A stretch of 64,000 bases of DNA from Clostridia bacterium (GTDB lineage Bacteria; Bacillota; Clostridia; Christensenellales; CAG-138), in NCBI GenBank assembly GCA_017523925.1, contig JAFWVQ010000066.1, positions 1 through 64,000 on the forward strand, given 5' to 3'. The notes below the pieces were generated by a model. The model was not told the DNA's origin. It worked only from the letters and a program-made list of their open reading frames with translations, and searched no databases. Below, piece by piece: positions 1-64,000 of the stretch. Each line of letters begins with the position of its first letter. The stretch's first letter is position 1. Both the position numbers and the translations under genes were made by a program.

Positions 1-186
1 AGGGGCTACCCCATAACGAGCATCCATTATCTTTCGGACGGATTATTGAAGATCGAATATGAAATGCTTGAGGATGGATCGCTCGTAATATCCAATATGG
101 TCTATTCGCCCGATTATACGCTCAAGCATACCGTTGGCGAGGTCATCAACTACCGCATAGAGCCCATCGATCTGCCGGAGAAATAA
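1..186 (+). CDS. C-terminal end of an unidentified protein (5' truncated by the window edge)
   Basis: An open frame runs from the first base to a TAA at 184-186 and gives 61 residues. The fragment has a plain soluble composition, alternating hydrophobic residues typical of beta structure (for example LLKIEYEML and LVISNMVYS), and no recognisable motif. The start and most of the gene lie outside the window, so no function is proposed. It is in the same direction as the purine genes, but a 212-bp gap with its own hairpin and promoter separates it from purE, so it is probably a separate transcription unit. Confidence 0.6.
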   Translation, partial: RGYPITSIHYLSDGLLKIEYEMLEDGSLVISNMVYSPDYTLKHTVGEVINYRIEPIDLPEK

Positions 187-229
187 GCGGCTTAATGGGC
201 TTTGAGCGCACCAAGAAAAACGCATATTC

Positions 230-262
230 GCGGGTTTCCGACAAATATATTCGGAGACCCGC
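230..262. terminator. 12-bp-arm hairpin after the truncated gene
   Basis: The arms 230-241 and 251-262 pair with one G-T wobble around a 9-base AT-rich loop. No T-run follows on the + strand. On the - strand the stem is followed by an interrupted T-rich stretch. It may end the upstream transcript, but the missing U-tract keeps this tentative. Confidence 0.35.
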
Positions 263-326
263 AATTATATTAGATGCAACGCGGGTTTTTATAAGGCTCA
301 AATCGTGCGCAAGTGCCGTTTGGGGC

Positions 327-356
327 TTGCTTTTATACGGCAAAATCTGATAAAAT
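327..356 (+). promoter_or_regulatory. probable sigma-A promoter of the purine operon
   Basis: TTGCTT (327-332) lies 18 bases before TAAAAT (351-356), about 45 bases ahead of the purE start. No purine-riboswitch-like or PurR-box-like pattern was recognised between it and purE. Confidence 0.5.
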
Positions 357-398
357 AGTACTATCTATTCAATCATGAGCCAAACGGAGGAACACACC

Positions 399-896
399 AT
401 GAAAAAGGTTGCCGTTATTATGGGTTCGGACAGCGATCTGCCGCTCGTTAAAGCCTGCGCGGAGAAGCTCAAGGAGCTCGGCATCGAATATGAAATGCAC
501 ATAATGAGCGCACACAGAACGCCCGGCGCGGTCAGCGAATTCGCTTCCTCGGCATACGAGCGCGGCTTCGGCGTTATAATCGCCGCTGCGGGCAAGGCCG
601 CGCATCTCGGCGGCTTTATCGCCGCACACACCACGCTGCCCGTTATCGGCATACCGCTCAAATCCTCGGCGCTCGACGGTATGGATGCGCTGCTTGCCAC
701 GGTGCAGATGCCCTCGGGCATACCCGTTGCCACCGTTGCGATAGACGGCTGCGCCAACGCCGCCATCCTCGCCGCGCAGATGCTCGCGCTTTCCGAGCCC
801 GAGCTGCATGAGAGGCTTGAGAAGATGCGAAGAGATATGTCCGAAGCCGTCCGCAAAAAGGATGCCGCGCTTCAGGCAGCCGAGCCGAACGCATAA
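399..896 (+). CDS. purE: N5-carboxyaminoimidazole ribonucleotide mutase PurE
   Basis: PurE rearranges N5-CAIR to CAIR in de novo IMP synthesis. The 165-aa product has the family length. GSDSD (residues 9-13) and SAHRTP (37-42) form the nucleotide site, followed by a Gly/Ala-rich AAHLGG loop near 67-72 and a conserved [14 protein letters not shown] stretch near 92. An upstream ATG at 375 is in frame, but GGAGG at 386-390 sits inside that extension and is well placed for 399, so 399 is chosen. The motifs look like the class I enzyme, which normally needs PurK; no purK is in the window, so it is elsewhere or absent. First gene of the operon. Confidence 0.95.
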
Positions 897-982
897 CTCA
901 ATACATGCACGAAACAGCCGCGATCTTCAAGCGGCTTTCAAAATTTATTAAGAATCAATACTTTACTTTTCGGAGGATATCT

Positions 983-1693
983 ATGAAAAAGCTCGAACAG
1001 CTCTACGAGGGCAAGGCAAAGAAGGTTTACTCGACCGACGTCGAGGGCGTTTACATCGTGGACTATAAGGACGATGCGACCGCATTCAACGGTGAAAAGA
1101 AGGGCACCATCATCGGCAAGGGCGTTATCAACAACCGCGTAACGAACCACCTTATGAAGATGCTTGAAAAAGAGGGCATCCCCACCCATCTTGTGGAGGA
1201 GCTTTCCGAGCGCGAAACGGCGGTCAAGGCGGTTAAAATAATTCCCCTTGAGGTGATCGTTCGCAACGTTGCGGCGGGCTCGCTCTCCAAGCGCCTCGGC
1301 CTTCCCGAGGGTACGCCGATGAAGAAGACCGTGCTCGAATTCTCGTATAAGGACGACGAGCTCGGCGATCCGATGATCAACGACTACCATATCTTCGCCA
1401 TCGAGCTCTGCACCCCCGAGGAGCTGGATATCATCAAGGATTATGCGCTGCGCATAAACGATATCCTGCGCGAATACTTCAAGGGACTGAATATCGACCT
1501 TATCGACTTCAAGCTCGAGTTCGGCAAAACTGCGGACGGCACGATCGTTCTTGCGGACGAGATCTCGCCCGACACCTGCCGCTTCTGGGACAGCACGACC
1601 CATGAAAAGCTGGATAAGGACCGCTTCCGCCGCGATATGGGCAACGTTGAGGGCGCGTACCAGGAGATACTGCGCCGCCTGATGGGCGAATAA
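983..1693 (+). CDS. purC: phosphoribosylaminoimidazole-succinocarboxamide synthase PurC
   Basis: SAICAR synthetase joins aspartate to CAIR with ATP. The 236-aa length is typical. The N-terminal EGKAKKVY motif (9-16) is the family nucleotide-binding start, and SPDTCRFWD near residue 197 is the conserved C-terminal signature. A strong GGAGG at 972-976 lies 6 bases before ATG 983; a longer in-frame reading from 905 has no such site. It lies 86 bp after purE and 68 bp before purF, as expected for a purine operon. Confidence 0.96.
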
Positions 1694-1761
1694 GCGCGAT
1701 CGCCGCCGCCAACAATAATACAAGCGAAACCAAAATAAACTACGAAAGAAGTTCGTTTTAA

Positions 1762-3234
1762 ATGGAATTTTTCGATAAGAACGATGAAGTATTCGAGGGT
1801 CTCAAGGAGGAATGCGGCGTTTTCGGCGTTTCCTCCCCCGAGCGCGACGACGTTGCGCGAATGACCTATTACGCGCTCTACGCCCTTCAGCACAGGGGTC
1901 AGCAGAGCGCGGGCATCGCCGTGAACGACGACGGCGTTATCGCTTCGCACGCGGACGAAGGGCTTGTGAACGACGTTTTCGACGAGCAGACCATGGCGCG
2001 GCTCGGGCTCGGCAGCATGGCGGTGGGCCACGTTCGCTACTCCACCACGGGCTATGAAAAGCGCATCAACTGCCAGCCCCTCGTTGTGAACCACCACAAG
2101 GGCGCGATGGCGCTTGCGCATAACGGCAACCTCACAAACGACGCGGAGCTTCGCGAGGAGCTGGAGCTTGCGGGCTCCATCTTCCACACCACGAGCGACA
2201 CCGAGGTCATTGCGTACACGATCACCAAGGAAAGGCTCGCAACGACCTGCATCGAGGAGGCCGTGGCAAGGGCTATGGACAGGATAAAGGGCGCGTATTC
2301 GCTCGTTATCATGAGCCCCAAGAAGCTGATCGGCGTTCGCGACCCGAACGGCTTCCGCCCGCTGTGTATCGGCAGGCTTGCAAACGGCGGCTGGGCCTTC
2401 GCTTCGGAGAGCTGTGCGCTCGACAGCATCGGCGCGAAGTACGTTCGCGAGGTCGAGCCCGGCGAGATCGTGGTCGTTAAGGACGGCGAGATCATGAGCG
2501 ATCGGCGGCACTGCGGCACGGCGAACCCCGGCTTCTGCGTGTTTGAATACATCTATTTCGCGCGGCCGGACAGCGTTATCGACGGCTGCTCGGTGCATCT
2601 TGCGCGGCAGAGGGCCGGCGAATTTCTGCACGATCAGTACCCCGTTGAGGCGGACGTTATAATCGGCGTTCCCGATTCGGGCCTCGATGCGGCGATCGGC
2701 TATTCGATCCGCTCCGGCATCCCCTACGGCATCGGTCTTATCAAGAATAAATACATCGGAAGGACATTCATCCAGCCCACGCAGACCGACCGCGAGAAGG
2801 GCGTTCGCATCAAGCTGAACCCGGTTCCCTCCACGGTGAGAGGAAAGCGCGTTGTGCTTGTGGACGACTCGATCGTTCGCGGAACGACGATAAAGCGCAT
2901 AGTCAGCCTGCTTCGCGAAGCGGGCGCGACCGAGGTGCATATCCGCCTTGCATCGCCCAAGTTCCTCTACCCCTGCTACTTCGGCACGGACGTTCCCTCG
3001 AGGGAGAATCTGATCGCCGTTAAGTATAACGACGAGGAGCTCAAGGCGCAGATCGGCGCGGATTCGATCGGCTTTTTGAGCGTGGAGAACGCCAAGCTGC
3101 TGACCGGCGAGCCCGGAAGGGGCTTCTGCACCGGCTGCTTCACGGGCGAGTATCCCTGCGAGCCGCCCAAGCGCAAATGGATCAATAGATGGCAGACCAA
3201 GCTCAGCGAGCGTCAGGATAAGGACGATGATTGA
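1762..3234 (+). CDS. purF: amidophosphoribosyltransferase PurF
   Basis: It catalyses the first committed step, PRPP + glutamine to phosphoribosylamine. The 490-aa protein begins with a 17-residue propeptide before Cys18 (EECGVFG), which becomes the N-terminal nucleophile of the glutaminase domain. The phosphoribosyltransferase PRPP motif VVLVDDSIVRGTT lies near residues 362-374. The C-terminal CTGCFTGEYP motif is the cysteine pair of the [4Fe-4S]-containing Bacillus-type enzymes, so an oxygen-labile cluster is expected. All catalytic features are intact. Confidence 0.97.
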   Translation: MEFFDKNDEVFEGLKEECGVFGVSSPERDDVARMTYYALYALQHRGQQSAGIAVNDDGVIASHADEGLVNDVFDEQTMARLGLGSMAVGHVRYSTTGYEKRINCQPLVVNHHKGAMALAHNGNLTNDAELREELELAGSIFHTTSDTEVIAYTITKERLATTCIEEAVARAMDRIKGAYSLVIMSPKKLIGVRDPNGFRPLCIGRLANGGWAFASESCALDSIGAKYVREVEPGEIVVVKDGEIMSDRRHCGTANPGFCVFEYIYFARPDSVIDGCSVHLARQRAGEFLHDQYPVEADVIIGVPDSGLDAAIGYSIRSGIPYGIGLIKNKYIGRTFIQPTQTDREKGVRIKLNPVPSTVRGKRVVLVDDSIVRGTTIKRIVSLLREAGATEVHIRLASPKFLYPCYFGTDVPSRENLIAVKYNDEELKAQIGADSIGFLSVENAKLLTGEPGRGFCTGCFTGEYPCEPPKRKWINRWQTKLSERQDKDDD

Positions 3235-3301
3235 GTTCGGTTGAACAATGTGTCTACCGCAAGCTGCATTAAGTCCAATTCAGGAACTCAAGGAGGGAAC
3301 G

Positions 3302-3871
3302 ATGAGATTAGCAAAAGCATCAATTTTACTGCTGCTTGCAGGCGTGCTTGCGGCATCCGCACTTTTACTCGGCTGTACACCTCAAGATTCGCGTTCCGCA
3401 CGGCTCGCCCCCGCTGTCGGCGAATGGTCCTCGGAGTGCAAGCTCGCAGATATGGATCTTTCGGATCTTACCGGTCTCGAGAAGCTTGTGGCAAATGCGC
3501 TTTCCGACTCGTTCAGGATATCCTTCAACGTTCAGTTCGTTGATGACGGCACCTTTTCATACAACATCGATCGTGAGTCGGTTAGGGGCGTCATCTTGAA
3601 TGCGATTAGCTGGCTTGGCGACGCCTTCATCGGCGTTGATCCATCGTCATTCATTGAAAAGCTGATGGATAAGCTTCTGCTCAGCATCATGCACGACAAG
3701 CTGAATGATCACGAGTTCGGCACCTACAACGTTTCGGATTCCGTCATCTCCGCTGCGACCGAAAGCGGAAAAAGCCTTTCCTTCCGTTTGATCGGCGGAA
3801 AACTCGTGCAGCTCAGCAGCGACGGAAGCGACCTTATGGTTTTCAGCAAGGTTGAAAAGCCAACGACCTAA
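3302..3871 (+). CDS. predicted lipoprotein inside the purine operon, function unknown
   Basis: A 189-aa protein with a type II signal peptide: MRLAK, a hydrophobic core, then the lipobox LLGC with Cys25 as the lipid site. The ATG at 3302 follows AAGGAGG at 3290-3296; an upstream in-frame ATG at 3248 would put charged sequence before the signal and is rejected. The mature part includes a run that may be amphipathic (about 100-130) and ends with beta-like segments; no family is recognised. It interrupts purF and purM on the same strand with a repeat element following it, so its place in the operon may be incidental. Confidence 0.75.
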   Translation: MRLAKASILLLLAGVLAASALLLGCTPQDSRSARLAPAVGEWSSECKLADMDLSDLTGLEKLVANALSDSFRISFNVQFVDDGTFSYNIDRESVRGVILNAISWLGDAFIGVDPSSFIEKLMDKLLLSIMHDKLNDHEFGTYNVSDSVISAATESGKSLSFRLIGGKLVQLSSDGSDLMVFSKVEKPTT

Positions 3872-3957
3872 TCGGGTGCTGACACGGCGAGCCCGGCGGC
3901 ATGATAAGGACGAGGATCGAGACTTTCCCTCATAATGAATAGCACGGATAAATTGCA

Positions 3958-4014
3958 GGAATTCCCACGGAATTCCAACCTCAACTATTCATTATTCACT
4001 ATTCACTATTCACT
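3958..4014. repeat. dispersed repeat copy 1 (hairpin plus CTATTCA heptamers)
   Basis: A short palindrome (GGAATTCC-CAC-GGAATTCC, 3958-3976) is followed by tandem CTATTCA/CTATTCATTATTCA heptamers up to 4014. The same arrangement occurs at 24427, and in the opposite orientation at 32979, 40754 and 49312. It lies just before the purM ribosome-binding site. Confidence 0.8.
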
Positions 4015-4035
4015 AAAAATTCGGAGGAAGATCAA

Positions 4036-5079
4036 ATGAGCATCAAGGACTCAAGGAGCAAGAGCTACGAGGCTGCGGGCGTGGACATCACCGCCGGCTA
4101 TCGCGCGGTCGAGCTTATGAAGAAGCATATCGCGCGCACCGTCACCCCCGGCGCAATGCCCTCCATCGGCAATTTCGGCGGACTTTTCGTGCCCGAGCTT
4201 GCCGGAATGAAGGAGCCGATACTCGTCAGCGGTACGGACGGCGTCGGCACCAAGCTCAAGCTCGCTTTCCTTATGGACAAACACAACACGGTGGGCATCG
4301 ACTGCGTTGCGATGAGCGTGAACGACATAATCTGCTGCGGCGCAAAGCCCATGTTCTTCCTCGATTATATCGCGCTTGGAAAGAACATTCCCGAGAAGGT
4401 GGCCTCGATCGTTGAAGGCGTGGCGGAGGGCTGCGTTCAGGCGGGCTGTGCGCTCATAGGCGGCGAGACCGCCGAGATGCCCGGCTTCTATCCCGAGGAT
4501 GAATACGACCTTGCCGGCTTCGCCGTCGGCATAGTCGATAAGGAAAAGATATTCGACGTGGGATCCCAGCAGGAGGGCGACGCGATCATCGCGCTTCCCT
4601 CGAGCGGCTTCCATTCCAACGGCTATTCGCTCGTTCGCAAGGTGTTCAACCTCAATTCAAGCGCCGTGCTCGAAACGAGTATTCCCGAGCTCGGCTGCAC
4701 GCTGGGCGAAGCGCTTATCGCGCCCACGAGGATCTACGTTAAGAGCGTGCTCGCGCTTGCCGATGAGGTTACCGTCAAGGGCTGCGCGCATATCACAGGC
4801 GGCGGCTTCTATGAGAATATCCCCCGCGCGGTAAAATCGGGCCTTTGCGCCAAGATCGACAAGGCCTCGCTCAAGGTGCCGCCCGTATTCACTCTGCTTG
4901 CCGGCACCGGCGGCATCCCCGAAAGGGATATGTTCAACACGTTCAACATGGGCGTTGGAATGTGCGTTATAGTCAATAAAGCCGACGCCGAAAGGGCGGT
5001 CGAGATCCTGCGCAGTAACGGCGAGCAGGCCTATATCATGGGCGAGCTCAAAAAGGGAGAAGGAGTTGAAATATGTTAA
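4036..5079 (+). CDS. purM: phosphoribosylformylglycinamidine cyclo-ligase PurM
   Basis: AIR synthetase closes the imidazole ring of FGAM with ATP. 347 aa, the usual length. The signature DGVGTKLK (near 68-75), the [10 protein letters not shown] stretch (near 95-104), [11 protein letters not shown] (near 143-153) and the [12 protein letters not shown] motif (near 254-265) are all present. GGAGG at 4022-4026 precedes the ATG. The 3' end overlaps purN by 7 bases, indicating translational coupling with the next step in the pathway but one. Confidence 0.97.
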
Positions 5080-5765
5080 AGCGTCCACGCGCCGCCGTAT
5101 TCGTTTCGGGCGGCGGAACCAATCTTCAGGCGCTTCTCGATAAGCGGGGCAGCGTCGTCACGAGCGGCGATATCGCGCTCGTTATCTCAAACAATCCCGA
5201 CGCATACGCGCTCGAGCGCGCAAGAGCGGCCGGGATCGATACGGCGTATATCCCCTTCGATAAGAATAATCCCTACACCTTCGAAAACGAGGTAAGCTGG
5301 CTTTTGAAGGACAAGGAGATAGACGTGATCGTGCTCGCGGGCTTTTTGTGCATACTCAGCGCACCCTTCACCGAGAGATACGACCACCGCATAATAAACG
5401 TGCATCCCTCGCTCATCCCCTCCTTCTGCGGCAAGGGCTTCTACGGGCTGAAGGTGCATAAAGCGGCGCTTGAATACGGCGTTAAGGTCACCGGCGCAAC
5501 GGTGCATTACGTGAACGCGGTTGCGGACGGCGGCGAGATAATACTTCAAAAGGCCGTTGAAGTTTTGGAGGGTGACACGCCCGAAACGCTTCAGCGCCGC
5601 GTTATGGAGCAGGCCGAATGGGAGCTGCTGCCCAAGGCGCTCGAGATGGTTTTCAAAAAGGTCATCGAGGAGGAGGGCGGAGCCGAGCCGCTTGCGGACG
5701 TTGAAGCGGACGTTGAAGCGGACGAAGCGGCGCAGGAAGCCGAGACCGCGGCGAGTGAGGAATGA
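5073..5765 (+). CDS. purN: phosphoribosylglycinamide formyltransferase PurN
   Basis: GAR transformylase uses 10-formyl-THF. The core of about 200 aa is canonical: the phosphate loop [12 protein letters not shown] near residue 10, the catalytic Asn/His in [11 protein letters not shown] near 109-119, and a conserved Asp in the [10 protein letters not shown] stretch near 150. A 30-residue acidic Ala/Glu-rich C-terminal tail ([14 protein letters not shown] type) is extra to the family and looks like a disordered extension. The start overlaps purM by 7 bases. FolD, encoded downstream, supplies the formyl donor pathway. Confidence 0.95.
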
Positions 5766-5816
5766 TCAGCCGACGAGCTGCCCGATATTCGGGCAAGAAT
5801 CAATATGGAGAATTGA

Positions 5817-6740
5817 ATGGCGTTATTTAAAAGAAAGAAAGTTGTCCACCTCGATCCCGAGGGCTATGCGAAGAAGGTCAGGAGGATCCGCATAATCGTT
5901 ATCGCGCTGCTTGCCGGCATACTGGTCGGGCTCGGCGCAAGCTATCTTATCAGAAAGGTCATTATCCCCGGCAGGGAGTACAGCGAGGCGGAGGCCGCGC
6001 TGAATGCCGGCAATATCGCGGAGGGCATCGAACGGCTCACCCTGCTCGGCGATTACAAAGACGCCGCCAAGCGCGCCGCCGATATCGCATACGAGCGCTG
6101 CGGCAGCGACTACGACGTTCTCAAAACGCTTGAACCGGGCCAAAAGGTTCAGTTCGGGCGCTATGAGCAGGACGGCAACCCCAACAACGGCCCAGAGCCG
6201 ATAGTTTGGTGGGTCATGATGCGCTCGGATAACAGGCTGTACCTGCTTGCGGAAAGCGTGCTCGACCACCGGTCCTACAACAGCTCCGCGAGCGCCACCA
6301 CCTGGGCGGAGTGCCAAATGCGCTCCTGGCTCAACGGCGAGTTTATAAACGAGGCCTTCACGGAAAACGAGCGCCTTCTTATCGCCAGATCCACCGTCAA
6401 GGCCGAGTCCAACACCATCAGCGGCATCAAGGGCGGCGCCGATACCGTGGACAGGCTCTTTCTGATGAGCCTTGAAGAGCTTATGCGCATCGCGCGCACA
6501 GGCATCGGGATAAACGTTTTCGGCATGTATGCTTACCCGACCAAGCGGGCGCTTGCAAACGGCGTTGAGACCGCCGACTACGGCACCGCCTCCTGGTGGC
6601 TGCGCACGCCCGGGCTCAGTCAAAACAGCGTTACGGTATGCGACCCAAAGGGCGAGCCCATATACTCCAAGCGCGCAAATTACGAGGGCATCGGCGTTCG
6701 CCCCTGCCTGTGGCTCTTCACAGGCGAAAACGAGGGCTGA
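5817..6740 (+). CDS. membrane-anchored DUF6273-like protein
   Basis: 307 aa. A Lys/Arg-rich N-terminus is followed by one transmembrane helix (about residues 24-46), a short repeat-like helical segment (ALNAGNIAEGIERLTLLGDYKDAAKRA, in part), and a C-terminal domain from about residue 105. That domain contains FGRYEQDGNP, PIVWWVM, SWLNGEFINEAF, and GTASWWLRTPG, which are hallmarks I associate with the DUF6273 family of Firmicutes surface proteins. The C-terminal domain probably lies outside the cell. There is no obvious link to purine synthesis although it sits between purN and the cyclohydrolase gene. Confidence 0.8.
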   Translation: MALFKRKKVVHLDPEGYAKKVRRIRIIVIALLAGILVGLGASYLIRKVIIPGREYSEAEAALNAGNIAEGIERLTLLGDYKDAAKRAADIAYERCGSDYDVLKTLEPGQKVQFGRYEQDGNPNNGPEPIVWWVMMRSDNRLYLLAESVLDHRSYNSSASATTWAECQMRSWLNGEFINEAFTENERLLIARSTVKAESNTISGIKGGADTVDRLFLMSLEELMRIARTGIGINVFGMYAYPTKRALANGVETADYGTASWWLRTPGLSQNSVTVCDPKGEPIYSKRANYEGIGVRPCLWLFTGENEG

Positions 6741-6782
6741 TGCGCCTTCGCCCATCCCATAAATAATACGGAGACATCATAA

Positions 6783-7502
6783 ATGAACACGCTCGATAAG
6801 TATCTTGAAAACAACACCTACCCCGGCAGGGGCATAATCATCGGAAGCGATTCGATGGACAACGCGCTGATCGCTTACTTCATCATGGGCAGGAGCGAGA
6901 ACAGCCGCAACCGTATCTTCGAAGAGACCGAGGACGGCATCCGCACCCGCGCCTATGATGAATCCAAGCTCACCGACCCGAGCCTCATAATCTATGCGCC
7001 CGTTCGCAAGGTGGGCGGCGTTACGATCGTTACAAACGGCGATCAGACCGACACCGTGCGCGACGAGCTGATAAAGAGCGAATGCCCCGAAGCGGATTTC
7101 TCCGCTCGAAACGCGCTTGCGCTTCAAACGCGCGAATACGAGCCCGACCCGCCGAACTACACCCCGCGCATCAGCGGCATACTTGCAAAGAGCGGATATG
7201 AGCTCAGCATCCTCAAATCCGAGGATCAGAGCGGCGGCGTTTGCCAGCGCAATTTCTTCAAATACGCCTATGAGACCGGCGTTTGCCACTTCATCCACAC
7301 CTACGAGCACGACGGAGACCCGATACCGACCTTCCGCGGCGAACCGAGAAGGCTCGCCACCCCCGAGGGAAGCGTTGAGGCGATCGCAAACTATATTTGG
7401 AGCTGCCTTGATGAACACAACCGCGTTTCGCTCTTCGTTCGCAGGATATGCAGGGAGTGCGGCAGGGAGGAAAGCTTCATTATAAACAAGCATCTGCTTT
7501 GA
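6783..7502 (+). CDS. purO: IMP cyclohydrolase, PurO-like
   Basis: 239-aa protein of the stand-alone IMP cyclohydrolase family that replaces the N-terminal half of PurH. It closes FAICAR to IMP. The start MNTLDKYLENNTYPGRGIIIG, the segment AYFIMGRSENSRNR near 32-45 and the TNGDQTDT segment near 82-89 fit this family as I know it. It is directly followed by the gene for a stand-alone AICAR transformylase, so the two single-function enzymes together stand in for bifunctional PurH. Assignment rests on recognition and on this pairing. Confidence 0.85.
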   Translation: MNTLDKYLENNTYPGRGIIIGSDSMDNALIAYFIMGRSENSRNRIFEETEDGIRTRAYDESKLTDPSLIIYAPVRKVGGVTIVTNGDQTDTVRDELIKSECPEADFSARNALALQTREYEPDPPNYTPRISGILAKSGYELSILKSEDQSGGVCQRNFFKYAYETGVCHFIHTYEHDGDPIPTFRGEPRRLATPEGSVEAIANYIWSCLDEHNRVSLFVRRICRECGREESFIINKHLL

Positions 7503-7554
7503 CAAGAGTACGGAGCATTCGGCATTCGATAAAAAACAAATTACGGAGGAAAAT

Positions 7555-8727
7555 ATGCGTTACGAACTGAAATACGGCTGCAACCCCAACCAGAAGCCCG
7601 CCGCGATAAGCTTTGACGGCGAGCTGCCCATCACGGTTTTGAACGGCAGAGCGGGCTATATCAACCTGCTGGACGCGCTCAACGGCTATCAGCTCGTGCG
7701 CGAGCTCAAGCAGGCGACGGGCTATCCCGCCGCGACCAGCTTCAAGCACGTCAGCCCCGCAGGCGCGGCGATCGGTCTTCCGCTTACGGACGTGCTTAAA
7801 AAGATGTATTTCGTTGATGAAAAGCTCGAGCTCTCCCCCCTCGCCTGCGCCTACGTTCGCGCAAGGGGCGCGGACAGGATGAGCTCCTTCGGCGATTTTA
7901 TCGCGGTCAGCGATAAGGTCGATGCTTCGCTTGCAAAGCTCATCAAGCGCGAGGTTTCGGACGGCATCATCGCGCCCGATTACGACGAGGACGCGCTTGA
8001 AATACTCAAGGCGAAGAAGAACGGCGCATACACCGTTATCAAGATGGACGAGAGCTATACTCCCGCGCCGATCGAAACGCGCACCGTGTACGGCATCACC
8101 TTCGAGCAGGGCCGAAACGACGGCAGGATCGACGAAAAGCTGCTTGAGAACATCGTTACCGAGAATAAGACCATCCCCGAGAGCGCGAAGCGCGACCTGC
8201 TTATCGCGCTGATCACGCTCAAATACACCCAGTCCAACTCCGTTTGCTACGCCGAGGGCGGCCAGACCATCGGCGTTGGCGCGGGTCAGCAGAGCCGCAT
8301 CCACTGCACCCGTCTTGCGGGCAGCAAGGCCGATCTTTGGCACCTTCGCCAGTGTCCGAAGGTGCTCGCGCTTCCCTTCAAGAGCGATCTGCCCCGCCCC
8401 AACCGCGACAACGCGATCGACGTTTACCTCAATGACGACGAATGCGGCGACGTGCTCGACGAGGGCCGCTGGCAGCAGTTCTTCACCGTGCGCCCCGAGC
8501 CGATGACGAAGGAAGAAAAGAAGGCGTGGCTTGCGAATTTCACCGAGACCGCGCTTGCGAGCGACGCATTCTTCCCCTTCAGCGACAATATCGAGCGCGC
8601 CCATAGGAGCGGCGTCCGCTACATCGCCCAGCCCGGCGGCTCCGTGCGCGATGACGACGTTATCGCCTGCTGCAACGAGCACGGCATGGTAATGGCGTTT
8701 ACGGGTCTTCGGCTCTTCCACCACTGA
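7555..8727 (+). CDS. purH: stand-alone AICAR transformylase (PurH C-terminal domain type)
   Basis: 390 aa. It transfers a formyl group from 10-formyl-THF to AICAR. It begins at the transformylase domain (LKYGCNPNQKPA) and has SFKHVSPAGAA near 62-72, RARGADRMSSFGDF near 103-116, and TNSVCYAEGGQTIGVGAGQQSR-like catalytic sequence near 224-245. There is no inosine-monophosphate cyclohydrolase (MGS-like) domain at the N-terminus, so it is the split form. GGAGG lies 6 bases before ATG 7555. Neighbours on both sides are purine genes. Confidence 0.93.
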   Translation: MRYELKYGCNPNQKPAAISFDGELPITVLNGRAGYINLLDALNGYQLVRELKQATGYPAATSFKHVSPAGAAIGLPLTDVLKKMYFVDEKLELSPLACAYVRARGADRMSSFGDFIAVSDKVDASLAKLIKREVSDGIIAPDYDEDALEILKAKKNGAYTVIKMDESYTPAPIETRTVYGITFEQGRNDGRIDEKLLENIVTENKTIPESAKRDLLIALITLKYTQSNSVCYAEGGQTIGVGAGQQSRIHCTRLAGSKADLWHLRQCPKVLALPFKSDLPRPNRDNAIDVYLNDDECGDVLDEGRWQQFFTVRPEPMTKEEKKAWLANFTETALASDAFFPFSDNIERAHRSGVRYIAQPGGSVRDDDVIACCNEHGMVMAFTGLRLFHH

Positions 8728-8775
8728 TAAAGCAAATTGTAATATAGAAAATTTGTAGGAAAGGCGGTAAAGACT

Positions 8776-10101
8776 ATGGAACTCAATGAATCTAAGCTCA
8801 ATATAGCCGTTATCGGCGGAGGCGGAAGGGAGCATGCGATCATCCGCGCGCTCAAAAAGAGCCCCCGCTGCGGCAGGATCTATGCGCTGCCCGGCAACGG
8901 CGGCATAGCCGAGGACGCCGAATGCGTCAATATTCCTGCGACCGATCTTGAAGCGATAGTTGAATTCTGCACCGAGAATCCGGTCGATCTTGCCGCCGTC
9001 ATCCCCGACGATCCGCTCGCGCTGGGTCTCACCGACCTGCTGCGCGCAAAGGGCATCCCCTGCTTCGGTCCGAGCGGAAGCGCCGCGATCATCGAGTCGA
9101 GCAAGGCGTTTTCGAAGGAATTGATGAAAAAATACGGCATCCCGACCGCGAGGTACGAGACCTTCTCCGAGCTCGACGCGGCGCTCGAATGCGTGCGGAA
9201 TCACGCAATGCCCGTGGTCATCAAGGCGGACGGGCTTGCGCTCGGCAAGGGCGTTATAATCGCAAAGAACGTTTCCGAGGCCGAGGAAGCCATCCGCTCG
9301 ATGATGGTCGATGAAAAGTTCGGCAAGAGCGGAAAAACCGTCGTTATAGAGGAGTTTTTGACCGGCGCCGAGGTGAGCGTTCTCGCCTTTACGGACGGCA
9401 AAACGATAATCCCAATGCCCTCGAGCATGGATCATAAGCGCGCACTCGATGGCGATATGGGCCTCAACACCGGCGGCATGGGCGCGGTTTGCCCGAACCC
9501 CTTCTACACCAAGGCCGCCGCGGAGCAGACGATGGAGCGCATCATCCTGCCCACCGTGGAGGCGATGAATAAGGAAGGCCGCCCCTTCAAGGGCTGCCTC
9601 TATTTCGGCCTCATGCTGACTGCGGACGGTCCGAAGGTGATCGAATACAACTGCCGCTTCGGCGATCCCGAAACGCAGGCGGTGCTGCCGCTTCTTAAAA
9701 GCGATCTTGTGGAGATCATGCTCGCGGTCGAAAACGGCACTCTTGAAAGCTGCCCCGTTGAATTTGCGGACGAAGCGTCCTGCTGCCTCGTGCTCGCAAG
9801 CGGCGGCTACCCCGAGAGCTACGAGAAGGGCAAGCTGATCATCTTCGAGCACGTGCCGGAGGACGTGGAGGTTTTCCACGCGGGCACGAAGCGCACCGAG
9901 CTCGGCTTCTTCACCAACGGCGGCAGGGTGCTCGGCATAACCGCCGTGCGCGAAACGCTCGAGGAGGCCGTGAAGGCCGCATACGAAGCGGCTGAGCATA
10001 TCAGCTTCGATAAAATGTATTACAGAAAGGACATCGGCAGCATGGCGCTTCGGCACACGCTTTCCATGATAGCCGCGCTGCTTTCCGACATGGGCGTTTA
10101 A
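8776..10101 (+). CDS. purD: phosphoribosylamine-glycine ligase PurD
   Basis: GAR synthetase, an ATP-grasp enzyme that joins glycine to phosphoribosylamine. 441 aa. The N-terminal AVIGGGGREHAII (near 11-23), the ATP-grasp KADGLALGKGVIIA (near 149-162), NTGGMGAVCPNPF (near 232-244) and the metal-site YNCRFGDPETQAVLP (near 291-305) are present. The start has about six extra residues before the canonical beginning. It follows the AICAR transformylase gene by 48 bp. Confidence 0.97.
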   Translation: MELNESKLNIAVIGGGGREHAIIRALKKSPRCGRIYALPGNGGIAEDAECVNIPATDLEAIVEFCTENPVDLAAVIPDDPLALGLTDLLRAKGIPCFGPSGSAAIIESSKAFSKELMKKYGIPTARYETFSELDAALECVRNHAMPVVIKADGLALGKGVIIAKNVSEAEEAIRSMMVDEKFGKSGKTVVIEEFLTGAEVSVLAFTDGKTIIPMPSSMDHKRALDGDMGLNTGGMGAVCPNPFYTKAAAEQTMERIILPTVEAMNKEGRPFKGCLYFGLMLTADGPKVIEYNCRFGDPETQAVLPLLKSDLVEIMLAVENGTLESCPVEFADEASCCLVLASGGYPESYEKGKLIIFEHVPEDVEVFHAGTKRTELGFFTNGGRVLGITAVRETLEEAVKAAYEAAEHISFDKMYYRKDIGSMALRHTLSMIAALLSDMGV

Positions 10102-10172
10102 ACGCCCTTCTTCTATTTCAATAAAATCAGCTCAATAAAACAAGCGCGTTGGCGCATATTCAAGAGGTAAAA

Positions 10173-13100
10173 ATGGTATTTCGAGTTTACAGCGAAAAGC
10201 GCCCCGAATTCTCGGAGGCGGCGGAGGCGCTCAAGGGCGACATCCGCGATTTTCTCGGTATAACGGGGCTTTCAAGGCTTCGCATCATCAACAGGTACGA
10301 CGTTGAGGGCATCGACGAGGCGACGCTCGATAAATGCATCCCCACCGTTTTCTCCGAGCCGCAGGTGGATACTGCCGGCCGTGAGCTCGACGCTGACGGC
10401 GCGCATGCCTTTGCCGTGGCATATCTGCCGGGTCAGTTCGATCAGCGGGCGGATTCCGCGGCGCAGTGCATAAGCCTCGTTACCGCCGGTGAAAAGCCCG
10501 CCGTAAGGAGCGCAACGGTCTATCTTATCTACGGCGAGCTCAGCGATGCGGATATCGCGAAGATCAAGGGCTATATCATCACCCCCGTGGATTCCATGGA
10601 GGCGGGCTTCGAGCTTCCCGAAACTCTGGCCATGCCCTTCACCGAGCCGCCCATGCCCGAGAGGGTCGAGCTCTCCGGCGACCCCGCCGAGATCATCAAA
10701 AAATACGGCCTTGCGATGGACGAGGCCGATCTGCGCTTCGTTTCCGAGTATTTCAAAAGCGAAAACAGGCTTCCCACGATGACCGAGCTGCGCGTGATCG
10801 ACACCTACTGGTCCGATCACTGCCGCCACACCACCTTCAACACCGAGCTTTCAAACGTTGAGTTCGAGGATGAAAAGGTGAGAAAGGCGTTTGAACGCTA
10901 CCTTGCGCTTCGGGAGAAGCTCGGCGTTAAAAAGCCCGTTTGCCTCATGGATATCGCGGTCATCGCGGCAAAGGCGCTCAAGAAGAGCGGCGATCTGAAA
11001 AATCTCGATGAATCGCGCGAGATCAATGCCTGCACGGTGCGCGTTGAGATAGAGGTCGACGGAAAGCCCGAGCCCTGGCTGCTGCTTTTCAAGAACGAAA
11101 CGCATAACCATCCCACCGAGATCGAGCCCTTCGGCGGCGCGGCAACCTGCGTTGGCGGCGCGATCCGCGATCCGCTTTCCGGAAGGAGCTTCGTTTACCA
11201 CGCGATGCGCGTGACCGGCGGCGCGGACCCCCTGCGCCCGCTGAGCGAAACGATAAAGGGCAAGCTGCCGCAGAGGAAGCTCGTTACCACCGCCGCGCAC
11301 GGCTACAGCTCCTACGGCAACCAGATCGGCCTTGCAACGGGGCTTGTGGACGAGGTTTACCACGACGGTTATCTTGCCAAGCATATGGAGATAGGCGCGG
11401 TAGTAGGCGCGGCGCCCGCGAAGAACGTTCGCCGCGACGAGCCCCTTCCCGGGGACGTGGTGATCCTGCTCGGCGGCAGAACGGGCCGAGACGGCTGCGG
11501 CGGCGCTACCGGTTCAAGTAAATCCCACGACGAAAGTTCCCTTGCAAGCTGCGGCGCGGAGGTGCAGAAGGGCAACGCGCCCGAGGAAAGGAAGCTTCAG
11601 CGCCTGTTCATGGATGAGAGAGCATCCACCCTCATCAAATGCTGCAACGACTTCGGCGCGGGCGGCGTTTCCGTGGCGATAGGCGAGCTTGCGGACGGGC
11701 TTGAGATAGACCTCAACGCCGTTCCGAAGAAATATGCGGGTCTTGACGGCACCGAGCTTGCGATAAGCGAATCGCAGGAGCGCATGGCGGTGGTCGTTGC
11801 TCCCGAGGATGCGGAGAAGTTCCTTGAGCTTGCGCACTGTGAAAACCTCGAAGCAACGGTCGTGGCGAAGGTCACGGGCAACAGGCGCATGGTGATGCTG
11901 CTGAACGGCGAGAAGATCGCGGACATCTCAAGGGATTTCCTCGATACGAACGGCGCAGGCAAGCAGGCAAAGGCGCGCGTTGCTTCCCCCAAGGGAATAA
12001 AGCAAAATGAAGTTGAAAACGCAAAGAGCTTCAAGGCGAAGCTCGAGGCGCTGGTTTCCGATATCAATATCTGCTCCCGTCAGGGGCTTAGCGAGATGTT
12101 CGACTCCACGATCGGCGCGGGCACGGTGCTCATGCCCTTCGGCGGCAGGAATATGCTCACTCCCCCGCAGGCGATGGCGGCCAAATTCCCCGTCCGCACC
12201 GGCGAAACGGACGATTGCTCCGTTATGAGCTACGGCTTCGACCCCTATCTCTCCGAGGCCGACCCCTATGCCGGCGCGTACTGCGCGGTCATTTCTTCGG
12301 TAGCGAAGCTTGCCGCGACCGGCGCGGGCATCGAAAACTGCTGGCTCACCTTCCAGGAGTATTTCGAAAAGATGAAGAATGAGACCGCATGGGGCAAGCC
12401 GCTTTCGGCTCTGCTCGGCGCGCTCGACGCGCAGATGGGGCTCCGGCTTGCGGCGATCGGCGGCAAGGACTCGATGAGCGGCAGCTTTGAGAATATCTCC
12501 GTTCCGCCGACGCTCGTTTCCTTCGCCGTTTCTGCGGACAAGGCCGAAAACATCGTTTCGCCCGAGTTCAAGGGCATCGGAACGCGCATAATGTACCTGC
12601 CCGTTGAGAAGGACGAAAACGGGCTTGCGAAGATCGAGAGCGTTCGCGCGAATATCGAGCTTGTTGAGAAGCTTCTGCGCACGCACCGCGCCTTCTCCTG
12701 CTGGGCTGTCGACAAGGGCGGCATCATGGAGGGCATCTTCAAGATGGCGATCGGCAACGGCATCGGCTTTGAGTTCGACAAGGAGCTTGAGCTCTCCATT
12801 GACGAGCTGTTTGCCCGCGATTACGGCGCATTCATCCTCGAGACCCCCGGCTGCGGCGGCTGCGGCGAGGCCGTGGAGGGCGACGAAAGGCTCGTTCTGC
12901 TCGGAAGGACCACCGAGGGGCTCGATATCCGCTTCGGCGAGGAGGCCGCGCCCATCTACAGCCTGTATAAGCTCTACGACGAAAAGCTCGAGAGCGTTTA
13001 TCGCCATAAGACCGCGGACGCATCCCCCGTTATGCCGATCAACTGCATTGTGAGGAGCCCGAAGCACCGCGTGAACGAAGCAAACGCGCCGCTTATCGCA

Positions 13101-13916
13101 AACGGCGAGAAGGCGAAGCCGAAGGTGCTCATCCCCGTTTTCCCCGGCACGAACTGCGAGATGGATTCCGCAAGAGCCATGCGCCTTGCCGGCGCGGAGG
13201 CGGAGATCCTCGTTATAAACAACCTTTCCGCGAAGGATATCGAGGAATCGGTCAAGGCGTTCTCGGATAGGCTCGCAAAGAGCAATATCCTCTTCATCCC
13301 CGGCGGCTTCTCCGGCGGTGATGAGCCCGAGGGCAGCGCGAAGCTGATCACCTCCTTCATGCGAAACAGCCGCGCTGCGGACGCTGTAATGGAGCTTCTT
13401 GATAAGCGCGACGGTCTCATCCTCGGCATATGCAACGGCTTCCAGGCGCTCGTCAAGCTCGGCCTCGTGCCCTACGGAAGGATCGTGACCGCAAGCGAAA
13501 ACGCGCCGACGCTGACCTACAACACCATCGGCGTTCACCGCTCCCGCCTCGTGCACACGCGCTGCTGCTCGAACCTTTCGCCGTGGCTGATGCACCGCGA
13601 GGTGGGCGACGTTGCGCTCGTTCCCGTTTCGCACGGCGAAGGCCGCTTCGTTTGCAGCGAGGAGCTGCTTGCACAGCTCGTTGCAAACGGGCAGGTCGCC
13701 ACGCAGTACTGCGACGATTACGGCACGCCTTCGATGCGCACCTCGGTGAACCCGAACGGCTCCGTGATGGCTATCGAGGGCATCACCTCGCCGGACGGGC
13801 GCGTATTCGGCAAGATGGCGCACAGCGAGCGCTGCGGCAGCAACCTCTATAAAAACGTTCCCGGCTCTGATGATTTCTCGATCTTCCGCGGCGCCGTGGA
13901 CTATTTCGTTAAATAA
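10173..13916 (+). CDS. purL: phosphoribosylformylglycinamidine synthase PurL (single-chain)
   Basis: 1,247-aa large FGAM synthase in which the synthetase and glutaminase parts are on one chain, unlike the PurSQL complex of Bacillus. The central DTYWSDHCRHTTF (near 209-221) and NETHNHPTEIEPFGGAATCVGG (near 309-330, in part) are the ATP/FGAR site. The glutaminase domain occupies about the last 270 residues, with FPGTNCEMDSARA and the nucleophile Cys in GICNGFQAL. An ATG at 10173 follows AGAGGT; a TTG 24 bases upstream is in frame but lacks a ribosome site. Similar single-chain forms occur in Clostridia and proteobacteria. Confidence 0.96.
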   Translation: MVFRVYSEKRPEFSEAAEALKGDIRDFLGITGLSRLRIINRYDVEGIDEATLDKCIPTVFSEPQVDTAGRELDADGAHAFAVAYLPGQFDQRADSAAQCISLVTAGEKPAVRSATVYLIYGELSDADIAKIKGYIITPVDSMEAGFELPETLAMPFTEPPMPERVELSGDPAEIIKKYGLAMDEADLRFVSEYFKSENRLPTMTELRVIDTYWSDHCRHTTFNTELSNVEFEDEKVRKAFERYLALREKLGVKKPVCLMDIAVIAAKALKKSGDLKNLDESREINACTVRVEIEVDGKPEPWLLLFKNETHNHPTEIEPFGGAATCVGGAIRDPLSGRSFVYHAMRVTGGADPLRPLSETIKGKLPQRKLVTTAAHGYSSYGNQIGLATGLVDEVYHDGYLAKHMEIGAVVGAAPAKNVRRDEPLPGDVVILLGGRTGRDGCGGATGSSKSHDESSLASCGAEVQKGNAPEERKLQRLFMDERASTLIKCCNDFGAGGVSVAIGELADGLEIDLNAVPKKYAGLDGTELAISESQERMAVVVAPEDAEKFLELAHCENLEATVVAKVTGNRRMVMLLNGEKIADISRDFLDTNGAGKQAKARVASPKGIKQNEVENAKSFKAKLEALVSDINICSRQGLSEMFDSTIGAGTVLMPFGGRNMLTPPQAMAAKFPVRTGETDDCSVMSYGFDPYLSEADPYAGAYCAVISSVAKLAATGAGIENCWLTFQEYFEKMKNETAWGKPLSALLGALDAQMGLRLAAIGGKDSMSGSFENISVPPTLVSFAVSADKAENIVSPEFKGIGTRIMYLPVEKDENGLAKIESVRANIELVEKLLRTHRAFSCWAVDKGGIMEGIFKMAIGNGIGFEFDKELELSIDELFARDYGAFILETPGCGGCGEAVEGDERLVLLGRTTEGLDIRFGEEAAPIYSLYKLYDEKLESVYRHKTADASPVMPINCIVRSPKHRVNEANAPLIANGEKAKPKVLIPVFPGTNCEMDSARAMRLAGAEAEILVINNLSAKDIEESVKAFSDRLAKSNILFIPGGFSGGDEPEGSAKLITSFMRNSRAADAVMELLDKRDGLILGICNGFQALVKLGLVPYGRIVTASENAPTLTYNTIGVHRSRLVHTRCCSNLSPWLMHREVGDVALVPVSHGEGRFVCSEELLAQLVANGQVATQYCDDYGTPSMRTSVNPNGSVMAIEGITSPDGRVFGKMAHSERCGSNLYKNVPGSDDFSIFRGAVDYFVK

Positions 13917-13930
13917 TCCGTAAATATATT

Positions 13931-13970
13931 TTTGCGCAGCCTTTAATTAAGCTGCGCAAAGGTGTATAAT
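13931..13970 (+). promoter_or_regulatory. hairpin and -10 box between purL and folD
   Basis: TTTGCGCAGC (13931-13940) and GCTGCGCAAA (13951-13960) form a perfect 10-bp stem with an AT-rich loop. A TATAAT at 13965-13970 follows directly, with TTTAAT 17 bases before it inside the loop. The palindrome could end purL transcripts weakly or act as an operator over a folD promoter. There is no T-run, so a plain terminator is not certain. Confidence 0.45.
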
Positions 13971-14013
13971 AAGTCAATTTATACCATTATCCGAAAAACG
14001 GGAGGAAAAAGCC

Positions 14014-14877
14014 TTGAGCGCAACGATCATCGACGGCAGAAAAATAGCAAACGAGGTCTATGAGGAGCTCGGCGGCCGCATTGCGGAGCTGAACAAGAAG
14101 GGCGTTATACCCCGCGTTGCCATCGTTGAAGTGGGCGACGACGAGATGAGCAAGCGCTACGTTTCGCTCAAGGAGAACGCCGCCATCCGCCTCGGCATGG
14201 AATGCGTTACCTATCATCTGGTCGCTTCGAGCACGCAGGAGCGCCTGCTTGAGCTGATAGCTCGGCTGAACGCCGATGAAAGCGTGCACGGAATGCTGGT
14301 TCAGATGCCGCTTCCCGAGCATATGGACACCAAGGCAGTTCTCGACGCGATCGACCCCGAGAAGGATATAGACGGCCTGCACTTCACCAACGCCGGCAAG
14401 CTTTTGAACGGCGAGCCCGCGATAATCGCCTGCACCCCGCGCGCGATCATCCATATGCTCGATCGCATTGGAGTGGATATCGAATCCCGCCATACCGTGG
14501 TCGTGGGCAAATCCATCCTCGTCGGCCGTCCGATCGCGATGTGCTTCTTAAACAGGAGCGCCACGGTCTCGGTTTGCCACACCAAAACGCAGAACCTCGG
14601 CGAGATCACGCGCAACGCGGATATCCTGATCGTTGCGGCGGGCAGCGCCAAGCTCATCAAGGCCGATATGGTCAAGGACGGCGCGGTTGTGATCGACGTT
14701 GGGCAGACCAATATCGACGGCAAGCTCTACGGCGACGTGGACTTCGACGAGGTGGTCGAAAAGGCGAGCTATATCACCAAGGTCACCGGCGGCGTTGGCC
14801 CGATGACGGTCGCTATGCTGATGACGAACCTGGTGGACTGCGCGGAAAACGCCGCGGCAAGGGCTCGGCATGAATAA
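14014..14877 (+). CDS. folD: methylenetetrahydrofolate dehydrogenase / cyclohydrolase FolD
   Basis: 287-aa bifunctional enzyme making 10-formyl-THF, the donor used by PurN and the AICAR transformylase encoded upstream. The start is TTG at 14014, 8 bases after GGGAGG; no nearby ATG fits. The YVSLKENAA motif (near 49-57) holds the catalytic Tyr/Lys, DGLHFTNAGKL (near 125-135) and VVGKSILVGRPIA (near 165-177) bind folate and NADP, and GGVGPMTVAMLM (near 259-270) is the family C-terminal signature. It overlaps the next gene by 8 bases. Confidence 0.96.
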   Translation: MSATIIDGRKIANEVYEELGGRIAELNKKGVIPRVAIVEVGDDEMSKRYVSLKENAAIRLGMECVTYHLVASSTQERLLELIARLNADESVHGMLVQMPLPEHMDTKAVLDAIDPEKDIDGLHFTNAGKLLNGEPAIIACTPRAIIHMLDRIGVDIESRHTVVVGKSILVGRPIAMCFLNRSATVSVCHTKTQNLGEITRNADILIVAAGSAKLIKADMVKDGAVVIDVGQTNIDGKLYGDVDFDEVVEKASYITKVTGGVGPMTVAMLMTNLVDCAENAAARARHE

Positions 14878-15172
14878 GGCTTCATGCGGCAAAAGAACGG
14901 AGCTCGGCGAGCTTATCGCGTACTGCGGCGTTTGCTGCGAAAGCTGCCCCGACTATAAAAGCGGCTGCTGCCCCTCCTGCCGCAAAACGCTTTGGGAAGA
15001 GGGCGACGAGTGTATGCCCGTTGCCTGCTGCCGCGAAAAAGGCATCTCTTTCTGCGGCGAGTGCGCTTGCTTCCCCTGCCCCGATATGAAGGGATTCTAT
15101 CGGGAAAGCGAGAGCCACGAGCGGGCATACGAACGCATGACGGGCTTGCGCGCAGGCGACTGCGATCAATAA
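14870..15172 (+). CDS. DUF3795-like cysteine-rich protein
   Basis: 100 aa with 15 or so cysteines in paired motifs: YCGVCCESCPDY, CCPSCRKT, CMPVACCREKG, CGECACFPCPDM. This pattern and the ending matching family members I know as DUF3795 suggest a small metal- or Fe-S-binding protein of unknown role. It overlaps folD by 8 bases and so is translationally coupled to it. Cytoplasmic, with no signal peptide. Confidence 0.8.
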   Translation: MNKASCGKRTELGELIAYCGVCCESCPDYKSGCCPSCRKTLWEEGDECMPVACCREKGISFCGECACFPCPDMKGFYRESESHERAYERMTGLRAGDCDQ

Positions 15173-15221
15173 ATGATATAAAAATTTTATTATAAATTTC
15201 TTGTTTTGAAAGGAGAGCACC

Positions 15222-16733
15222 ATGGCATTCATCTACAATGAACCCTCCCGCACCTTCGGAGAGTATCTGCTCGTTCCCGGTTACTCCGGAAAGGACTGCA
15301 TCCCTGCGAACGTAAGCCTCCGCACCCCCCTTGTGAAGTTCAAAAAGGGTGAGGAGCCCGCGATCAGCATCAATGTCCCGATGGTTTCCGCGATCATGCA
15401 GGCGGTATCAAACGACACCATGGCGATCGCGCTTGCGCGTGAAGGCGGAATAAGCTTCCTCTACGGCTCGCAGTCCATCGAGAGCCAGGCGCAGATGGTG
15501 CGCAACGTTAAGAGCTACAAGGCGGGCTTCGTTAAGAGCGATTCGAACCTTCGCCCCGACTCCACCCTTGCGGACGTGCTCGATCTTCACGAGGCGACCG
15601 GGCATTCCACCGTTGCCGTCACGGACGACGGCACGGGCAACGGCGTGCTTCTCGGTATCGTGACCGACAAGGACTACCGCGTCAGCCGCATGGAACTGAG
15701 TACCCCCGTTTCCGAGTTCATGACGCCGCTCGACAGGCTCGTTTACGGCACGGACGACGTTTCGCTCAAGGAAGCCAACGACATTATCTGGGAGCATAAG
15801 ATCAACTCCCTGCCCCTCGTCGATAAGGAGGGCAGGCTCAAGTATTTCGTTTTCCGCAAGGATTATTCCAACCATAAGGCCAATCCGCTCGAGTCCATCG
15901 ACTCGCATAAGCGCTATATCGTGGGCGCGGGCATCAACACCCGCGACTACGCCGAGCGCGTTCCCGCCCTCGTTGAGGCGGGCGTGGACTGCCTGTGCAT
16001 CGACTCCTCCGAGGGCTACACCGAGTGGCAGAAGATAACCATCGAGTGGATCCGCGAGCATTACGGCGACAGCGTAAAGGTCGGCGCGGGCAACGTTGTG
16101 GACGCGGAGGGCTTCCGCTTCCTCGCGGAGTGCGGCGCGGACTTCGTTAAGGTGGGCATCGGCGGCGGCTCGATCTGCATCACCCGCGAGCAGAAGGGCA
16201 TCGGCAGAGGCCAGGCGACCGCCATGCTCGACGTTGCCAAGGCGCGCGACGAGTATTTTAAGGAAACCGGCATCTACGTTCCGATCTGCTCCGACGGCGG
16301 CATCGTGCACGACTACCATATCACCCTCGCGCTTGCGATGGGCGCGGATTTCGTAATGCTCGGCAGGTATTTCTCCCGCTTCGACGAGAGCCCCACGCAG
16401 AAGATCCGCATCAACGGCAACTACTACAAGGAGTACTGGGGCGAGGGCAGCAACCGCGCGCGCAACTGGCAGCGCTACGACATGGGCGGCGCAAGCAAGC
16501 TGAGCTTTGAGGAGGGCGTGGATGCATACGTTCCCTACGCCGGCAGCCTCAAGGACAACGTTGGCGCAACGCTCAGCAAGGTGCGCTCCACTATGTGCAA
16601 CTGCGGCGTGCTCACCATACCCGACCTTCAGAAGAACGCGAAGCTGACCGTCGTTTCCGCAACCAGCATCGTTGAAGGCGGCTCGCATGACGTTATCCTC
16701 AAAAACAGCATGCCCGTTGGCAACAGGATGTAA
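15222..16733 (+). CDS. guaB: inosine-5'-monophosphate dehydrogenase GuaB
   Basis: 503 aa. It oxidises IMP to XMP, the first step to GMP. The (beta/alpha)8 barrel is interrupted by a CBS pair (about residues 95-220). SIGGGSIC-type catalytic loop: [21 protein letters not shown] near 308-328 (quoted in part) holds the active-site Cys. [26 protein letters not shown]-type phosphate site follows near 352. GGAGAG at 15211-15216 precedes the ATG. The variant flap and GRG-type sequence differ from E. coli GuaB and resemble a Clostridia/parasite branch. Confidence 0.94.
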
Positions 16734-16734
16734 T

Positions 16735-17133
16735 ATGCTGCATCCCGCCGAAGCCGAATTCATTCGAAGCTGCATCCGAAAAAACAAGCGGGATCGCCTG
16801 CTTTTGGAGCTTTCGGATGAAAAACGCCGCGCGCGGGCGATCAACAGATTTGCTCATACCGCCGAAGACTTTCTGATGATGAACAAGCTCGTGCTTTCAG
16901 GCAGCAAGCTTTCAAAGGCGCAGATAGTTTCCGCGCTTAAGGAAGGCTCAAAGAGCGATCTCTGCCATGTTATCATGGTTGACGGAAGCACGATCGAAAC
17001 GAGCGCAGCGCTTGCCGTTGAAGCGGTGTATGGCGAAGAAACTGCAATAGTTATCGCCGAAAACGAGGTATATGTGGAAACAGAGCCGTATATCAAAGCG
17101 ATGCGCTACGTGCTCTCTATAAAAACCGAATAA
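16735..17133 (+). CDS. small unknown protein downstream of guaB
   Basis: 132-aa soluble protein starting one base after the guaB stop. The first half is helical and highly charged (SCIRKNKRDRLLLELSDEKRRARAINRFAH), the second half alternates beta-like strands (LCHVIMVDGSTIE, ETAIVIAENEVYVET). No family is recognised. The immediate spacing to guaB suggests co-translation. A terminator follows directly, so it is the last gene of the purine operon. Confidence 0.7.
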   Translation: MLHPAEAEFIRSCIRKNKRDRLLLELSDEKRRARAINRFAHTAEDFLMMNKLVLSGSKLSKAQIVSALKEGSKSDLCHVIMVDGSTIETSAALAVEAVYGEETAIVIAENEVYVETEPYIKAMRYVLSIKTE

Positions 17134-17140
17134 TACTCGT

Positions 17141-17180
17141 TTCGGAATTCGCGCTGATGCACGGATTCCGAACTTTTTTT
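17141..17180 (+). terminator. rho-independent terminator of the purine operon
   Basis: TTCGGAAT (17141-17148) pairs with ATTCCGAA (17165-17172), with CTTTTTTTG immediately after. It separates the purine operon from the flavin redox locus. Confidence 0.8.
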
Positions 17181-17193
17181 GCAAGAAAATGGC

Positions 17194-17222
17194 TTGAATG
17201 CGGACGCAAGTTAGTGTATGCT
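17194..17222 (+). promoter_or_regulatory. possible promoter overlapped by the first palindromic operator
   Basis: TTGAAT (17194-17199) lies 17 bases before TATGCT (17217-17222). The -10 lies inside the 17210-17225 palindrome, the position expected for a repressor that blocks RNA polymerase. Confidence 0.45.
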
Positions 17223-17225
17223 AAC
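17210..17225. promoter_or_regulatory. palindromic operator 1, GTTAG-N5-GCTAAC class
   Basis: GTTAGTGTATGCTAAC. The TTAG-N6-CTAA core resembles DtxR-family metal-regulator boxes. Identical half-sites and spacing occur at 17308, 24126 and 24783. Confidence 0.75.
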
Positions 17226-17307
17226 CCGTGGCGCGGGCATAGGTTGATAAGGCGGCTTTTTCATGCGTTCGAATCAGGGGCGATCCCCCTTTTTTCGGGC
17301 CGTTTGA

Positions 17308-17323
17308 GTTAGTGCGTGCTAAC
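17308..17323. promoter_or_regulatory. palindromic operator 2, same class
   Basis: GTTAGTGCGTGCTAAC, 98 bp downstream of the first copy and 45 bp before the start of the FMN-binding/dockerin gene. The two copies differ at only two inner positions and both are followed by CCCG. Confidence 0.75.
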
Positions 17324-17368
17324 CCGTTTCCGCAGCCGAAAAGCAACTTTTTTTCAAGGAGAAACCAC

Positions 17369-19066
17369 ATGAAACAGGGTTCCGTTATCAGGAAGCTCGC
17401 TTCCGTCCTTCTGGCGCTGATGATAGTATTCTTCGCCGCCTACCCGCTCGGCATCCGTGCCGAGGGCATCGCGCCCCAAGAGATCTACAGCGGCCGCGCG
17501 ATAGTATCCCACTATGACTACGGCCTCACCGTTTACGTTACGGTGAACGGCGGCGTGATCGAGTCCATCACCGCCGAGCACGACACGGACGGCTACGATC
17601 CCTCCAACAACACCTTCTGGAACTGGGCTGTGAACGGGCGCACCGTTGGCGGCACGTTCAAGCCGAGCCCGCTTGCGCAGATAGTTGAAACGCAGTCCAC
17701 CGAGAATATCGACGTTGTGACCGGCGCCACCTTCACCTGCCGCGCCCTCGTTCAGGCTGTCGAACGCGCGCTTGAGCAGGTCCCGAGCGCCGATGACGGC
17801 GTTTATGCGCTTATGAACATCCCCTATGAAGCCTTCTACGGCGCGGAAAACGCCGAAAACTACGACGTTGACGCGGTCTCCTCCGCAACGAACAAGGCTG
17901 GCAACTACAATCTTGCGGGCGGCAGCTTCCATTCCGCAGCCACCGCAGGCTACGACGAAAACGGCGATCTGATCGCGGTCGGCGCACAGAACGGCGCGCA
18001 TATCGAGGGCGTTACCTGGCCCGTTTACCTCGAGAGCGAGGCTATGCTCGCTTCCTTTGAGGAGCTCGGCGGCATCCACGTTACCGATGAGCGCGAGGTC
18101 ATGGTCGCCTCCGCCGCGCACGGAAACGTGAACGGAACTCTGCTTACCGGCAGAGCGTCGCTCATGGAAGCGCCCGCGTATTCCTACTACCTCCTTTCCG
18201 AAGCCCCCGCTTATTACATGAATGCCGCTATCGAGGGCGGCTCCCCCGCCTTCTCCCCCGTTTGCGGCGAGGCCGAGGCGCTTGGCGAAATCGATCCCGC
18301 CGTCAGCTACACCACGCGCTGGGGCGACGTTGAAGTGAACCTCTCCTGCGCCGAGGAAGCCTCCGCCATGCAGATAAACGCGATGGTCTTCACCGCCGAG
18401 GACGGCACCACCGCAGGCATGATCCATCTTTACAACATCTGGGCGGGCAGCAAGATCGGCTGGAACGCCGAGCGGGTCGTTGGGCTGGATAACAAGAAGC
18501 TCACCGCCGTTCGCTTCTACTGCAACGACCGCGAGGGCAATTACTTCGTTTACGACTACGCGCTCGATGAGGACATCAAGGAGGTCTATCTCGGGACCGT
18601 TGCTGCGGAATTCACCTCACCGCTCGAGATCGCGGTATCGAACCTTCCCGAGGATGCCGAGAATGTGACCGCCATCGCCTATTATTCGGTCGGCAAGCAG
18701 CGCTTCTATCTCACCGAGACCGAGGTAAACGAAAACGGCGATACCGTTCCCTGTTGGCTCCCGGTTGCGGACGGCAAGGTGGCGCTTACGACCGCGCTTG
18801 TCGATGAGCGGATAGTTTCGGTCGAATTCACGAGCGATAACTATGCGATACGCAAGGCAAGCTGCGAATACGCGCCGATATTCTCGGCGGGCGACGTGAA
18901 CGCCGACGGCAGCGTGAACATCGCGGATGCGGTCCTTGCCGCCCGCGCCGCGCTCGAGCTCACGGAGCTGAACGAGGGGCAGCTCGGGGCAGCCGATATG
19001 AACGGCGACGGAAGAGTCACCATTGTGGACGCGATCCTGATTCTGAGAAGCTCCCTCGCGATTTGA
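17369..19066 (+). CDS. secreted FMN-binding protein with C-terminal dockerin
   Basis: 565 aa. A signal peptide (about 1-31) is followed by an FMN-binding domain (about 38-137) with DVVTGAT at 115-121; in this family FMN is joined covalently to the Thr (here T121) by ApbE. A second related motif, DAVSSAT (168-174), may be a degenerate second site. A middle region of about 330 residues is not identified (some resemblance to Tp47-type surface proteins is only an impression). The last 58 residues are a type I dockerin: DVNADGSVNIADA and DMNGDGRVTIVDA calcium loops. AAGGAG at 17356-17361 fixes ATG 17369. Two palindromic operators lie upstream. It probably carries electrons at the cell surface and docks to a cohesin. 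Confidence 0.85.
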   Translation: MKQGSVIRKLASVLLALMIVFFAAYPLGIRAEGIAPQEIYSGRAIVSHYDYGLTVYVTVNGGVIESITAEHDTDGYDPSNNTFWNWAVNGRTVGGTFKPSPLAQIVETQSTENIDVVTGATFTCRALVQAVERALEQVPSADDGVYALMNIPYEAFYGAENAENYDVDAVSSATNKAGNYNLAGGSFHSAATAGYDENGDLIAVGAQNGAHIEGVTWPVYLESEAMLASFEELGGIHVTDEREVMVASAAHGNVNGTLLTGRASLMEAPAYSYYLLSEAPAYYMNAAIEGGSPAFSPVCGEAEALGEIDPAVSYTTRWGDVEVNLSCAEEASAMQINAMVFTAEDGTTAGMIHLYNIWAGSKIGWNAERVVGLDNKKLTAVRFYCNDREGNYFVYDYALDEDIKEVYLGTVAAEFTSPLEIAVSNLPEDAENVTAIAYYSVGKQRFYLTETEVNENGDTVPCWLPVADGKVALTTALVDERIVSVEFTSDNYAIRKASCEYAPIFSAGDVNADGSVNIADAVLAARAALELTELNEGQLGAADMNGDGRVTIVDAILILRSSLAI

Positions 19067-19164
19067 CGGAGCAAAAAGGCTCCCCTTCGGACATCGCCGC
19101 TCCCCGCAGATGCGGCGCAGGAGAGGCGATTGAGCCATGCGATAACAGATGATCTTTCAGCTGC

Positions 19165-19202
19165 GGCGCCGAGCGTTCATCGCCTCGGCGCCCTGCCTTT
19201 TT
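19165..19202 (+). terminator. terminator after the dockerin gene
   Basis: GGCGCCGAG (19165-19173) and CTCGGCGCC (19184-19192) form a perfect 9-bp stem followed by CTGCCTTTTT. It separates the dockerin gene from the membrane redox genes, though read-through is possible. Confidence 0.8.
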
Positions 19203-19218
19203 AAATAGAGTAAACGCT

Positions 19219-19292
19219 CACAGTAATAGTAATAGTAATCGTCATAGTTACAGTAATAGCAACAGAATCAGACACGGAAACGGTAATAGTCA
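19219..19292 (+). repeat. degenerate hexamer tract (AGTAAT-like)
   Basis: About twelve imperfect 6-base units such as CAGTAA, TAGTAA, TCGTCA, TAGTTA, CAGTAA and TAGCAA run without a break up to the next start codon. Composition is very different from the GC-rich surroundings. The tract leaves no clear Shine-Dalgarno sequence for the next gene. Confidence 0.7.
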
Positions 19293-19295
19293 AAT

Positions 19296-20240
19296 ATGAA
19301 AAACGAGAATAAAAAAACGGGTTTCCCCGTAAGATCGCTGCTGTTCCTCCTGCCGCTCACGGTCATGGCGGCGATCGTGCTGAACGCGCTTACGTCCATG
19401 CCCGGCGTTCCGAGCGAGCTTCCCGAAAAGCTCGCCTATACGGAAGCATCGGCAAGCCCCGCGGAAACGACAATGCCCGATGAGAGCTCCGCCCATGGTG
19501 CGGAGCCCGACGAAACGGCGACCGCCGAGCCTGCCGTATCCCCCGAGCGCACGACCGAGCCGCAGACCCCCGAGGATACCGGCGCGCCCGAGCCCACGGC
19601 TCCGCAGAGCACCGAGCCGACCGGCTCAATGTCCTCCCCCGCGCCGACTGCCGAGCCGTCTGCGCCTTCCGCCGCGCCTTCCACTGCGCCCGCTTCGGAG
19701 GCTCAGCCCACCGCGACACCCGACGCAGCGCAGGCTCCCGGCAGCACCTCCGCGCCGACCGCCGCGCCCACAGCCGCGCCCACTTCCGCGCCTACTTCCG
19801 CGCCGACTTCCGCGCCTACCGAAGCGCCGGGCAAATACAGGGACGGCACCTATACCGCAAGCGCACGCTGCACCGACGGCGCGATCTTCGACTACACGGT
19901 CGAGGTGACGATCGGCATACAGGGCGGCGAAATCAAGAGCGTGAACGCCGTTCGCAGCAACGACGCATCCGACCCCGACTTCCACGAAACCAACGCCGTG
20001 TTCATGGATATGGCGGTGAACGGCGCCGGCGGTCCCGGCGTTCCCGCGCAGATAATCGCCAATAACGGCGAGGGCGGCGTGGACGCGGTTTCGGGGGCCA
20101 CGTTCAGCTCCAACGCGATAGCAAGCGCCGCCAACAGCGCGCTTGCAAAGGCGGCAAGGAGCGGCGCGAGTGCATTTGAGCCGTTCATTATCCCTCAAAA
20201 GCGCGCTTTTGCGGGTAAGGCCGAAAAGGAGGCGCTTTAA
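19296..20240 (+). CDS. membrane-tethered FMN-binding protein with long Pro/Ala/Thr linker
   Basis: 314 aa. One membrane helix (about 13-33) anchors the protein, a disordered linker rich in Pro, Ala, Thr, Ser and Glu (about 45-178, with TSAPTSAPTSAPT repeats) spans the wall, and a C-terminal FMN-binding domain (about 179-290) ends in DAVSGAT (263-269). T269 is the predicted site of covalent FMN. The architecture is that of wall-spanning flavoproteins used in extracellular electron transfer. It is four bases from the next gene. There is no clear ribosome-binding site, so the start is less secure than its neighbours. Confidence 0.85.
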   Translation: MKNENKKTGFPVRSLLFLLPLTVMAAIVLNALTSMPGVPSELPEKLAYTEASASPAETTMPDESSAHGAEPDETATAEPAVSPERTTEPQTPEDTGAPEPTAPQSTEPTGSMSSPAPTAEPSAPSAAPSTAPASEAQPTATPDAAQAPGSTSAPTAAPTAAPTSAPTSAPTSAPTEAPGKYRDGTYTASARCTDGAIFDYTVEVTIGIQGGEIKSVNAVRSNDASDPDFHETNAVFMDMAVNGAGGPGVPAQIIANNGEGGVDAVSGATFSSNAIASAANSALAKAARSGASAFEPFIIPQKRAFAGKAEKEAL

Positions 20241-20243
20241 GCG

Positions 20244-20696
20244 ATGAAGCATATCAATTTTATCGTCAAGGCGGCAAGTCTTGTGCTGGCCTTGGGCGTG
20301 CTGGCGGTTTACTCGCTCATAGCAGCCGATCGCCAAAACAAGCTCAAGGAATATGAGAGCAAGGTCGCCGAGATCGAGGCGCACAACGCAAGAGCGCTCG
20401 ATCGGCGCAGCGATGCGCCTGCCTCCCGCTATCGGGACGGCGTTTACGAGGGCAGCGCGCGCGGCTTTCGCGGCGAGATCGCGGTGGTTGTGACGGTCGA
20501 GAACGGCGCGATAACCGCCGTTGAGATCGCATCCGCCGAAAAGGAGGACGTCGCCTATCTCATACGCGCAAAGAAGGTGATCGAGAGCATCATCGAAAAG
20601 CAGTCCGCCGAGGTGGACGCGATCAGCGGCGCTACCTTCAGCTCAAACGGAATAAGGAGCGCCGTTATCGAGGCGCTCAAGGCGGCGGAGGGCTAA
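20244..20696 (+). CDS. single-domain membrane FMN-binding protein
   Basis: 150 aa. An N-terminal membrane helix (about 8-28), a short charged helix (about 30-55) and one FMN-binding domain (about 62-148) with DAISGAT at 125-131; T131 is the predicted flavin site. It resembles RnfG/NqrC-type subunits cut down to one domain. It lies 3 bases after the long-linker flavoprotein and 3 bases before the polyferredoxin, so the three are one translational unit. It probably passes electrons from the polyferredoxin to the longer protein. Confidence 0.87.
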   Translation: MKHINFIVKAASLVLALGVLAVYSLIAADRQNKLKEYESKVAEIEAHNARALDRRSDAPASRYRDGVYEGSARGFRGEIAVVVTVENGAITAVEIASAEKEDVAYLIRAKKVIESIIEKQSAEVDAISGATFSSNGIRSAVIEALKAAEG

Positions 20697-20699
20697 AAA

Positions 20700-21590
20700 A
20701 TGGAACGGAAAGCAAGCATACCCGTCCGCAGCGGCGAGCAGCTCAAAAGAAGCAGGCGCGATCACGCCCTTGTGCGCGCGGCAGTGCAGCTCGCATTCTT
20801 TATTGCGATGCCATCCGCATTTTACGCGGGCTTTGCGGGGCTGAAGAGCATCTTCGAGAGCATCCGCGCGGGCTCCGCGATCGAGACGGACGGCTTCCTT
20901 TGGGCGCTGATTCTCACCTGCGCGTTCACGATCGTTTTCGGCCGCTTCTTCTGCGGCTATATCTGCGCGTTCGGCTCTTTCGGCGACCTCATCCACCTGC
21001 TCTCGGGGCTCATCCAAACCAAGCTCTTCAAGCGCAAAAAGCAGTTTGAGCTGCCCGAGAAGGCATCGAAGCCGCTTCGCATCCTCAAGTATCTGAATCT
21101 CGCGTTCATCGTTGTATTCGCGGGCTTCGGGCTGTACGCCAAGCTTCGCGGCGCAAGCGTTTGGGACGTGTTTTCGCAGATAACGGCGCTGAGCTTCTCG
21201 CTCGGCGGCATGAGCGCGGGCATCGTCCTTTTCGCGGTCGTGATCGCGCTGATGGCCGTGAAGGAGCGCGGCTTCTGCCAATTTCTCTGCCCGCTCGGCG
21301 CCCTCTTCGCGCTGCTTCCCATGCTCGGCAGCCTCAGGCGCAACACGGAGCGCTGCATCAAGGGCTGCTCGATATGCAAGAAGAACTGCCCCGTCGATCT
21401 CGAGCTTGAAGCGGACGGCTTTTCAAACGGCGAATGCCTCGGCTGCTGTAAATGTGCCGCCGCCTGCCCGCGCGCGAACATCGCCCACCCCGAGCAAAAG
21501 CTTATCAAAAGCGGGCTTGCCGCCGTGCTGATCAAGGCCGCGCTGTTCTTCGCCCTCGGCACGCTGATCGGGCTGTGCAGGTTCTTTTGA
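20700..21590 (+). CDS. NapH/YccM-like membrane polyferredoxin
   Basis: 296 aa. About five membrane helices (near 27-47, 62-80, 128-146, 160-180, 275-294). Membrane-embedded cysteine pairs CGYICAFG and CQFLCPLG are the Fer4_5 motif of NapH, RdxA and NosR C-terminal parts. Two [4Fe-4S] binding motifs follow near 220-260: CIKGCSICKKNCP and CLGCCKCAAACP. It should carry electrons across the membrane to the two flavoproteins encoded upstream. GGAGGG just before the ATG lies in the end of the previous gene. No quinol or NADH oxidase subunit and no apbE is in the window, so electron donor and flavin transferase are encoded elsewhere. Confidence 0.88.
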   Translation: MERKASIPVRSGEQLKRSRRDHALVRAAVQLAFFIAMPSAFYAGFAGLKSIFESIRAGSAIETDGFLWALILTCAFTIVFGRFFCGYICAFGSFGDLIHLLSGLIQTKLFKRKKQFELPEKASKPLRILKYLNLAFIVVFAGFGLYAKLRGASVWDVFSQITALSFSLGGMSAGIVLFAVVIALMAVKERGFCQFLCPLGALFALLPMLGSLRRNTERCIKGCSICKKNCPVDLELEADGFSNGECLGCCKCAAACPRANIAHPEQKLIKSGLAAVLIKAALFFALGTLIGLCRFF

Positions 21591-21673
21591 CGCATTATCC
21601 TCCATCCTGCTTGACATGGGTCCCGATCGGCCAAGGGTTTGGACCTATAAACGGAAAATACGCCTAAACGAAA

Positions 21674-21698
21674 AATACGCCCGAAAGGCGTATTTTTT
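21674..21698. terminator. bidirectional terminator between convergent genes
   Basis: AATACGCC and GGCGTATT (21674-21681, 21687-21694) enclose CGAAA; A-rich and T-rich flanks on the two sides would work in both directions. It separates the redox locus from the convergent phosphatase gene. Confidence 0.85.
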
Positions 21699-21725
21699 AT
21701 GCTTTGTAATCCGCTTCACCGACTA

Positions 21726-23372
21726 TCAGGTGCGCCCGCGGGACTTATACTCCATGCAGAGCATCGTTATATCGTCGAACTGTGTTGCTCCGTTCACGAA
21801 GCCGTCCACCGCAGATTTGACCGTTTCGATCACCTGCTCGGGCGAGCCGTCTTTCGCGGAATTCAGCGCATCGAGCATGCGCTCCGTGCCGAACATCGCG
21901 TTTGTTTCGTCCGTCGCCTCCGGCACGCCGTCCGAATAAACGAAAAGCTTGTCGCCCGGCTCAAGCATAAGCTCATACTCGGTGTATTTCATGTTTTCCA
22001 TGCCGCCAAGCACGAAGCCATGCTTATCCTTCACGAGCTCGCAGCGGCCCTTGCTGCAAAGCACGGGGTATTCATGCCCGGCGTTCGCTGCAACGAGCCT
22101 GCCGGTGGAAAGCTCTAGTATGCCGAGCCAAGCCGTTACGAACATCTCGGCCGTGTTCTTTTCGCATAGATTGTTGTTTACCTGAGAGAGTATCTGGGCG
22201 GGGCTGCCGCCAAGGCGCGTTCTGCCCGTCAGAATGATGCTTGAAGCCATCATGAACAGCGCGGCGGGAATGCCCTTGCCGGAAACATCCGCGATCCACA
22301 TGGCAAGATGGTCATCATCCACAAGCACGAAGTTATAAAAATCGCCTCCGACCATGCGCGCGGGCGTCATGGAAGCGAAGATATCGAAATCGCTCCTGTC
22401 GGGAAAAGCGGGAAACTCATTCGGCAAAACGTTTTCCTGTATCGCGCCCGCAAGCGCAAGCTCCGTGTTTATGCGCTCCTTTTCGGCAGTCACCTTCGTG
22501 AGGCTCTGCATATAGTTCACCATATCCGCCTCGAGCGTGTCTATCGAGGCCGCAAGCTCGGATATCTCGTCTATGCGGCTGATGCTGCCGAGCGGCTCGG
22601 CGATCGTGTTTTCCCGAGCAAAGCGCGCAGCCTCGGCTGAGATGCGCTCCACCGGCGCAACGAATTGCTTTTTTGTGTGCAGCGCCGTCAGCAGGCCCGT
22701 CAGCAGGCCAAGCAGCAGCGTTGAAGCGGTTACGACGGTGAGGTACGACCTGATCGCATCGTTCAGCTCGCGCATTGGGCGCTGCACGCAGAGGATGCCC
22801 TTGACCTGTCCGCCGCTGCCGTGGACCGGCACGAGCGTGGTGATATGCGGGTGCTGCCCGTCCGTTGTGCGGGTGCGGTAGATGGTCTCGAACTCGGAGC
22901 CTTCCTCGTAGATCGCGCGATACTTTCTGCGGTATTCGTCATTTGTGGTGTTGCGCTTGAAGCCGAGCTCCCACGGAGAATAGTTCGTGTTGTCCACGGA
23001 ATTATTGACCGCGTTGAAAACCGAAGCGAACCTGCCGTAATCGCTTCTGTCCACCGAAATAACGTAAACCAGCGAAACGTTCATATCCTTGCAGTATTCG
23101 TCAAGCTCCAGCTTATCGGCAACATATTCCGGTTTTCTAAGCTCGCTGAGATAATCATCGAGAAGATCGCCGTTTATCAAGGCGGCGGCGGTCCTCGCCA
23201 TATGGAACGTGCTCGTGGAATACTCGTTTCTGAAGGCGCTTGAAAAGCTGTAAAGGCCGACGGCACCTATCAGTATGCCGAGCACGAGCAGCGCAAGCGC
23301 TGTTGAACCGATCGCCCTGACGGCAAGGCTTCTGCGCCGTTTTTTTGCTGTATTATTCGTTTCACCGCTCAC
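21726..23372 (-). CDS. RsbU/SpoIIE-type PP2C phosphatase with HAMP and extracytoplasmic sensor
   Basis: 548 aa. Membrane helix 1 (about 20-45), an outside sensor of about 170 residues (DYLSELRKPEYVADKLELDEY and QHPHITTLVPVHG are parts), membrane helix 2 (about 213-235), HAMP (about 236-290), coiled linker, then a PP2C/SpoIIE phosphatase domain (about 310-540) with VGGDFYNF, WIADVSGKGIPAALFM, NAGHEYP, VYSDGVPEA and QFDDITML metal-site Asp residues. It should dephosphorylate an anti-sigma antagonist in a partner-switch pathway. The start is GTG with GGAGGT 8 bases upstream. No antagonist or anti-sigma gene is adjacent. Confidence 0.92.
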   Translation of the reverse strand: MSGETNNTAKKRRRSLAVRAIGSTALALLVLGILIGAVGLYSFSSAFRNEYSTSTFHMARTAAALINGDLLDDYLSELRKPEYVADKLELDEYCKDMNVSLVYVISVDRSDYGRFASVFNAVNNSVDNTNYSPWELGFKRNTTNDEYRRKYRAIYEEGSEFETIYRTRTTDGQHPHITTLVPVHGSGGQVKGILCVQRPMRELNDAIRSYLTVVTASTLLLGLLTGLLTALHTKKQFVAPVERISAEAARFARENTIAEPLGSISRIDEISELAASIDTLEADMVNYMQSLTKVTAEKERINTELALAGAIQENVLPNEFPAFPDRSDFDIFASMTPARMVGGDFYNFVLVDDDHLAMWIADVSGKGIPAALFMMASSIILTGRTRLGGSPAQILSQVNNNLCEKNTAEMFVTAWLGILELSTGRLVAANAGHEYPVLCSKGRCELVKDKHGFVLGGMENMKYTEYELMLEPGDKLFVYSDGVPEATDETNAMFGTERMLDALNSAKDGSPEQVIETVKSAVDGFVNGATQFDDITMLCMEYKSRGRT

Positions 23373-23461
23373 GAAGTATCACCTCCGATAAAGAATACTG
23401 CGTTCAAGACGAAACTCTAAACGCAGCGCATGGCTGTTCACGCTCCCCAAGCTTTAAATAT

Positions 23462-23490
23462 ATCATACCATCGACCTTCGTTTTTGTCAA
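23462..23490 (-). promoter_or_regulatory. sigma-A promoter of the PP2C phosphatase gene
   Basis: On the - strand TTGACA (23490-23485), 17 bases, TATGAT (23467-23462), about 90 bases before the GTG start. Confidence 0.75.
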
Positions 23491-23526
23491 CACAAACGCA
23501 CTCCGCGCCGCTCGAAACCGGGGCGG

Positions 23527-23551
23527 GAAAACCATCCACCGGATGGTTTTC
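23527..23551. repeat. palindrome GAAAACCATCC-ACC-GGATGGTTTTC
   Basis: Perfect 11-bp arms with a 3-base centre. It shares the CCATCC...GGATGG core with the larger palindrome at 23588-23626 about 60 bp away. Possibly a terminator in either direction or a repetitive extragenic palindrome. Confidence 0.7.
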
Positions 23552-23561
23552 TTATCCGCCC

Positions 23562-23647
23562 TTCAAATCCCTACTATTATTTTATGCCAACGCAAAAGAC
23601 CATCCATCGGATGGTCTTTTGCGTTGGCGGAGAAGGAGGGATTTGAA
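23562..23647. repeat. extended inverted repeat including the tRNA-Ser 3' end
   Basis: The inner palindrome 23588-23626 has perfect 18-bp arms around ATC and, on the - strand, serves as the likely tRNA terminator. The symmetry extends outward: TTCAAATCCCT at 23562-23572 mirrors the T-loop of the tRNA (complement of 23637-23647), with unequal middles of 13 and 8 bases. So the left side looks like an inverted partial copy of the 3' end of the tRNA-Ser gene. Confidence 0.75.
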
Positions 23648-23717
23648 CCCTCGCGCCCCTTCGCAGAGCCTACTCCCTTAGCAGGGGAGCCCCTTACAGC
23701 CACTTGGGTACTTCTCC
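23625..23717 (-). tRNA. tRNA-Ser (GCU)
   Basis: The - strand reads GGAGAAG acceptor stem, a long variable arm as in serine tRNAs, anticodon loop CTGCTAA flanked by CTCCC/GGGAG, T-loop GGTTCAAATCC, acceptor CTTCTCC, discriminator G and encoded CCA. 93 nt with CCA. GCU reads AGC/AGU serine codons. Confidence 0.93.
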
Positions 23718-23723
23718 ATATTT

Positions 23724-23812
23724 TGGCGGAGAGAGAGGGATTCGAACCCCCGGTGCCTTGCGGCATCACCGGTTTTCAAGACCGGCTCCATAAACCACTC
23801 GGACATCTCTCC
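23724..23812 (-). tRNA. tRNA-Ser (UGA)
   Basis: The - strand reads GGAGAGA acceptor, anticodon loop CTTGAAA flanked by CCGGT/ACCGG, long variable arm, GGTTCGAATCC T-arm, TCTCTCC, G and encoded CCA. 89 nt. It is transcribed first, 6 bases upstream of the GCU gene, and the two share one promoter. Confidence 0.93.
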
Positions 23813-23832
23813 CTGTTTGAAGCAACAGCAGT

Positions 23833-23861
23833 ATTATATCAGCGGGGCGTGCGGTTGTCAA
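23833..23861 (-). promoter_or_regulatory. strong promoter of the tRNA-Ser pair
   Basis: On the - strand TTGACA (23861-23856), 17 bases, TATAAT (23838-23833): an exact consensus promoter about 20 bases before the first tRNA. The 228 bases from 23862 to the feo promoter hold nothing recognisable. Confidence 0.9.
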
Positions 23862-24089
23862 GCTGAAATACCGGGAATTTCATATACAATTTTGTCCTTG
23901 TTTCGGGGATCGGCGTGCATTCTCTCCTCGTCTGCGCGTATCCGCTTTTCCAAGGACCTTTTTGCCGTCCGCTCGATCCCGCTTCGCTTTGCCCGGCCGC
24001 CGTCCCTATCCCTGTTGCTCCGGAGCTCACCTTCATGCGCAGCGGAGGACAAATCGCAAAAAATCCCGTAAATATACTCATTCCGCCTA

Positions 24090-24118
24090 TTGACAAGCGC
24101 TGAAACTTGGAGTATTAT
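24090..24118 (+). promoter_or_regulatory. sigma-A promoter of the feo operon
   Basis: TTGACA (24090-24095), 17 bases, TATTAT (24113-24118). The expected start of transcription falls at the left edge of the operator at 24126. Confidence 0.88.
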
Positions 24119-24125
24119 AGCATTG

Positions 24126-24141
24126 GTTAGGGAACGCTAAC
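24126..24141. promoter_or_regulatory. palindromic operator 3 at the feo transcription start
   Basis: GTTAGGGAACGCTAAC, same half-sites and spacing as the copies at 17210 and 17308, placed just after the -10 box where a metal-bound repressor would block initiation. A further TTAG follows at 24142. Confidence 0.8.
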
Positions 24142-24213
24142 TTAGTTTGCGTCAAGCAACCGAAATTTGGCGTTCACCGAATTGAAGTTATATCGAAAGG
24201 AAGTGTTCTTTTG

Positions 24214-24423
24214 ATGCCTTTGACTCTTGCGCCCATTGGTGAGGGCAGTATCATCAAGCGGATCGGCGGCAGTGCCGAGGTAAAGAAGCATCTCAGCGAT
24301 CTGGGCTTCGTTCCCGGCGGCGAGGTGCGCGTCATCTCCATGCTCGGCGGAAACGTGATCGTAAGCGTTAAGGAATCGCGCATCGCGATCAGCCGCGAAA
24401 TGGCGATGAAGATCATGGTATGA
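24214..24423 (+). CDS. feoA: FeoA domain protein 1
   Basis: 69-aa SH3-like FeoA protein, a cytoplasmic partner of FeoB in ferrous iron uptake. PIGEGSIIKRIGG, HLSDLGFVPGGEVRVI and GNVIVSVKESRIAISREMA are the family features. ATG 24214 follows GAAAGGAAG; a TTG one codon before it is also possible. It has its own promoter and operator upstream and is followed by a dispersed repeat, then a second feoA. Confidence 0.93.
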   Translation: MPLTLAPIGEGSIIKRIGGSAEVKKHLSDLGFVPGGEVRVISMLGGNVIVSVKESRIAISREMAMKIMV

Positions 24424-24426
24424 TAA

Positions 24427-24477
24427 GAAGAAATTCCGGCGGAATTTCTTCCGCAACTATTCACTATTCACTAAAAA
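24427..24477. repeat. dispersed repeat copy 2 (hairpin plus CTATTCA heptamers)
   Basis: A 12-bp-arm palindrome (GAAGAAATTCCG-G-CGGAATTTCTTC, 24427-24451) is followed by ACTATTCACTATTCAC. It has the same orientation as the copy at 3958 and lies between the two feoA genes. Confidence 0.82.
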
Positions 24478-24494
24478 CCCCGGGAGGTGTTTGA

Positions 24495-24716
24495 ATGAAA
24501 ACTTTGAAAGAGACCCCCATCGGCGCGACCGTCCGCGTTGTGAAGCTTCACGGCGAAGGCGCGGTCAAGCGCAGGATCATGGACATGGGCATCACCAAGG
24601 GCGTGGAGGTACACGTTCGCAAGGTGGCGCCGCTCGGCGATCCGATCGAGGTCAACGTTCGCGGCTACGAGCTCTCCATCCGCAAGGCGGACGCGAACAT
24701 GATCGAGGTCGAATAA
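24495..24716 (+). CDS. feoA: FeoA domain protein 2
   Basis: 73-aa second FeoA, only distantly similar to the first. It has PIGATVRVVKLHGEGAVKRR, MDMGITKGVEVHVRKVAPLGDP and VNVRGYELSIRKADA motifs (each shown in part), the usual FeoA fold markers. GGGAGG 8 bases upstream of the ATG. Tandem feoA genes before feoB are common in Clostridia. A separate operator at 24783 follows it, so feoB may also be controlled independently. Confidence 0.93.
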   Translation: MKTLKETPIGATVRVVKLHGEGAVKRRIMDMGITKGVEVHVRKVAPLGDPIEVNVRGYELSIRKADANMIEVE

Positions 24717-24782
24717 GCGCGGCCCCTTGCCCCGCTTCGACCGAATAACGCGCGGTTCATCCGCATTTTTTACGGTCCGACC

Positions 24783-24798
24783 GTTAGCTTTTGCTAAC
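24783..24798. promoter_or_regulatory. palindromic operator 4 upstream of feoB
   Basis: GTTAGCTTTTGCTAAC, a perfect inverted repeat of GTTAGC with a 4-base centre. It lies 44 bp before the feoB start. No good -35/-10 pair is seen next to it. Confidence 0.75.
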
Positions 24799-24841
24799 TC
24801 ATCCGGTCCGTGCAAACAAACGGCAAACAGGAGAAAATACT

Positions 24842-27251
24842 ATGGCAAACATGAGAATAGCCCTTGCGGGCAACCCGAACAGCGGCAAAACAACGCTGTT
24901 CAACGCGCTGACGGGCTCGAACCAGTTCGTTGGCAACTGGCCTGGCGTAACGGTCGAAAAGAAGGAAGGCAAGCTGAAAAAGCATGATGACGTTACCATC
25001 ACCGACCTTCCCGGCATCTACTCGCTTTCGCCCTACACGCTCGAGGAGGTCGTGGCAAGAAACTACCTCATCGGCGAGCGTCCGGACGCGATACTGAACC
25101 GTTGACGGCACGAACCTCGAGAGGAACCTCTATCTCACCACCCAACTTCTCGAGCTCGGCATCCCCGTCGTTATCGCGATAAACATGATGGATATCGTGA
25201 AAAAGAACGGCGACAAGCTGAACACGCAGGAGCTTTCAAGGAGCCTCGGCTGCCCGATCGTAGAGATCTCCGCACTCAAGGGCACGGGCGTGCAGGAGGC
25301 TGCGGAGGCCGCTATCAAGGCGGCTCAGGGCGGCAAGAAGCCCCCGGTCAGCACTTTTTCCGGCACGGTGGAGCACGCGATTGCGCATATCGAGGAGGCA
25401 ACGGTTCACGGCTTCCCCGAGGAAAAGCAGCGCTGGTATGCTGTGAAGCTTTTCGAGCGCGATGAGAAGGTGCTCGAGGAGCTGAACCTGCCCGAGGCGA
25501 CCCGCGCTCATATCGAAAAGGATATCGCGGCGGTCGAAGCGGAGCTTGACGATGACGCGGAAAGCATCATCACCAACGAGCGCTATGTTTACATAGCGGA
25601 GCTCATCAAGGGCGCGTACAAGAAGAAAAACGCGGGCAAGCTCACGGTTTCCGATAAGATCGACCGCGTTGTGACGAACCGCTGGCTCGCGCTTCCGATT
25701 TTTGCGCTGGTCATGTTCCTTGTTTACTACATCGCCGTTTCCAAGGTCGGCGGCGCGGCAACCGATTGGGCGAACGACGGCCTGTTCGGCGACGGCTTCC
25801 ATCTTTTCGGCATCGGCAGCAAGGCATATAACGACGAAATGGACGAATACGCCAAGGAATTCGTTTTCACCGACGATATCCGCTCCACCGTTGAAGCGGC
25901 CGAAAAAGCGGGCGTTATCGGTGCGGACGAGCTTATGGGCGCAATTGAGGACGAGGACTTCGGCGCATTTGAAGAGGCGCTCGGCACCTATGGCGACGCG
26001 CTCGATGAAGCGGGCTTCGGCATAGGCGAGACCGTTGACGCGGCGCTCGAGGAAGCCCCCGCGACCGAGGACTACGGCGTTTGGGTGCCCGGCATACCGG
26101 TGCTCGCGGAGCGCCTGCTCGAAAAGCTCAACACCCCCGAATGGCTGAACAGCCTGATCCTCGACGGCGTTATCGCGGGCGTTGGCGCGGTGCTCGGCTT
26201 CGTGCCCCAGATGCTCGTCGTGTTCCTGTTCCTTGCGTTCCTTGAAAGCTGCGGCTATATGGCGCGCGTTGCGTTCGTTATGGACCGTATCTTCAGAAGG
26301 TTCGGCCTCTCGGGCAAATCCTTCATCCCGATGCTCATCGGCGTCGGCTGCGGCGTTCCCGGCATCATGGCTTCGCGCACGATCGAAAACGAGCGCGACC
26401 GCCGTATGACGATAATGACCACCACCTTCATCCCCTGCGGCGCGAAGATACCGATCATCGCGCTGATCGCAAGCGCGCTGTTCGGCGGCGCATGGTGGGT
26501 GGCGCCGAGCGCATACTTCCTCGGCTTTGCAGCGATCGTGGTTTCGGGCATCATCCTCAAGAAAACGAAGATGTTCGCGGGCGACCCCGCTCCGTTCGTT
26601 ATGGAGCTTCCCGCCTACCATTGGCCCACGCTTTCCAACGTGCTGCGCAGCATGTGGGAGCGCGGCTGGTCCTTCATCAAGAAGGCCGGAACTGTCATCT
26701 TCCTTGCCACCATCTTCATCTGGTCGGCATCCCGCTTCGGCTGGGTGGACGGCAAATTCCTCTTCGACGTGGACATGGAGCTTGAAGCAAGCCTCCTCGG
26801 CAGGATCGGCAGCGCGATCAAATGGATCTTCGCGCCCCTCGGCTTCGGCAGCGGCGACGAAGGCACCAAGGCGACCATCGCCACGATCATGGGTCTTGTG
26901 GCAAAGGAAGAGGTCGTGGGCGTGTTCGGCGTGCTCGACTTCGGCGGCCTGACTCAGCTTGCGGGCTACAGCTTCCTGATCTTCAACCTGCTCTGCGCGC
27001 CCTGCTTTGCGGCGATCGGCGCGATCCGCAGGGAGATGAATTCGGCGAAGTGGACCTGGTTCGCGATCGGCTATCAGTGCGTATTTGCCTACGTTATCGC
27101 GCTGATCTTCTATCAGCTCGGCATGCTGTTCATCGGCAGTGCAAACGCTGTTTGGCTCGTTGTCGCGCTCATCCTCCTTGCGGGGCTCATCTACCTCCTT
27201 TTCAGGCCCTACAAGGAAGCCACCAAGCTCGAAATGAAGCTTAAAAAGTAA
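24842..27251 (+). pseudogene. feoB: ferrous iron transporter FeoB with a frameshift near 25100
   Basis: Two frames together give a normal FeoB of about 803 aa. The first (24842-25105) has the G1 loop GNPNSGKTT, the G3 DLPG and ends ILNR-stop. The second frame resumes at VDGTNLERN (25101 on) and has G4 NMMD, the membrane domain with GVPGIMASRTIENERDRR, FIPCGAK and a final cluster of helices to 27251. The family expects ILN-I-VDGTN, so two bases (AT) are missing after 25099. An acidic insert of about 110 residues follows the first membrane helix, as in other clostridial FeoB. It is either a real recent mutation or an assembly/sequencing error; the rest of the gene is intact. Confidence 0.85.
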
Positions 27252-27384
27252 GTCGGCAGAAGCGTACTTAAATAAAGTTTCTGTAAGCATATCGGGCGAA
27301 AAAGAGCGTATAATGAAGCATCCGCCGCAAAGCCGCAAAGCGGAATCCAAGCGGCGGATGCACGCATAAAAAAGAGGTGATATT

Positions 27385-27582
27385 ATGCTTGAATGGCTCG
27401 GAAAGAATATCGGCACGATCGTCGTGCTCGCGCTGCTCGCTGCGGCCGTGATAGGCGTTATAGTGAGCATCGTTAAAAAGAAGCGCAGCGGCGGCTCCAC
27501 CTGCTCCTGCGGCTGCTCGAGCTGCGCCATGGGCGCCGGCGGAAGCTGCCCGAGCGCGGCAAAGCGCGGCAAAACCGAATAA
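27385..27582 (+). CDS. FeoB-associated Cys-rich membrane protein
   Basis: 65 aa. One membrane helix (about 8-30), a basic patch KKKR, then a Ser/Gly/Cys tail with CSCGCSSCAMG and C. This is the short peptide that commonly ends clostridial feo operons. It lies 133 bp after feoB with AAGAGGTGA upstream of ATG 27385. It may hand over or sense iron at the FeoB exit. Confidence 0.88.
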   Translation: MLEWLGKNIGTIVVLALLAAAVIGVIVSIVKKKRSGGSTCSCGCSSCAMGAGGSCPSAAKRGKTE

Positions 27583-27604
27583 GCTGCGATATCCTCGATA
27601 TGGC

Positions 27605-27629
27605 AAGCTCCGTTTTTTGCGGGGCTTTT
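27605..27629 (+). terminator. terminator of the feo operon
   Basis: AAGCTCCG (27605-27612) pairs with CGGGGCTT (27620-27627) with one G-T pair, followed by TTTGATTT. Confidence 0.6.
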
Positions 27630-27741
27630 GATTTGCCCTCCTTTTCGGCGGCAGAAAGGGCAGGCGCACCCTTCGCGCGGCGGGTCGGTGCTTTTTTTCT
27701 GCCTTTGACCCTCCCCCGCCCCGGGATCGCGCTTTTTTCGA

Positions 27742-27771
27742 TTGACACCCGCGCCGCAAAGATGGTAAAAT
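27742..27771 (+). promoter_or_regulatory. promoter of the dnaD-like gene
   Basis: TTGACA (27742-27747), 18 bases, TAAAAT (27766-27771), about 80 bases before the start codon. Confidence 0.7.
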
Positions 27772-27849
27772 CATATAGGAACCATGCTTCTTCGGTGCGC
27801 GGCGCTGTTTCGGCGCTGCACCGCAAAACGATCCACACAAGAGGTCCAT

Positions 27850-29112
27850 ATGCCCCAAGCCACTATCATAAAAGACGGCGCCCTTTTCGGCTATACCCCC
27901 GTTGAGGACGGCTTCATACTCGATAAGCTGCACCTGCTTTCCGGCGACGCCGTGAAGGTGTATCTTTACGCGCTCATGCTGGCGCACAAGGGCATCGGCG
28001 CTGCGGACGAGCTTGCGCTTGCGCTCTCGCTGAACGAGGAGCAGGTGAACTCCGCCTATGCGGAGCTCGAGCGTGCAGGCGCGCTGCGCATCATCCCGGG
28101 CGAGAACGGCGCTTTTGCCGTGCAGCTCGTTCGGCTTTCGCGTTCGCAGGAAAGCGCGCTTACCCCCGCAGAATCCACGCGCTACGCGCTTTTGATCGAG
28201 AAGCTGCGCACGGTGCTCGGAACGCGCAGTCTTTCCGGCGCGGAGCTCAGAAGGGTCTACGACTGGATAGAGGTGTTTCACTTCGAGGAGGACGCCGCGG
28301 TCGCGATCGTTCGCCACTGCATCGCCGTCAAGGGCTCGCGGGTGCATATAAACTATATGGACGCCGTTGCAAAGCGCCTTGCTGCGGACGAAATGCTGAC
28401 CGCAGAGGCGGTCGAAGCGAGCTTCCTGCGCGAAGCGGAACTTTCCGGCGGCGCTTCGGTGATACTCAAGCGCTGGCGCATATCGCGCCGCCCCACCGAG
28501 GACGAGCTTGCGCTCTACGTGAAGTGGACGCGGGAATGGGGCTTTTCCGAGGATGCGATACTGCTCGCCTGCACTGCGGCGGTATCCAGCGACCGCCCCA
28601 ATTTCAAGTATCTGGACGCGATACTCGCCTCATACCGCGAGAGCGGCGGGCTGACCGAGGAGGGTATGCGCGAAGCAATGCGCGAGCAGGACATGCTGCA
28701 CGAGCTGGCGCGGCAGGCATTCAAGCGCGCGGGGCTCAAGCGCACGGCGAGCGCGAGGGACAGGGAGCAGTTCGAGCTTTGGACGCGGGAATACTGCATG
28801 CAGCCCGAGATGATAATGCTTGCGGCCGAGCTTGCTTCCAAAAAAACGGCGGCTTTTGCCGAGATGAAGCGCATCATAACCGATTGGCACGAGCGCGGCA
28901 TAGCGAGCTTTCAGGCGGCGAAGGAGGATGCGGAGCGCGTCGCAGCGGCGGCCGACAGGCCCGAGAACGCCGCGAAGGGCAAGCGCGTGAACCGCGCGCT
29001 CGGCTATAAGCAGCAACACTACACCAAGGAGCAGCTCAAAGCGCTTGGCATAGATTTCGGAGAGGACGTTTACGGCACGGAGGAAAACGGGGGCGAAGAA
29101 GATGAAAATTAG
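27850..29112 (+). CDS. DnaD-domain replication initiation protein
   Basis: 420 aa. An N-terminal winged-helix-like region (DKLHLLSGDAVKVYLYALMLAH, then a short ALALSLNEEQVNSAYAELERAGAL helix-turn-helix) and two DnaD-type C-terminal segments (about 120-190 and 215-290, each ending in a YxD/YLDAIL-type motif such as HINYMDAVAKRL and NFKYLDAILASY). DnaD proteins remodel DNA at oriC and restart sites so that helicase can load. GAGGTCC 6 bases before ATG 27850 fixes the start; longer readings are poor. It overlaps the DnaC-like gene by 11 bases, the classic Bacillota pairing. Confidence 0.88.
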   Translation: MPQATIIKDGALFGYTPVEDGFILDKLHLLSGDAVKVYLYALMLAHKGIGAADELALALSLNEEQVNSAYAELERAGALRIIPGENGAFAVQLVRLSRSQESALTPAESTRYALLIEKLRTVLGTRSLSGAELRRVYDWIEVFHFEEDAAVAIVRHCIAVKGSRVHINYMDAVAKRLAADEMLTAEAVEASFLREAELSGGASVILKRWRISRRPTEDELALYVKWTREWGFSEDAILLACTAAVSSDRPNFKYLDAILASYRESGGLTEEGMREAMREQDMLHELARQAFKRAGLKRTASARDREQFELWTREYCMQPEMIMLAAELASKKTAAFAEMKRIITDWHERGIASFQAAKEDAERVAAAADRPENAAKGKRVNRALGYKQQHYTKEQLKALGIDFGEDVYGTEENGGEEDEN

Positions 29113-30070
29113 ATCGGCGGCATTCAATCAGGCGCTCAAAAATGAGCTCAGTTCAAGAAAACTTCGGATCGCGCGGCTTAAAAGGGAGCGCGAGAAGGAG
29201 GTCTATTCCCGCATACCCGAGCTGAAGACGCTCGATGAGGACACGAGGAGCATCGCCTACGATCTGGGCAGGCAGCTCATGGGTGCGGACGACGCCAAGG
29301 CGCTTGCCGAGGCCGCTTCCGCCGCGATAAGCGAGCGCAAGAGGGAGCATGCGCGCCTGCTTTCGGAAAACGGCTATCCCGAGGACTATCTCGAGCCCGA
29401 GTACATCTGCCCCGAGTGCCGCGACAGCGGACGCTGCGGCGATCAGCTCTGCAAATGCGTTACCAAGCTTGCCGTTGAAGCGGCGTTTTCCGATTGCGGC
29501 ATCAGCCTCGACAAAACCTTCGCAAGCTTCGATCTCGATCTGCAAAGGGAGCCGAAGAACCGCGCCGCGATGAAAAAGATACTCGAGCACGCCATCGCAT
29601 ACGCCGAAGCCTTCCCCGAAAACGAAAAGCCCGACCTGCTGTATTTCGGCATGCCGGGCGTTGGGAAGACCTATCTTTTGAACTGCATCGGCGCGCGCGT
29701 GCTGGAGCGGGGCTATTCGGTGCTCAAGCTGAACGCCTACGAGCTTATTCGGCTGACGCTGGACAATCTGCGCGCCTCGCCCGAGGACAGACCCGATTTC
29801 ACGCTGCCCGATCTTCTGATAATAGACGATCTCGGCACGGAGCCGATGATAGCGAATATCACCATCGAGACGCTGCTTTCGATAATCTGCCAAAGGCAGG
29901 ACAGCGGCAAGTCGACGCTTTTTGCAACGAATCTCGCGCTCACCTCGGACGATCCGAGCGTGCATACCCTTCAGGACGTCTACGGCGAACGCCTTGCTTC
30001 AAGGCTGATCGCGCCGAGAACGATGAAGCTGCAAGCGGTGCTGACTGAGAACGTTCGGCTCTCGGTCTGA
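29102..30070 (+). CDS. DnaC/DnaI-like AAA+ helicase loader
   Basis: 322 aa. A coiled N-terminus (about 10-95), a zinc-binding motif CPECRDSGRCGDQLCKC (about 101-117) as in DnaI, and an AAA+ ATPase with Walker A GMPGVGKT (near 183-190), Walker B LLIIDDLGTE (near 239-248), sensor FATNL and an arginine finger region ERLASRLI. It loads the replicative helicase together with the DnaD partner. Phage versions exist, and phage genes begin 300 bp downstream, but the operon with DnaD is a normal clostridial host arrangement. Confidence 0.9.
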   Translation: MKIRSAAFNQALKNELSSRKLRIARLKREREKEVYSRIPELKTLDEDTRSIAYDLGRQLMGADDAKALAEAASAAISERKREHARLLSENGYPEDYLEPEYICPECRDSGRCGDQLCKCVTKLAVEAAFSDCGISLDKTFASFDLDLQREPKNRAAMKKILEHAIAYAEAFPENEKPDLLYFGMPGVGKTYLLNCIGARVLERGYSVLKLNAYELIRLTLDNLRASPEDRPDFTLPDLLIIDDLGTEPMIANITIETLLSIICQRQDSGKSTLFATNLALTSDDPSVHTLQDVYGERLASRLIAPRTMKLQAVLTENVRLSV

Positions 30071-30107
30071 TAACGAAAAACAAGTGAAAACCGAATAGGA
30101 ATACGCA

Positions 30108-30137
30108 AACGGCGGAGCGCATGCCCCGCCGTTTTTT
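30108..30137 (+). terminator. terminator after the helicase loader
   Basis: AACGGCGG (30108-30115) and CCGCCGTT (30126-30133) with TTTTTT-type run to 30137. Confidence 0.85.
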
Positions 30138-30193
30138 CGTGCGCGGAAAAGCCCGAAAAAAGCACTGCCGCCGATTTGTTTCATAAAAGCAGA

Positions 30194-30219
30194 GGCGGCG
30201 GGATCGAGCTCCCGCCGCC
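30194..30219 (-). terminator. hairpin after the phage-like gene run
   Basis: GGCGGCGGG (30194-30202) and CCCGCCGCC (30211-30219) form a perfect 9-bp stem. On the - strand it is followed by TCTGCTTTTATG, so it may end the 38.5-30.4 kb gene run. The U-tract is weak. Confidence 0.5.
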
Positions 30220-30366
30220 CTTTGCCGCCCGCTCCCCCGATGCGGGATCGGCATATAGGAGGAAAAACACTTCTTATTCGCAGATTTATCGAAGCCCGCT
30301 CGGCCTTCCGCCGTTTTGCTCCCCGATACACCCTATGCGCCGTTGCGCGGATGCGTGCGGGGGCGT

Positions 30367-30597
30367 CTATTGCGCCTGCTCCGCCGAAAGCGCGCTCAAG
30401 GCCGCGTTTGCACGCTCGAGCGCCTGCTCCAGCATGGCGAGACGCGCCTCGAATTCATAGACCTTGCCCGCGACCAGCGAAAAATTCTGGTTCAAGCAGT
30501 TTTCATTCGCCTTAACGAATTCATCATGCTTCTGAGCGTCCTCATCATTGCCGCGCTCCGAAGGCAGATAAACGTAGTACAGCGCTCTCATATCCAT
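30367..30597 (-). CDS. small coiled protein at the end of the phage-like run
   Basis: 76 aa. The first part (MDMRALYYVYLPSERGNDEDAQKHDEF) is charged, and the C-terminal half is an Ala/Leu-rich helix (EARLAMLEQALERANAALSAL) likely to form a coiled coil. GAGGTG lies 6 bases before ATG 30597; a GTG three codons upstream overlaps that site and is rejected. No family recognised. Its position directly after the stabilisation-like gene suggests a phage particle protein. Confidence 0.6.
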   Translation of the reverse strand: MDMRALYYVYLPSERGNDEDAQKHDEFVKANENCLNQNFSLVAGKVYEFEARLAMLEQALERANAALSALSAEQAQ

Positions 30598-30632
30598 CTT
30601 CTTCACCTCGCTTGGATCCGTTTTTCAAAAGG

Positions 30633-32078
30633 CTATTCCGTTCTGCGGCGCAGCCCCATCTCGAGCTCCACGCCGCCCTCCAGCTCGAAAAAGCCGCCGT
30701 TCACGTTTGAAAAGGTCATGCTCAGGCAGCGTCCCTCGTTGAAAACGGGTATCTCCGTCACCCTTGCCTCCGCCTCGGCCGCCTCGGCACCGCGCACCCG
30801 ATCGAACTCGCTCAGCCGCGCATAGTAGGCGGCGCTGCGGCCGTCCAGCTCGATATCCACCCTTATCCCGTCCCCCCTGCCGCGCAGGTAGAGCATCCTC
30901 GGGCTTTTGATCGCAGCCTTGTCGCCAAGGTCGGTGCGGGGCGTTCGCCAGTAGGCCTCGATCGGGTCGCCGTCGTAGCTGGAGGATTCGCCGAATTCAT
31001 ACAGTATGCGCTTTCTGTTGATCATAAGCAGCTTCCCGTCCACCGCCGCAAGCGCGCTGATGTCGAAACCGTTACGGCGCATATACTTTCGCTCCTCCAG
31101 GTCGTAGACCATCATCTCGTCGTCCATGCCGCTCGTGTAGTTGAAATAGAGCTTGCCGCCCACCGTCACGGCGCGGCATTTTGCAAGCTCGGCACGCGCC
31201 ATTATCCCCTTGATCAGCCGCATATCGGGGCAGGGACGCACTGTCACGCCGTTGTAATAGTGCAGCCCTTCGCGGGTAACGAAGTACAGCATATCGCCAT
31301 AGACGGCGATCGCGGTGTGGCGCGTGGTGAGCATATCGGCGTCGATGCGCTCGATCGTGTAGTTCGAGGGGCGGTCGCCGATCAGCCGGTAAAGGCTGTT
31401 CTTTTTGAAGATGAGAAGCTGATTGGAGAGCGCGCGGATCGCAACGATCGGGTCGCCGCCCACCGCGCCCACCTCGATATGCCCGCCCTCGATCGCGGGC
31501 GAGGCCTCAACATAGCCCCAATCCTCGACCGTGCGCCCGCCGCCCGGCAGCACCGAATAATACAGCCTGTCCGGATTCTCAGCCTCGCCCGCCGCGAAGA
31601 GCCTGCCTCGGTACATCGTCAGAAACCGCACCGGCACGTCCGAGCAGCCCTCCTGCGAGCCGAAATCCGTTACGCTCTCGCCGTCGAATTTGATAAGCTG
31701 GTTCTCGCCGTCCGCTATCACGAGGTAGTCCGCCGAGCCGATGCGCACCATCGCGGCGTCGCATGTCACGTCCGAGCCCTGCCTTTGGGAGGTATGCACG
31801 AGCTGCCAGCGGTTGCCGATCAGCGCGTACAGCATGCCGCCGCTCATCACCACCGGTATCTCGCCCGAAGCGGTTCGAAGGCTCGAAAGCAGCTCGATGC
31901 GCCCGTTGCCCGGCACAGGCGCGGCGTTGAATTTATAATAGCCGCTCGCAACGCGCAGCCTGCCGCCGTCGGTGTCCATATTCACGGCGTCCACCGCGAA
32001 GCGCCCGGGCAGCGAATTCTCGCCGCCCGCCTGGTTTATGCCCGTAAAATACGGGATATCGTAGGTTTTTATGCTCAT
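30633..32078 (-). CDS. phage stabilisation / tail-hub-like protein
   Basis: 481 aa, all beta, with repeated blade-like segments: VVMSGGMLYALIGNRW, YLVIADGENQLIKFDG, RFLTMYRGRLFAAGEAEN, AIAVYGDMLYFVTREGLHYYNG, AVTVGGKLYFNYTSG. This looks like a beta-propeller and matches in style the podovirus P22 gp10-type head-closure proteins. It starts with FTGINQAGGENSLPGRFAVDAVNM, a typical opening of that family. Its start codon directly follows the stop of the upstream gene. Family name is by recognition, not by search. Confidence 0.7.
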   Translation of the reverse strand: MSIKTYDIPYFTGINQAGGENSLPGRFAVDAVNMDTDGGRLRVASGYYKFNAAPVPGNGRIELLSSLRTASGEIPVVMSGGMLYALIGNRWQLVHTSQRQGSDVTCDAAMVRIGSADYLVIADGENQLIKFDGESVTDFGSQEGCSDVPVRFLTMYRGRLFAAGEAENPDRLYYSVLPGGGRTVEDWGYVEASPAIEGGHIEVGAVGGDPIVAIRALSNQLLIFKKNSLYRLIGDRPSNYTIERIDADMLTTRHTAIAVYGDMLYFVTREGLHYYNGVTVRPCPDMRLIKGIMARAELAKCRAVTVGGKLYFNYTSGMDDEMMVYDLEERKYMRRNGFDISALAAVDGKLLMINRKRILYEFGESSSYDGDPIEAYWRTPRTDLGDKAAIKSPRMLYLRGRGDGIRVDIELDGRSAAYYARLSEFDRVRGAEAAEAEARVTEIPVFNEGRCLSMTFSNVNGGFFELEGGVELEMGLRRRTE

Positions 32079-32627
32079 TTATTCGTACCTGTTCGTGATC
32101 GTGTAGGGATCGCCGCAGCAATAGCCGAGGCTGCCGCGCAGCTTCGCCTTGGCGGCGTTGTACATGGAAAGATAGATGTTGCCGCCGCCCTGCGTGGAAA
32201 CGTCGCCCCCCATGCGCTCCCTGCCCACAACGTAGCTGACTATCAGCGGATGCACCGCCTCGGGAAGCTCGCTCACGTCCGTTGCGCTCTCAAGTTTCGC
32301 GGGCGAGAAGCGATAGGTGAGCCGCGTCGTTTCATTATACGGCAGAAAGAGCTGCTCGGGGCTGTCGCCGATGCGGAACGGCACCTTCCTTCCGAGCTGC
32401 TCCGCGCTCTCAACGCGGTAGCAGTGCCTTGAAAGCTTGCCGAGATCGACCACGCCGTCCACGGGCTCGACCTCCTCGGTCCTCTTGAGCGCAAGCGTCA
32501 GCGCCAGATCGAACTGCGCGTCGTTTGCAAACCTTGCGAACCGCTCCCTGTAGATCTCCACGGTCTGCATATCGTGAGCTCTGTCGAGCTGCGCGAGCGC
32601 GGAAACTATGATATCGTTCAAAGTCAT
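32079..32627 (-). CDS. phage head-tail connector-like protein
   Basis: 182 aa. The N-terminal helices (MTLNDIIVSALAQLDRAHD, RFARFANDAQFDLALTLALKRTEEV) followed by a beta part and a C-terminal segment with AVHPLIVSYVVGRERMGGD and MYNAAKAKLRGSLG resemble podovirus gp4-like or neck adaptor proteins. ATG 32627 has GGAGAGG upstream on the - strand; longer upstream readings cross non-coding sequence. It is between a small unknown and the stabilisation-like gene, where a connector is expected. Confidence 0.6.
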   Translation of the reverse strand: MTLNDIIVSALAQLDRAHDMQTVEIYRERFARFANDAQFDLALTLALKRTEEVEPVDGVVDLGKLSRHCYRVESAEQLGRKVPFRIGDSPEQLFLPYNETTRLTYRFSPAKLESATDVSELPEAVHPLIVSYVVGRERMGGDVSTQGGGNIYLSMYNAAKAKLRGSLGYCCGDPYTITNRYE

Positions 32628-32746
32628 GCTGCCTCTCCTTTCCTTTTGTACGCATTTGCGTTCTTTATTCTCTTTCATTTCGATTTTGCTTCCACAGCTT
32701 GAAATAATGCCCGCGCAAAGCGCGAGCGCGGCGCCATGCCGGCGCA

Positions 32747-32956
32747 TTAAAGCTTCATTCCCTCGGCTCTGCGGAAGGCATTGAGCCTCGATTCGCTCTT
32801 GCGCCGCTCCGAAAGGCCGCTGCGGTACAGCTCCGCCACCTCGCGCGGCACCTTGACCGGCACTCCGCGCTCGATGCGGTAGTTCACCGAGTTTATGCAG
32901 CACTCAAACGGCGCGCCGCTCGGATCGGCTTCGATGATGATGGTTTCGGTGTCCAT
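32747..32956 (-). CDS. small phage-associated protein
   Basis: 69 aa: MDTETIIIEADPSG, a beta hairpin with INSVNYRIERGVPVKVPREVAELY and a basic helical end (RRKSESRLNAFRRAEGMK). The RGVPVKVP..VAELY pattern is common in short structural proteins next to phage connectors. GGAGAGGAG lies 6-8 bases before the ATG. Followed after 119 bp by the connector gene. Confidence 0.6.
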   Translation of the reverse strand: MDTETIIIEADPSGAPFECCINSVNYRIERGVPVKVPREVAELYRSGLSERRKSESRLNAFRRAEGMKL

Positions 32957-32978
32957 TTATGCTCCTCTCCTTCATTAA

Positions 32979-33028
32979 AAGTGAATAGTAATGGTGAATA
33001 GTTGAGGTTGCGATCCCGCCGGGATCTC
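32979..33028. repeat. dispersed repeat copy 3 (divergent hairpin)
   Basis: AGTGAATAGTAATGGTGAATAGTTGAGG precedes a palindrome GATCCCG-C-CGGGATC (33012-33026). The heptamer side matches copies 4 and 5, but the hairpin sequence differs while its symmetry is kept. Confidence 0.7.
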
Positions 33029-33049
33029 TTCGTTTTTCGGATATTTTCG

Positions 33050-33113
33050 GGTGTAAAGCCGCCTTTTGGAATGCAAAGCCGCCTTTTCGGGGTGCAAAGC
33101 TGCCTTTTTGGGA
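33050..33113. repeat. three tandem copies of a 20-23 bp unit
   Basis: Units at 33050, 33071 and 33091 share TGYAAAGCYGCCTTTT. They lie in the 293-bp gap between the small phage-like gene and the EamA gene. No hairpin inside the unit. Confidence 0.7.
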
Positions 33114-33187
33114 AAGTGTATCGCTTTTTAAGCGGCGAGCGCGCATGGGATGAGCGCGGCTTTGCGCGTTTCATACCGAAATACCGC

Positions 33188-33216
33188 TCGACAAATTCGC
33201 GCAAATGTTGTAATAT
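33188..33216 (+). promoter_or_regulatory. promoter of the EamA transporter gene
   Basis: TCGACA (33188-33193), 17 bases, TAATAT (33211-33216), 34 bases before the start codon. Confidence 0.55.
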
Positions 33217-33249
33217 AGTCCGTGCAGAATCCCGAAAGGACTTTCCCAA

Positions 33250-34281
33250 ATGGATAGGAACAGAAGATCAAGCAAGGCCTACTCGAGCTCCGGCGGAGGG
33301 GCGAAGGCCCGCAAAAAGGGCGGCAGCGCTCTTGTCGGCGTTATTTACGTTGTGCTCGCCTCCGCGTGCTACGGCATAACGCCGATACTCTCCAACGCTG
33401 CGCTGCGCGGCGGCTTCCCGGGGGAGTTCGTAACGCGCGTTTTCGGCTCGTCCAAGCTCGCCTCCGCGCTCATCGCCTCCCCCGCCCGCGCCCTCAGCAA
33501 CGAAACGCTGGTCGCGCTCTGCATGGGCATCGCCTGCGTGCTTTCGTTCTTGAACGCGATGCTCAGCGGCAAGAAGCTCTCGGTGAGCGGGAAGCAGTTT
33601 TTCCATCTCTCGGTGCTCGGAGGCGGCGGGCTTGCGGCCACGCTGCTTTTGATCACCTACGCCTATCTCTACATCCCCGCCGGGATGACGATCGTTATCA
33701 ACTTCACCTATCCGGTGTTCGTGCTGCTCGCGGGTATCCTCTTTTTCAGGGAAAAGGCGAGCTCCGCGCTGTTCATCTCGCTGTTTTTCGCGATAATCGG
33801 CATAACGCTGATCTCGAGCTCGTCCTTCTCAGGGCGGGTGGAGTTCATCGGCGTGCTGCTCGCGCTTGCATCGGGCATTGCCTACGCCGTTTACTTCCTC
33901 GCGGGCAAGAATTCGAGCTATGCGCCGCTCGATTCCGCCGTTTCCGCCTTCTACATCACCGGCGCTGCGGCGATCATCAGCTTCGTTGCGGCCGTTGCGG
34001 TCAAGCGCATAAGCATCCCGACCGACGGCTTCATCTGGCTGCTGCTGCTTGCCGAGGCTGCGCTCGGCTATATCTTCGGCCTGCGGCTGCTGCTTGCGGG
34101 CATCCGCCATCTCGGCTCCGCGCCCGCCGCCGCGCTGAACACGCTCGAGCCCGTTTTCGCCACTCTCACAAGCATGCTCGTTTTCGGCGAGGCGATAGGG
34201 CTTTTGAAGGGGCTCGGCATAGCGCTCGTGCTGCTCGGGGCGCTGATAAGCATCCTTGCGCTTCGTCCGCAGCGAAGCTGA
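33250..34281 (+). CDS. EamA/DMT-family transporter
   Basis: 343 aa. A basic N-terminus of about 28 residues is followed by ten hydrophobic segments in two five-helix halves, the drug/metabolite transporter fold. The second half has the conserved end ALNTLEPVFATLTSMLVFGEAIGLLKGLGIALVLLGALI (in part). Substrate unknown. AAAGGA lies about 11 bases before the ATG. It sits on the + strand inside the - strand phage-like run, between the lysin-like gene and the small phage gene, and is the clearest host intrusion there. Confidence 0.9.
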   Translation: MDRNRRSSKAYSSSGGGAKARKKGGSALVGVIYVVLASACYGITPILSNAALRGGFPGEFVTRVFGSSKLASALIASPARALSNETLVALCMGIACVLSFLNAMLSGKKLSVSGKQFFHLSVLGGGGLAATLLLITYAYLYIPAGMTIVINFTYPVFVLLAGILFFREKASSALFISLFFAIIGITLISSSSFSGRVEFIGVLLALASGIAYAVYFLAGKNSSYAPLDSAVSAFYITGAAAIISFVAAVAVKRISIPTDGFIWLLLLAEAALGYIFGLRLLLAGIRHLGSAPAAALNTLEPVFATLTSMLVFGEAIGLLKGLGIALVLLGALISILALRPQRS

Positions 34282-34305
34282 AGCTTTCGCTTCATCCCAA
34301 TTTCA

Positions 34306-35061
34306 TCATTTCATCCGCGCCATATGCGCCTTTGCAAACTCCTTCACGGCGCTCATGGTGAATTCGCCGCATTTGCCGTCCGCAGCTCCTGCGAAATACC
34401 CCAGCGCATTCAGCGCCTGCTGAAGCATCCGCACCGCTTCCCCCTGCACCATCGGCTTTTGAAGGCTCAGTACGATCTGCTCATCATAGCAGGCTTCATC
34501 GTATATGAGCCTTTTTGTGCATAGGCCGCGATGCGTCCACGGGCGCTCCGAGAGCTTGGTCACGCAAACGCCGAAGGCGATGCCGCGCGCCTCCACTACG
34601 AGGGGCTCGCCGCCAAGCTGCCCGCAGATGAAGCCGGTATGCATCATGCGGTCCTCCGCATCGATGATGAACACCGCCTCGCCGATGGCGTAGGGGCGCT
34701 TGACCTCCCCTATCCTGCCCTTTTCGGTGCACCAAGCGCTGTAACAGTAGTTCGGCGTCGCCTCCATGCCCGTGTAGGCGGTCAAAAGCCCCTGGCTGTC
34801 GCAGGCATGCACCCTTTTTCTTGCGAAATTGGCGGTAACGTGGTCGAACCTCTCCCTTGACCAGCCGAAGTGCCTGTAAAAATTCTCAAACTTCGCCTCG
34901 AGCGTTTCCGCGTTCACCTGTTCACCCTTCATCCCGGGCAGATACTCCCATTCCTCGGTGCCGCATTCCTCCAGATCAAGCGGGATCCTCGCACCGAGCG
35001 GCACGGTGTCCAGCTTTGCGTGAGAGAGCGCGAAGCGAATAAAATCCAATGCGTTTTTCAT
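34306..35061 (-). CDS. NlpC/P60-like lysin with peptidoglycan-binding domain
   Basis: 251 aa. The N-terminal part (FIRFALSHAKLDTVPLGARIP) and central domain resemble phage NlpC/P60 endopeptidases: RVHACDSQGLLTAY (a Cys near residue 100 where the family has DCSGL), MMHTGFICG (catalytic His region near 155) and PLVVEARG (near 168). A peptidoglycan-binding segment closes the protein (GEAVRMLQQALNALGYFAGAADGKCGEFTMSAVKEFAKAH, in part; about 208-248). There is no signal peptide. The CDSQG order departs from the usual DCSG, so activity should be checked. GGAG before ATG 35061 sets the start. Confidence 0.72.
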   Translation of the reverse strand: MKNALDFIRFALSHAKLDTVPLGARIPLDLEECGTEEWEYLPGMKGEQVNAETLEAKFENFYRHFGWSRERFDHVTANFARKRVHACDSQGLLTAYTGMEATPNYCYSAWCTEKGRIGEVKRPYAIGEAVFIIDAEDRMMHTGFICGQLGGEPLVVEARGIAFGVCVTKLSERPWTHRGLCTKRLIYDEACYDEQIVLSLQKPMVQGEAVRMLQQALNALGYFAGAADGKCGEFTMSAVKEFAKAHMARMK

Positions 35062-35287
35062 AGCTAACTCCTTATCTTCTTCATCTTCATTTTCGTTTTC
35101 TTCATAATAGCGTCGGCACCCTTTGGCGCCGCGCCCCAACCTATCGCATTTCCTTCTCCGCGCCCGTTTCGGGGCGGACCCAAGCTCAAGCTCAAGCCCG
35201 TTAAAGCCCGACTAAAAGCCCGTTAAAGCCCTTATAAGCCCGAGCCAAAGCCCGATCCGCCCCTTCCGGCCGTTTACTGCAAAAGCC

Positions 35288-36556
35288 TCAATCGAAGGTG
35301 TTCAGGTTTCGATCCCTGCCGGGCGTCTGACCCGAGCTCGTGCCGCCGCCCGAAGAATAGCGCGGGTCGAACGCAGCGCGCAGACGCTCATACTGCGCCG
35401 GCGAAAGGTTCCTTCGAAGCTCCTCGCGGATCGCTCGCCAATACGCCGAATCGCTGTTGAAAACGTTGTTTCGATCGCTCGAGGAAAGCGTGTTGAGATA
35501 CACCGTGTAGTTGTGGTAATTCGCCTCGCTGCCGCCCGTGCCGGTGTCCGTATAGCCCGCTCCGCCGCCCGAGCCGCCGTTCTTCGGCACCTTCGGATCG
35601 CCGCCGGAGCCCGATGAGCTTCCCGAGCCGCTTCTGCCGCCGCCGGAAACACCCGAGCCTCCCGAACCTCCGGAGCCGCCCGAGCCCGCGGCCGCGCGCA
35701 TGGCGCGCTCGAACTCCTGCTGCTGCCTGAGGCGCTCCTGCTCGTAGGCCTGCCTGAGACGCTCCTGCTCCGCTTCAAACTCCTGCTGGCGGCGCAGGCG
35801 CTCGTTTTCGTAAGCCTGCTGCTGAAGCTGGCGCTGCATCTCGAGCTCATGCTGACGGTTCATCGCCGCGAACTGCGCCTGTATGCTCGCAAGCTCGTTC
35901 GAGGCGTTGTAAAGATACTCCGCGAGCGTCGAGTTATAGCTCGTTTCCATCGAAGCGATATCGTTTGCTATATCGTCGTATTCGCGGTCCTTCATGCTCG
36001 AAAGGTAGCTCGATGCGCCCATGCCGCGCGAATAGGCGTCCGCGTCCAGCTCCGCCATCACGGTTTCGCCGTACTTCTGCCTGCCCGCTATCGCCGCGTC
36101 CACCGAGGGGCGCAGGAAGGCGGAGAGCTGCGAATACAGCTCGTCCAGCGTGGGGAGCGCCATGTCTATGCCGTAGCTGTGCAGCGCGGCGATCAGCCTT
36201 GAGTAGTAATCCTCGAAGCTGCCCGAATCGTATCCGCCGTTCGCAGCGGAGTTTTCTCCACCGCCGCTTCCGCCGCTGCCGCCGCCTTCCGAATTTCGCG
36301 GGGCATAGTATCCGCTTCCGGCGCTTCCCTGCGCGGCGTTCGCCGAGCCGTACCCGTTCTGCGTGCTCTGCGCCTGTTCGGAAAAGAAACCGCCCGAATC
36401 CGCGCCATAGCTGCCGCTCGCGGCAGCTCCCGAAGGAGCGTTCGCGGCGCCTCCGCCCATCTCCGCATACCGAGGACGGATGGGCTTAACGTCGTATTCG
36501 CCCCTCTTTCTTGTATCGGGGCGCACTCTTCCGCTCGTAAAGAAAAATTTACCCAT
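35288..36556 (-). CDS. Gly/Ser-rich coiled-coil phage structural protein
   Basis: 422 aa. Order: short basic start, a Gly/Ser/Ala-rich disordered part (about 35-120), a helical domain (about 121-225, with RLIAALHSYGIDMALPTLDELYSQLSAF in part), a coiled coil with repeated LRQ/RRQQEFE units (about 226-285), a second Gly/Ser-rich stretch (about 286-345), and a C-terminal domain (about 346-422: LNTLSSSDRNNVFNSDSAYWRAI and SPAQYERLRAAFDPRY). GGGGGT 4 bases before ATG 36556 decides the start over a TTG upstream. It could be an injected or ejection protein; no family is certain. Confidence 0.6.
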   Translation of the reverse strand: MGKFFFTSGRVRPDTRKRGEYDVKPIRPRYAEMGGGAANAPSGAAASGSYGADSGGFFSEQAQSTQNGYGSANAAQGSAGSGYYAPRNSEGGGSGGSGGGENSAANGGYDSGSFEDYYSRLIAALHSYGIDMALPTLDELYSQLSAFLRPSVDAAIAGRQKYGETVMAELDADAYSRGMGASSYLSSMKDREYDDIANDIASMETSYNSTLAEYLYNASNELASIQAQFAAMNRQHELEMQRQLQQQAYENERLRRQQEFEAEQERLRQAYEQERLRQQQEFERAMRAAAGSGGSGGSGGSGVSGGGRSGSGSSSGSGGDPKVPKNGGSGGGAGYTDTGTGGSEANYHNYTVYLNTLSSSDRNNVFNSDSAYWRAIREELRRNLSPAQYERLRAAFDPRYSSGGGTSSGQTPGRDRNLNTFD

Positions 36557-36652
36557 TTTTACCCCCGTTTCCAAACAAAGATCTCTTGCGGCGGGAAGGT
36601 TTGGTTTTTCGCCTCCCCGCCCTCATTCCGTCCGCCGTTATCGGCTGCGCGC

Positions 36653-37870
36653 TCAGGAAACGGTGTGCTCGATGCGAACGAGCCACAGATCGTTGAGGAT
36701 CGCGGCGGTGTACGCGGTCACCTTCGCGCCGACGGTCGCACGCTGATCGAGGGGATCGGCGGTGCCGCTCGAGCCGTGGGGCTTGACGATAAGCTGAACA
36801 GCGCCCCTGCCCTCAACGTCCACAACGCCGTAAGCGTCCCTGCCGAAAACGAGGCTCGCGTGCACGTCCCTGGTGCGGTTGGTATCCGGAACGCGCTCGC
36901 CCGCGTCCTCGCTGCAAACCGCGTCGTCCGCGCTCAGGCTCGCAAGCTCCGTCAGATACACGGTGCGGGTCTCGGGATCGTAGGTGGTGTCGGCTGCAAG
37001 GGTGTACTCGACGTCGCCGATAATGAGCTTGTTGCCCGGAACGGAAAGATACGCGATCTCCTCCTCGGTGGGCTCGTTTTTGAGAACGAAGCTCTTGCTC
37101 TCGGTGGTGTCCGCGTCAACGTAGTTGCGCACGGACTGGGAAAACACCTTCGCCTCGGTGCTCTCAACGAAGACCACGCCGTAGAGCCTGCCGATCTCGC
37201 CGCTGTAAATGGCCTCGGAATTCTGATAGGTGGAAACGTTCTTCCACATCTCGTCATTCTGAAGGTCGTAGGTCGCCTCGGGCGAGCAGATGCACACAAA
37301 ATGCGGCGTTCTTCCGTTCTCGCTGAAGGGGCGCGCCTTGTTCTTTTTGAGCGTGCGCACGGCCTTGCGGATCTCGGTGGTGGTCAGCTTGTCGTTCGCG
37401 CCGAGCTGGCTTCTTGCCGCCTTGCCGCCCGCGTACTGCACGTTGCTGCCCGCGCTCACCGCATCGCGGGTGACCCACTCCACAACGGTGCCGAGCTGCT
37501 CGCCAAGAAGCTCCGCCGAATCGTTGATCACCTGATCGTATGCGGTAAGATCGAGCAGATCGCTGACCTCCACGTATGCGCCGTACTGCTTCACCTCGGC
37601 CTCGACCTCGGTCTGCGAGAGGGTCTGACCCGTGGGGGTAACGCCCTCAACAAGGCCGCTCACCGCGCTTGCGGGGTCGAAGAGATTCCAGCGGCGGAAG
37701 TTGACGTACTTGCCGTTGTTGCGCGGGATCGAGCGCTTCTGGCCGAACTCCTGGTAAACAAGGCGGGTCTTTGCGCTCTCAAGCAGCTGCCTGTCGTAGA
37801 ACTTCGAGGGGAACCTGACCGCCGGATTCGCGGTGGTGTTGATATAATTCCTTGAGGTATCGTTGGACAT
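36653..37870 (-). CDS. N4-gp56-family major capsid protein
   Basis: 405 aa. The opening FPSKFYDRQLLESAKTRLVYQ, FGQKRSIPRNNGKYVNFRRW, LVEGVTPTGQTLSQTEVEAEVKQYGAYVEVSDLLDLTAYD and ETTREAVSAGSNVQYAGGK-like segments (all shown in part or approximately) are the well-known pattern of N4-gp56-type capsid proteins. An insert around 270-340 and the C-terminal GRDAYGVVDV and GVDPLDQRATVGAK-like ending complete the HK97-type fold. The frame is intact. AAAGGA 8 bases before the ATG. It follows the scaffold-like gene as in typical head modules. Confidence 0.9.
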   Translation of the reverse strand: MSNDTSRNYINTTANPAVRFPSKFYDRQLLESAKTRLVYQEFGQKRSIPRNNGKYVNFRRWNLFDPASAVSGLVEGVTPTGQTLSQTEVEAEVKQYGAYVEVSDLLDLTAYDQVINDSAELLGEQLGTVVEWVTRDAVSAGSNVQYAGGKAARSQLGANDKLTTTEIRKAVRTLKKNKARPFSENGRTPHFVCICSPEATYDLQNDEMWKNVSTYQNSEAIYSGEIGRLYGVVFVESTEAKVFSQSVRNYVDADTTESKSFVLKNEPTEEEIAYLSVPGNKLIIGDVEYTLAADTTYDPETRTVYLTELASLSADDAVCSEDAGERVPDTNRTRDVHASLVFGRDAYGVVDVEGRGAVQLIVKPHGSSGTADPLDQRATVGAKVTAYTAAILNDLWLVRIEHTVS

Positions 37871-37921
37871 ATTCTTTTTCCTTTCTTTATTTAATGCTCA
37901 TCGTCCGCTTTCGCGCCGCGC

Positions 37922-38317
37922 TCACAGACGGATCTTCCTGCCGTCCATGCTCGCGCGCTCGAGCTGCTTTTTCAGCCTGCGGAACTGCTCCGCGCTCATG
38001 CTCTCGTAATCCGCCCTCGGCGCCTCGAACAGCCCGCCGCGCAGGGGCGAAGGCAGCCTCGGCGCTCTCGCGCTTTCTCGCGCCGCTCCCTGCTCGGGAC
38101 GGTATGCGGCGGCAGCGCCATGCGCCTGCATCAGCCGCTCGATCTCGCCGGGATGGTCGGGATCGTCGGGGTAGTCGGGGTAGGCGGGGTAGGCAAAACC
38201 TTCGCCCGCATCCTTCTCATCGAATGCGCCCGCTCCTTCCGCCTTGCCTTCGGGCATATCGGAGGGCGCCGCATTCCACATCGCGATTATGCGCTCGGCG
38301 GCCTCCTCCTCGCCCAT
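37922..38317 (-). CDS. capsid-scaffold-like acidic protein; true start uncertain
   Basis: From ATG 38317 there are 131 aa: an acidic start, a Tyr/Pro/Asp-rich patch (YPAYPDYPDDPDHPG), and a basic C-terminal helix (MSAEQFRRLKKQLERASMDGRK), as in phage scaffolding proteins, which bind capsid protein by a basic tail. The same frame is open without a start codon back to 38527 and codes an acidic, Ala-rich segment beginning DDQEKKSIPELIDGIL. The only ATG with a good context (38520) is one base out of frame. The full-length gene therefore seems to have lost a base near its start. It directly precedes the capsid gene. Confidence 0.6.
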   Translation of the reverse strand: MGEEEAAERIIAMWNAAPSDMPEGKAEGAGAFDEKDAGEGFAYPAYPDYPDDPDHPGEIERLMQAHGAAAAYRPEQGAARESARAPRLPSPLRGGLFEAPRADYESMSAEQFRRLKKQLERASMDGRKIRL

Positions 38318-38527
38318 GCCCTCGGGGATGGTCAGCCTGTTGAGGAAGGCCCTGCCGAGCCTTGCAAGATGCGCGCTCTCCGTTTTGCCTTCCGCTTCGG
38401 CCGCATCGTGCGCTCCTGCCGCTTCATCGGCTCCGTCGGCCGCATCGGGCGCAGCGGATGCGCTCCCGCCGCCCAGGATGCCGTCGATCAGCTCCGGGAT
38501 GCTCTTCTTCTCTTGATCATCTTCAGC

Positions 38528-38959
38528 CTAAGTCCTGTCCTTTCCTTTGCGTTGAGACGGTTTGCGCTGCGCCGCTCCCGCGAAGCATACGGATCGAGTA
38601 CCGCGCACGGGTACCGCGCTCCGGTATCGCGTTCGGAAGTCGTATCGTGTACCGCCGCCGAAAACAAAGAGCGCCGGCTGTTCGATACAGCTTTCGGTGC
38701 TCCTTCCAAGCGGCGCGTATGCCTTTAAGGACCCTCCGCAAAAGGCGGAAAAGGATCCTCTTCCGACGGAAGAGCGGCGCCAACGCGTTCCCCATCTATT
38801 TCCATTATACCATGTTCACAGCCCAAAGTCAACCGTTAAGAGAATTTAAATGCATAACACCCCTTTTAAGAGTGTTTTCGACCCCAAAAGCTCTATTATT
38901 CGGAGAATTCGGCGTGCCGACCCCTTCATCAAAATATATCCGACAAGCCAACTCGGAAT
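38528..38959. other. 432 bp without a gene, between scaffold-like gene and iscR
   Basis: No credible coding frame. It holds a CTCTTCCG-A-CGGAAGAG palindrome (38758-38774) and an AT-rich stretch from about 38800. No tRNA, attachment site or repeat matching others in the window was seen. Confidence 0.6.
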
Positions 38960-38990
38960 TATTGACTAATCCCTATCAATATGGTATGAT
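38960..38990 (+). promoter_or_regulatory. iscR promoter with overlapping TATTGA palindrome
   Basis: TTGACT (38962-38967), 17 bases, TATGAT (38985-38990). TATTGA (38960-38965) and TCAATA (38976-38981) form an inverted repeat over the -35, a possible site for autoregulation by the Rrf2 protein encoded downstream. The start codon is 145 bases away. Confidence 0.6.
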
Positions 38991-39134
38991 TTACTCAGGG
39001 TGAAGCAGAATAACCGTCGGACGGCATATTTCAAACGAGCACGCATTCGGCTCCCGTTTGATCGGCCGTTTCGACCGTCCGCAGTTCGCTATCCACCGTT
39101 CACGATCCACGGAGTAATAAAGGAGGTATGGAAT

Positions 39135-39572
39135 ATGAAGCTCAGCACCAAGGGCCGCTACGGGCTCAAGGCGATGGTCGATCTCGCCACCGAATACGAT
39201 TCGGACGGCAAGCTCTCCATAGCGCAGCTTTCCGAGCGCCAGGGGATCAGCTATTCCTATCTCGAGCAACTCATCGCGCTGCTCAAAAAGGCGCATCTTG
39301 TGAGCGCGAGCCGCGGCGCCGCAGGCGGGTACAGGCTTAGCCGTCCGCCCGAGCAGATCACCGTTGGCGAGGTGCTCAAAGCGCTCGAGGGCAGCACGGC
39401 GCTCGTTGAGTGCGTGGATACCTGCGGAACGGACTGCGACAACGTTTGCTCCTGCGCGGCGCGTCCGCTGTGGCTCAAGCTGCAGCAGCGCATAGACTCC
39501 GTGCTTGAATCGACCACCATTCGCGATATGGCGAACGACTATATAACTCAAAAGGAAAGGAACCCCAAATAA
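39135..39572 (+). CDS. iscR: Rrf2/IscR-family Fe-S-sensing regulator
   Basis: 145 aa. Winged helix start MKLSTKGRYGLKAMVDLA, recognition helix region SYSYLEQLIALLKKAHLV and wing SRGAAGGYRLSRPP are typical. The cluster-binding region near 94-108 has cysteines in CVDTCGTDCDNVCSCAA. AGGAGG at 39121-39126 is correctly spaced for 39135; the ATG at 39128 is too close. It ends one base before the cysteine desulfurase gene, so it most likely controls this operon in response to Fe-S status. Confidence 0.93.
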   Translation: MKLSTKGRYGLKAMVDLATEYDSDGKLSIAQLSERQGISYSYLEQLIALLKKAHLVSASRGAAGGYRLSRPPEQITVGEVLKALEGSTALVECVDTCGTDCDNVCSCAARPLWLKLQQRIDSVLESTTIRDMANDYITQKERNPK

Positions 39573-39573
39573 T

Positions 39574-40737
39574 ATGAAACGGGTCTATATGGACAATGCG
39601 GCCACCACCGCGCTCAAAAAGGAAGTTCTCGACGCCATGATGCCGTATCTCACCGATATCTACGGCAACCCCTCCAGCCTGCACACCTTCGGGCAGGAGG
39701 CGCATAAGGCGGTCGAGAACGCGCGCCATCAGGTGGCAAAGGCGCTGAACGCCGCCGACGATCGCGAGATCATCTTCACCGGCTGCGGCACCGAATCCGA
39801 CAACATGGTGCTTCTCGGCATCGCGCAGCGCTACGCAAAAAAGGGCAAGCACATCATCACCTCCGCCGTGGAGCATCACGCCGTGCTCTACACCTGCGAG
39901 CGCCTTGAGAAGATGGGCTATGAAGTGACCTATCTTCCCGTGGATGAATACGGCATGGTCACGGCCGCGCAGGTCAGCGAGGCGATCAGACCCGACACCA
40001 TCCTTGTTTCGATCATGTTCGGAAACAACGAGGTCGGCACCGTTATGCCGATAAAGCGCATCGGCGAGGTCTGCCGCGAAAAGGGCGTTTTCTTCCACAC
40101 GGACGCGGTCCAGGCCGTCGGCCATGTGCATATAGACGTTCAGGATATGAATATCGACCTGCTCTCCCTCTCCGCGCATAAGTTCCACGGCCCGAAGGGC
40201 GTGGGCGCGCTGTACGTCAAAAAGGGCATAGTCGTTCCCGCGCTTCTCACCGGCGGCGCACAGGAGCGCAATAAGCGCGCCGGCACCGAAAACGTCGCCG
40301 GCATCGTGGGCCTCGGAAAGGCGATCGAGCTTGCCTGCTCCGATATAGACGAATCGAGCGCAAGGATGACGCATCTTCGCGATAAGCTGATGACGGGCAT
40401 CGCGGGCAGCATCCCGGAGGTGAAGCTCAACGGCCACCCCACCGAGCGCCTGCCAGGCAACGTCAATTTCTCCATCAAATACATCGAGGGCGAATCCATC
40501 CTGCTTATGCTCGATATAAACGGCATCGCGGCTTCCAGCGGCTCCGCCTGCACGAGCGGTTCGCTCGACCCCTCGCACGTGCTTCTCGCGATGGGGCTGC
40601 CGCACGAGATCGCGCACGGCTCTCTGCGCCTCACGCTCGGCGACGACACCACCGAGGAGGAGGTAGACTACGTGCTCGAGGTGCTGCCGAAGGTGGTCGA
40701 AAGGCTGCGCAAGATGAGCCCGCTTTACAAGGGCTGA
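39574..40737 (+). CDS. iscS: cysteine desulfurase IscS/NifS
   Basis: 387 aa PLP enzyme giving sulfur for Fe-S clusters. MDNAATTALKKEVLDAM, NPSSLHTFGQEAH, the PLP-lysine motif SAHKFHGPKGVGALYV (Lys near 203) and the mobile catalytic Cys loop SGSACTSGSLDPSHVLLAMG (near 320-339) are present. Intact. Followed by a dispersed repeat and then iscU. Confidence 0.97.
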   Translation: MKRVYMDNAATTALKKEVLDAMMPYLTDIYGNPSSLHTFGQEAHKAVENARHQVAKALNAADDREIIFTGCGTESDNMVLLGIAQRYAKKGKHIITSAVEHHAVLYTCERLEKMGYEVTYLPVDEYGMVTAAQVSEAIRPDTILVSIMFGNNEVGTVMPIKRIGEVCREKGVFFHTDAVQAVGHVHIDVQDMNIDLLSLSAHKFHGPKGVGALYVKKGIVVPALLTGGAQERNKRAGTENVAGIVGLGKAIELACSDIDESSARMTHLRDKLMTGIAGSIPEVKLNGHPTERLPGNVNFSIKYIEGESILLMLDINGIAASSGSACTSGSLDPSHVLLAMGLPHEIAHGSLRLTLGDDTTEEEVDYVLEVLPKVVERLRKMSPLYKG

Positions 40738-40753
40738 CAGGGCTGCGCCCTTT

Positions 40754-40810
40754 AGTGAATAGTGAATAATGAATAGTGAATAGTTGAGGATGAAATTCCT
40801 TCGGAATTTC
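40754..40810. repeat. dispersed repeat copy 4
   Basis: AGTGAATAGTGAATAATG and AATAGTGAATAGTTGAGG precede the palindrome GAAATTCC-TTC-GGAATTTC (40792-40810). It is the reverse orientation of copies 1 and 2 and lies between iscS and iscU. Confidence 0.82.
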
Positions 40811-40880
40811 TCAAGATCATATCACCGTTCATAAAGAATTACAAAGGAATAATAAGACCTTTAACAGGAGGTAAAGATAT

Positions 40881-41336
40881 ATGTACACCGAAAAAGTTAT
40901 GGATCATTTCTCCAACCCGCGCAACATGGGCGAGGTCGAGGGCGCAAACGGCGTCGGCATGGTCGGCAACGCCAAATGCGGCGACATCATGCAGATGTTT
41001 CTGAAGATATCCGATGACGGCATCATCGAGGACGTTGGCTTCAAGACCTTCGGCTGCGGCGCGGCCGTCGCCACCAGCAGCATGGCCACCGAGCTCATCA
41101 AGGGCAAGAGCATCGACGAGGCGCTCACGCTCACCAACTCCGCCGTTGTGGAGGCGCTCGAGGGTCTGCCCCCCGCAAAGCTGCATTGCTCCGTGCTCGC
41201 CGAGGAGGCCGTGAAGGCCGCCATCGAAAACTACTATGCCCGCAAGGAGGGCAGGGACGTCGAATGTACCTGCGCCGACTGCGGCCATGACCATGAGCAT
41301 GAGCACGGTCATGACGACGAAAGCGAGGAGGCTTGA
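40881..41336 (+). CDS. iscU: Fe-S cluster scaffold IscU/NifU N-terminal type with His/Cys tail
   Basis: 151 aa. MDHFSNPRNMGEV, the first cluster Cys in NAKCGD (near 37), FGCGAAVATSSMATE (Cys near 62) and LHCSVLAEEAVKAAI (Cys near 105) form the conserved three-cysteine site. After the usual end (about residue 128) there is an extension CTCADCGHDHEHEHGHDD that is rich in His, Cys and Asp and could bind metal. ACAGGAGG precedes ATG 40881. Operon with iscR and iscS. Confidence 0.95.
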   Translation: MYTEKVMDHFSNPRNMGEVEGANGVGMVGNAKCGDIMQMFLKISDDGIIEDVGFKTFGCGAAVATSSMATELIKGKSIDEALTLTNSAVVEALEGLPPAKLHCSVLAEEAVKAAIENYYARKEGRDVECTCADCGHDHEHEHGHDDESEEA

Positions 41337-41342
41337 GCCTTT

Positions 41343-42320
41343 ATGGATTGCACCGTATGTGCCTGCTGTAAGCAAGGCGGCAGCGAAACCTGTATCCACG
41401 AGCTGAAGAAAGGCGAACCGATCGCTTTTGAGCCGATCACGCCTCAATTCATCATCAAAAACCGCAGCGTGCTCAAATCAAGCGCGATAAGGCTCTGCGA
41501 CCTCACCCCCGGCTGCCTGTATATGTGGCGCGATTTCTACAGCATGAAGGCGGCGATCGTGCACGATATGCTCGTTTGCATCGCGGGCGACGCGGACGAG
41601 CACGGCGAGGGCGGCAATCTGTACTACACCTGCCCCATCGGCAGCGGCGACTTCGGCGCTGCTGTTCGCGCCTGCAAGCGCGATGCGGATGCGCGCGGCA
41701 TCGATTTTCGGATGTGCACCGTTCCCGATGAAGCCATCGCGCCCATCGAGAGCAGCATCGGCAGAAAGGCGAGCGTTGAAAGCGATATCGACCGCCCCGA
41801 TTTTCTCTATCACTACGAGAATTTCCTCGGCTACGCGGGTAAGGCGCTCCACGCGCACCGCAACCATATCAACCGCTTCATGCGCGAGAACCCCGCGTAC
41901 CGCTTCGAGCCGCTCACCCTTGAAAACCGCGATGCCGCGCTCAAATTCCTGCGCGAGCACCACGCAGAGCTTGAAAAGGGCAACGCCGTTTCGGACGAGG
42001 ACCTTATGCGCACCGAGGAGCTTTTGAACTGCTTCGACGCGCTCGACCTCTCGGGCGGCATACTCTACGCGGGCGAAAGGGCCGTCGGCTTCACGCTCGG
42101 CGAGATCATTGCCGACACGCTTCACGTTCACGTTGAAAAGGCGGATCACTCGGTCCACGGCGCGTTCCAGATGCTTGCTATGAGCTTCGCGGAATACATG
42201 AAACGCGACGGGCTCAAATTCATCAACCGCCAGGACGATGCGGAGGACGAGGGGCTCTACCGCTCCAAGATGAGCTATCGCCCCTGCGCGCTGCTCAATA
42301 AAAACGTGCTGACCTTTTAA
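41343..42320 (+). CDS. DUF2156-like acyl/aminoacyl transferase-type protein with Cys-rich start
   Basis: 325 aa. Starts with MDCTVCACCKQGGSETC, unusual for the family, then a GNAT-like double domain of the DUF2156 (LPG_synthase_C-like) group: FEPITPQF, CLYMWRDFY, LYYTCPIGSGD, DFLYHYENFLGYAGKALHAHRNHINRF (in part), HAELEKGNAVSDEDL, GGILYAGERAVGFTLGE, AFQMLAMSFAEYM and FINRQDDAEDEGLYRSKMSY. The last motif is diagnostic. It starts 6 bases after the iscU stop and is thus in the isc operon; the Cys-rich start fits a link to metal or cluster sensing, but that is only an inference. Confidence 0.85.
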   Translation: MDCTVCACCKQGGSETCIHELKKGEPIAFEPITPQFIIKNRSVLKSSAIRLCDLTPGCLYMWRDFYSMKAAIVHDMLVCIAGDADEHGEGGNLYYTCPIGSGDFGAAVRACKRDADARGIDFRMCTVPDEAIAPIESSIGRKASVESDIDRPDFLYHYENFLGYAGKALHAHRNHINRFMRENPAYRFEPLTLENRDAALKFLREHHAELEKGNAVSDEDLMRTEELLNCFDALDLSGGILYAGERAVGFTLGEIIADTLHVHVEKADHSVHGAFQMLAMSFAEYMKRDGLKFINRQDDAEDEGLYRSKMSYRPCALLNKNVLTF

Positions 42321-42358
42321 GCTGTATTACCGTTTCTTATAATGTGTTTCGACTTTTT

Positions 42359-42397
42359 GCCCCGTTTTCGCTTTTTGCGAAGGCGGGGCTTTGTTTG
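42359..42397 (+). terminator. terminator of the isc operon
   Basis: GCCCCG (42359-42364) and CGGGGC (42384-42389), with an inner TTCGC...GCGAA pairing, then TTTGTTTG. Confidence 0.75.
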
Positions 42398-42469
42398 TGC
42401 AGCCCTATGCGGATACGCCATTTCGCGGTTTTTGCGGAGTTAAGCCTCCCCATTTACGCGGTCAGCGGA

Positions 42470-42498
42470 TTTACAGCGCCGAGGCTTTATGTTAAACT
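42470..42498 (+). promoter_or_regulatory. possible promoter of the small membrane protein gene
   Basis: TTTACA (42470-42475), 17 bases, TAAACT (42493-42498), about 60 bases ahead of the start. Confidence 0.45.
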
Positions 42499-42559
42499 TT
42501 TAGTTGAATAAAGCGGGGCGGCAAACGCGCCCGCAAAAGGAGTATAGAAACACCCTAAT

Positions 42560-42916
42560 ATGAGGAAATCCATGAGGAAATTATCAAAAAGGTTCAAAAA
42601 GCTCGGCCGCTTTCAGAAGGCGATCCTTATCCTGACCCTGCTTATCGCGCTCGTTTTCACCGTGCTCTTTGTCATTTTTTCCATAAGCAATGGCAAGGGA
42701 AACTGGCTTATCTGGTTCGCGGGCATCTTCTTCAGCGCTCTGATTGCAGTCGATATCCTTTTTACCGATGAGCTTTTCCGCTATCGCATGAGCTTCCGCA
42801 TCCGCGAGCCGGAAAAGGCGGAGCCCTCGGAATGGGAGATGGATCAAAGGTATATCGGCTGGATGCTCGCGCCGCTTATGACGGTCATCGTGTTTTTATG
42901 GGGACTTTTTGCTTAA
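42560..42916 (+). CDS. small membrane protein of unknown function
   Basis: 118 aa. A very basic start (MRKSMRKLSKRFKKLGRFQK), two adjacent membrane helices (about 20-43 and 50-68), a charged loop (FRYRMSFRIREPEKAEPSEWEMD) and a third helix at the end (about 97-117). No family recognised. AAGGAG at 42537-42542 is 17 bases from ATG 42560, longer than normal, so the start is slightly uncertain, but a stop codon in frame rules out an earlier one nearby. Confidence 0.65.
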   Translation: MRKSMRKLSKRFKKLGRFQKAILILTLLIALVFTVLFVIFSISNGKGNWLIWFAGIFFSALIAVDILFTDELFRYRMSFRIREPEKAEPSEWEMDQRYIGWMLAPLMTVIVFLWGLFA

Positions 42917-43031
42917 TGATGCATGCAGCGCTCCGCCCGTGAGTTTACAAAAAAGCCACATTTTACGGCTTTACAAAGCGGGCATTTTATGATATCCTTG
43001 ATTCTGCATATATATAGCATGGAGGAAACAG

Positions 43032-43961
43032 ATGAACGATCCTGTATCCATTCTCAAGGAACTCAAAAAAGCCGTCGTGGGCAAGGACGAGGTGCTCACC
43101 ATGGCGCTTATTTCGATACTTGCCCGCGGTCATATCCTCATCGAGGATATCCCCGGCGTCGGCAAGACCACCATGGCGCTTGCTTTCAGCAAGGCGCTCG
43201 GACTCGACTATCAGCGAGTGCAGTTCACGCCCGACGTTCTGCCCTCGGATATCGTCGGCTTCTCCCTTTACGACAAGCAGTCCGGCAAGATGGTCTATAA
43301 GCCCGGCGCGATCCTCTGCAACCTCTTCCTTGCGGACGAGCTGAACCGCGCCACGAGCCGCACCCAGAGCGCGCTGCTCGAGGCCATGGAGGAGGGCAGC
43401 GTAACGGTGGACGGCGAGACCCACGCGGTGCCCGATCCGTTCATTGTTATCGCCACCCAGAACCCCGTCGGCTCCAGCGGCACCCAGCTTCTGCCCGAAT
43501 CCCAGCTCGACCGCTTCATGGTCAAGCTTTCGCTCGGCTACCCCGACCCGAACCACGAGCTCGATCTGCTCACAAGAAAGCAGCTCGGCAATCCGCTTGA
43601 AACGGTGAACTGCGTTGCAAACAGGCAGGAGCTTGCCGAGATGCGCCGCGACGTGGACAGGGTCTACACCGATAAAAAGATCCTCGACTACACTATCAGG
43701 CTTTCAAACGCCTCCCGCGCGCACGAATCCCTCGTTCACGGCGCAAGTCCCCGCGCTTCGCTCGCGGTCATCGCGATGGCAAAGGCGGCTGCATGGGTGC
43801 AGAACCGCGACTACGTCGTTCCGGACGACGTGGAGCTGATCTACCCCTACACGGTCGCGCACCGTCTTGTGCTGTCGCCCGAGGCGAAGTCCTCCGGCAA
43901 GACCCAGATGGCCGTGCTCGACGAGATCCTTTCAAGGACCCCCGCTCCCTCAGTAAAATAA
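43032..43961 (+). CDS. MoxR-type AAA+ ATPase
   Basis: 309 aa. Walker A GVGKTT (near 42-47), FTPDVLPSDIVGF, Walker B LFLADELNRA (near 98-107), RTQSALLEAMEEG, sensor ATQNPV and SQLDRFM are the classic MoxR set. MoxR proteins act as chaperones with von Willebrand or DUF58 partners. GGAGGAAAC precedes the ATG. Its stop overlaps the DUF58 start by one base, forming the usual MoxR-DUF58-transglutaminase operon. Confidence 0.95.
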   Translation: MNDPVSILKELKKAVVGKDEVLTMALISILARGHILIEDIPGVGKTTMALAFSKALGLDYQRVQFTPDVLPSDIVGFSLYDKQSGKMVYKPGAILCNLFLADELNRATSRTQSALLEAMEEGSVTVDGETHAVPDPFIVIATQNPVGSSGTQLLPESQLDRFMVKLSLGYPDPNHELDLLTRKQLGNPLETVNCVANRQELAEMRRDVDRVYTDKKILDYTIRLSNASRAHESLVHGASPRASLAVIAMAKAAAWVQNRDYVVPDDVELIYPYTVAHRLVLSPEAKSSGKTQMAVLDEILSRTPAPSVK

Positions 43962-44914
43962 TGGCGGTTCGGCGTATAATCTACATAGCGCTGCTCGCAC
44001 TTGCCGCGCTGTATCATTTCGCCTACGGACAGTATGCAACGCACTACATACTGATATTTTTCCTGTGCCTTCCCCTGCTCTCCCTGCTCGTTAGCCTGCC
44101 CGCCGCGCTCACCTCCCGCGCTTCGCTCATCAGCGGAATTGACGTGCATCGAAACGGCGAGGGCAGCGTGCTTCTTGAGCTTGAATGCAGATTCTTCCTG
44201 CCCCCCGAGGCATGGCGCGTAACGGTTGAGGAAAAGAACCTCTTCACCGGCGACAGCGGCGAGCCCCGCACCATAAACGCCGGCTGCACGAGCAAGCTCA
44301 CCAGGAGCTTCCATCCCGACACTTCGCGGCTCGGCACCGTGCGCTACCGCATAAAAAAAGCCCGGATCTACGATTATCTCGGGCTGTTTTCCATACCCGT
44401 CAAAAGAAGCGGCGCCGCGGAATTCACCGTTTTGCCCGATATCGAGCGTCCGGATCCCGAGCCCGAGCTCGACGATCCCGCAACGCTTCACTTCAAGCCC
44501 AAGCCCCTCGGCTTCTCCGAGGAGCACGAGCTTCGCGAATACCGCGCCGGCGATCCGCTGAACCTTGTTCACTGGAAGCTCTCGGGCAAGATGGATGAGC
44601 TCATAATCCGCGAGCCGCAGGAGGTGATCAGAAAGAATATCGTGCTTTCGGTCGACCTTCCCGGCAGTTACAGGGATCAGCAGAGCGTTATCGAGCAGCT
44701 TCGGTATCTCAGCGAGGAGCTTATGGAGAAGGAGATCCCCTACAAGCTCGTTTTCGGCTCGGAAAAGCTCGATATCACCTCAAACGATGAATTCAACGAG
44801 TTCATTAAGGCGAGGCTCTCATCGCCCATGCGCGCCGTCTACGCTCCCGGCGTTCCCCTCGGAGGGGACGCGCTTATCTACCGCATCCGTCCTTCAAAGG
44901 GGGTGGAAGCATGA
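43961..44914 (+). CDS. DUF58 domain membrane protein
   Basis: 317 aa. Two membrane helices at the start (about 5-45), a beta-rich outside-like segment and the DUF58 motif LREYRAGDPLNLVHWKLSGKMDELIIRE (shown in part, near 190-217), which is the family signature (YxxGDxxxxIhWk). The start ATG shares its A with the stop of the moxR gene (43961). It overlaps the next gene by 4 bases. Probably involved with MoxR in assembling or modifying surface proteins. Confidence 0.92.
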   Translation: MAVRRIIYIALLALAALYHFAYGQYATHYILIFFLCLPLLSLLVSLPAALTSRASLISGIDVHRNGEGSVLLELECRFFLPPEAWRVTVEEKNLFTGDSGEPRTINAGCTSKLTRSFHPDTSRLGTVRYRIKKARIYDYLGLFSIPVKRSGAAEFTVLPDIERPDPEPELDDPATLHFKPKPLGFSEEHELREYRAGDPLNLVHWKLSGKMDELIIREPQEVIRKNIVLSVDLPGSYRDQQSVIEQLRYLSEELMEKEIPYKLVFGSEKLDITSNDEFNEFIKARLSSPMRAVYAPGVPLGGDALIYRIRPSKGVEA

Positions 44915-47127
44915 GCAAATCAAAGCTGAAACCGTATTGGAGTATAATCGTGAGCACCCTGCTCGTCAGCTGCGGCGTGCTCGCGGCCGTGCTTACAGTG
45001 CCGAGCGCATACAATGTTAAGTTCGAGATCGCCACCGTCGTCTACGTGGGCATCCTGCTTTCGCTGATCCTCTGCGCGGTGCTCCATCTCGTTAAAAGGC
45101 CGCTTATTCCGATACTGATCCTCCTTTTGGCTCTAGCGGTCTACGTGTATTTGGATTGGCATTCCATCAAAACGGGCTTCAAGATCATCTACTATGCGAT
45201 AATGAAGCCGCCGACCTCCATATTGCCGTTTTTGCCGGTCCCGAAGGATCCCGCCATATCGGAGCCGCACGCATCCGGCTACGTTACCGCGCTTTTGACG
45301 GCGGCGGCGGCGCTTGCATCGCTGCTCGTTTCGCTTGCTGTGGTCAAGAGCCGCTCGCCCCTTCCCGCCATAGTGGTGCTGCTGCCGTCCGTGTTCCTCA
45401 GCATGATCTACACGGACTGCTCGCCCGCGCTGTATTCCGTCATACTTCTCGTGATCTACCTGGGCGGCGTGCTGCTCATAAGCGGCATCATCGGCAAAAC
45501 GAAAAAGCATGCGGTTGCAAGGCTCGTTTTCCTCATTCTGCTTGCGGCGCTGGCCTTCGTGCTGTGCGCGCTCTCGCCGGAAAAGGATTTCGTTCCCATC
45601 CCCTATGAGCAAAGGCAGTACATCCTCGGCGAGCGTTTCGGGCGCGTTCAGGACGGCGTGCTCTCGCTGTTTTCAAGCAACCCCAAGGAATACGGGCTCA
45701 GCTCGATAAACGATCGCCTTTTGAACGATTCCAAGGCCTTCTCCGTCAGCTCCACCGCGCCCGGCACCTTCCTCATGCGCACCCACTCCTACGGCCTGTA
45801 TAAAAACAACGGCTTTGTCGCCTCGCCCGAATACGGCGGCGAGTGGCCGTCCATGCGGGCGCTCGGACTCACGCAGGTCCGGCAGCAGAGCAAGCGGGAG
45901 ACCATCTCCGTACACGGCGCATTCACAAACGAGCGCTTGGTGCCATACGGCTTCCTGGATTCACTCATCAAGGTGGAGGAGGGCTTCGTTCGCTCCTACG
46001 GCGAAACCTCTTACGCCTGGAGCTTCCTGCCCGATCTGCGCTTTACGCCCGTTGACGGCGGCAAGACGGAGAGCGAATACTACATGTTTGCGCTGAACAG
46101 CTATACCATGCCCGGCGGCAAACAGAAGGATGAGCTTATCAAGCTCATGGACAAAAGCTTCCCCGTGGTTCTCGGCAGCGCACAAACTCTCTCCGAGCAC
46201 GTCGATCACCTCAAAAGGAGCGATGTATATAGGGCGGCGATCACCGTTGCAGAAAAGGTGCGCGGCTTTGGCTCCTACTCTCTCACCCCCGGCGCAACGC
46301 CTAGGGGCAGGGATCCGATCGAATACTTCCTCTCGGAAAACAAGCTGGGCTACTGCGTCCACTACGCCTCCACGACCGCCGCATTCCTTCAGGCGCTGGA
46401 TATTCCCGCCCGATTCACGATAGGCTACCGGGTGGACGTAGCCGAGGCGGATACCTGGCAGGACGTTCCCAAGGATGCTTCCCACGCATGGGTCGAGATA
46501 TACATCAAGGGCGTCGGCTGGGTGCCGATCGAGTGTACCCCCGGCTTCTCCACGGCGAACGGCTATTCACCGGCTCAGGGCAACTACGCCGAGCCCACGC
46601 CCACGCCCGAGCCCACGCCCGAGCCCACGCCCGAGCCGGATGCACGCGAGACCAGGGTGCCCTTGACCGACGAGCCCGACGAGATCGTGAAGCCCTCGCG
46701 CAATCCGCGTGAGACCGTAACGCCCGCGCCCACCGCCACGCCGAAGCCCGGCGGAAGCGGCGGAAACGGCGGAAGCGGCGGCGGAGGAAGCTTCAACCCG
46801 CTGTGGCTGCTGATACCGCTCGGCGCGATCGCGCTTTGGCTGCTCATCGGCTTCATCGTGAACAGGATACGCAGGCTGCGCTTCGAGCAGAGCGACCCGA
46901 ATGCCGCTGTGCTCAGCATGCTCCGCTATTTGAGAAGGCTTGAGCGCTTCGGCATGCCTCCCGAGCCGGACGCAAAGGAGATCGGCGAGGAGGCGGTGTT
47001 CTCGAATCACTCGATGAGCGCCAAGCAGAAGCGGCTTATCGAGCGCTGCGCAGAAGTGCGCCGCTCCGCCTTCAAGGGAAAGCCACTGAAGCGCCTGCTG
47101 CTCAGAAGGATCATCTTCCTGCTGTAA
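44911..47127 (+). CDS. TgpA-like membrane transglutaminase
   Basis: 738 aa. Several membrane helices (about 10-230), an extracellular part, a transglutaminase-like core (about 440-560) with catalytic Cys in LGYCVHYASTTAAFLQAL, His in DASHAWVEIY and Asp/Glu in the WVPIECTPGF region, then a Pro/Thr/Glu repeat linker (TPTPEPTPEPTPEP, about 565-620) and Gly-rich stretch, a membrane helix (about 632-652) and a cytoplasmic DUF4129-like end. This is the third member of the moxR-DUF58-tgpA operon. It starts ATGA, overlapping the DUF58 gene by 4 bases. Confidence 0.93.
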   Translation: MSKSKLKPYWSIIVSTLLVSCGVLAAVLTVPSAYNVKFEIATVVYVGILLSLILCAVLHLVKRPLIPILILLLALAVYVYLDWHSIKTGFKIIYYAIMKPPTSILPFLPVPKDPAISEPHASGYVTALLTAAAALASLLVSLAVVKSRSPLPAIVVLLPSVFLSMIYTDCSPALYSVILLVIYLGGVLLISGIIGKTKKHAVARLVFLILLAALAFVLCALSPEKDFVPIPYEQRQYILGERFGRVQDGVLSLFSSNPKEYGLSSINDRLLNDSKAFSVSSTAPGTFLMRTHSYGLYKNNGFVASPEYGGEWPSMRALGLTQVRQQSKRETISVHGAFTNERLVPYGFLDSLIKVEEGFVRSYGETSYAWSFLPDLRFTPVDGGKTESEYYMFALNSYTMPGGKQKDELIKLMDKSFPVVLGSAQTLSEHVDHLKRSDVYRAAITVAEKVRGFGSYSLTPGATPRGRDPIEYFLSENKLGYCVHYASTTAAFLQALDIPARFTIGYRVDVAEADTWQDVPKDASHAWVEIYIKGVGWVPIECTPGFSTANGYSPAQGNYAEPTPTPEPTPEPTPEPDARETRVPLTDEPDEIVKPSRNPRETVTPAPTATPKPGGSGGNGGSGGGGSFNPLWLLIPLGAIALWLLIGFIVNRIRRLRFEQSDPNAAVLSMLRYLRRLERFGMPPEPDAKEIGEEAVFSNHSMSAKQKRLIERCAEVRRSAFKGKPLKRLLLRRIIFLL

Positions 47128-47154
47128 CGGCGGCTCAACTCTCCCATTAACGGC

Positions 47155-47199
47155 AAAACGCTCCCCCGACAAAGCGTCGGGAGAGCGTTTTTTCGTTTT
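47155..47199. terminator. terminator between tgpA-like gene and small terminase-like gene
   Basis: AAAACGCTCCCCCGAC and GTCGGGAGAGCGTTTT pair with a short bulge and an AAAGC loop, with T-runs on the + strand and A-runs on the other side, so it serves both convergent genes. Confidence 0.88.
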
Positions 47200-47202
47200 G
47201 TG

Positions 47203-47448
47203 TCAATCCGCAAAGCCCTCGGGCATATTCTCGAAGATAACGCGGATGCAGTCATCCTCCGCCTTTTCGGGCTGGGAGCGGATATAGTCGAGCAGCGCCT
47301 TTACCGCGCTGAGCCTGTCCGAAGGCTTGAGCTCCGTGTCGTTCACCATGGAGATAATGGTGTCCAGCGCGAGCTTCCTAAGCTTCTTTTCGCTCGTTGG
47401 GCTGCTTCGCCTTCGCTTGACGGACGTGCTTTCGTTATCGGGGCTCAT
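47203..47448 (-). CDS. small terminase-like or DNA-binding phage protein
   Basis: 81 aa. A basic start (TSVKRRRSSPTSEKKLRK) and two helices, LALDTIISMVNDTELKPSDRLSAVKALLDYIRSQ (in part), closely resemble the pattern of small-terminase-type proteins (a helix, KPSDRLKAA, LLDY). GGGAG 10 bases before the ATG. It faces away from the large-terminase gene 508 bp distant, unusual for a terS-terL pair. Assignment is by pattern only. Confidence 0.55.
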   Translation of the reverse strand: MSPDNESTSVKRRRSSPTSEKKLRKLALDTIISMVNDTELKPSDRLSAVKALLDYIRSQPEKAEDDCIRVIFENMPEGFAD

Positions 47449-47956
47449 GCTTATAAACTCCCTTCACCTCTCTTGCCTTCTCGGTGCCATCCATATCTAT
47501 TATACCATGAAACGGGCGCATCGGGCAAAGCCGCCCGGGGCTCACCGAACGCCCTCGCGCGCGCGATACCACGGCGCGCCGCCGCTGTCAATATGCACCC
47601 GATGCATTTTTACGCACAGCCTAAGCCCGCTTCGCGCTTGTTCGACCGAAGCGAAAAATGATAAAATAGTATTAGGGAGGCAGTTTTGCCCCCTCAAAAC
47701 TTAATACAGCCAACGCAGAGCTTTGCGCCGCCCCGACCCCATGTTTCGCCCCTCGCCGCGACCCCATTCGGCGCGGGGATACCGTTAGATCGAGCATCAT
47801 TTATCCACGCATTTTCAAAGCATTTCGACCGGCACTTTTTCTCGGGCTCGGAGCGGTGCAAAAGCGCGAAGATCAAGTACCGCCGCAAAAAAGCGCGGTA
47901 TTACCCATAAATACTATTATAGATCGGAATCCAAAACGGAATAGGGGATGAAGCAT
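47449..47956. other. 508-bp divergent intergenic region before the large terminase
   Basis: A possible + strand promoter TTGTTC (47638-47643), 18 bases, TAAAAT (47662-47667) with a following GGGAGG at 47676-47681. A short reading frame at 47686-47910 follows it but has no protein-like composition. GC-poor blocks alternate with GC-rich ones. No repressor-type gene or operator was identified here. Confidence 0.5.
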
Positions 47957-49309
47957 ATGGATCTTATCCTGCACGGCGAGCCGAATGCGCGGCAAAGGGA
48001 ATTCTTCCTCTCCCGCGCAAGGCACACGGCCTACGGCGGTGCGCGCGGCGGCGGCAAGAGCTGGGCGATGCGAAGAAAGCTCGTTCTGCTCGCGCTCCGC
48101 TACCCGAATCTGAACCTGCTTCTTCTGCGCCGCACCCTGCCCGAGCTGCGCGAAAACCATATCGTGCCGCTTCAAAGGGAGCTCTACGGCGCGGCGGACT
48201 ACAACGGCACCGAGCGCGTTTTCCGCTTCCCGAACGGCTCGCGCATCAAGCTCGGCTACTGCGACAGCGCACAGGACGTTTACCAGTACCAGGGGCAGGA
48301 ATACGCGGTGATCGGCATGGAGGAGGCAACGCATTTCACCGAGGAGCAGATGCGCTTTCTGACCACCTGCAACCGCACCACGCGCAAGGATTTCTCCCCG
48401 AGGATGTACTACACCTGCAACCCCGGCAACGTGGGTCACGCATGGGTGAAGCGGCTTTTTATCGACAGGGAGTACACTTCGGCCGAGAACCCCGAGGACT
48501 ATCTTTTTATCCCCGCGCGCATCTACGACAACGCCGCGCTTATGAACGCCGACCCGGGCTATGTGCGCCAGCTCATGGCGCTGCCCGAGGAGCTTAGGCG
48601 GGCGCATCTCGAGGGGGATTGGGACGTGCACGCGGGGCAGTATTTCCGCGAGTTTTCAAGGGAAAAGCATGTTATACAGCCGTTTGAGATACCCAAAAGC
48701 TGGCGGCGCTTCCGCTCGATGGACTGGGGCTACAACGACCCCTGCTGCGTGCTCTGGCATGCGGTGGACGGCGAAGGCAGGGTCTTCACCTACCGCGAGC
48801 TCTACGTTCGCTATATGCGCGCCGATCTCGTGGCAAACGAGGTGAAGAAGCTTTCCGAGGGCGAGAATATCGCCTACACCGTGGCATCGCCCGATATGTG
48901 GCAAAAACGGGGCGCACTGCTTGCATCAAGCGGCGGCTTCGAGGGCGAAACGCTTGCGGAGCTGTTCTCTTCAAGCGGGCTTGCGCTGACCCCGGCGGAT
49001 AATTCGCGCATCGCGGGCTGGAACCGCATCCGCGAATACCTCGCCATGAAGCCCGACGGCTTCGGCGGCGAAAGACCGATGTGGCAATGCTTTGAAAACT
49101 GCACGAACCTTATTCGCCAGCTTCCGATGCTCGAGTTCGACAGGCTGAACCGCGAGGACGCCGCCGACGGCAACGACCACGCGCCCGAGGCGCTGCGCTA
49201 CGGCCTTATGAGCCGCCCTCACGGCAATCTCGAGCCCGTGATCATCAAGAAAAAAGCCTACGATCCGCTGAGCCTGCCCGAAGCGGGGGCGAGCTGGTAC
49301 TCCTCATGA
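47957..49309 (+). CDS. phage terminase large subunit
   Basis: 450 aa. ATPase domain: Walker A GGARGGGKS (27-35), Walker B VIGMEEATHF (near 113-122) and coupling TTCNRTTR/CNPGN motif. Nuclease domain from about 235: RSMDWGYNDPC (first Asp), VASPDMWQKRG and a final NDHAPEALRYGLMS with the last Asp. AGGGGA 9 bases before ATG 47957 makes this start better than the ATG at 47948. It packages DNA into the capsid with the portal encoded next. Intact reading frame. Confidence 0.92.
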   Translation: MDLILHGEPNARQREFFLSRARHTAYGGARGGGKSWAMRRKLVLLALRYPNLNLLLLRRTLPELRENHIVPLQRELYGAADYNGTERVFRFPNGSRIKLGYCDSAQDVYQYQGQEYAVIGMEEATHFTEEQMRFLTTCNRTTRKDFSPRMYYTCNPGNVGHAWVKRLFIDREYTSAENPEDYLFIPARIYDNAALMNADPGYVRQLMALPEELRRAHLEGDWDVHAGQYFREFSREKHVIQPFEIPKSWRRFRSMDWGYNDPCCVLWHAVDGEGRVFTYRELYVRYMRADLVANEVKKLSEGENIAYTVASPDMWQKRGALLASSGGFEGETLAELFSSSGLALTPADNSRIAGWNRIREYLAMKPDGFGGERPMWQCFENCTNLIRQLPMLEFDRLNREDAADGNDHAPEALRYGLMSRPHGNLEPVIIKKKAYDPLSLPEAGASWYSS

Positions 49310-49311
49310 TA

Positions 49312-49358
49312 TAGTGAATAGTGAATAGTTGACGTTGAAATTCCTACGGAATTTCTTC
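49312..49358. repeat. dispersed repeat copy 5
   Basis: TAGTGAATAGTGAATAGTTGACG followed by GAAATTCC-TAC-GGAATTTC (49337-49355). Same orientation as copies 3 and 4. It lies between the large terminase and portal genes, where phages normally have no spacer. Confidence 0.82.
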
Positions 49359-49406
49359 ATATTTATACCAAGTAAGTGAACAGCAAAGACAAAGAAAGGA
49401 ACGGAT

Positions 49407-51092
49407 ATGAAAGAGAAGATAGAAAAAAGCTTCAGCCCGGTTTACGGTGCGGCGGCACGACCCATCGCATCAAAGACCAAGGCCGAGGAGACCGAGGCGC
49501 TTTACGCGCTTTTCAACGAGTTCTACACCGCCTACGCGGGCGAGCGCGCAAGGCTCGACAAATGCGAAAGGATGTATCGGGGCGAGCATTGGTACGACGT
49601 GCCGCTCGGCGAGAAGGGCGAGCCGCGCCCCGTTACGCCGGTTTTGCAGAGCACGATAGAGAACGTTCGCGCCGACCTTGTGGACTACCTGCCCGAGGCG
49701 ATAGTCAGCTCCGACGCGCCCGAATACGACGCACTTTCGGAGATATTCACCCAGATCATCCACGAAAACCATCTGCGCTGCGCCTACGACGAGGAGTATC
49801 TCAAGATGACGCACGATCTGCTCGTGGGCGGCTACGGCGTACAGCAGATCGGCTTCGATGAAGCGGCGAACGGCGGCATGGGCGGCGCGTACATAAGCCA
49901 CGTGGACGCGCGAAGCGTGCTGTTCGACCCGCTTGCAAGCGAACTTCAGGACGGCAGGGCGGTTTTCAAGTTCACCCACCACACGCGAGACTGGTTTACT
50001 CAGCACTACCCCGACAAGGCGGCGGAGCTTCGCGAGGACGGCTTCATGTTCGACACGCCCGAGGAGCAGCTTCTGACCGCAGACTGCGAAAAGACCATTC
50101 TTCTGATCGAATGCTGGCGCAGGGTGTACGATGCAAAGCGCGAAAAGTACGCCGTTCACATGATGCTGCTTGCTGGCGGCATGATGCTTGAGGACAGCCG
50201 CGACACGCGCCCCGATGGGTATTTTTCGCACGGCGAGTATCCGTTCGTGATAACAAAGCTGTTTGAGCGCAAGGGAAGCTGCCTCGGCTACGGCTTCGTG
50301 GATATGTTTGAAACAAGCCAGCGCAATTCGGATAAGCTCGATCAGATCGTGATGAAGAATGCGCTGCTTGCAAGCCACAACAAGCTTCTTATTACGGGCG
50401 CAAGCGGCTTTGATCCCGCCGATCTGCGCGATTGGTCGAAGGAGGTGCATCAGGGCGACAATCTAAACGGCATCTCGTGGTTCGCCACCGCTCCCCTGCC
50501 CTCGTATATGCTGCACTACATCGCAGAGATGCGCAACTCCATCAAGGAGGAATCCGGCGCGAACGAATTCGCGCGCGGCATGACCCATGCGGGCGTAACG
50601 AGCGGAACGGCGATCGCCGCGCTGCAGGAAGCCTCGAGCAAGCGCTCGCGCATGGCGGCAAGGAATATCCACGCCGCATTCCGCAAGGCGGTTTGCCAGG
50701 AGATCGAGATCGAGCGCGAATTCACGCTTCGAGCGCGCTGCGAAAAGAGCCTTGCATCGATAGGCGCCGAGATGGGCATGGATGCGCGCGCCGCGAATAT
50801 CGCCAAGCTTTCCGCAATAGAAAAAGCGCTGGATCGGCTTGAAGATCTGCCCGCCGAGTTTCGGATAACGGTCAAGGTGGTCAAGGAAAACGCCTTCTCC
50901 GTGCTGAACAACAACGAAACCGTTTTCCGCCTCGTTTCCGCCGGCATGATAACGCCGGACGTGGGCTTGCAGCTGCTTATCTTCGACGGCAAGGATCAGG
51001 CCGTTCAGCTTATGAAGGCAAAGGCGCTTGAAATGGCGCTTGCGGCGGCAGCGGGCGCGGACGGCATGAATAACGGCAATAATACGCCGTAA
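49407..51092 (+). CDS. phage portal protein
   Basis: 561 aa. ERARLDKCERMYRGEHWYDVP and TPVLQSTIENVRADLVDYLPEAIVSSD (both in part) are like the opening of podovirus P22-type portals. Middle parts DARSVLFDPLAS, GEYPFVITKLFERKGSCLGYGFVDMFE and AMRNSIKEESGANEFARGMT-like sequence, and the late helices with ASSKRSRMAARNIHAAFRKAV, follow the portal fold. A dodecameric ring in which DNA enters and leaves is expected. Directly after terL. AAAGGAACG precedes the ATG. Intact. Confidence 0.85.
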   Translation: MKEKIEKSFSPVYGAAARPIASKTKAEETEALYALFNEFYTAYAGERARLDKCERMYRGEHWYDVPLGEKGEPRPVTPVLQSTIENVRADLVDYLPEAIVSSDAPEYDALSEIFTQIIHENHLRCAYDEEYLKMTHDLLVGGYGVQQIGFDEAANGGMGGAYISHVDARSVLFDPLASELQDGRAVFKFTHHTRDWFTQHYPDKAAELREDGFMFDTPEEQLLTADCEKTILLIECWRRVYDAKREKYAVHMMLLAGGMMLEDSRDTRPDGYFSHGEYPFVITKLFERKGSCLGYGFVDMFETSQRNSDKLDQIVMKNALLASHNKLLITGASGFDPADLRDWSKEVHQGDNLNGISWFATAPLPSYMLHYIAEMRNSIKEESGANEFARGMTHAGVTSGTAIAALQEASSKRSRMAARNIHAAFRKAVCQEIEIEREFTLRARCEKSLASIGAEMGMDARAANIAKLSAIEKALDRLEDLPAEFRITVKVVKENAFSVLNNNETVFRLVSAGMITPDVGLQLLIFDGKDQAVQLMKAKALEMALAAAAGADGMNNGNNTP

Positions 51093-51110
51093 AAAGCGAA
51101 AAGGCGGTTA

Positions 51111-51140
51111 GATCCATGCCCGCCGAAAACCCGATGGATC
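51111..51140 (+). terminator. possible terminator after the portal gene
   Basis: GATCCAT (51111-51117) and ATGGATC (51134-51140) followed by TTCATGCGTTTTTCG. The portal gene therefore seems to be the last of its unit; no capsid gene follows here. Confidence 0.4.
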
Positions 51141-51297
51141 TTCATGCGTTTTTCGTCCATTCGCCGCTTCTTTGGTCGTATCCGTCCAAGGGGGCGGCGG
51201 TTTTTTGTTGCTTTGCGGTTATCGGCGGCGCGGCTTGCTCCGCTCTCCGCAAACAAGAAGAATTACCGCCGAGAATACAAATTTTCCGATAGCGGCA

Positions 51298-51327
51298 TTG
51301 CAGATCGTGCTTTCTTTATGTTATAAT
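51298..51327 (+). promoter_or_regulatory. promoter of the first duplicated lipoprotein gene
   Basis: TTGCAG (51298-51303), 18 bases, TATAAT (51322-51327), 109 bases before the start codon. Confidence 0.65.
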
Positions 51328-51435
51328 GCAAACAGCGGAGAGGCTTGTTGCAATTGAGCCCGCCGCTTGCGAAACCGTGCCTGCTAGTCTGTATCTGTTC
51401 CCGTAAAAGAAAGCTTTTGAAAGGATTTATGAGCA

Positions 51436-52128
51436 ATGAAAAAAAGAACCTCGTTTCCCCGTTTTTTCACCGCTGCCGCTCTGATACTGAGCATACTCGC
51501 GGGTGCGCTGCTTGTTTCCTGCGCCGGAAATAAAAAGGAGCCCGTTGTGCCGCCCGTACGCACGGCAGGCAAGTTGCTTATCGATTACTCCACAAGCATT
51601 GAGGAAAGGATGGCGGATGCCGTCGCTTACGTTCGCATCGGCGATTGGCTCGGTGATACGGATGATGTTTACGCTATGTATGAATTTGAGACGGTCGAGC
51701 TCATCAGGGGCGAGCTGCCCGAGGGTTCCGTGCTGCTTCAGGACGGATCGAGCACCGGCACGATTCCGAATTTTCCCCTTTTCACCGCCGTAAACGAGCT
51801 GCTTCTATTCTTGAAAAAATGCGGTGATTATACGAAAGAGCATCTAAACCTGCCGAATGATTCCTATTTTATCGGCGGCTCGTCCTATACCGTTTCGGAT
51901 ATCGTTACCCTCGAATCGGGTCAAAAATTTCTTCTCCCAAGGGAAAGTATGTTTGCAAACGGCGTGCTGCCCGGCGTTGCAAAAAGCATAGCTGCGGACA
52001 TCACGCTTCGCGAAAGCTGCCTTGATGAATTGAGGCAGGCGGACGAAATTTGGAACGATATTCCGCGAAGAAGCAACTACGTTTGCTATCTTGATAAGAT
52101 AATCGCCGCCATAAAGGCGCTCGGCTGA
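51436..52128 (+). CDS. predicted lipoprotein A of a duplicated pair
   Basis: 230 aa. Signal peptide MKKRTSFPRFFTAAALILSI followed by the lipobox region with Cys29. The mature part has AVAYVRIGDWLGDTDDVYAMYEFE, GSVLLQDGSSTG, FPLFTAVNELLLFLKK and NLPNDSYFI, all with matches in the paralog at 52490. No known family. GAAAGGA is placed at 51418-51424, and a nearby ATG (51430) reads a different, short frame. Its terminator and a copy of the polA promoter region follow. Confidence 0.8.
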   Translation: MKKRTSFPRFFTAAALILSILAGALLVSCAGNKKEPVVPPVRTAGKLLIDYSTSIEERMADAVAYVRIGDWLGDTDDVYAMYEFETVELIRGELPEGSVLLQDGSSTGTIPNFPLFTAVNELLLFLKKCGDYTKEHLNLPNDSYFIGGSSYTVSDIVTLESGQKFLLPRESMFANGVLPGVAKSIAADITLRESCLDELRQADEIWNDIPRRSNYVCYLDKIIAAIKALG

Positions 52129-52134
52129 TATTTC

Positions 52135-52158
52135 GCCCCGTTCATTCGGGGCTTTTTT
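52135..52158 (+). terminator. terminator of lipoprotein A gene
   Basis: GCCCCG-TTCATT-CGGGGC followed by TTTTTTC. Confidence 0.9.
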
Positions 52159-52182
52159 CTTTGTTTTCTCCCATTTTTTCAG

Positions 52183-52290
52183 CGCGAATCATTGTTAAAC
52201 CGCCCTTTTAATGGTATAATATTATTTTGGAAGAATAGATGTATTTCGTGCGGCTTTTTTCGGATCGTTGAACACCATTTCCCCGAAAAA
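52183..52290. repeat. direct repeat copy 1 of the polA promoter region
   Basis: About 108 bp almost identical to 54122-54230, including the promoter TTGTTA (52192-52197), 17 bases, TATAAT (52215-52220). Here it does not lie before polA but between the two lipoprotein genes. Confidence 0.9.
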
Positions 52291-52351
52291 CGCCCGCAAA
52301 GCGGTCGAAAAATCTTTCGCAGTATTTTTCGAAAAAATCCCGATTTAGGTA

Positions 52352-52379
52352 TTGACATTTATTTTTTTTTTTTTATAAT
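52352..52379 (+). promoter_or_regulatory. T-rich promoter of lipoprotein B gene
   Basis: TTGACA (52352-52357), a 16-base spacer made almost only of T, TATAAT (52374-52379). The spacer suggests unusual bending or slippage and a length that may vary between strains. Confidence 0.7.
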
Positions 52380-52489
52380 GTAATTAATGGGAATTCTCTG
52401 ATGCATATCGTGTCTGCCGCTATCGAAGCTATCCCGGCTCGTCTGCATCTGTTCCCGTAAAAGAAAGCTTTTGAAAGGATTTATGAGCA

Positions 52490-53200
52490 ATGAAAAAAAG
52501 AACTTCGTTCCCCCGTTTTTTCACCGCCGCCGTACTGATGGCGAGCATGCTCTTAGGGCTGCTTCTTGCCTCATGCACAGGCAGCAAAAAGGAAGTCGCT
52601 GTGCCTCCTGTTCGTATGACGGAGTATCCTTCTCATGCAAGTTTTGGGTATGCTCCTGCTTCAGTAGCCGATGCCGTAGAGGAATCCGATGCGATTGCTT
52701 ACATACGTATCGGTGATTGGCTTGGCTATACCGATGATATGTACAGCACCCTTTTTAGCGCCGAAGTCATTGAAACCGCAAAAGGCAACCTTCCCTCAAA
52801 GTTCACGCTTATTCAGGATGGCTCAAGCAGATTTACCCTTGAAGGTCATCCGCTGTTCACGGCGGGCAACGAGCTGTTGCTTTTTCTTAACAAGCTTTCC
52901 GATGAAGGCAGAGAACGCAATAATCTTCCGGACGACTCATATATTATAACCTGTGCTCATATAACAACTTTTGACGTTATTGCCATAGACGGCGAAAAAT
53001 ACGCTTTTCCCCGCAACTATGCGCTACTTGAGACCATGCCGAGCTCCGTACGCAATTTTGCACAAGACGAAACGTTTTTGAAAAAAGCCGTTGATGAGCT
53101 TATCCGTTCGGACAGCATTTGGGAAAACGTCGATACGATGCAGAATCGTTATCACGTTTACAAACTCGATCAGCTTCTGTCAATGGTAAAAGCGGGCTGA
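52490..53200 (+). CDS. predicted lipoprotein B of a duplicated pair
   Basis: 236 aa. Its first 12 residues and the DNA up to 60 bases upstream are nearly identical to lipoprotein A, while the mature part is only partly alike (AIAYIRIGDWLGYTDDMYSTLF, LIQDGSSRF, HPLFTAGNELLLFLNK, NLPDDSYII). Lipobox Cys29. GC content is lower than in most of the window. Function unknown. It is followed by a metalloprotease-like gene at 23 bp, so the pair may be co-transcribed. Confidence 0.8.
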   Translation: MKKRTSFPRFFTAAVLMASMLLGLLLASCTGSKKEVAVPPVRMTEYPSHASFGYAPASVADAVEESDAIAYIRIGDWLGYTDDMYSTLFSAEVIETAKGNLPSKFTLIQDGSSRFTLEGHPLFTAGNELLLFLNKLSDEGRERNNLPDDSYIITCAHITTFDVIAIDGEKYAFPRNYALLETMPSSVRNFAQDETFLKKAVDELIRSDSIWENVDTMQNRYHVYKLDQLLSMVKAG

Positions 53201-53222
53201 ATGCCAAGGTGGTGTATAAATC

Positions 53223-54032
53223 TTGAACATAAAGAAGTATTTGAGTGTATTGCTTTCCGCACTGTTTGTTCTTACGTCATGCATATATCCGGCATATGCC
53301 CATACAACCTCGCAAGCATCACAGCTTCTTTCGGATCCCGATGCTAATCCTGATTTGAATTCTTTAGGCGGGGAGAAAACCGGATGGAGTATAAGTGAAA
53401 GCTGCCACTCTAATGGGTATTATTCCTCATATTGGATTTACGAGCCGCTTCCCATTGGCGATACATATGAGAAAATCCTGCCGGAGATGCAGAAAAAAAT
53501 AGGAGCCGCTGCAGGTAAATGGCGGAGCACTATGGGCTTTCAGTTTGAACGGCTTTATACCACTCCTCCCAATGGAATGATATATGCATTGACTAATCAA
53601 AGTGCTCCTTGGGCTGCGATGTTTACACCTAACTATATCAATCCAGCAGGACATATCACGTCATGGAGGATTGATCTTAATTATAGATTTACAATAACCG
53701 AAGTAACGGTTGCCCATGAATTCGGTCACGTTTTAGGGCTAAGAGATCTTTATGCTTCAAATAACAATAATAAACTGATGTATTACAGCGAAACCAGAAC
53801 CGCAACAAATCCCACTAAGCACGAGTATTATGCCGCCAAAACCATAACCGGCATTGGTCATCAAACCCATACATGGACCGGAGGCTATCAGTATTTAGGT
53901 GCTATCGGCGGTGTTTGTTATCACACAACGAAGTGCAAAGACTGCAACGGACCATCAGTAATGCATAAGGTTCGCTGCACCTATAATGCCAACCATGTTT
54001 GCAAGCACTGCGGCGGACGACCGACCGCATAA
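53223..54032 (+). CDS. secreted matrixin-like zinc metalloprotease
   Basis: 269 aa. Signal peptide (about 1-26, either a lipoprotein end at LTSC, Cys20, or cleavage after AYA). HEFGHVLGLRD at 165-175 is an HExxHxxGxxD zinc motif, with a Met-turn-like LMYY at 185-188. The C-terminal 40 residues have CxxC pairs (CYHTTKCKDC, CTYNANHVCKHC) that suggest a small zinc ribbon. Start is TTG at 53223, after an AAGGTGGT site. The sequence is noticeably AT-richer than neighbours, a hint of recent acquisition. No partner is obvious. Confidence 0.78.
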   Translation: MNIKKYLSVLLSALFVLTSCIYPAYAHTTSQASQLLSDPDANPDLNSLGGEKTGWSISESCHSNGYYSSYWIYEPLPIGDTYEKILPEMQKKIGAAAGKWRSTMGFQFERLYTTPPNGMIYALTNQSAPWAAMFTPNYINPAGHITSWRIDLNYRFTITEVTVAHEFGHVLGLRDLYASNNNNKLMYYSETRTATNPTKHEYYAAKTITGIGHQTHTWTGGYQYLGAIGGVCYHTTKCKDCNGPSVMHKVRCTYNANHVCKHCGGRPTA

Positions 54033-54047
54033 TGCAGCCGATCAACG

Positions 54048-54087
54048 AACAAGTCCGAAGTTTAAATCGACTTCGGACTTGTTTTTT
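54048..54087 (+). terminator. strong terminator after the metalloprotease gene
   Basis: AACAAGTCCGAAGT (54048-54061) and ACTTCGGACTTGTT (54070-54083) pair perfectly, then TTTT. Confidence 0.93.
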
Positions 54088-54121
54088 GCATTTTTGCTAC
54101 GGCTTATCTTTGAATTTCCGC

Positions 54122-54230
54122 CGCGAATCATTGTTAAACCGCCCTTTTAATGGTATAATATTAAGTTGGAAGAATAGATGTATTTCGTGCGGCTTTTTTC
54201 GGATCGGTGAACGCCGTTTCCCCCGAAAAA
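54122..54230 (+). promoter_or_regulatory. polA promoter region, direct repeat copy 2
   Basis: TTGTTA (54131-54136), 17 bases, TATAAT (54154-54159). Nearly the same as 52183-52290 over about 108 bp. Confidence 0.9.
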
Positions 54231-54253
54231 CCGTGCGCAAAAAGGAGTTTTAA

Positions 54254-56878
54254 ATGAAGCTTATCGCGATAGACGGCAACTCGCTTATGTTCAGGGCGTT
54301 CTACGCTCTGCCGAATATGACCAATAGAAAGGGAACGCCCACGGGAGCGCTGCACGGCTTTCTTTCGATGCTGATGAAGCTTATCGAGCTCAAGCCCGAT
54401 TACCTGCTTGCGGCTTTTGATATGAGTACACCCACCTTCCGCCACGAGCAGTATACCGAGTACAAGGCGGGAAGGCGCGAAACGCCTGTTGAGCTGCGCG
54501 AGCAGTTCCCGATGCTGCGCGAGCTGCTTAAAAAGATGGGCATTGCCGTGATCGAATGCGAACGCTACGAAGCGGACGACATTCTCGGCACCTTTTCGCG
54601 CAGAGCGCAAGAAGCGGGCGTTGAGTCCCTTCTGGTTACGGGCGATAGGGACGCTTTGCAGCTAATTACGGACAGCGTTCACGTTCTGATGACAAAAAAA
54701 GGCATAACGGAAACGATCGAATACGATAAAAACAAGCTTTTTGAGGATTACGGCCTCGAACCCGCGCGAATGGTCGATCTCAAGGGCTTGATGGGCGACA
54801 GCTCGGACAATCTGCCGGGTATAAAGGGCATCGGCGAAAAGACCGCCTTAAAGCTGCTTGAAAAATACGGCAGCCTCGCCTCGGTGCTCGACAGCGCGGA
54901 ATTGGAGAAGGGTGCTCTTCGTGAAAAGCTGCTCGGCGGCAGGGAGAGCGCGGAGCTTAGCCAAAGGCTCGGCACGATCGACACGAACGCGCCCGTAGCG
55001 GAAACGCTCGAAAGCTGCCGCTTCGATCCCGCGAATATGAAGAACGCGATAGGCGAGCTGACCGAGCTGGAGCTTCGCGCCGTGCTAAAGCGCGTGCGCG
55101 AGCTTTCGGGCGCTGAGGAAAACGAGGGCTTCTCGCTTAAATCCGATGAGGCGATAGATGCCGCCGCTTTTGAAAGCATAGCTTTGACCAATCCGGCGCA
55201 GCTTGAAGGCGCAATCAAAAGCCTTATGAATAAAGGCTTTTTCGCCTTCGATATCGCAGAGGCCTCGGTATGCTTTGCGGGCTTTGATGAAAAGGAGCTG
55301 CAAGCCGCTTCCAAGGAAAAGCCCCTTCCCTGCTATTCGCTGAATCTCGGCGGAACGCTGCTCGATCCGGGCTTTGAGCCTGGCGAGGTGATAGCCGCGC
55401 TCAAGCCGCTACTCGAAAACGAGCGCGTTTTTAAGATCGTTTTCGATGCAAAGCGCCTTATGTGGCTGCTTCACGGCTACGGCTCGGCGCTTTCGGGGCT
55501 TGAGTTCGATGCGATGATCGCGGACTATCTTTTGAACGCGCTCCACCCCGCCAAGGACACGATAACGCTCGTTTCCGAAAGCGGACTTTCGCATATCCCC
55601 GCGCCCGCCGCGCTTGCGATCCTGCGCTCGCGTATGCTCGAAAAGCTTCGGGAAAACGAGATGCTGAAGCTCTTTTCGGATATCGAGCTGCCGCTCGCGG
55701 GCGTGCTCTTCGACATGGAAAAAACGGGTTTCCCGATAGATAAGGCCGTGCTGACGGAGCTTGGAAGCGAGATGGAGAAGCGCATAAACGCGCTTGCCGA
55801 GGAGATCTTCGAGCTTGCGGGCGAAAGCTTCAACATCCTCTCCACCAAGCAGCTCGGGCAAATTTTATTTGAAAAGCTCGGCCTGCCTCCGAAGAAAAAG
55901 ACAAAGACCGGCTATTCGACGGACAGCGACGTGCTCGAGGCATTGAAGCCCCTGCGTCCGATAGTGGGCGCGGTTACCGAATACCGCTTCCTAACCAAGC
56001 TGAAATCGACCTTTATCGATGCGATGCTTGAAAAAACGGGCTCGGACGGCCGCATCCACACCACCTTCAACCAAACCGTTACCGCAACGGGGCGCATATC
56101 CTCAACCGAGCCGAATCTGCAGAATATCCCCGTTCGCACCGAGCTCGGGCGGCAGATACGCAGGGCTTTCGTGGCAAGCGAGGGGAATGAGCTCGTCGGC
56201 GCGGATTATTCGCAGATCGAGCTGCGCGTGCTGGCGCATATCAGCGGCGATCCGACCTTTATCTCTGCATTCAACGGCGGGGAGGACATCCACGCCCGCA
56301 CCGCCTCGGAGATATTCGGCGTTTCGATAGATGAGGTCACCCGCGAGATGCGCTCGAGCGCGAAGGCGGTAAACTTCGGCATAGTGTACGGCATAAGCGC
56401 GTTCGGGCTCTCGGAGCAGCTCGGGATACCGCAGAAAAAAGCGGCTTCGTACATAGAAAAATACCTCGAGCGCTGCAGCGGCGTTCGCGAATACATGCAT
56501 TCCTCCGTGGAGCGCGGAAAGGAGCGCGGCTACGCCGTCACCCTCTTCAACCGCAGGCGCGAGCTGCCCGAGCTCAAATCGAGCAATTTCAACACCCGCT
56601 CCTTCGGCGAGCGCGTTGCGATGAATATGCCCATACAGGGCACCGCGGCGGACATAATCAAGGCGGCGATGGTCGCCGTGCATAAGAGGCTTCTTGACGA
56701 GGGCCTGCGGGCAAAGCTCGTGCTCCAGATACACGACGAGCTGATAATCGACACGCCCGAAGCGGAGCTCGAGCGCGTTAAGGCGCTTTTAGCCGAGTGC
56801 ATGACGAATGTGGCGAAACTCTCCGTGCCGCTTCGCGCGGACGTGGAGTGCGGACATAGCTGGTTCGATACGAAATAA
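54254..56878 (+). CDS. polA: DNA polymerase I PolA
   Basis: 874 aa. N-terminal 5' nuclease (1 to about 285) with MKLIAIDGNSLMFRAFYAL and GDSSDNLPGIKGIGEKTA (both in part); the middle 3' exonuclease domain lacks the DxE of proofreading enzymes (FAFDIAEASV in place of FAFDTET-type sequence), so it is probably inactive, as in Bacillus; polymerase motifs A DYSQIELRVLAHISGD, B RSSAKAVNFGIVYGISAFG and C QIHDELIID are intact. AAAAGGAG 8 bases before the ATG. Housekeeping repair and Okazaki-fragment role. Confidence 0.97.
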   Translation: MKLIAIDGNSLMFRAFYALPNMTNRKGTPTGALHGFLSMLMKLIELKPDYLLAAFDMSTPTFRHEQYTEYKAGRRETPVELREQFPMLRELLKKMGIAVIECERYEADDILGTFSRRAQEAGVESLLVTGDRDALQLITDSVHVLMTKKGITETIEYDKNKLFEDYGLEPARMVDLKGLMGDSSDNLPGIKGIGEKTALKLLEKYGSLASVLDSAELEKGALREKLLGGRESAELSQRLGTIDTNAPVAETLESCRFDPANMKNAIGELTELELRAVLKRVRELSGAEENEGFSLKSDEAIDAAAFESIALTNPAQLEGAIKSLMNKGFFAFDIAEASVCFAGFDEKELQAASKEKPLPCYSLNLGGTLLDPGFEPGEVIAALKPLLENERVFKIVFDAKRLMWLLHGYGSALSGLEFDAMIADYLLNALHPAKDTITLVSESGLSHIPAPAALAILRSRMLEKLRENEMLKLFSDIELPLAGVLFDMEKTGFPIDKAVLTELGSEMEKRINALAEEIFELAGESFNILSTKQLGQILFEKLGLPPKKKTKTGYSTDSDVLEALKPLRPIVGAVTEYRFLTKLKSTFIDAMLEKTGSDGRIHTTFNQTVTATGRISSTEPNLQNIPVRTELGRQIRRAFVASEGNELVGADYSQIELRVLAHISGDPTFISAFNGGEDIHARTASEIFGVSIDEVTREMRSSAKAVNFGIVYGISAFGLSEQLGIPQKKAASYIEKYLERCSGVREYMHSSVERGKERGYAVTLFNRRRELPELKSSNFNTRSFGERVAMNMPIQGTAADIIKAAMVAVHKRLLDEGLRAKLVLQIHDELIIDTPEAELERVKALLAECMTNVAKLSVPLRADVECGHSWFDTK

Positions 56879-56910
56879 TAAAACTTCTTGCATCTTCGGA
56901 GGTTTCGCCC

Positions 56911-57621
56911 ATGAGAATAGGTCTGACAGGCAGCATGGCGGCGGGAAAATCTTCTGTTTCCGCCATCCTTCGCCGCAGCGGCTTTTATATCGTAGACGCG
57001 GATAAGACCGCGCATGCCGCGCTCGGCTTTCCCAAGGTGATCGCGGAGCTTAAAGCCGCCTTCGGCGAAGCCGTTCTCGATGAAAACGGGCTTATTGACA
57101 GGAAGGCGCTTGCAAAGGCCGCCTTCGCTTCAAAGGAAAGCACGGAAAGGCTGAATTCGATCGTGCATCCGCATGTTTTCAAGGCGATGCTCGATGAAGC
57201 CGCCGAGGCGGAGGCGAACGGGCAGGAGCACATCGTTTTCGACGTGCCGCTGCTGTTCGAAACGGGCTTCGAGCGCTTCTTGGAGAAGGTTTTATGCGTA
57301 ACAGCGGACGAAGAAACGCGCTATACGCGCATCATGCTGCGCGATGGACTGAGCCGCGAGGAGGCTGCCTCCCGTATCGCGCGTCAGATGCCGCAGGAGG
57401 AAAAGGCGGCGCTTTCGGACGCGGTGATCAAGAACAACGGCACGCCGTGCGAGCTGGTGTTCGCGCTGGCTTCGGCGCTCGGCAGCATCGGCGTTTCGCT
57501 TCCCGCCGTTCCCCCTTCCCCTTCGCCTTCCCCTTCCTCTTCAACAGCTCCTTCGTCTTCGCCTTCGGACGAATGTGAAAACGAGCTCGACAGCTATCTT
57601 CCGAGCAGCATGGACGATTGA
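56911..57621 (+). CDS. coaE: dephospho-CoA kinase CoaE with Ser/Pro tail
   Basis: 236 aa. P-loop GLTGSMAAGKSSV (4-16), then the DADKTAHAAL and VFDVPLLFETGFE segments of the substrate site. The enzyme phosphorylates dephospho-CoA in the last step of CoA synthesis. The usual length is about 200; here a 35-residue low-complexity end (PSPSPSPSSSTAPSSSPS) with an acidic finish is added. It follows polA by 32 bp, a common clostridial order. Confidence 0.93.
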   Translation: MRIGLTGSMAAGKSSVSAILRRSGFYIVDADKTAHAALGFPKVIAELKAAFGEAVLDENGLIDRKALAKAAFASKESTERLNSIVHPHVFKAMLDEAAEAEANGQEHIVFDVPLLFETGFERFLEKVLCVTADEETRYTRIMLRDGLSREEAASRIARQMPQEEKAALSDAVIKNNGTPCELVFALASALGSIGVSLPAVPPSPSPSPSSSTAPSSSPSDECENELDSYLPSSMDD

Positions 57622-57651
57622 CCGTCGTGCGCGAAACTATCGGTATCCACA

Positions 57652-58242
57652 ATGGCTAAAACAGCTAAAAGCAAGAAAAAAACGAATAAAAACAGGGTCT
57701 CGCCCCTCGCCGTGCTCATCTCGGCGGCGGCCGTCATCCTGCTTGCCGCCGGCATCGCGTCCGTTTCGAAAATCGGCGCGAAGCTCACCTACCCTCGGCA
57801 TTTTGAGCACGAGGTGCTCACTTCAAGCGGCGAGTACGGGCTGGATCCGGACCTGGTTTTCGCCGTGATACGCACCGAAAGCAGCTTCGAGACCGACGTG
57901 GTCTCGCGCTCCGGCGCGATGGGGCTGATGCAGATCATGCCCGTGACCGCCGAGTGGATCGCCTGGCGCAGGGGGTTCAGCTACGACAGCAGCCGCATCC
58001 TTGAGCCGGCATACAATATCGACATGGGCTGCTATCTGCTCTCGTATCTGCTCGAATACTATGAAAACGATCTTGAGCTTGCGGTCGCCGCCTACAACGC
58101 GGGCGCAGGCAACGTGGACAGCTGGCTTGAAAGCAGCGGGGGCGGCACAGGCAAAACGCTTGAGATACCCTTTAATGAAACGAGGAACTATGTTCACAAG
58201 GTGCTTGAATCCTATGAAAAATACCGGCAGCAGCGCGGCTGA
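57652..58242 (+). CDS. membrane-anchored lytic transglycosylase (SLT domain)
   Basis: 196 aa. Basic start (KTAKSKKKTNKN), one membrane helix (about 17-39) and an SLT domain (about 45-190): catalytic Glu in RTESSFETDVVSRSGAMGLMQIMP (in part; Glu near 76), EPAYNIDMGCYLLSYLL and AAYNAGAGNVDSWL. It cleaves peptidoglycan outside the membrane. It follows coaE by 30 bp and overlaps the next gene by 29 bases. Confidence 0.93.
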   Translation: MAKTAKSKKKTNKNRVSPLAVLISAAAVILLAAGIASVSKIGAKLTYPRHFEHEVLTSSGEYGLDPDLVFAVIRTESSFETDVVSRSGAMGLMQIMPVTAEWIAWRRGFSYDSSRILEPAYNIDMGCYLLSYLLEYYENDLELAVAAYNAGAGNVDSWLESSGGGTGKTLEIPFNETRNYVHKVLESYEKYRQQRG

Positions 58243-59872
58243 GGGCAGGCCGGCCTCGCTGCGCATCGTGCGCTGCCTGTGCTGCCTCCTTGCGCTTGCT
58301 TTTTTCGTATTTCAATTTGCATCCTGCGCGAATGACGCAGCGCCGAACGGCGATGGCGGCTCCGCGCAAACACCCACCCCGATCCCGATATCCACGCAGG
58401 CGCCCGCATCCGGCGGCATGCTCCGCATGGCTATGCCCGAGAATCTTTCCGTTGGCAATCCTTCCTACGATCCGCTGATAGTGGACACCGAGGAGGCGCT
58501 CGCGCTCTACTCGCTCGTGTACGAGCCGCTGATCGCGATAAACGAAGCAAACGAGCTCGTTCCGAGCCTTGCCGCCAAGTGGAGCCGCTTTGCGGGCGAG
58601 GAGTACAGTTGGCTCATCAGCCTGCGCGAAAGCGCCGTTTTCCACAGCGGCGAAAAGCTCTGCGCGGACGACGTTGTGTATTCTTTCAACAGTTTGAAGA
58701 AGCTCGGGACGGACGGGTATTATTCCAAAACGCTTTTCATCGTGGAGAACATCGTGAAGGTGGATGAGCAGACCGTGCGCGTTTCGATGCACAGCAATGG
58801 CTTCATGGCGCTCTACGCGCTCGATTTTCCGATAAGACGTGCGGACGGCTCCGTTTTCAACGGCACGGGACCGTATCGCGTCAGCATGTATGACGACGAA
58901 CGCATCCTGCTTCGCGCGAATTCCGACTGGTGGGACCGCACGCCCTACATCTCCGCGATCGAATTTTTGGCGCGCTCGAGCAACGACACCGCGCTCGCCT
59001 CTTATTCGGCGGGGCAGCTCGACTTCGTGCCGACGGCGCAGCTTTCCGCAGGCAAATTCGGTGAAAACGGCGTTACGATCGTGCGCGATCACATGACGCA
59101 GGGCATGGAAACGCTGCTCTTCAACCACCGCCGCCACCCGACCATGGACGCCGATTTCCGCCTGGCCGTTTCCCGCGCGATCAACAGGGGACCCATCATA
59201 TCCAACGTTTACATGAACCGCGCCCGCGCCTGCGACGTGCCGATCCCGCCGGATTCCTGGCTCTATACGGGCGGCAGCCTCATCGGCCACGACCCCGCCG
59301 AGGCCGCAGCGCTGTTTGAAAAAGCCGGCTGCACGATGGACGACGAGGGGCGTATGCTCTACGGCGGAAGCCCGCTCGAGCTGACCGTGCTCGTCAGCGG
59401 CACCACGGACAACACCACCCGCTCGGACGCCGCCGCGCTCATCGCCTCCCAGCTCGAGAGCTTCGGCATGAAGGCGGACGTGGTGATCGCGCCGCACGGC
59501 TACGGCGAGAGCGAGAGCGAGTTCTTGAAGCTGCTCGACGGGATGGACTGGGATCTGGCGCTCGTTGGCTTCAATCTTTCGTTATCGAACGATCTTTCGC
59601 CGTATCTTTCCACCGAAGGCGCAAACAATTTCGGCAGGTCCTCCGGCGTTATGTTCGTTGAGGAGCTCAGGGCGATCCGCTCGGCCGTGGATGAGGAGAG
59701 CCTGCGCGAGGCGTTCCGCTCACTCGAGACCGCCTTCACCCGCCGACTTCCCTTCATGGTGCTCTATTTCAGGCTGAACAGCGTGGTTTCAACAGCTAAA
59801 CTGCGCGGCGTAACGGCGCTTCGCGAGCCCCTGCTGCTGCGCGGCATCAAAAATTGGTATTTTTCTGATTGA
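58214..59872 (+). CDS. family-5 solute-binding lipoprotein (oligopeptide-type)
   Basis: 552 aa. The ATG at 58214 lies inside the 3' end of the transglycosylase gene (29-base overlap) in a different frame. A signal with lipobox FASC (Cys39 or near) is followed by a TPTPIPIST linker and an SBP_bac_5-type fold: SLVYEPLIAINEANELVPSLAAKW, LRESAVFHSGEKLCADDVVYSF and RLAVSRAINRGPIISNVY (all in part). No permease or ATPase genes are next to it, so it may work with a transporter encoded elsewhere. Confidence 0.88.
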   Translation: MKNTGSSAAEGRPASLRIVRCLCCLLALAFFVFQFASCANDAAPNGDGGSAQTPTPIPISTQAPASGGMLRMAMPENLSVGNPSYDPLIVDTEEALALYSLVYEPLIAINEANELVPSLAAKWSRFAGEEYSWLISLRESAVFHSGEKLCADDVVYSFNSLKKLGTDGYYSKTLFIVENIVKVDEQTVRVSMHSNGFMALYALDFPIRRADGSVFNGTGPYRVSMYDDERILLRANSDWWDRTPYISAIEFLARSSNDTALASYSAGQLDFVPTAQLSAGKFGENGVTIVRDHMTQGMETLLFNHRRHPTMDADFRLAVSRAINRGPIISNVYMNRARACDVPIPPDSWLYTGGSLIGHDPAEAAALFEKAGCTMDDEGRMLYGGSPLELTVLVSGTTDNTTRSDAAALIASQLESFGMKADVVIAPHGYGESESEFLKLLDGMDWDLALVGFNLSLSNDLSPYLSTEGANNFGRSSGVMFVEELRAIRSAVDEESLREAFRSLETAFTRRLPFMVLYFRLNSVVSTAKLRGVTALREPLLLRGIKNWYFSD

Positions 59873-59889
59873 TCTTGCATAAAAAACGG

Positions 59890-59918
59890 TTGCATTTACG
59901 CTCGATTTGATGTAAAAT
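59890..59918 (+). promoter_or_regulatory. promoter of the DUF1292 gene
   Basis: TTGCAT (59890-59895), 17 bases, TAAAAT (59913-59918), 43 bases before the start. Confidence 0.7.
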
Positions 59919-59961
59919 GCATTAGGTAAATCTTACCCATAAAATAAAGGAGTGCACAACA

Positions 59962-60315
59962 ATGGACGAAGAAAGAGATTTTGTAGTATTCACCGATGAC
60001 GACGGCAACGAGTTCGAGCTCGACGTTATTGAGTATTTTTCCCACAACGACAAGAAATACGCCGTGCTTATCGCGCCCGAAGAGGATTGCGGCTGCGAGG
60101 ACGAAGCGTGCGACTGCGAGCATGAGGTCGAGATGTTCATCATGCAGGTAGTCACCGACGAGGAGGCCGACACCGAGGAATTCATCTCCCCCGCTGATGA
60201 GGAGATGGACGAGCTTATTGCGGTGGTCGAGCAGCTCTTCGCCGAGGACGATTGCGACTGCGACGAATGCGGCGACGACCACGGCGACGGCTGCGGCTGC
60301 GGCTGCAAGGCGTAA
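59962..60315 (+). CDS. DUF1292 protein with Cys/His-rich end
   Basis: 117 aa. FVVFTDDDGNEFELDVIEYFSHNDKKYAVL is the DUF1292 core (shown in part, 7-40). It has two acidic Cys clusters, DCGCEDEACDCEHE near 46-59 and DDCDCDECGDDHGDGCGCGC near 97-116, which go beyond the common family length and may bind metal. AAAGGAG 10 bases before the ATG. Small, acidic, soluble; function unknown. Its 3' end is duplicated in the following repeat. Confidence 0.88.
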   Translation: MDEERDFVVFTDDDGNEFELDVIEYFSHNDKKYAVLIAPEEDCGCEDEACDCEHEVEMFIMQVVTDEEADTEEFISPADEEMDELIAVVEQLFAEDDCDCDECGDDHGDGCGCGCKA

Positions 60316-60368
60316 TCACCCCCGCTTCGGCTGCAAGGCGTAACCACACCCGCTTCGGCTGTTAAGCC
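60301..60368 (+). repeat. 28-bp tandem repeat that includes the DUF1292 stop codon
   Basis: Unit 1 (60301-60328) codes the last residues and stop of DUF1292, unit 2 (60329-60356) repeats it with two changes, and a partial third begins at 60357 (GGCTGTTAAGCC). The second copy lies after the stop codon. Confidence 0.85.
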
Positions 60369-60385
60369 CGGATCGAATGAAAACT

Positions 60386-60420
60386 GAAGCGAGGCCCCGC
60401 AAAAGGGGCTTCGTTTTTTT
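60386..60420 (+). terminator. terminator of the DUF1292 gene
   Basis: GCCCC-GCAAAA-GGGGC with GAAGC/GCTTC flanks, then TTTTTTT. Confidence 0.85.
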
Positions 60421-60521
60421 CGTGCCCGCGCAGCCTTTTCGCTTGTTCACTTATCCGCTTGCCCGCTTATCCTCTTGCTTTACTGATTTCGCGTTTTTTC
60501 GGCAGATTTTCTTTCAGCCTG

Positions 60522-60550
60522 TTGCACGAGCTGTTTCGTTGTGTTATAAT
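60522..60550 (+). promoter_or_regulatory. promoter of the RyR / channel cassette
   Basis: TTGCAC (60522-60527), 17 bases, TATAAT (60545-60550). The start codon is 225 bases away, so a long leader of pyrimidine-rich sequence is predicted; no known riboswitch is recognised in it. Confidence 0.75.
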
Positions 60551-60774
60551 CCTATACAGTTTGAGTTTGCAATCCACATTGATGGATCGTATGCCGTGCT
60601 CGGTCGAGGTCGGCGATTTGCGTTTTCTCCCGACCTTGCGTTTTTTCTTTTCCCATGCACTCGGCTTTAGAGCTCTCGGCTGCACTTTATGCCGGCGTTT
60701 CTACGGTTGCTTTCGTTTCCCCCATTGTCTCCCGACTCTCCCGTCCCGCTCATCCGCAGCAAGGAGGTTTTTCA

Positions 60775-62604
60775 ATGATTTGGTTCATTTTCTTTGTTTT
60801 GGCGCTGCTAACCTTTGTCGCAGCCCTTGTTTTTGCATTCGCGCTGCATAAACGCAGTTCACGAAAGGGAATGATCCTTACGCCGACGAACATTATCTTT
60901 GCAGGCGTACTGCTTTCTGCAATCATGATATTCATCCCCATCTACGGCAGTGCAAACAGCGGCACAGGGCCATTCGGCACGTTCCTTCTTTCGGTCCACA
61001 ATATGCTGCGCATATTCGTTATCGACGGCGAGCTTTCCTTCGTTTCCGAAGGGCTCCGGTCCTGCCCCGACGGGCTGCGCATCCCATATTTCATACTCGC
61101 AGCATTGCTGTTCGTTGCTGCCCCGATGCTGACCTTCGGTTTTTTGCTTTCGCTTTTCAAAAATTTCAACGCGATAAAGAAGTATTCCCTCAAGTTTTTC
61201 AGGCCGATGTATTTATTTTCCGATCTAAATGAAAGATCCATCGTGCTTGCAGAGAGCGTTTTTGAGGAGGAGAACAGAAGGCGCCGCGCCGGTACGGCCG
61301 ACTCTAAAAAGCCGCTTATGGTTTTCGCCGGCTGCAGCAAAGAATCCGAGCAAAAGCTGATCGACCGCGCGAACGCCATAGGAGCCGCCTGCTTTGATAA
61401 GGATATCTCCGCCCTGCGTCTCAATTTTCACAGCAAAAAAGCTCCCGTCAAGATCTTTGTGATCGGTGATGACGAATCCGGGAATGTGGACACTGCTTAT
61501 GAGCTTTTTGAAGCCTACAAGGATCGCAGCCACACCGATCTCTACTTTTTCTCCGCAGAGCCCAAATCTGAGGCTCTCGTGGCGCACGGCAAACCGGGCA
61601 GGATCTGCATCCGCCGCATAAATGAGGCGCGCTCGTTCATCTACCATCTGCTGTACAGCGACGGCTTCCGTCTCATCTATGAAAGCGCAGCAGAGCTCGA
61701 TCACGTAAAGCGCATCAGCGCCGTCGTTATCGGCATGAACAGCTTCGGCTTCGAGATGGCGCGCGCCTTGCCTTGGTTCTGCCAGATGGATGGTTACCGT
61801 GTTGAAGTACGCGTTTTTGACAGCAACGAGAACGCGTTTGACCGTTTCCGCGCCCGCTGCCCCGAGCTGCTCGACGATGAGCACAACGGCAATTTCAGCA
61901 ATGATAACGATGCGCAGTATCTGATCGCAATCACCGGCGATTGCGATTACCAGGCTGCAAGCTTTTATGAAGCGCTGAAGTCCGCCGGCAGCGCAACCTT
62001 TGTTTTTATTGACACCGGTGATGACGCGCTGAATACCAGACTTGCCTTCGATCTGCGAATTCAGTTCAAGCGCATGGGCGTTATGCCGATCATCTGTCCC
62101 ATGCTGGACAACCCAAACGAAAGCGCGATGCTCGATGGAGTTACCGATTACAGGGGTAATCAATACGATATCAGCTTCGTGGGTGATATCACGAAGCGCT
62201 TCTCCTCTGAGGCCGTGATCGCCTCCGAGCTTGAGGAGGAAGGACTCAGGCTCCACACGAAGTGGAACAATGGCAGTGCTGCCGTGGATCCAGATAAGCA
62301 CAGGCAGAATTTCTACACCTACGAATACAACTATATGTCGTCCATCGCAAGCGTCATCCACAGCAGGATGAAGCGGCTTTGCAAGCTGCCCGGTATCGAG
62401 CTCGAGCCGGACGCGAGGAAGCCGAGTGACCGTTGCCGCATACGAACAATAGAGCACCGCCGTTGGAATGCCTATATGCGCGCCGAGGGTTTCATTTACA
62501 GCGGCTCACACGAGCGCAGCTCAAGGGACGATCTTGCCAAGATGCATAACTGCCTGCTGTCTTACGACCTTGTTGACGAAAGCTACAAGTCTAACGATGA
62601 TTGA
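60775..62604 (+). CDS. membrane protein with Rossmann-type (TrkA-N-like) region and C-terminal RyR domain
   Basis: 609 aa. Three membrane helices (about 1-24, 39-60, 115-140), a cytoplasmic part with two nucleotide-fold-like regions (KPLMVFAGCSKES near 183 and AVVIGMNSFGFEMARAL near 320, the second with a G-x-N-x-x-G turn) and a C-terminal RyR domain (about 556-605): EHRRWNAYMRAEGF, then DLAKMHNCLLSYDLVDES. RyR motifs occur in animal ryanodine receptors and in scattered bacterial proteins. AAGGAGG 7 bases before ATG 60775. It lies 47 bp before a channel gene, so it is probably a sensor or regulator of that channel. Confidence 0.8.
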   Translation: MIWFIFFVLALLTFVAALVFAFALHKRSSRKGMILTPTNIIFAGVLLSAIMIFIPIYGSANSGTGPFGTFLLSVHNMLRIFVIDGELSFVSEGLRSCPDGLRIPYFILAALLFVAAPMLTFGFLLSLFKNFNAIKKYSLKFFRPMYLFSDLNERSIVLAESVFEEENRRRRAGTADSKKPLMVFAGCSKESEQKLIDRANAIGAACFDKDISALRLNFHSKKAPVKIFVIGDDESGNVDTAYELFEAYKDRSHTDLYFFSAEPKSEALVAHGKPGRICIRRINEARSFIYHLLYSDGFRLIYESAAELDHVKRISAVVIGMNSFGFEMARALPWFCQMDGYRVEVRVFDSNENAFDRFRARCPELLDDEHNGNFSNDNDAQYLIAITGDCDYQAASFYEALKSAGSATFVFIDTGDDALNTRLAFDLRIQFKRMGVMPIICPMLDNPNESAMLDGVTDYRGNQYDISFVGDITKRFSSEAVIASELEEEGLRLHTKWNNGSAAVDPDKHRQNFYTYEYNYMSSIASVIHSRMKRLCKLPGIELEPDARKPSDRCRIRTIEHRRWNAYMRAEGFIYSGSHERSSRDDLAKMHNCLLSYDLVDESYKSNDD

Positions 62605-62651
62605 CGGTCAAATCCGTCCACGTATCAATACTTCGTTCAGGAGGAAAACCG

Positions 62652-64000
62652 GTGAAACCAAAGCTCAAGGAATTGAAAAGCAAGCTCGTGGAGTGGTTCA
62701 GCATCAAGCGGGCGAAGAATCCCCGCATGATCGTGTTGCTGTTCATCCTGCTTATCAACATCGTATTCTGGAGCATCTCAGCGTTTCTGATAAGCAGACT
62801 CGCTCTTTCCGGCACCGAAGGCATGAGCTTCTGGGAGGCGGCGTACTACACCGTCACCATGATCCTCGACGCAGGCTGCATCCAGTTCGTAATTGCTGAC
62901 ATCGGCGCTTCGGGCGTTGCCATTGCCATAATCTGCATGGTAATAATCCTGCTCGGCATGATCCTGTTCACGGGCGCCGTAATTGGTTACGTTACCAACT
63001 ACATCTCCAGCTACATCGACAATGCCAATTCCGGCACAAGCAGGCTCAAGGTCTCCGGGCATCTGGTGATCCTCAACTGGAACACACGCGCTTCGGAGAT
63101 CGTGAACGATCTATTGTACTGCCCCGGCAAGCAGGTTGTGGTGGTGCTCGTTGACGATCGCAAGGCAGAGATCCAAAAGGAGGTCAACGAGCGCATTGCA
63201 CACACGATTGCAAAGGAAAACGCCGATTTGAGAAAGGATCTTAAGGGTCTCGGCTTTCTCAGGAGCGAATACCGTTTTCTCAAGAACAGACTCAAAAACA
63301 ACATCACTTTGATCGTTCGCGAAGGTGATGTGTTCTCATCCAAACAGCTTCATGACATCTCGCTTGAAAGATCACGCTCGGTGGTCATCCTCGGCAGCGA
63401 TATCAACAATTCCGTCTGCCGCTTCGAGAATCTGGACCGCATAAAGGCCGCCTCTCGCGGCAATGCGCAAACAGTTAAGACCCTAATGCAGGTTTCTGAC
63501 ATAACCGCCGCAGAGTATTCGGACGACAATCAAAAGATCATCGTTGAGATCACCGACGACTGGACGCATGATCTCGTTGAGCGTATCATCCGCTACAAGG
63601 TCGGCGATACTGACGAAAGCGAGCAGCGGAATAAATGCAATATCGTGCCTGTTCGCGTAAACCAGATACTTGGCCAGATCCTCTCCCAGTTCTCGCTCAT
63701 GCCTGAGCTCAACTACGCATACAGCGAGCTGTTTTCAAACAAGGGCGCCACCTTCTGCGTTAAGGACTTCCAATGCGAGAACGATGTGGAATACATCTCA
63801 AGCTATCTTGAAACGCATCCAAACGCCCTGCCGCTGACCTCGATGGCGGCGCGGAAGGATGGCACCAGGCAAGGTCACTTCTACTATTCCGCCGAGGATC
63901 AGCGGGATATCGACACCAGGGCGACCGTTGCGGACACCGGCTACCGCGTTAAGCTCAACCACAGATTCCATATGTCCAGCAAGAACGTTGTCATCCTCGG
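62652..64000 (+). CDS. CASTOR/POLLUX-like ion channel (3' end beyond the window)
   Basis: 449 codons to the edge with no stop. GTG start 62652 with AGGAGG 7 bases before it. Two membrane helices (about 26-48 and 84-106) flank a pore helix (EAAYYTVTMILDAGCIQF), whose DAG resembles the ADAGN filter of plant CASTOR/POLLUX channels and not the GYG of K+ channels. The cytoplasmic part begins SGHLVILNWNTRASEIVNDLL, an RCK-like fold typical of that family, and a second such unit starts at KNVVILG at the edge. It is probably a ligand-gated cation channel working with the RyR protein. Confidence 0.82.
   Translation, partial: MKPKLKELKSKLVEWFSIKRAKNPRMIVLLFILLINIVFWSISAFLISRLALSGTEGMSFWEAAYYTVTMILDAGCIQFVIADIGASGVAIAIICMVIILLGMILFTGAVIGYVTNYISSYIDNANSGTSRLKVSGHLVILNWNTRASEIVNDLLYCPGKQVVVVLVDDRKAEIQKEVNERIAHTIAKENADLRKDLKGLGFLRSEYRFLKNRLKNNITLIVREGDVFSSKQLHDISLERSRSVVILGSDINNSVCRFENLDRIKAASRGNAQTVKTLMQVSDITAAEYSDDNQKIIVEITDDWTHDLVERIIRYKVGDTDESEQRNKCNIVPVRVNQILGQILSQFSLMPELNYAYSELFSNKGATFCVKDFQCENDVEYISSYLETHPNALPLTSMAARKDGTRQGHFYYSAEDQRDIDTRATVADTGYRVKLNHRFHMSSKNVVIL

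Follow-up and report, generated by a model that had tools for sequence, protein, structure and literature searches.

The 64-kb stretch of DNA analysed here (the window) appears to encode an iron-regulated, scaffold-docked flavoprotein that would end a wall-crossing flavin chain and reduce ferric iron for FeoB, a reading to which we assign a probability of roughly 0.58. The protein is the product of gene 1, the first of a four-gene operon lying upstream of feoA and feoB (Table 1).

Table 1. Features of the gene 1 operon and the adjoining feo genes, numbered from the first base of the window
Feature	Position	Strand	Remarks
Promoter-like boxes	17194..17222	+	-35 TTGAAT (17194-17199), 17-base spacer, -10 TATGCT (17217-17222)
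Operator 1	17210..17225	.	GTTAGTGTATGCTAAC; exact GTTAG-N6-CTAAC; conserved in L045 and L194
Operator 2	17308..17323	.	GTTAGTGCGTGCTAAC; GTTAG-N6-CTAAC; conserved in L045
Gene 1	17369..19066	+	Secreted FMN_bind/Tp47-like/dockerin protein, 565 aa
N-terminal signal peptide	17369..17464	+	Residues 1-32, by eye from sequence; helix 4-22 in predicted model
FMN_bind domain	17525..17776	+	Residues 53-136; PF04205; structural match 8p2a
Flavinylation motif DVVTGAT	17711..17731	+	Residues 115-121; putative acceptor T121
Tp47-like module	17795..18868	+	Residues 143-500; alpha/beta part and Ig-like domains
Second, altered motif DAVSSAT	17870..17890	+	Residues 168-174
Type I dockerin	18881..19063	+	Residues 505-565; two calcium loops; profile and structural match
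Hairpin, then T-tract	19165..19192	+	Between genes 1 and 2; region z -2.0; strong; possible partial terminator
Gene 2	19296..20240	+	N-terminal membrane anchor; ~134-residue Pro/Thr/Ala/Ser linker; FMN_bind 201-283, motif DAVSGAT
Gene 3	20244..20696	+	N-terminal membrane anchor; FMN_bind 74-146, motif DAISGAT
Gene 4	20700..21590	+	NapH-like polytopic Fe-S membrane protein (Fer4_5)
Terminator-like hairpin	21670..21698	+	Closes operon
Operator 5′ of feoA genes	24126..24141	.	GTTAGGGAACGCTAAC; just 3′ of TTGACA-17-TATTAT
FeoA-like small protein	24211..24423	+	70 aa; assigned by eye
FeoA	24495..24716	+	PF04023, E 5e-22
Operator 5′ of feoB	24783..24798	.	GTTAGCTTTTGCTAAC; GTTAG-N6-CTAAC
feoB ferrous iron transporter	24842..27251	+	Reading frame broken near 25098

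Domain structure of gene 1

The reading frame of gene 1 is genuine, with an ATG start and an AAGGAG site just 5′ of it. Its FMN_bind domain is recognized by Pfam (PF04205, E 4e-13, 50.2 bits against a cut-off of 22), and residues 36-138 of the AlphaFold2 model (mean pLDDT 82) match a domain of the multi-flavinylated protein SaFMN3 (8p2a) with a VIA Z of 12.0 and an rmsd of 1.8. The flavinylation motif that the earlier note placed at T121 lies within this domain as D115-VVTGA-T121 and fits the FMN_bind pattern Dxx[ST]GA[ST], the secretion signal being judged by eye; T121 would carry covalent FMN. At the other end of the protein, the type I dockerin with two calcium loops described in the same note scores above the Pfam cut-off (PF00404, residues 507-558, E 1e-10, 41.6 bits against 22.9), and both loops are intact (DVNADGSVNIAD and DMNGDGRVTIVD). 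A dockerin shape at the C-terminus, on which the earlier proposal depended, is borne out by the model, as residues 505-565 superpose on solved dockerins, among them one of Clostridium thermocellum taken from a cohesin complex (2ccl_B; VIA Z 11.6, rmsd 1.2 Å, 61 residues). By profile and predicted fold the C-terminus is thus a type I dockerin, and cohesin binding would be its expected role.

The middle third, previously regarded as unidentified, turned out to be identifiable: the predicted fold of residues 143-500 matches Tp47 (1o75) with a VIA Z of 15.3 and an rmsd of 4.7 over 280 residues (Foldseek E 6.6e-9). The likeness is seen by fold comparison only; a PDB profile search with the module did not find 1o75. 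The second, altered motif DAVSSAT that had been read in this region is present at residues 168-174.

Orthologous loci and the cohesin scaffold

A sister species (L045/G007, rumen MAG RUG13931) has a counterpart of gene 1 that is 88% identical along the whole length, and a genome of another genus (L194/G359) has a full-length ortholog of 582 aa. The operon of the sister species includes a second FMN_bind-dockerin gene, with NusG_II, Gx and ApbE at its end. In the genome of the other genus, where 11 cohesins occur, the neighbours of the ortholog are ApbE, a NapH-like protein and an N-anchored protein whose FMN_bind-type domains number four by a visual count of motifs. This type of FMN_bind joined to a dockerin is found in only 3 of 103 family genomes.

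Cohesins, whose presence in the genome the earlier note made decisive for docking, gave 21 matches in the 2.59 Mb assembly (95% complete), alongside 83 dockerins. ApbE, which that note also looked to, is encoded on a different contig from gene 1, with NusG_II and Gx neighbours (E 4.5e-82). In one protein of 2014 residues (L088), at least 10 stretches score as cohesins above threshold; they are accompanied by a proline-rich stalk and, at the C-terminus, by a sorting-type signal (PPTGT, a hydrophobic stretch and RRKED) that recurs in two other cohesin proteins. Judged from this signal, L088 is a putative wall-anchored multi-cohesin scaffoldin. The recognition positions of the gene 1 dockerin, IA/IV, belong to the VA, IA or TA kind that is common in the genome. 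Dockerin-like sequences do occur outside known complexes (PMC9012536), and the gene 1 dockerin could be non-cognate or vestigial on a protein that is simply secreted. We regard this as extremely improbable, given that none of the three orthologs has lost either calcium loop, that the sister species has its second FMN_bind-dockerin gene and that cohesin scaffolds are present in these genomes.

The 73 dockerin proteins scanned carry mostly adhesin, LRR, Ig-like, subtilase and thioredoxin-like cargo, and glycoside hydrolases are absent from the 25 commonest cargo families (12 rarer families and seven large proteins lie outside this tally), so the complex that would hold gene 1 looks like a non-cellulolytic surface complex. 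On the same count, a cellulosome with cellulases is less favoured. Elsewhere in the genome, a 1500-aa protein with a phage-type lysozyme, an amidase, Flg_new repeats, two dockerins and two cohesins (L089:5872-10374) is a possible adaptor scaffoldin.

Seven secreted TlpA/redoxin-like dockerin proteins are encoded in the same genome (L102, L121, L124, L133, L140 and L093), and sister genomes encode giant secreted proteins in which FMN_bind and numerous Fn3 repeats come after a redoxin domain (L096:6051-11033; L098:6795-13136). The docked flavin might accordingly supply reductant to the seven dockerin-bearing redoxins and keep protein disulfides, or the proteases and adhesins of the complex, reduced. 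The share of Redoxin matches with dockerins (7 of 12 in the genome, five with WCGPC) and the fusion of redoxin to FMN_bind within one secreted protein speak for such a role. An exclusive FMN supply is weakened by a CcdA-like DsbD_TM protein, which could serve the redoxins; moreover, the operon has no redoxin, and the operator described below is absent from all redoxin-dockerin loci compared. We consider this role quite unlikely.

The downstream flavin and Fe-S genes

Gene 4 matches Fer4_5 (PF12801) at 52.4 bits against a cut-off of 22 and adjoins three FMN_bind genes, the clustering of a PF12801 gene with FMN-binding genes that defines NapH-like flavinylation clusters. The fourth FMN_bind gene of the genome is a short frame that is probably RnfG, since an RnfD gene adjoins it. 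The hairpin that follows gene 1 may lead to separate expression of this gene, and it might keep the dockerin protein well in excess of the anchored flavin proteins. A domain scan of genes 1-4 found no fumarate-reductase-type reductase domain.

Operators shared with feoA and feoB

The window holds four exact copies of the palindrome GTTAG-N6-CTAAC against 0.01 expected, and none of 100 shuffles reaches four; the copies stand only before gene 1 (two sites), feoA (one) and feoB (one). The palindrome resembles the DtxR/IdeR box (TTAGG...CTAA). The -10 box TATGCT of gene 1 sits within operator 1, and the promoter layout is equivalent in G007 (TTGAAT/TATGCT) and G359 (TTGACA/TATACT); a strict promoter scan found none, and these promoter-like boxes come from looser inspection. 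At several loci the operator overlaps or abuts such -10 boxes, as a repressor site would. The frame change in feoB could reflect a fault in the assembly or a true disruption of the gene.

The operator statistics cover the window and the compared loci. In about 1.4 Mb of such sequence (overlaps included) there are 19 distinct exact sites; those other than the sites of the window and of the two orthologs precede Tp47-like genes, metal/peptide-type ABC permeases, and an additional dockerin gene together with its relative. In seven unrelated clostridial loci picked by their Tp47-like protein only, the palindrome lies within 700 bp 5′ of the Tp47-like gene in five and nowhere else in 79 kb; 2000 simulations gave none. 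At one of these loci, a flavodoxin gene stands between the operator and the Tp47-like gene; flavodoxin is a classic iron-starvation gene. The additional dockerin gene (L122:3983-4729, G000 contig C8) encodes a 248-aa protein, has three sites nearby and adjoins both a fused ABC transporter and a methyltransferase-like gene. Sites are likewise found at its relative in G008 (L078), and the 248-aa protein is a candidate second iron-regulated dockerin protein. NikB/NikC-like ABC permease genes on contig C31 of G007 (L097:185-2006) have sites at 1953 and 2087.

Because the palindrome co-occurs with the feo genes, the shared operators favour reductive iron acquisition over general extracellular respiration. 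The same proteins could instead form a scaffold-held terminus for respiration or redox balancing with soluble or solid acceptors, given that an FMN chain is generic and that clusters of NapH-like and multi-FMN proteins have been tied to respiration (PMC8238504). We think this unlikely, since the operator is common to feoA/feoB and other clostridial Tp47-like genes and the operon lacks a fumarate-reductase-type reductase domain. The earlier note had envisaged a flavinylated redox protein held by cohesin-dockerin pairing in an extracellular electron-transfer complex. The structural part of that idea is well supported, as cohesins, a scaffoldin, ApbE, the operon of flavin and NapH-like proteins and an architecture shared by two genera are all found; as to function, iron acquisition now seems the likelier purpose.

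The Tp47-like module in other Clostridia

Searched against 398 genomes of the phylum, a profile of the module matched only the genome of gene 1 at E ≤ 1e-8, so the module is sparse; the PBP-Tp47_a profile falls below its cut-off and appears in L046 only. Elsewhere in Clostridia the module is borne on SLH or choline-binding proteins, and its genes adjoin ApbE (L046, L049), FMN_bind genes (L046, L052) and a NapH-like gene (L052); in L047, the module, FMN_bind and a Shr-like haemoglobin-interacting domain are joined in a single chain. Given these anchors and neighbours, it seems that in gene 1 a flavin surface protein of an existing kind has had its anchor exchanged for a dockerin. D168 and T174 of the altered motif are invariant in 14 aligned copies of the module, at the spacing of a flavinylation motif, and some relatives have a perfect motif (DAVSGAT or DAITGAT). 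This pattern of residues suggests that the module itself may carry a flavin.

The operator also precedes Tp47-like proteins that have no clear FMN_bind domain (L046, L049, L050 and L052), and gene 1 could by that analogy be mainly a surface receptor for an iron or haem source, held on the scaffold, with a minor or structural FMN_bind domain. The FMN motif and FMN_bind domain are fully conserved in the gene 1 orthologs, and the neighbouring genes encode flavin and Fe-S electron carriers, both of which make such a receptor very unlikely.

A possible route of electrons to ferric iron

On the preferred reading, reductive iron acquisition, iron limitation would cause a repressor to leave its GTTAG-N6-CTAAC sites, and the operon would be transcribed along with feoA and feoB. 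A membrane donor (a quinol or a cytosolic donor) would pass electrons to the NapH-like Fe-S protein of gene 4, and this in turn to the short membrane-anchored flavin protein of gene 3. From there they would move to the flavin domain of gene 2, on a Pro/Thr/Ala linker of ~130 residues that would be long enough to cross the wall, and then to the flavin of gene 1, an extracellular flavoprotein that its dockerin would seat on the cohesins of the wall-anchored scaffoldin. Gene 1 would reduce ferric iron, perhaps with the Tp47-like module presenting the iron source, and FeoB would import the resulting Fe2+; against this, we recognized no iron-binding site in the module. The order and direction of electron flow, and iron as the acceptor, are those that we infer.

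A broader picture, to which we would give slightly less than an even chance, is a cellulosome-like, iron-regulated surface complex. In it, a covalently flavinylated reductase would sit on a cohesin scaffold and terminate a flavin wire that crosses the wall, while the Tp47-like module would recur in clostridial surface proteins to serve the iron source and might bear a second flavin. If so, the pairing of cohesins with dockerins, which is known to assemble enzymes and adhesins, would serve to position an electron carrier too, and the result would be an extracellular redox complex of modular build. The picture would also give a lead to the function of the Tp47-like surface module of several clostridial lineages, where an iron-type operator stands beside ApbE and flavin wires.

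Comparison with known systems

In the literature searched, no paper combines a dockerin with FMN-binding, and the papers on dockerins and iron acquisition are, by title and abstract, not on this topic. The fold of residues 143-500 is like that of Treponema pallidum Tp47 (1o75), whereas the identity is 12% and the module of gene 1 is joined to FMN_bind and a dockerin. As in the flavin-based EET of Listeria (PplA/FmnB/EetAB), a secreted ApbE-type flavoprotein would be the terminal extracellular carrier; unlike there, the NapH-like protein is the membrane part and a dockerin replaces lipidation. The PplA model gives 12.4, 19.1 and 18 bits against a cut-off of 325, which sets these proteins apart from PplA-type EET. 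The dockerin and cohesin proteins of ANME (PMC9012536) likewise include dockerins on non-cellulolytic cargo, among it binding proteins for metal uptake, and the organisms transfer electrons; that work does not describe an electron carrier with a dockerin, which gene 1 may be.

With cellulosomal and non-cellulosomal cohesin-dockerin complexes such as those of Ruminococcus flavefaciens (PMC2930009), the present genome shares type I dockerins, a multi-cohesin scaffoldin, and LRR and peptidase cargo; it differs in that adhesin, LRR, Ig-like, subtilase and thioredoxin-like proteins make up most of the cargo, which includes a redox flavoprotein. The NapH-like, multi-flavinylated gene clusters with cell-wall-binding proteins of Meheust et al. 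2021 (PMC8238504), where assimilatory iron reduction was already proposed for several flavinylated systems, resemble the locus in ApbE, FMN_bind, the NapH-like Fe-S membrane protein, a wall-spanning flavin chain and a surface-displayed partner. The main text of that paper mentions neither dockerin nor cohesin, and an operator common to feo, seen here, is not described in it. Its surface partners are SLH, Rib, FIVAR and LysM; gene 1 instead has a dockerin for cohesin pairing.

What the first reader, a model, noticed from the sequence alone, without database searches (positions are those of the whole stretch)
60522..64000. RyR-domain protein next to a CASTOR/POLLUX-like channel
The first gene joins membrane helices, Rossmann-like regions and a C-terminal RyR domain; the second is a channel with a DAG filter like plant nuclear calcium/potassium channels. 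The two are 47 bp apart behind one good promoter and a 225-base leader. RyR domains in bacteria have no well-settled role; a pairing with a channel suggests a small-molecule gated ion-flux system, maybe for stress or phage response.
Basis: partly seen in the sequence, partly recalled or inferred. Interest (0 to 1): 0.78.

Follow-up and report, generated by a model that had tools for sequence, protein, structure and literature searches.

The report
TIR-linked ryanodine-receptor-domain ion channel genes
A gut bacterium carries a two-gene unit that couples a membrane protein bearing the ligand-binding domain of animal ryanodine receptors to a plant-type calcium channel; because relatives of the first gene repeatedly sit beside enzymes expected to make cyclic ADP-ribose, this looks like a bacterial "signal molecule opens an ion channel" device, probably used in defence or stress.

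Summary
Gene A (60775-62604, 609 aa) and gene B (62652 to 64817, past the window) form a two-gene operon ending in a terminator.

A ends in a divergent RyR domain. All four ligand-contact residues of the phage cADPR-cleaving RyR protein RyDEP align (A: H561, W564, H591, D608). The rest of A is a channel-like membrane part plus a double RCK gating-ring fold, closest to CASTOR/DMI1 (Z 18). B is a bacterial CASTOR relative (profile E 1e-46) with the DAG filter.

The pair recurs: A next to B in two other genomes (reversed order), and A-TIR-permease-B in one operon in a third. More striking, A relatives sit beside TIR genes in 12 of 38 loci (0.3 expected), and in three genomes a TVGYGD K+ channel is fused to the same RCK-RyR module and encoded beside A and a TIR gene.

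Best explanation: A is a receptor or channel subunit for a TIR-made ADP-ribose signal; B adds a pore. Ligand binding, gating and defence are inferred, not shown. An unheld 2025 preprint on TIR systems might already cover this.

The parts
60522..60550 (+). putative promoter: TTGCAC - 17 bp - TATAAT with extended -10 (TGT)
   Evidence: read directly; perfect -10, weak -35 (3 of 6); below the threshold of the consensus scan
60551..60774 (+). about 224-nt leader; no structure beyond chance, no Rfam family
60761..60767 (+). ribosome-binding site AAGGAGG of gene A
   Evidence: read directly
60775..62604 (+). gene A, 609 aa: channel-like membrane part - double RCK - C-terminal RyR domain
   Evidence: family profile hits RyR structures; AlphaFold2 model pLDDT 93, pTM 0.88
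60775..61200 (+). A residues 1-142: helices 2-26, 37-59, short 65-81 and 87-96, long 99-139; membrane part laid out like an inner-pore domain, without a conserved selectivity filter
   Evidence: GsuK channel aligns over model residues 22-491
61201..62220 (+). A residues 143-482: two Rossmann/RCK lobes, gating-ring fold
   Evidence: DMI1 Z 18.2, CASTOR Z 17.9, KtrA 17.3, TrkA 16.9
62386..62601 (+). A residues about 538-609: RyR (R12-type) domain; H561, W564, H591, D608 = RyDEP H75, W78, H100, D117
   Evidence: alignment with phage DyoEdafos gp78; conservation in 71 homologues
62652..64000 (+). gene B, CASTOR/POLLUX-like channel (721 aa; continues to contig position 64817, L001:4652-6817)
62859..62891 (+). 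B filter region TMILDAGCIQF (approximate coordinates)
   Evidence: read directly; conserved in A-linked B homologues

Best explanation
Genes A and B form a ligand-gated ion-flux unit. A is a membrane receptor/channel-like subunit: its RyR domain binds an ADP-ribose-type nucleotide (most likely a cyclic ADP-ribose isomer made by a TIR protein), its double RCK ring passes the binding on to the membrane part, and the CASTOR-like channel B is the dedicated pore that conducts (Ca2+ or other cations). In relatives the TIR gene is encoded next door, or the RyR-RCK module is fused straight to a K+ channel pore; in this genome the TIR enzyme would be one of six encoded elsewhere. Purpose: to change membrane potential or ion content on infection or stress, as in TIR/Thoeris defence. 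Shown: domain make-up, conserved ligand residues, gene linkage. Inferred: the ligand, the gating, the A-B contact and the defence role.
For: All four RyDEP ligand/catalytic residues align in A; in 71 A relatives H561 is kept in 70, W564 in 71, H591 in 71, D608 in 69. RyDEP-family RyR proteins bind or cleave 2'/3'cADPR (PMC13232231). TIR beside A: Pfam TIR_2 within 3 kb of A in 12 of 38 loci versus 0.30 expected; 17 of 130 nearest neighbours match TIR_2, while TIR is not in the top-25 list of 113 control genes 4-5 genes away; TIR hits fall from 33/286 at gene distance 1 to 11/255 at 2 and about 1% further out. A-B linkage in three further genomes, including the operon A - TIR - permease - B (L112). 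K+ channel fused to RCK-RyR beside A and a TIR gene in three genomes, with the same residue spacing (H456, W459, H481, D498); its cytosolic part is homologous to all of A's (probability 99.2). A's RCK fold matches CASTOR/DMI1, KtrA, TrkA and GsuK. Six TIR_2 matches in the window's own genome.
Against: No TIR beside the window pair. B is absent from 143 of 147 A loci, and most B genes stand alone; the nearest B relative (65% identical) has no A within 620 bp upstream. No profile similarity between A and B, so a shared complex is not supported by homology. A's pore-like loop is not conserved as a filter. The window is not in a recognised defence island, and neither gene has a PADLOC hit. The other recurrent neighbours (Card1-like nuclease, AAA-M41 protease, permease) leave room for other signals such as cyclic oligoadenylates.
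Confidence: 0.55

Rival explanations
1. A is the self-sufficient TIR effector: it forms its own (possibly poorly selective) pore or a membrane-disrupting oligomer when its RyR domain binds the TIR product, and B is a convenience partner or passenger.
For: Most TIR-linked A genes have no B; A has a channel-like membrane layout with a long helix running into the RCK ring, as in GsuK.
Against: No conserved filter in A; B linkage recurs more than chance and inside one A clade.
Confidence: 0.25
2. Housekeeping ion regulation: A senses the cell's adenine-nucleotide or ADP-ribose state through RyR and RCK (as TrkA/KtrA/GsuK sense ATP, ADP and NAD) and tunes channel B for K+/Ca2+ balance; TIR neighbours are a lineage-specific add-on.
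For: RCK rings of GsuK and TrkA were solved with nucleotides bound (ADP, NAD, ATP-gamma-S; entries listed); many A genes have no defence-type neighbour (80 of 147 loci show none of the marker families); human RyR3 R12 binds adenine nucleotides (cited in PMC13232231).
Against: Patchy distribution (65 of 297 genomes of the order) and strong TIR linkage are unlike housekeeping genes.
Confidence: 0.13
3. The RyR domain of A is an enzyme or sponge that removes the TIR signal (as RyDEP does), so that A limits rather than carries out the response.
For: Both RyDEP catalytic residues (H75, D117) are kept in A; small stand-alone RyR proteins also sit in these loci.
Against: Tested RyDEP relatives other than DyoEdafos did not cleave, and six of eight bound (PMC13232231); a signal eraser would not need fusion to a membrane RCK module or to a K+ channel.
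Confidence: 0.07

Closest known systems
Thoeris TIR-effector defence (ThsB TIR + ThsA effector)
   Same: TIR gene beside a gene with a cADPR-binding-type module; two-gene units
   Different: Effector here is a membrane RCK-RyR protein, with or without a channel, instead of the SIR2-SLOG or macro-domain ThsA effectors described in PMC11204291; no SLOG or macro domain in A; defence not tested
RyDEP (Mycobacterium phage DyoEdafos gp78) and PF02026 RyR/R12 domains
   Same: Same domain, same H-x2-W ... H ... D residues, direct alignment
   Different: RyDEP is a soluble phage counter-defence enzyme; here the domain is the C-terminus of a cellular membrane protein
CASTOR/POLLUX/DMI1 plant nuclear channels
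   Same: B: profile E 1e-46, filter with DAG, double RCK ring; A: same RCK-ring fold, Z 18
   Different: No RyR domain or TIR partner in the plant channels as far as I know; A lacks the filter
GsuK (Geobacter multi-ligand K+ channel), KtrA/TrkA
   Same: RCK gating rings that bind nucleotides; membrane part plus RCK order as in A
   Different: No RyR domain; no TIR linkage known to me
Animal ryanodine receptors
   Same: RyR R12 domain placed on an ion-channel polypeptide (bacterial channel-RyR fusion)
   Different: Different pore and gating architecture; bacterial form has RCK rings and one RyR copy

Membership tests
RyR (PF02026) domain | sequence/profile similarity to RyR domains | tested here: met
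   Window A alone is below Pfam's cut-off, but its family profile hits RyR structures at E 1.6e-11; relatives and the channel fusion hit PF02026
RyR (PF02026) domain | ligand-contact residues H75, W78, H100, D117 of RyDEP | tested here: met
   H561, W564, H591, D608 align
RyR (PF02026) domain | binds cADPR/adenine ligands | not testable with these tools
   needs binding assay
CASTOR/POLLUX/DMI1 channel (gene B) | tandem RCK gating ring homologous to CASTOR | tested here: met
   profile hit to CASTOR 6o6j over positions 124-653, E 1.3e-46
CASTOR/POLLUX/DMI1 channel (gene B) | filter with conserved D (AD[SA]GNHA) | tested here: met
   LDAGC in B and in A-linked homologues; the following NHA is not kept
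CASTOR/POLLUX/DMI1 channel (gene B) | Ca2+-selective, Ca2+-gated conduction | not testable with these tools
   needs electrophysiology
Thoeris defence | TIR gene adjacent to effector gene | tested here: not met
   Not met for the window pair (TIRs lie on other contigs); met in 12 of 38 A-family loci
Thoeris defence | effector is ThsA with SLOG or macro ligand domain | tested here: not met
   A has RyR instead; no Pfam, PADLOC or NCBIfam hit
Thoeris defence | protects against phage via TIR-made signal | not testable with these tools
   needs phage challenge
RCK/TrkA-type gating ring (gene A) | tandem Rossmann RCK fold | tested here: met
   model matches DMI1/CASTOR, KtrA and TrkA at Z 17-18
P-loop K+ channel (gene A) | TxGYG selectivity filter | tested here: not met
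   no such motif; loop poorly conserved

The most novel reading that the evidence does not exclude
Bacteria have cyclic-ADP-ribose-gated ion channels: TIR proteins make the signal, the RyR domain on RCK-gated membrane proteins (A+B pairs, or K+ channels fused to RyR) reads it, and ion flux follows. This would be the prokaryotic counterpart of the disputed direct cADPR-to-ryanodine-receptor pathway, and a new TIR effector class.
Probability: 0.4. Interest if true: 0.93.

Novelty: new variant of a known kind. Interest (0 to 1): 0.8.

Why it matters
Whether cyclic ADP-ribose acts directly on ryanodine receptors has been argued for decades. Here the same RyR domain, with the same ligand residues, is built onto bacterial gating-ring membrane proteins and even a K+ channel, beside the kind of enzyme (TIR) known to make cyclic ADP-ribose isomers. 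That makes a direct ligand-to-channel test possible in a small, expressible system, and points to an ion-flux effector class for TIR signalling.

Tried and rejected
Pfam, PADLOC and NCBIfam on the window proteins alone gave no usable hit; family profiles were needed. Searching Pfam PF02026 in the window genome and the control genomes rang nowhere and says nothing. Idea that A and B are paralogues: profile-profile comparison found nothing, although both resemble the CASTOR ring. AlphaFold2 model of B was poor because only four sequences could be supplied (pLDDT 49) and was not used. Search of PDB with the whole A model did not list RyR structures (long model, small domain), which is not evidence of absence. 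Leader as a riboswitch: no structure beyond shuffles and no Rfam family. First impression from the order sample that B never recurs beside A was wrong: the named-genome scan found three more cases. Plasmids: no A homologue. A 'phage' record with an A homologue (MT835673.1) is an unverified faecal scaffold with no B or TIR hit nearby, not taken as phage-borne. Literature: no held paper links bacterial RyR domains with TIR genes or channels; [quoted passage not shown]

Full report
What is there. The window ends inside a two-gene operon. Gene A runs from an ATG at 60775 (good ribosome site) to 62604, 609 aa; gene B starts with GTG at 62652, 47 bp later, and runs past the window to contig position 64817, 721 aa. 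A terminator follows B and the next gene faces the other way, so the operon has only these two genes. The promoter at 60522-60550 has a perfect, extended -10 but a weak -35, and the roughly 224-nt leader shows no structure or known RNA family.

What gene A is. Alone, A has no library hit. A profile of its relatives hits solved RyR domains at E 1.6e-11. Aligned directly with RyDEP (DyoEdafos gp78), the phage enzyme whose RyR domain binds and cleaves 2'/3'cADPR (PMC13232231), the window protein keeps every ligand residue: H561, W564, H591 and D608 for H75, W78, H100 and D117. In 71 homologues these are kept in 70, 71, 71 and 69 sequences. The predicted structure is confident (pLDDT 93, pTM 0.88): membrane helices at 2-26, 37-59 and 99-139 with two short helices between the last two, then two Rossmann lobes, then the helical RyR domain. 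Its soluble part best matches the gating rings of the plant channels DMI1 and CASTOR (Z 18), then KtrA, TrkA and the GsuK channel, the last aligning from residue 22 on, membrane part included. So the 'Rossmann-like regions' are an RCK gating ring. A lacks a TxGYG filter and the loop that would hold it is poorly conserved; whether A itself conducts is open.

What gene B is. B's family profile hits CASTOR at E 1.3e-46 and DMI1 at 3e-40, and B has a DAG-type filter (TMILDAGCIQF). CASTOR's filter is AD265S(A)GNHA and its D265 is needed for current (PMC6697748).

Is the pairing real? A relatives occur in 65 of 297 genomes of the order and full-length B relatives in 11; only the window has them adjacent. 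A scan of about 85,000 named genomes for A returned 80 loci. Three of these carry B close by: L108 and L115 with B just upstream of A, and L112 with A, a TIR gene, a CitMHS-type permease and B in a row on one strand. About 0.016 such cases are expected by chance (Poisson 7e-7 for three or more, ignoring relatedness). The four B-linked A proteins fall in one well-supported set of 15 that also holds several TIR-linked A proteins. So the pair recurs, in both gene orders, but is uncommon.

The stronger partner is TIR. In 38 A loci whose genomes were scanned for Pfam TIR_2, a TIR gene lies within 3 kb in 12, against 0.30 expected. Among 130 nearest neighbours of A, TIR_2 is the commonest family (17); it is not among the top 25 families of 113 genes a few positions further away. 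Over 147 loci the TIR rate falls from 33/286 at distance 1 to 11/255 at distance 2 and about 1% beyond (those detectors were seeded from A neighbourhoods, so the Pfam figures are the independent ones). Many are operonic, with gaps of a few bases or overlaps. TIR is absent beside the window pair, but the genome has six TIR_2 matches elsewhere, five above the Pfam cut-off.

RyR fused to a K+ channel. In three genomes of the order (one of them in the window's own family), a 2TM channel with the filter TVGYGD is fused to the RCK-RyR module, in loci that also hold A and TIR: L088 (TIR, A, channel-RyR), L084 and L076. Pfam confirms both ends of the L088 protein (Ion_trans_2 1e-13, RyR 4e-6). The four ligand residues are at H456, W459, H481 and D498, the same spacing as RyDEP, and profile comparison shows the whole cytosolic part is homologous to A's (probability 99.2, E 1e-19). 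Further relatives (457-482 aa, membrane-Rossmann-RyR) occur without TIR neighbours in other families of the class.

How it most likely works. TIR proteins turn NAD+ into ADP-ribose-type signals; the RyR domain of A binds one; the RCK ring changes shape; the attached pore, or partner pore B, opens. The domain make-up, ligand residues and gene linkage are shown here. The ligand, gating, A-B contact and defence role are inferred. Rivals are that A alone is the effector, that the pair is a housekeeping nucleotide sensor, or that RyR erases the signal. Recurrent Card1-like nucleases and AAA-M41 proteases near other A genes mean the family may serve more than one signal.

Novelty. RyR domains as cADPR binders (phage RyDEP), CASTOR-type channels and TIR-effector defence are each known. 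Their combination, an RCK-RyR membrane protein linked to TIR genes and to channels, was not found in any held paper or in PADLOC. One relevant preprint is not held. I file it as a new variant of TIR-effector signalling, not as Thoeris itself: the window has no adjacent TIR and the effector is not ThsA.

Noticed in passing
L110:3329-4588, L017:2708-4030, L129:4712-5959, L157:1295-2560 and others: About 415-aa Card1-like CARF-PDDEXK nucleases lie within three genes of A in 10 of 147 loci, often with a ~157-aa protein of unknown family and a ~1160-aa AAA + M41 protease gene (14 loci); a second, possibly cyclic-oligoadenylate-linked, RyR context.
   Followed up: partly
L015:8071-8382, L027:7671-7949, L092:9328-9627, L105:6186-6473, L184:9807-10088: Stand-alone 92-103 aa RyR proteins (canonical PF02026) encoded in A loci, often next to TIR; the RyDEP H100 position reads T in the two that were aligned with RyDEP (L015, L092).
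   Followed up: partly
L073:8576-10840, L078:8256-10526, L030:6030-8318, L026:4741-7107: About 760-aa proteins with a RyR domain in mid-protein beside A-type genes; an HD-like N-terminus and a SLOG-like C-terminus are guessed by eye only.
   Followed up: no
L014:4839-5978, L112:11440-12582, L111:9797-10942, L127:6788-7984, near L145: CitMHS/NhaD-like permeases next to A (and, in some loci, TIR-BspA) genes; an ion/anion transporter as a third member of the module.
   Followed up: partly
L020:519-722 (G010 contig 15): Only the C-terminal end of B survives at a place whose next genes match those beside the intact B of G009 (L019): gene decay or loss of B within the genus.
   Followed up: partly
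G000 contigs 60 and 34 (L012:7642-10152, L045:7570-10245): The window genome has two further, divergent A-family proteins (836 and 891 aa) without B; no TIR hit was seen beside them.
   Followed up: no
L192:1288-1698 (Mycobacterium phage Aegeus gp81): A RyDEP relative (81% identical to DyoEdafos gp78) between phosphoribosyl-pyrophosphate transferase and nicotinate ribosyltransferase genes, annotated as hypothetical.
   Followed up: yes
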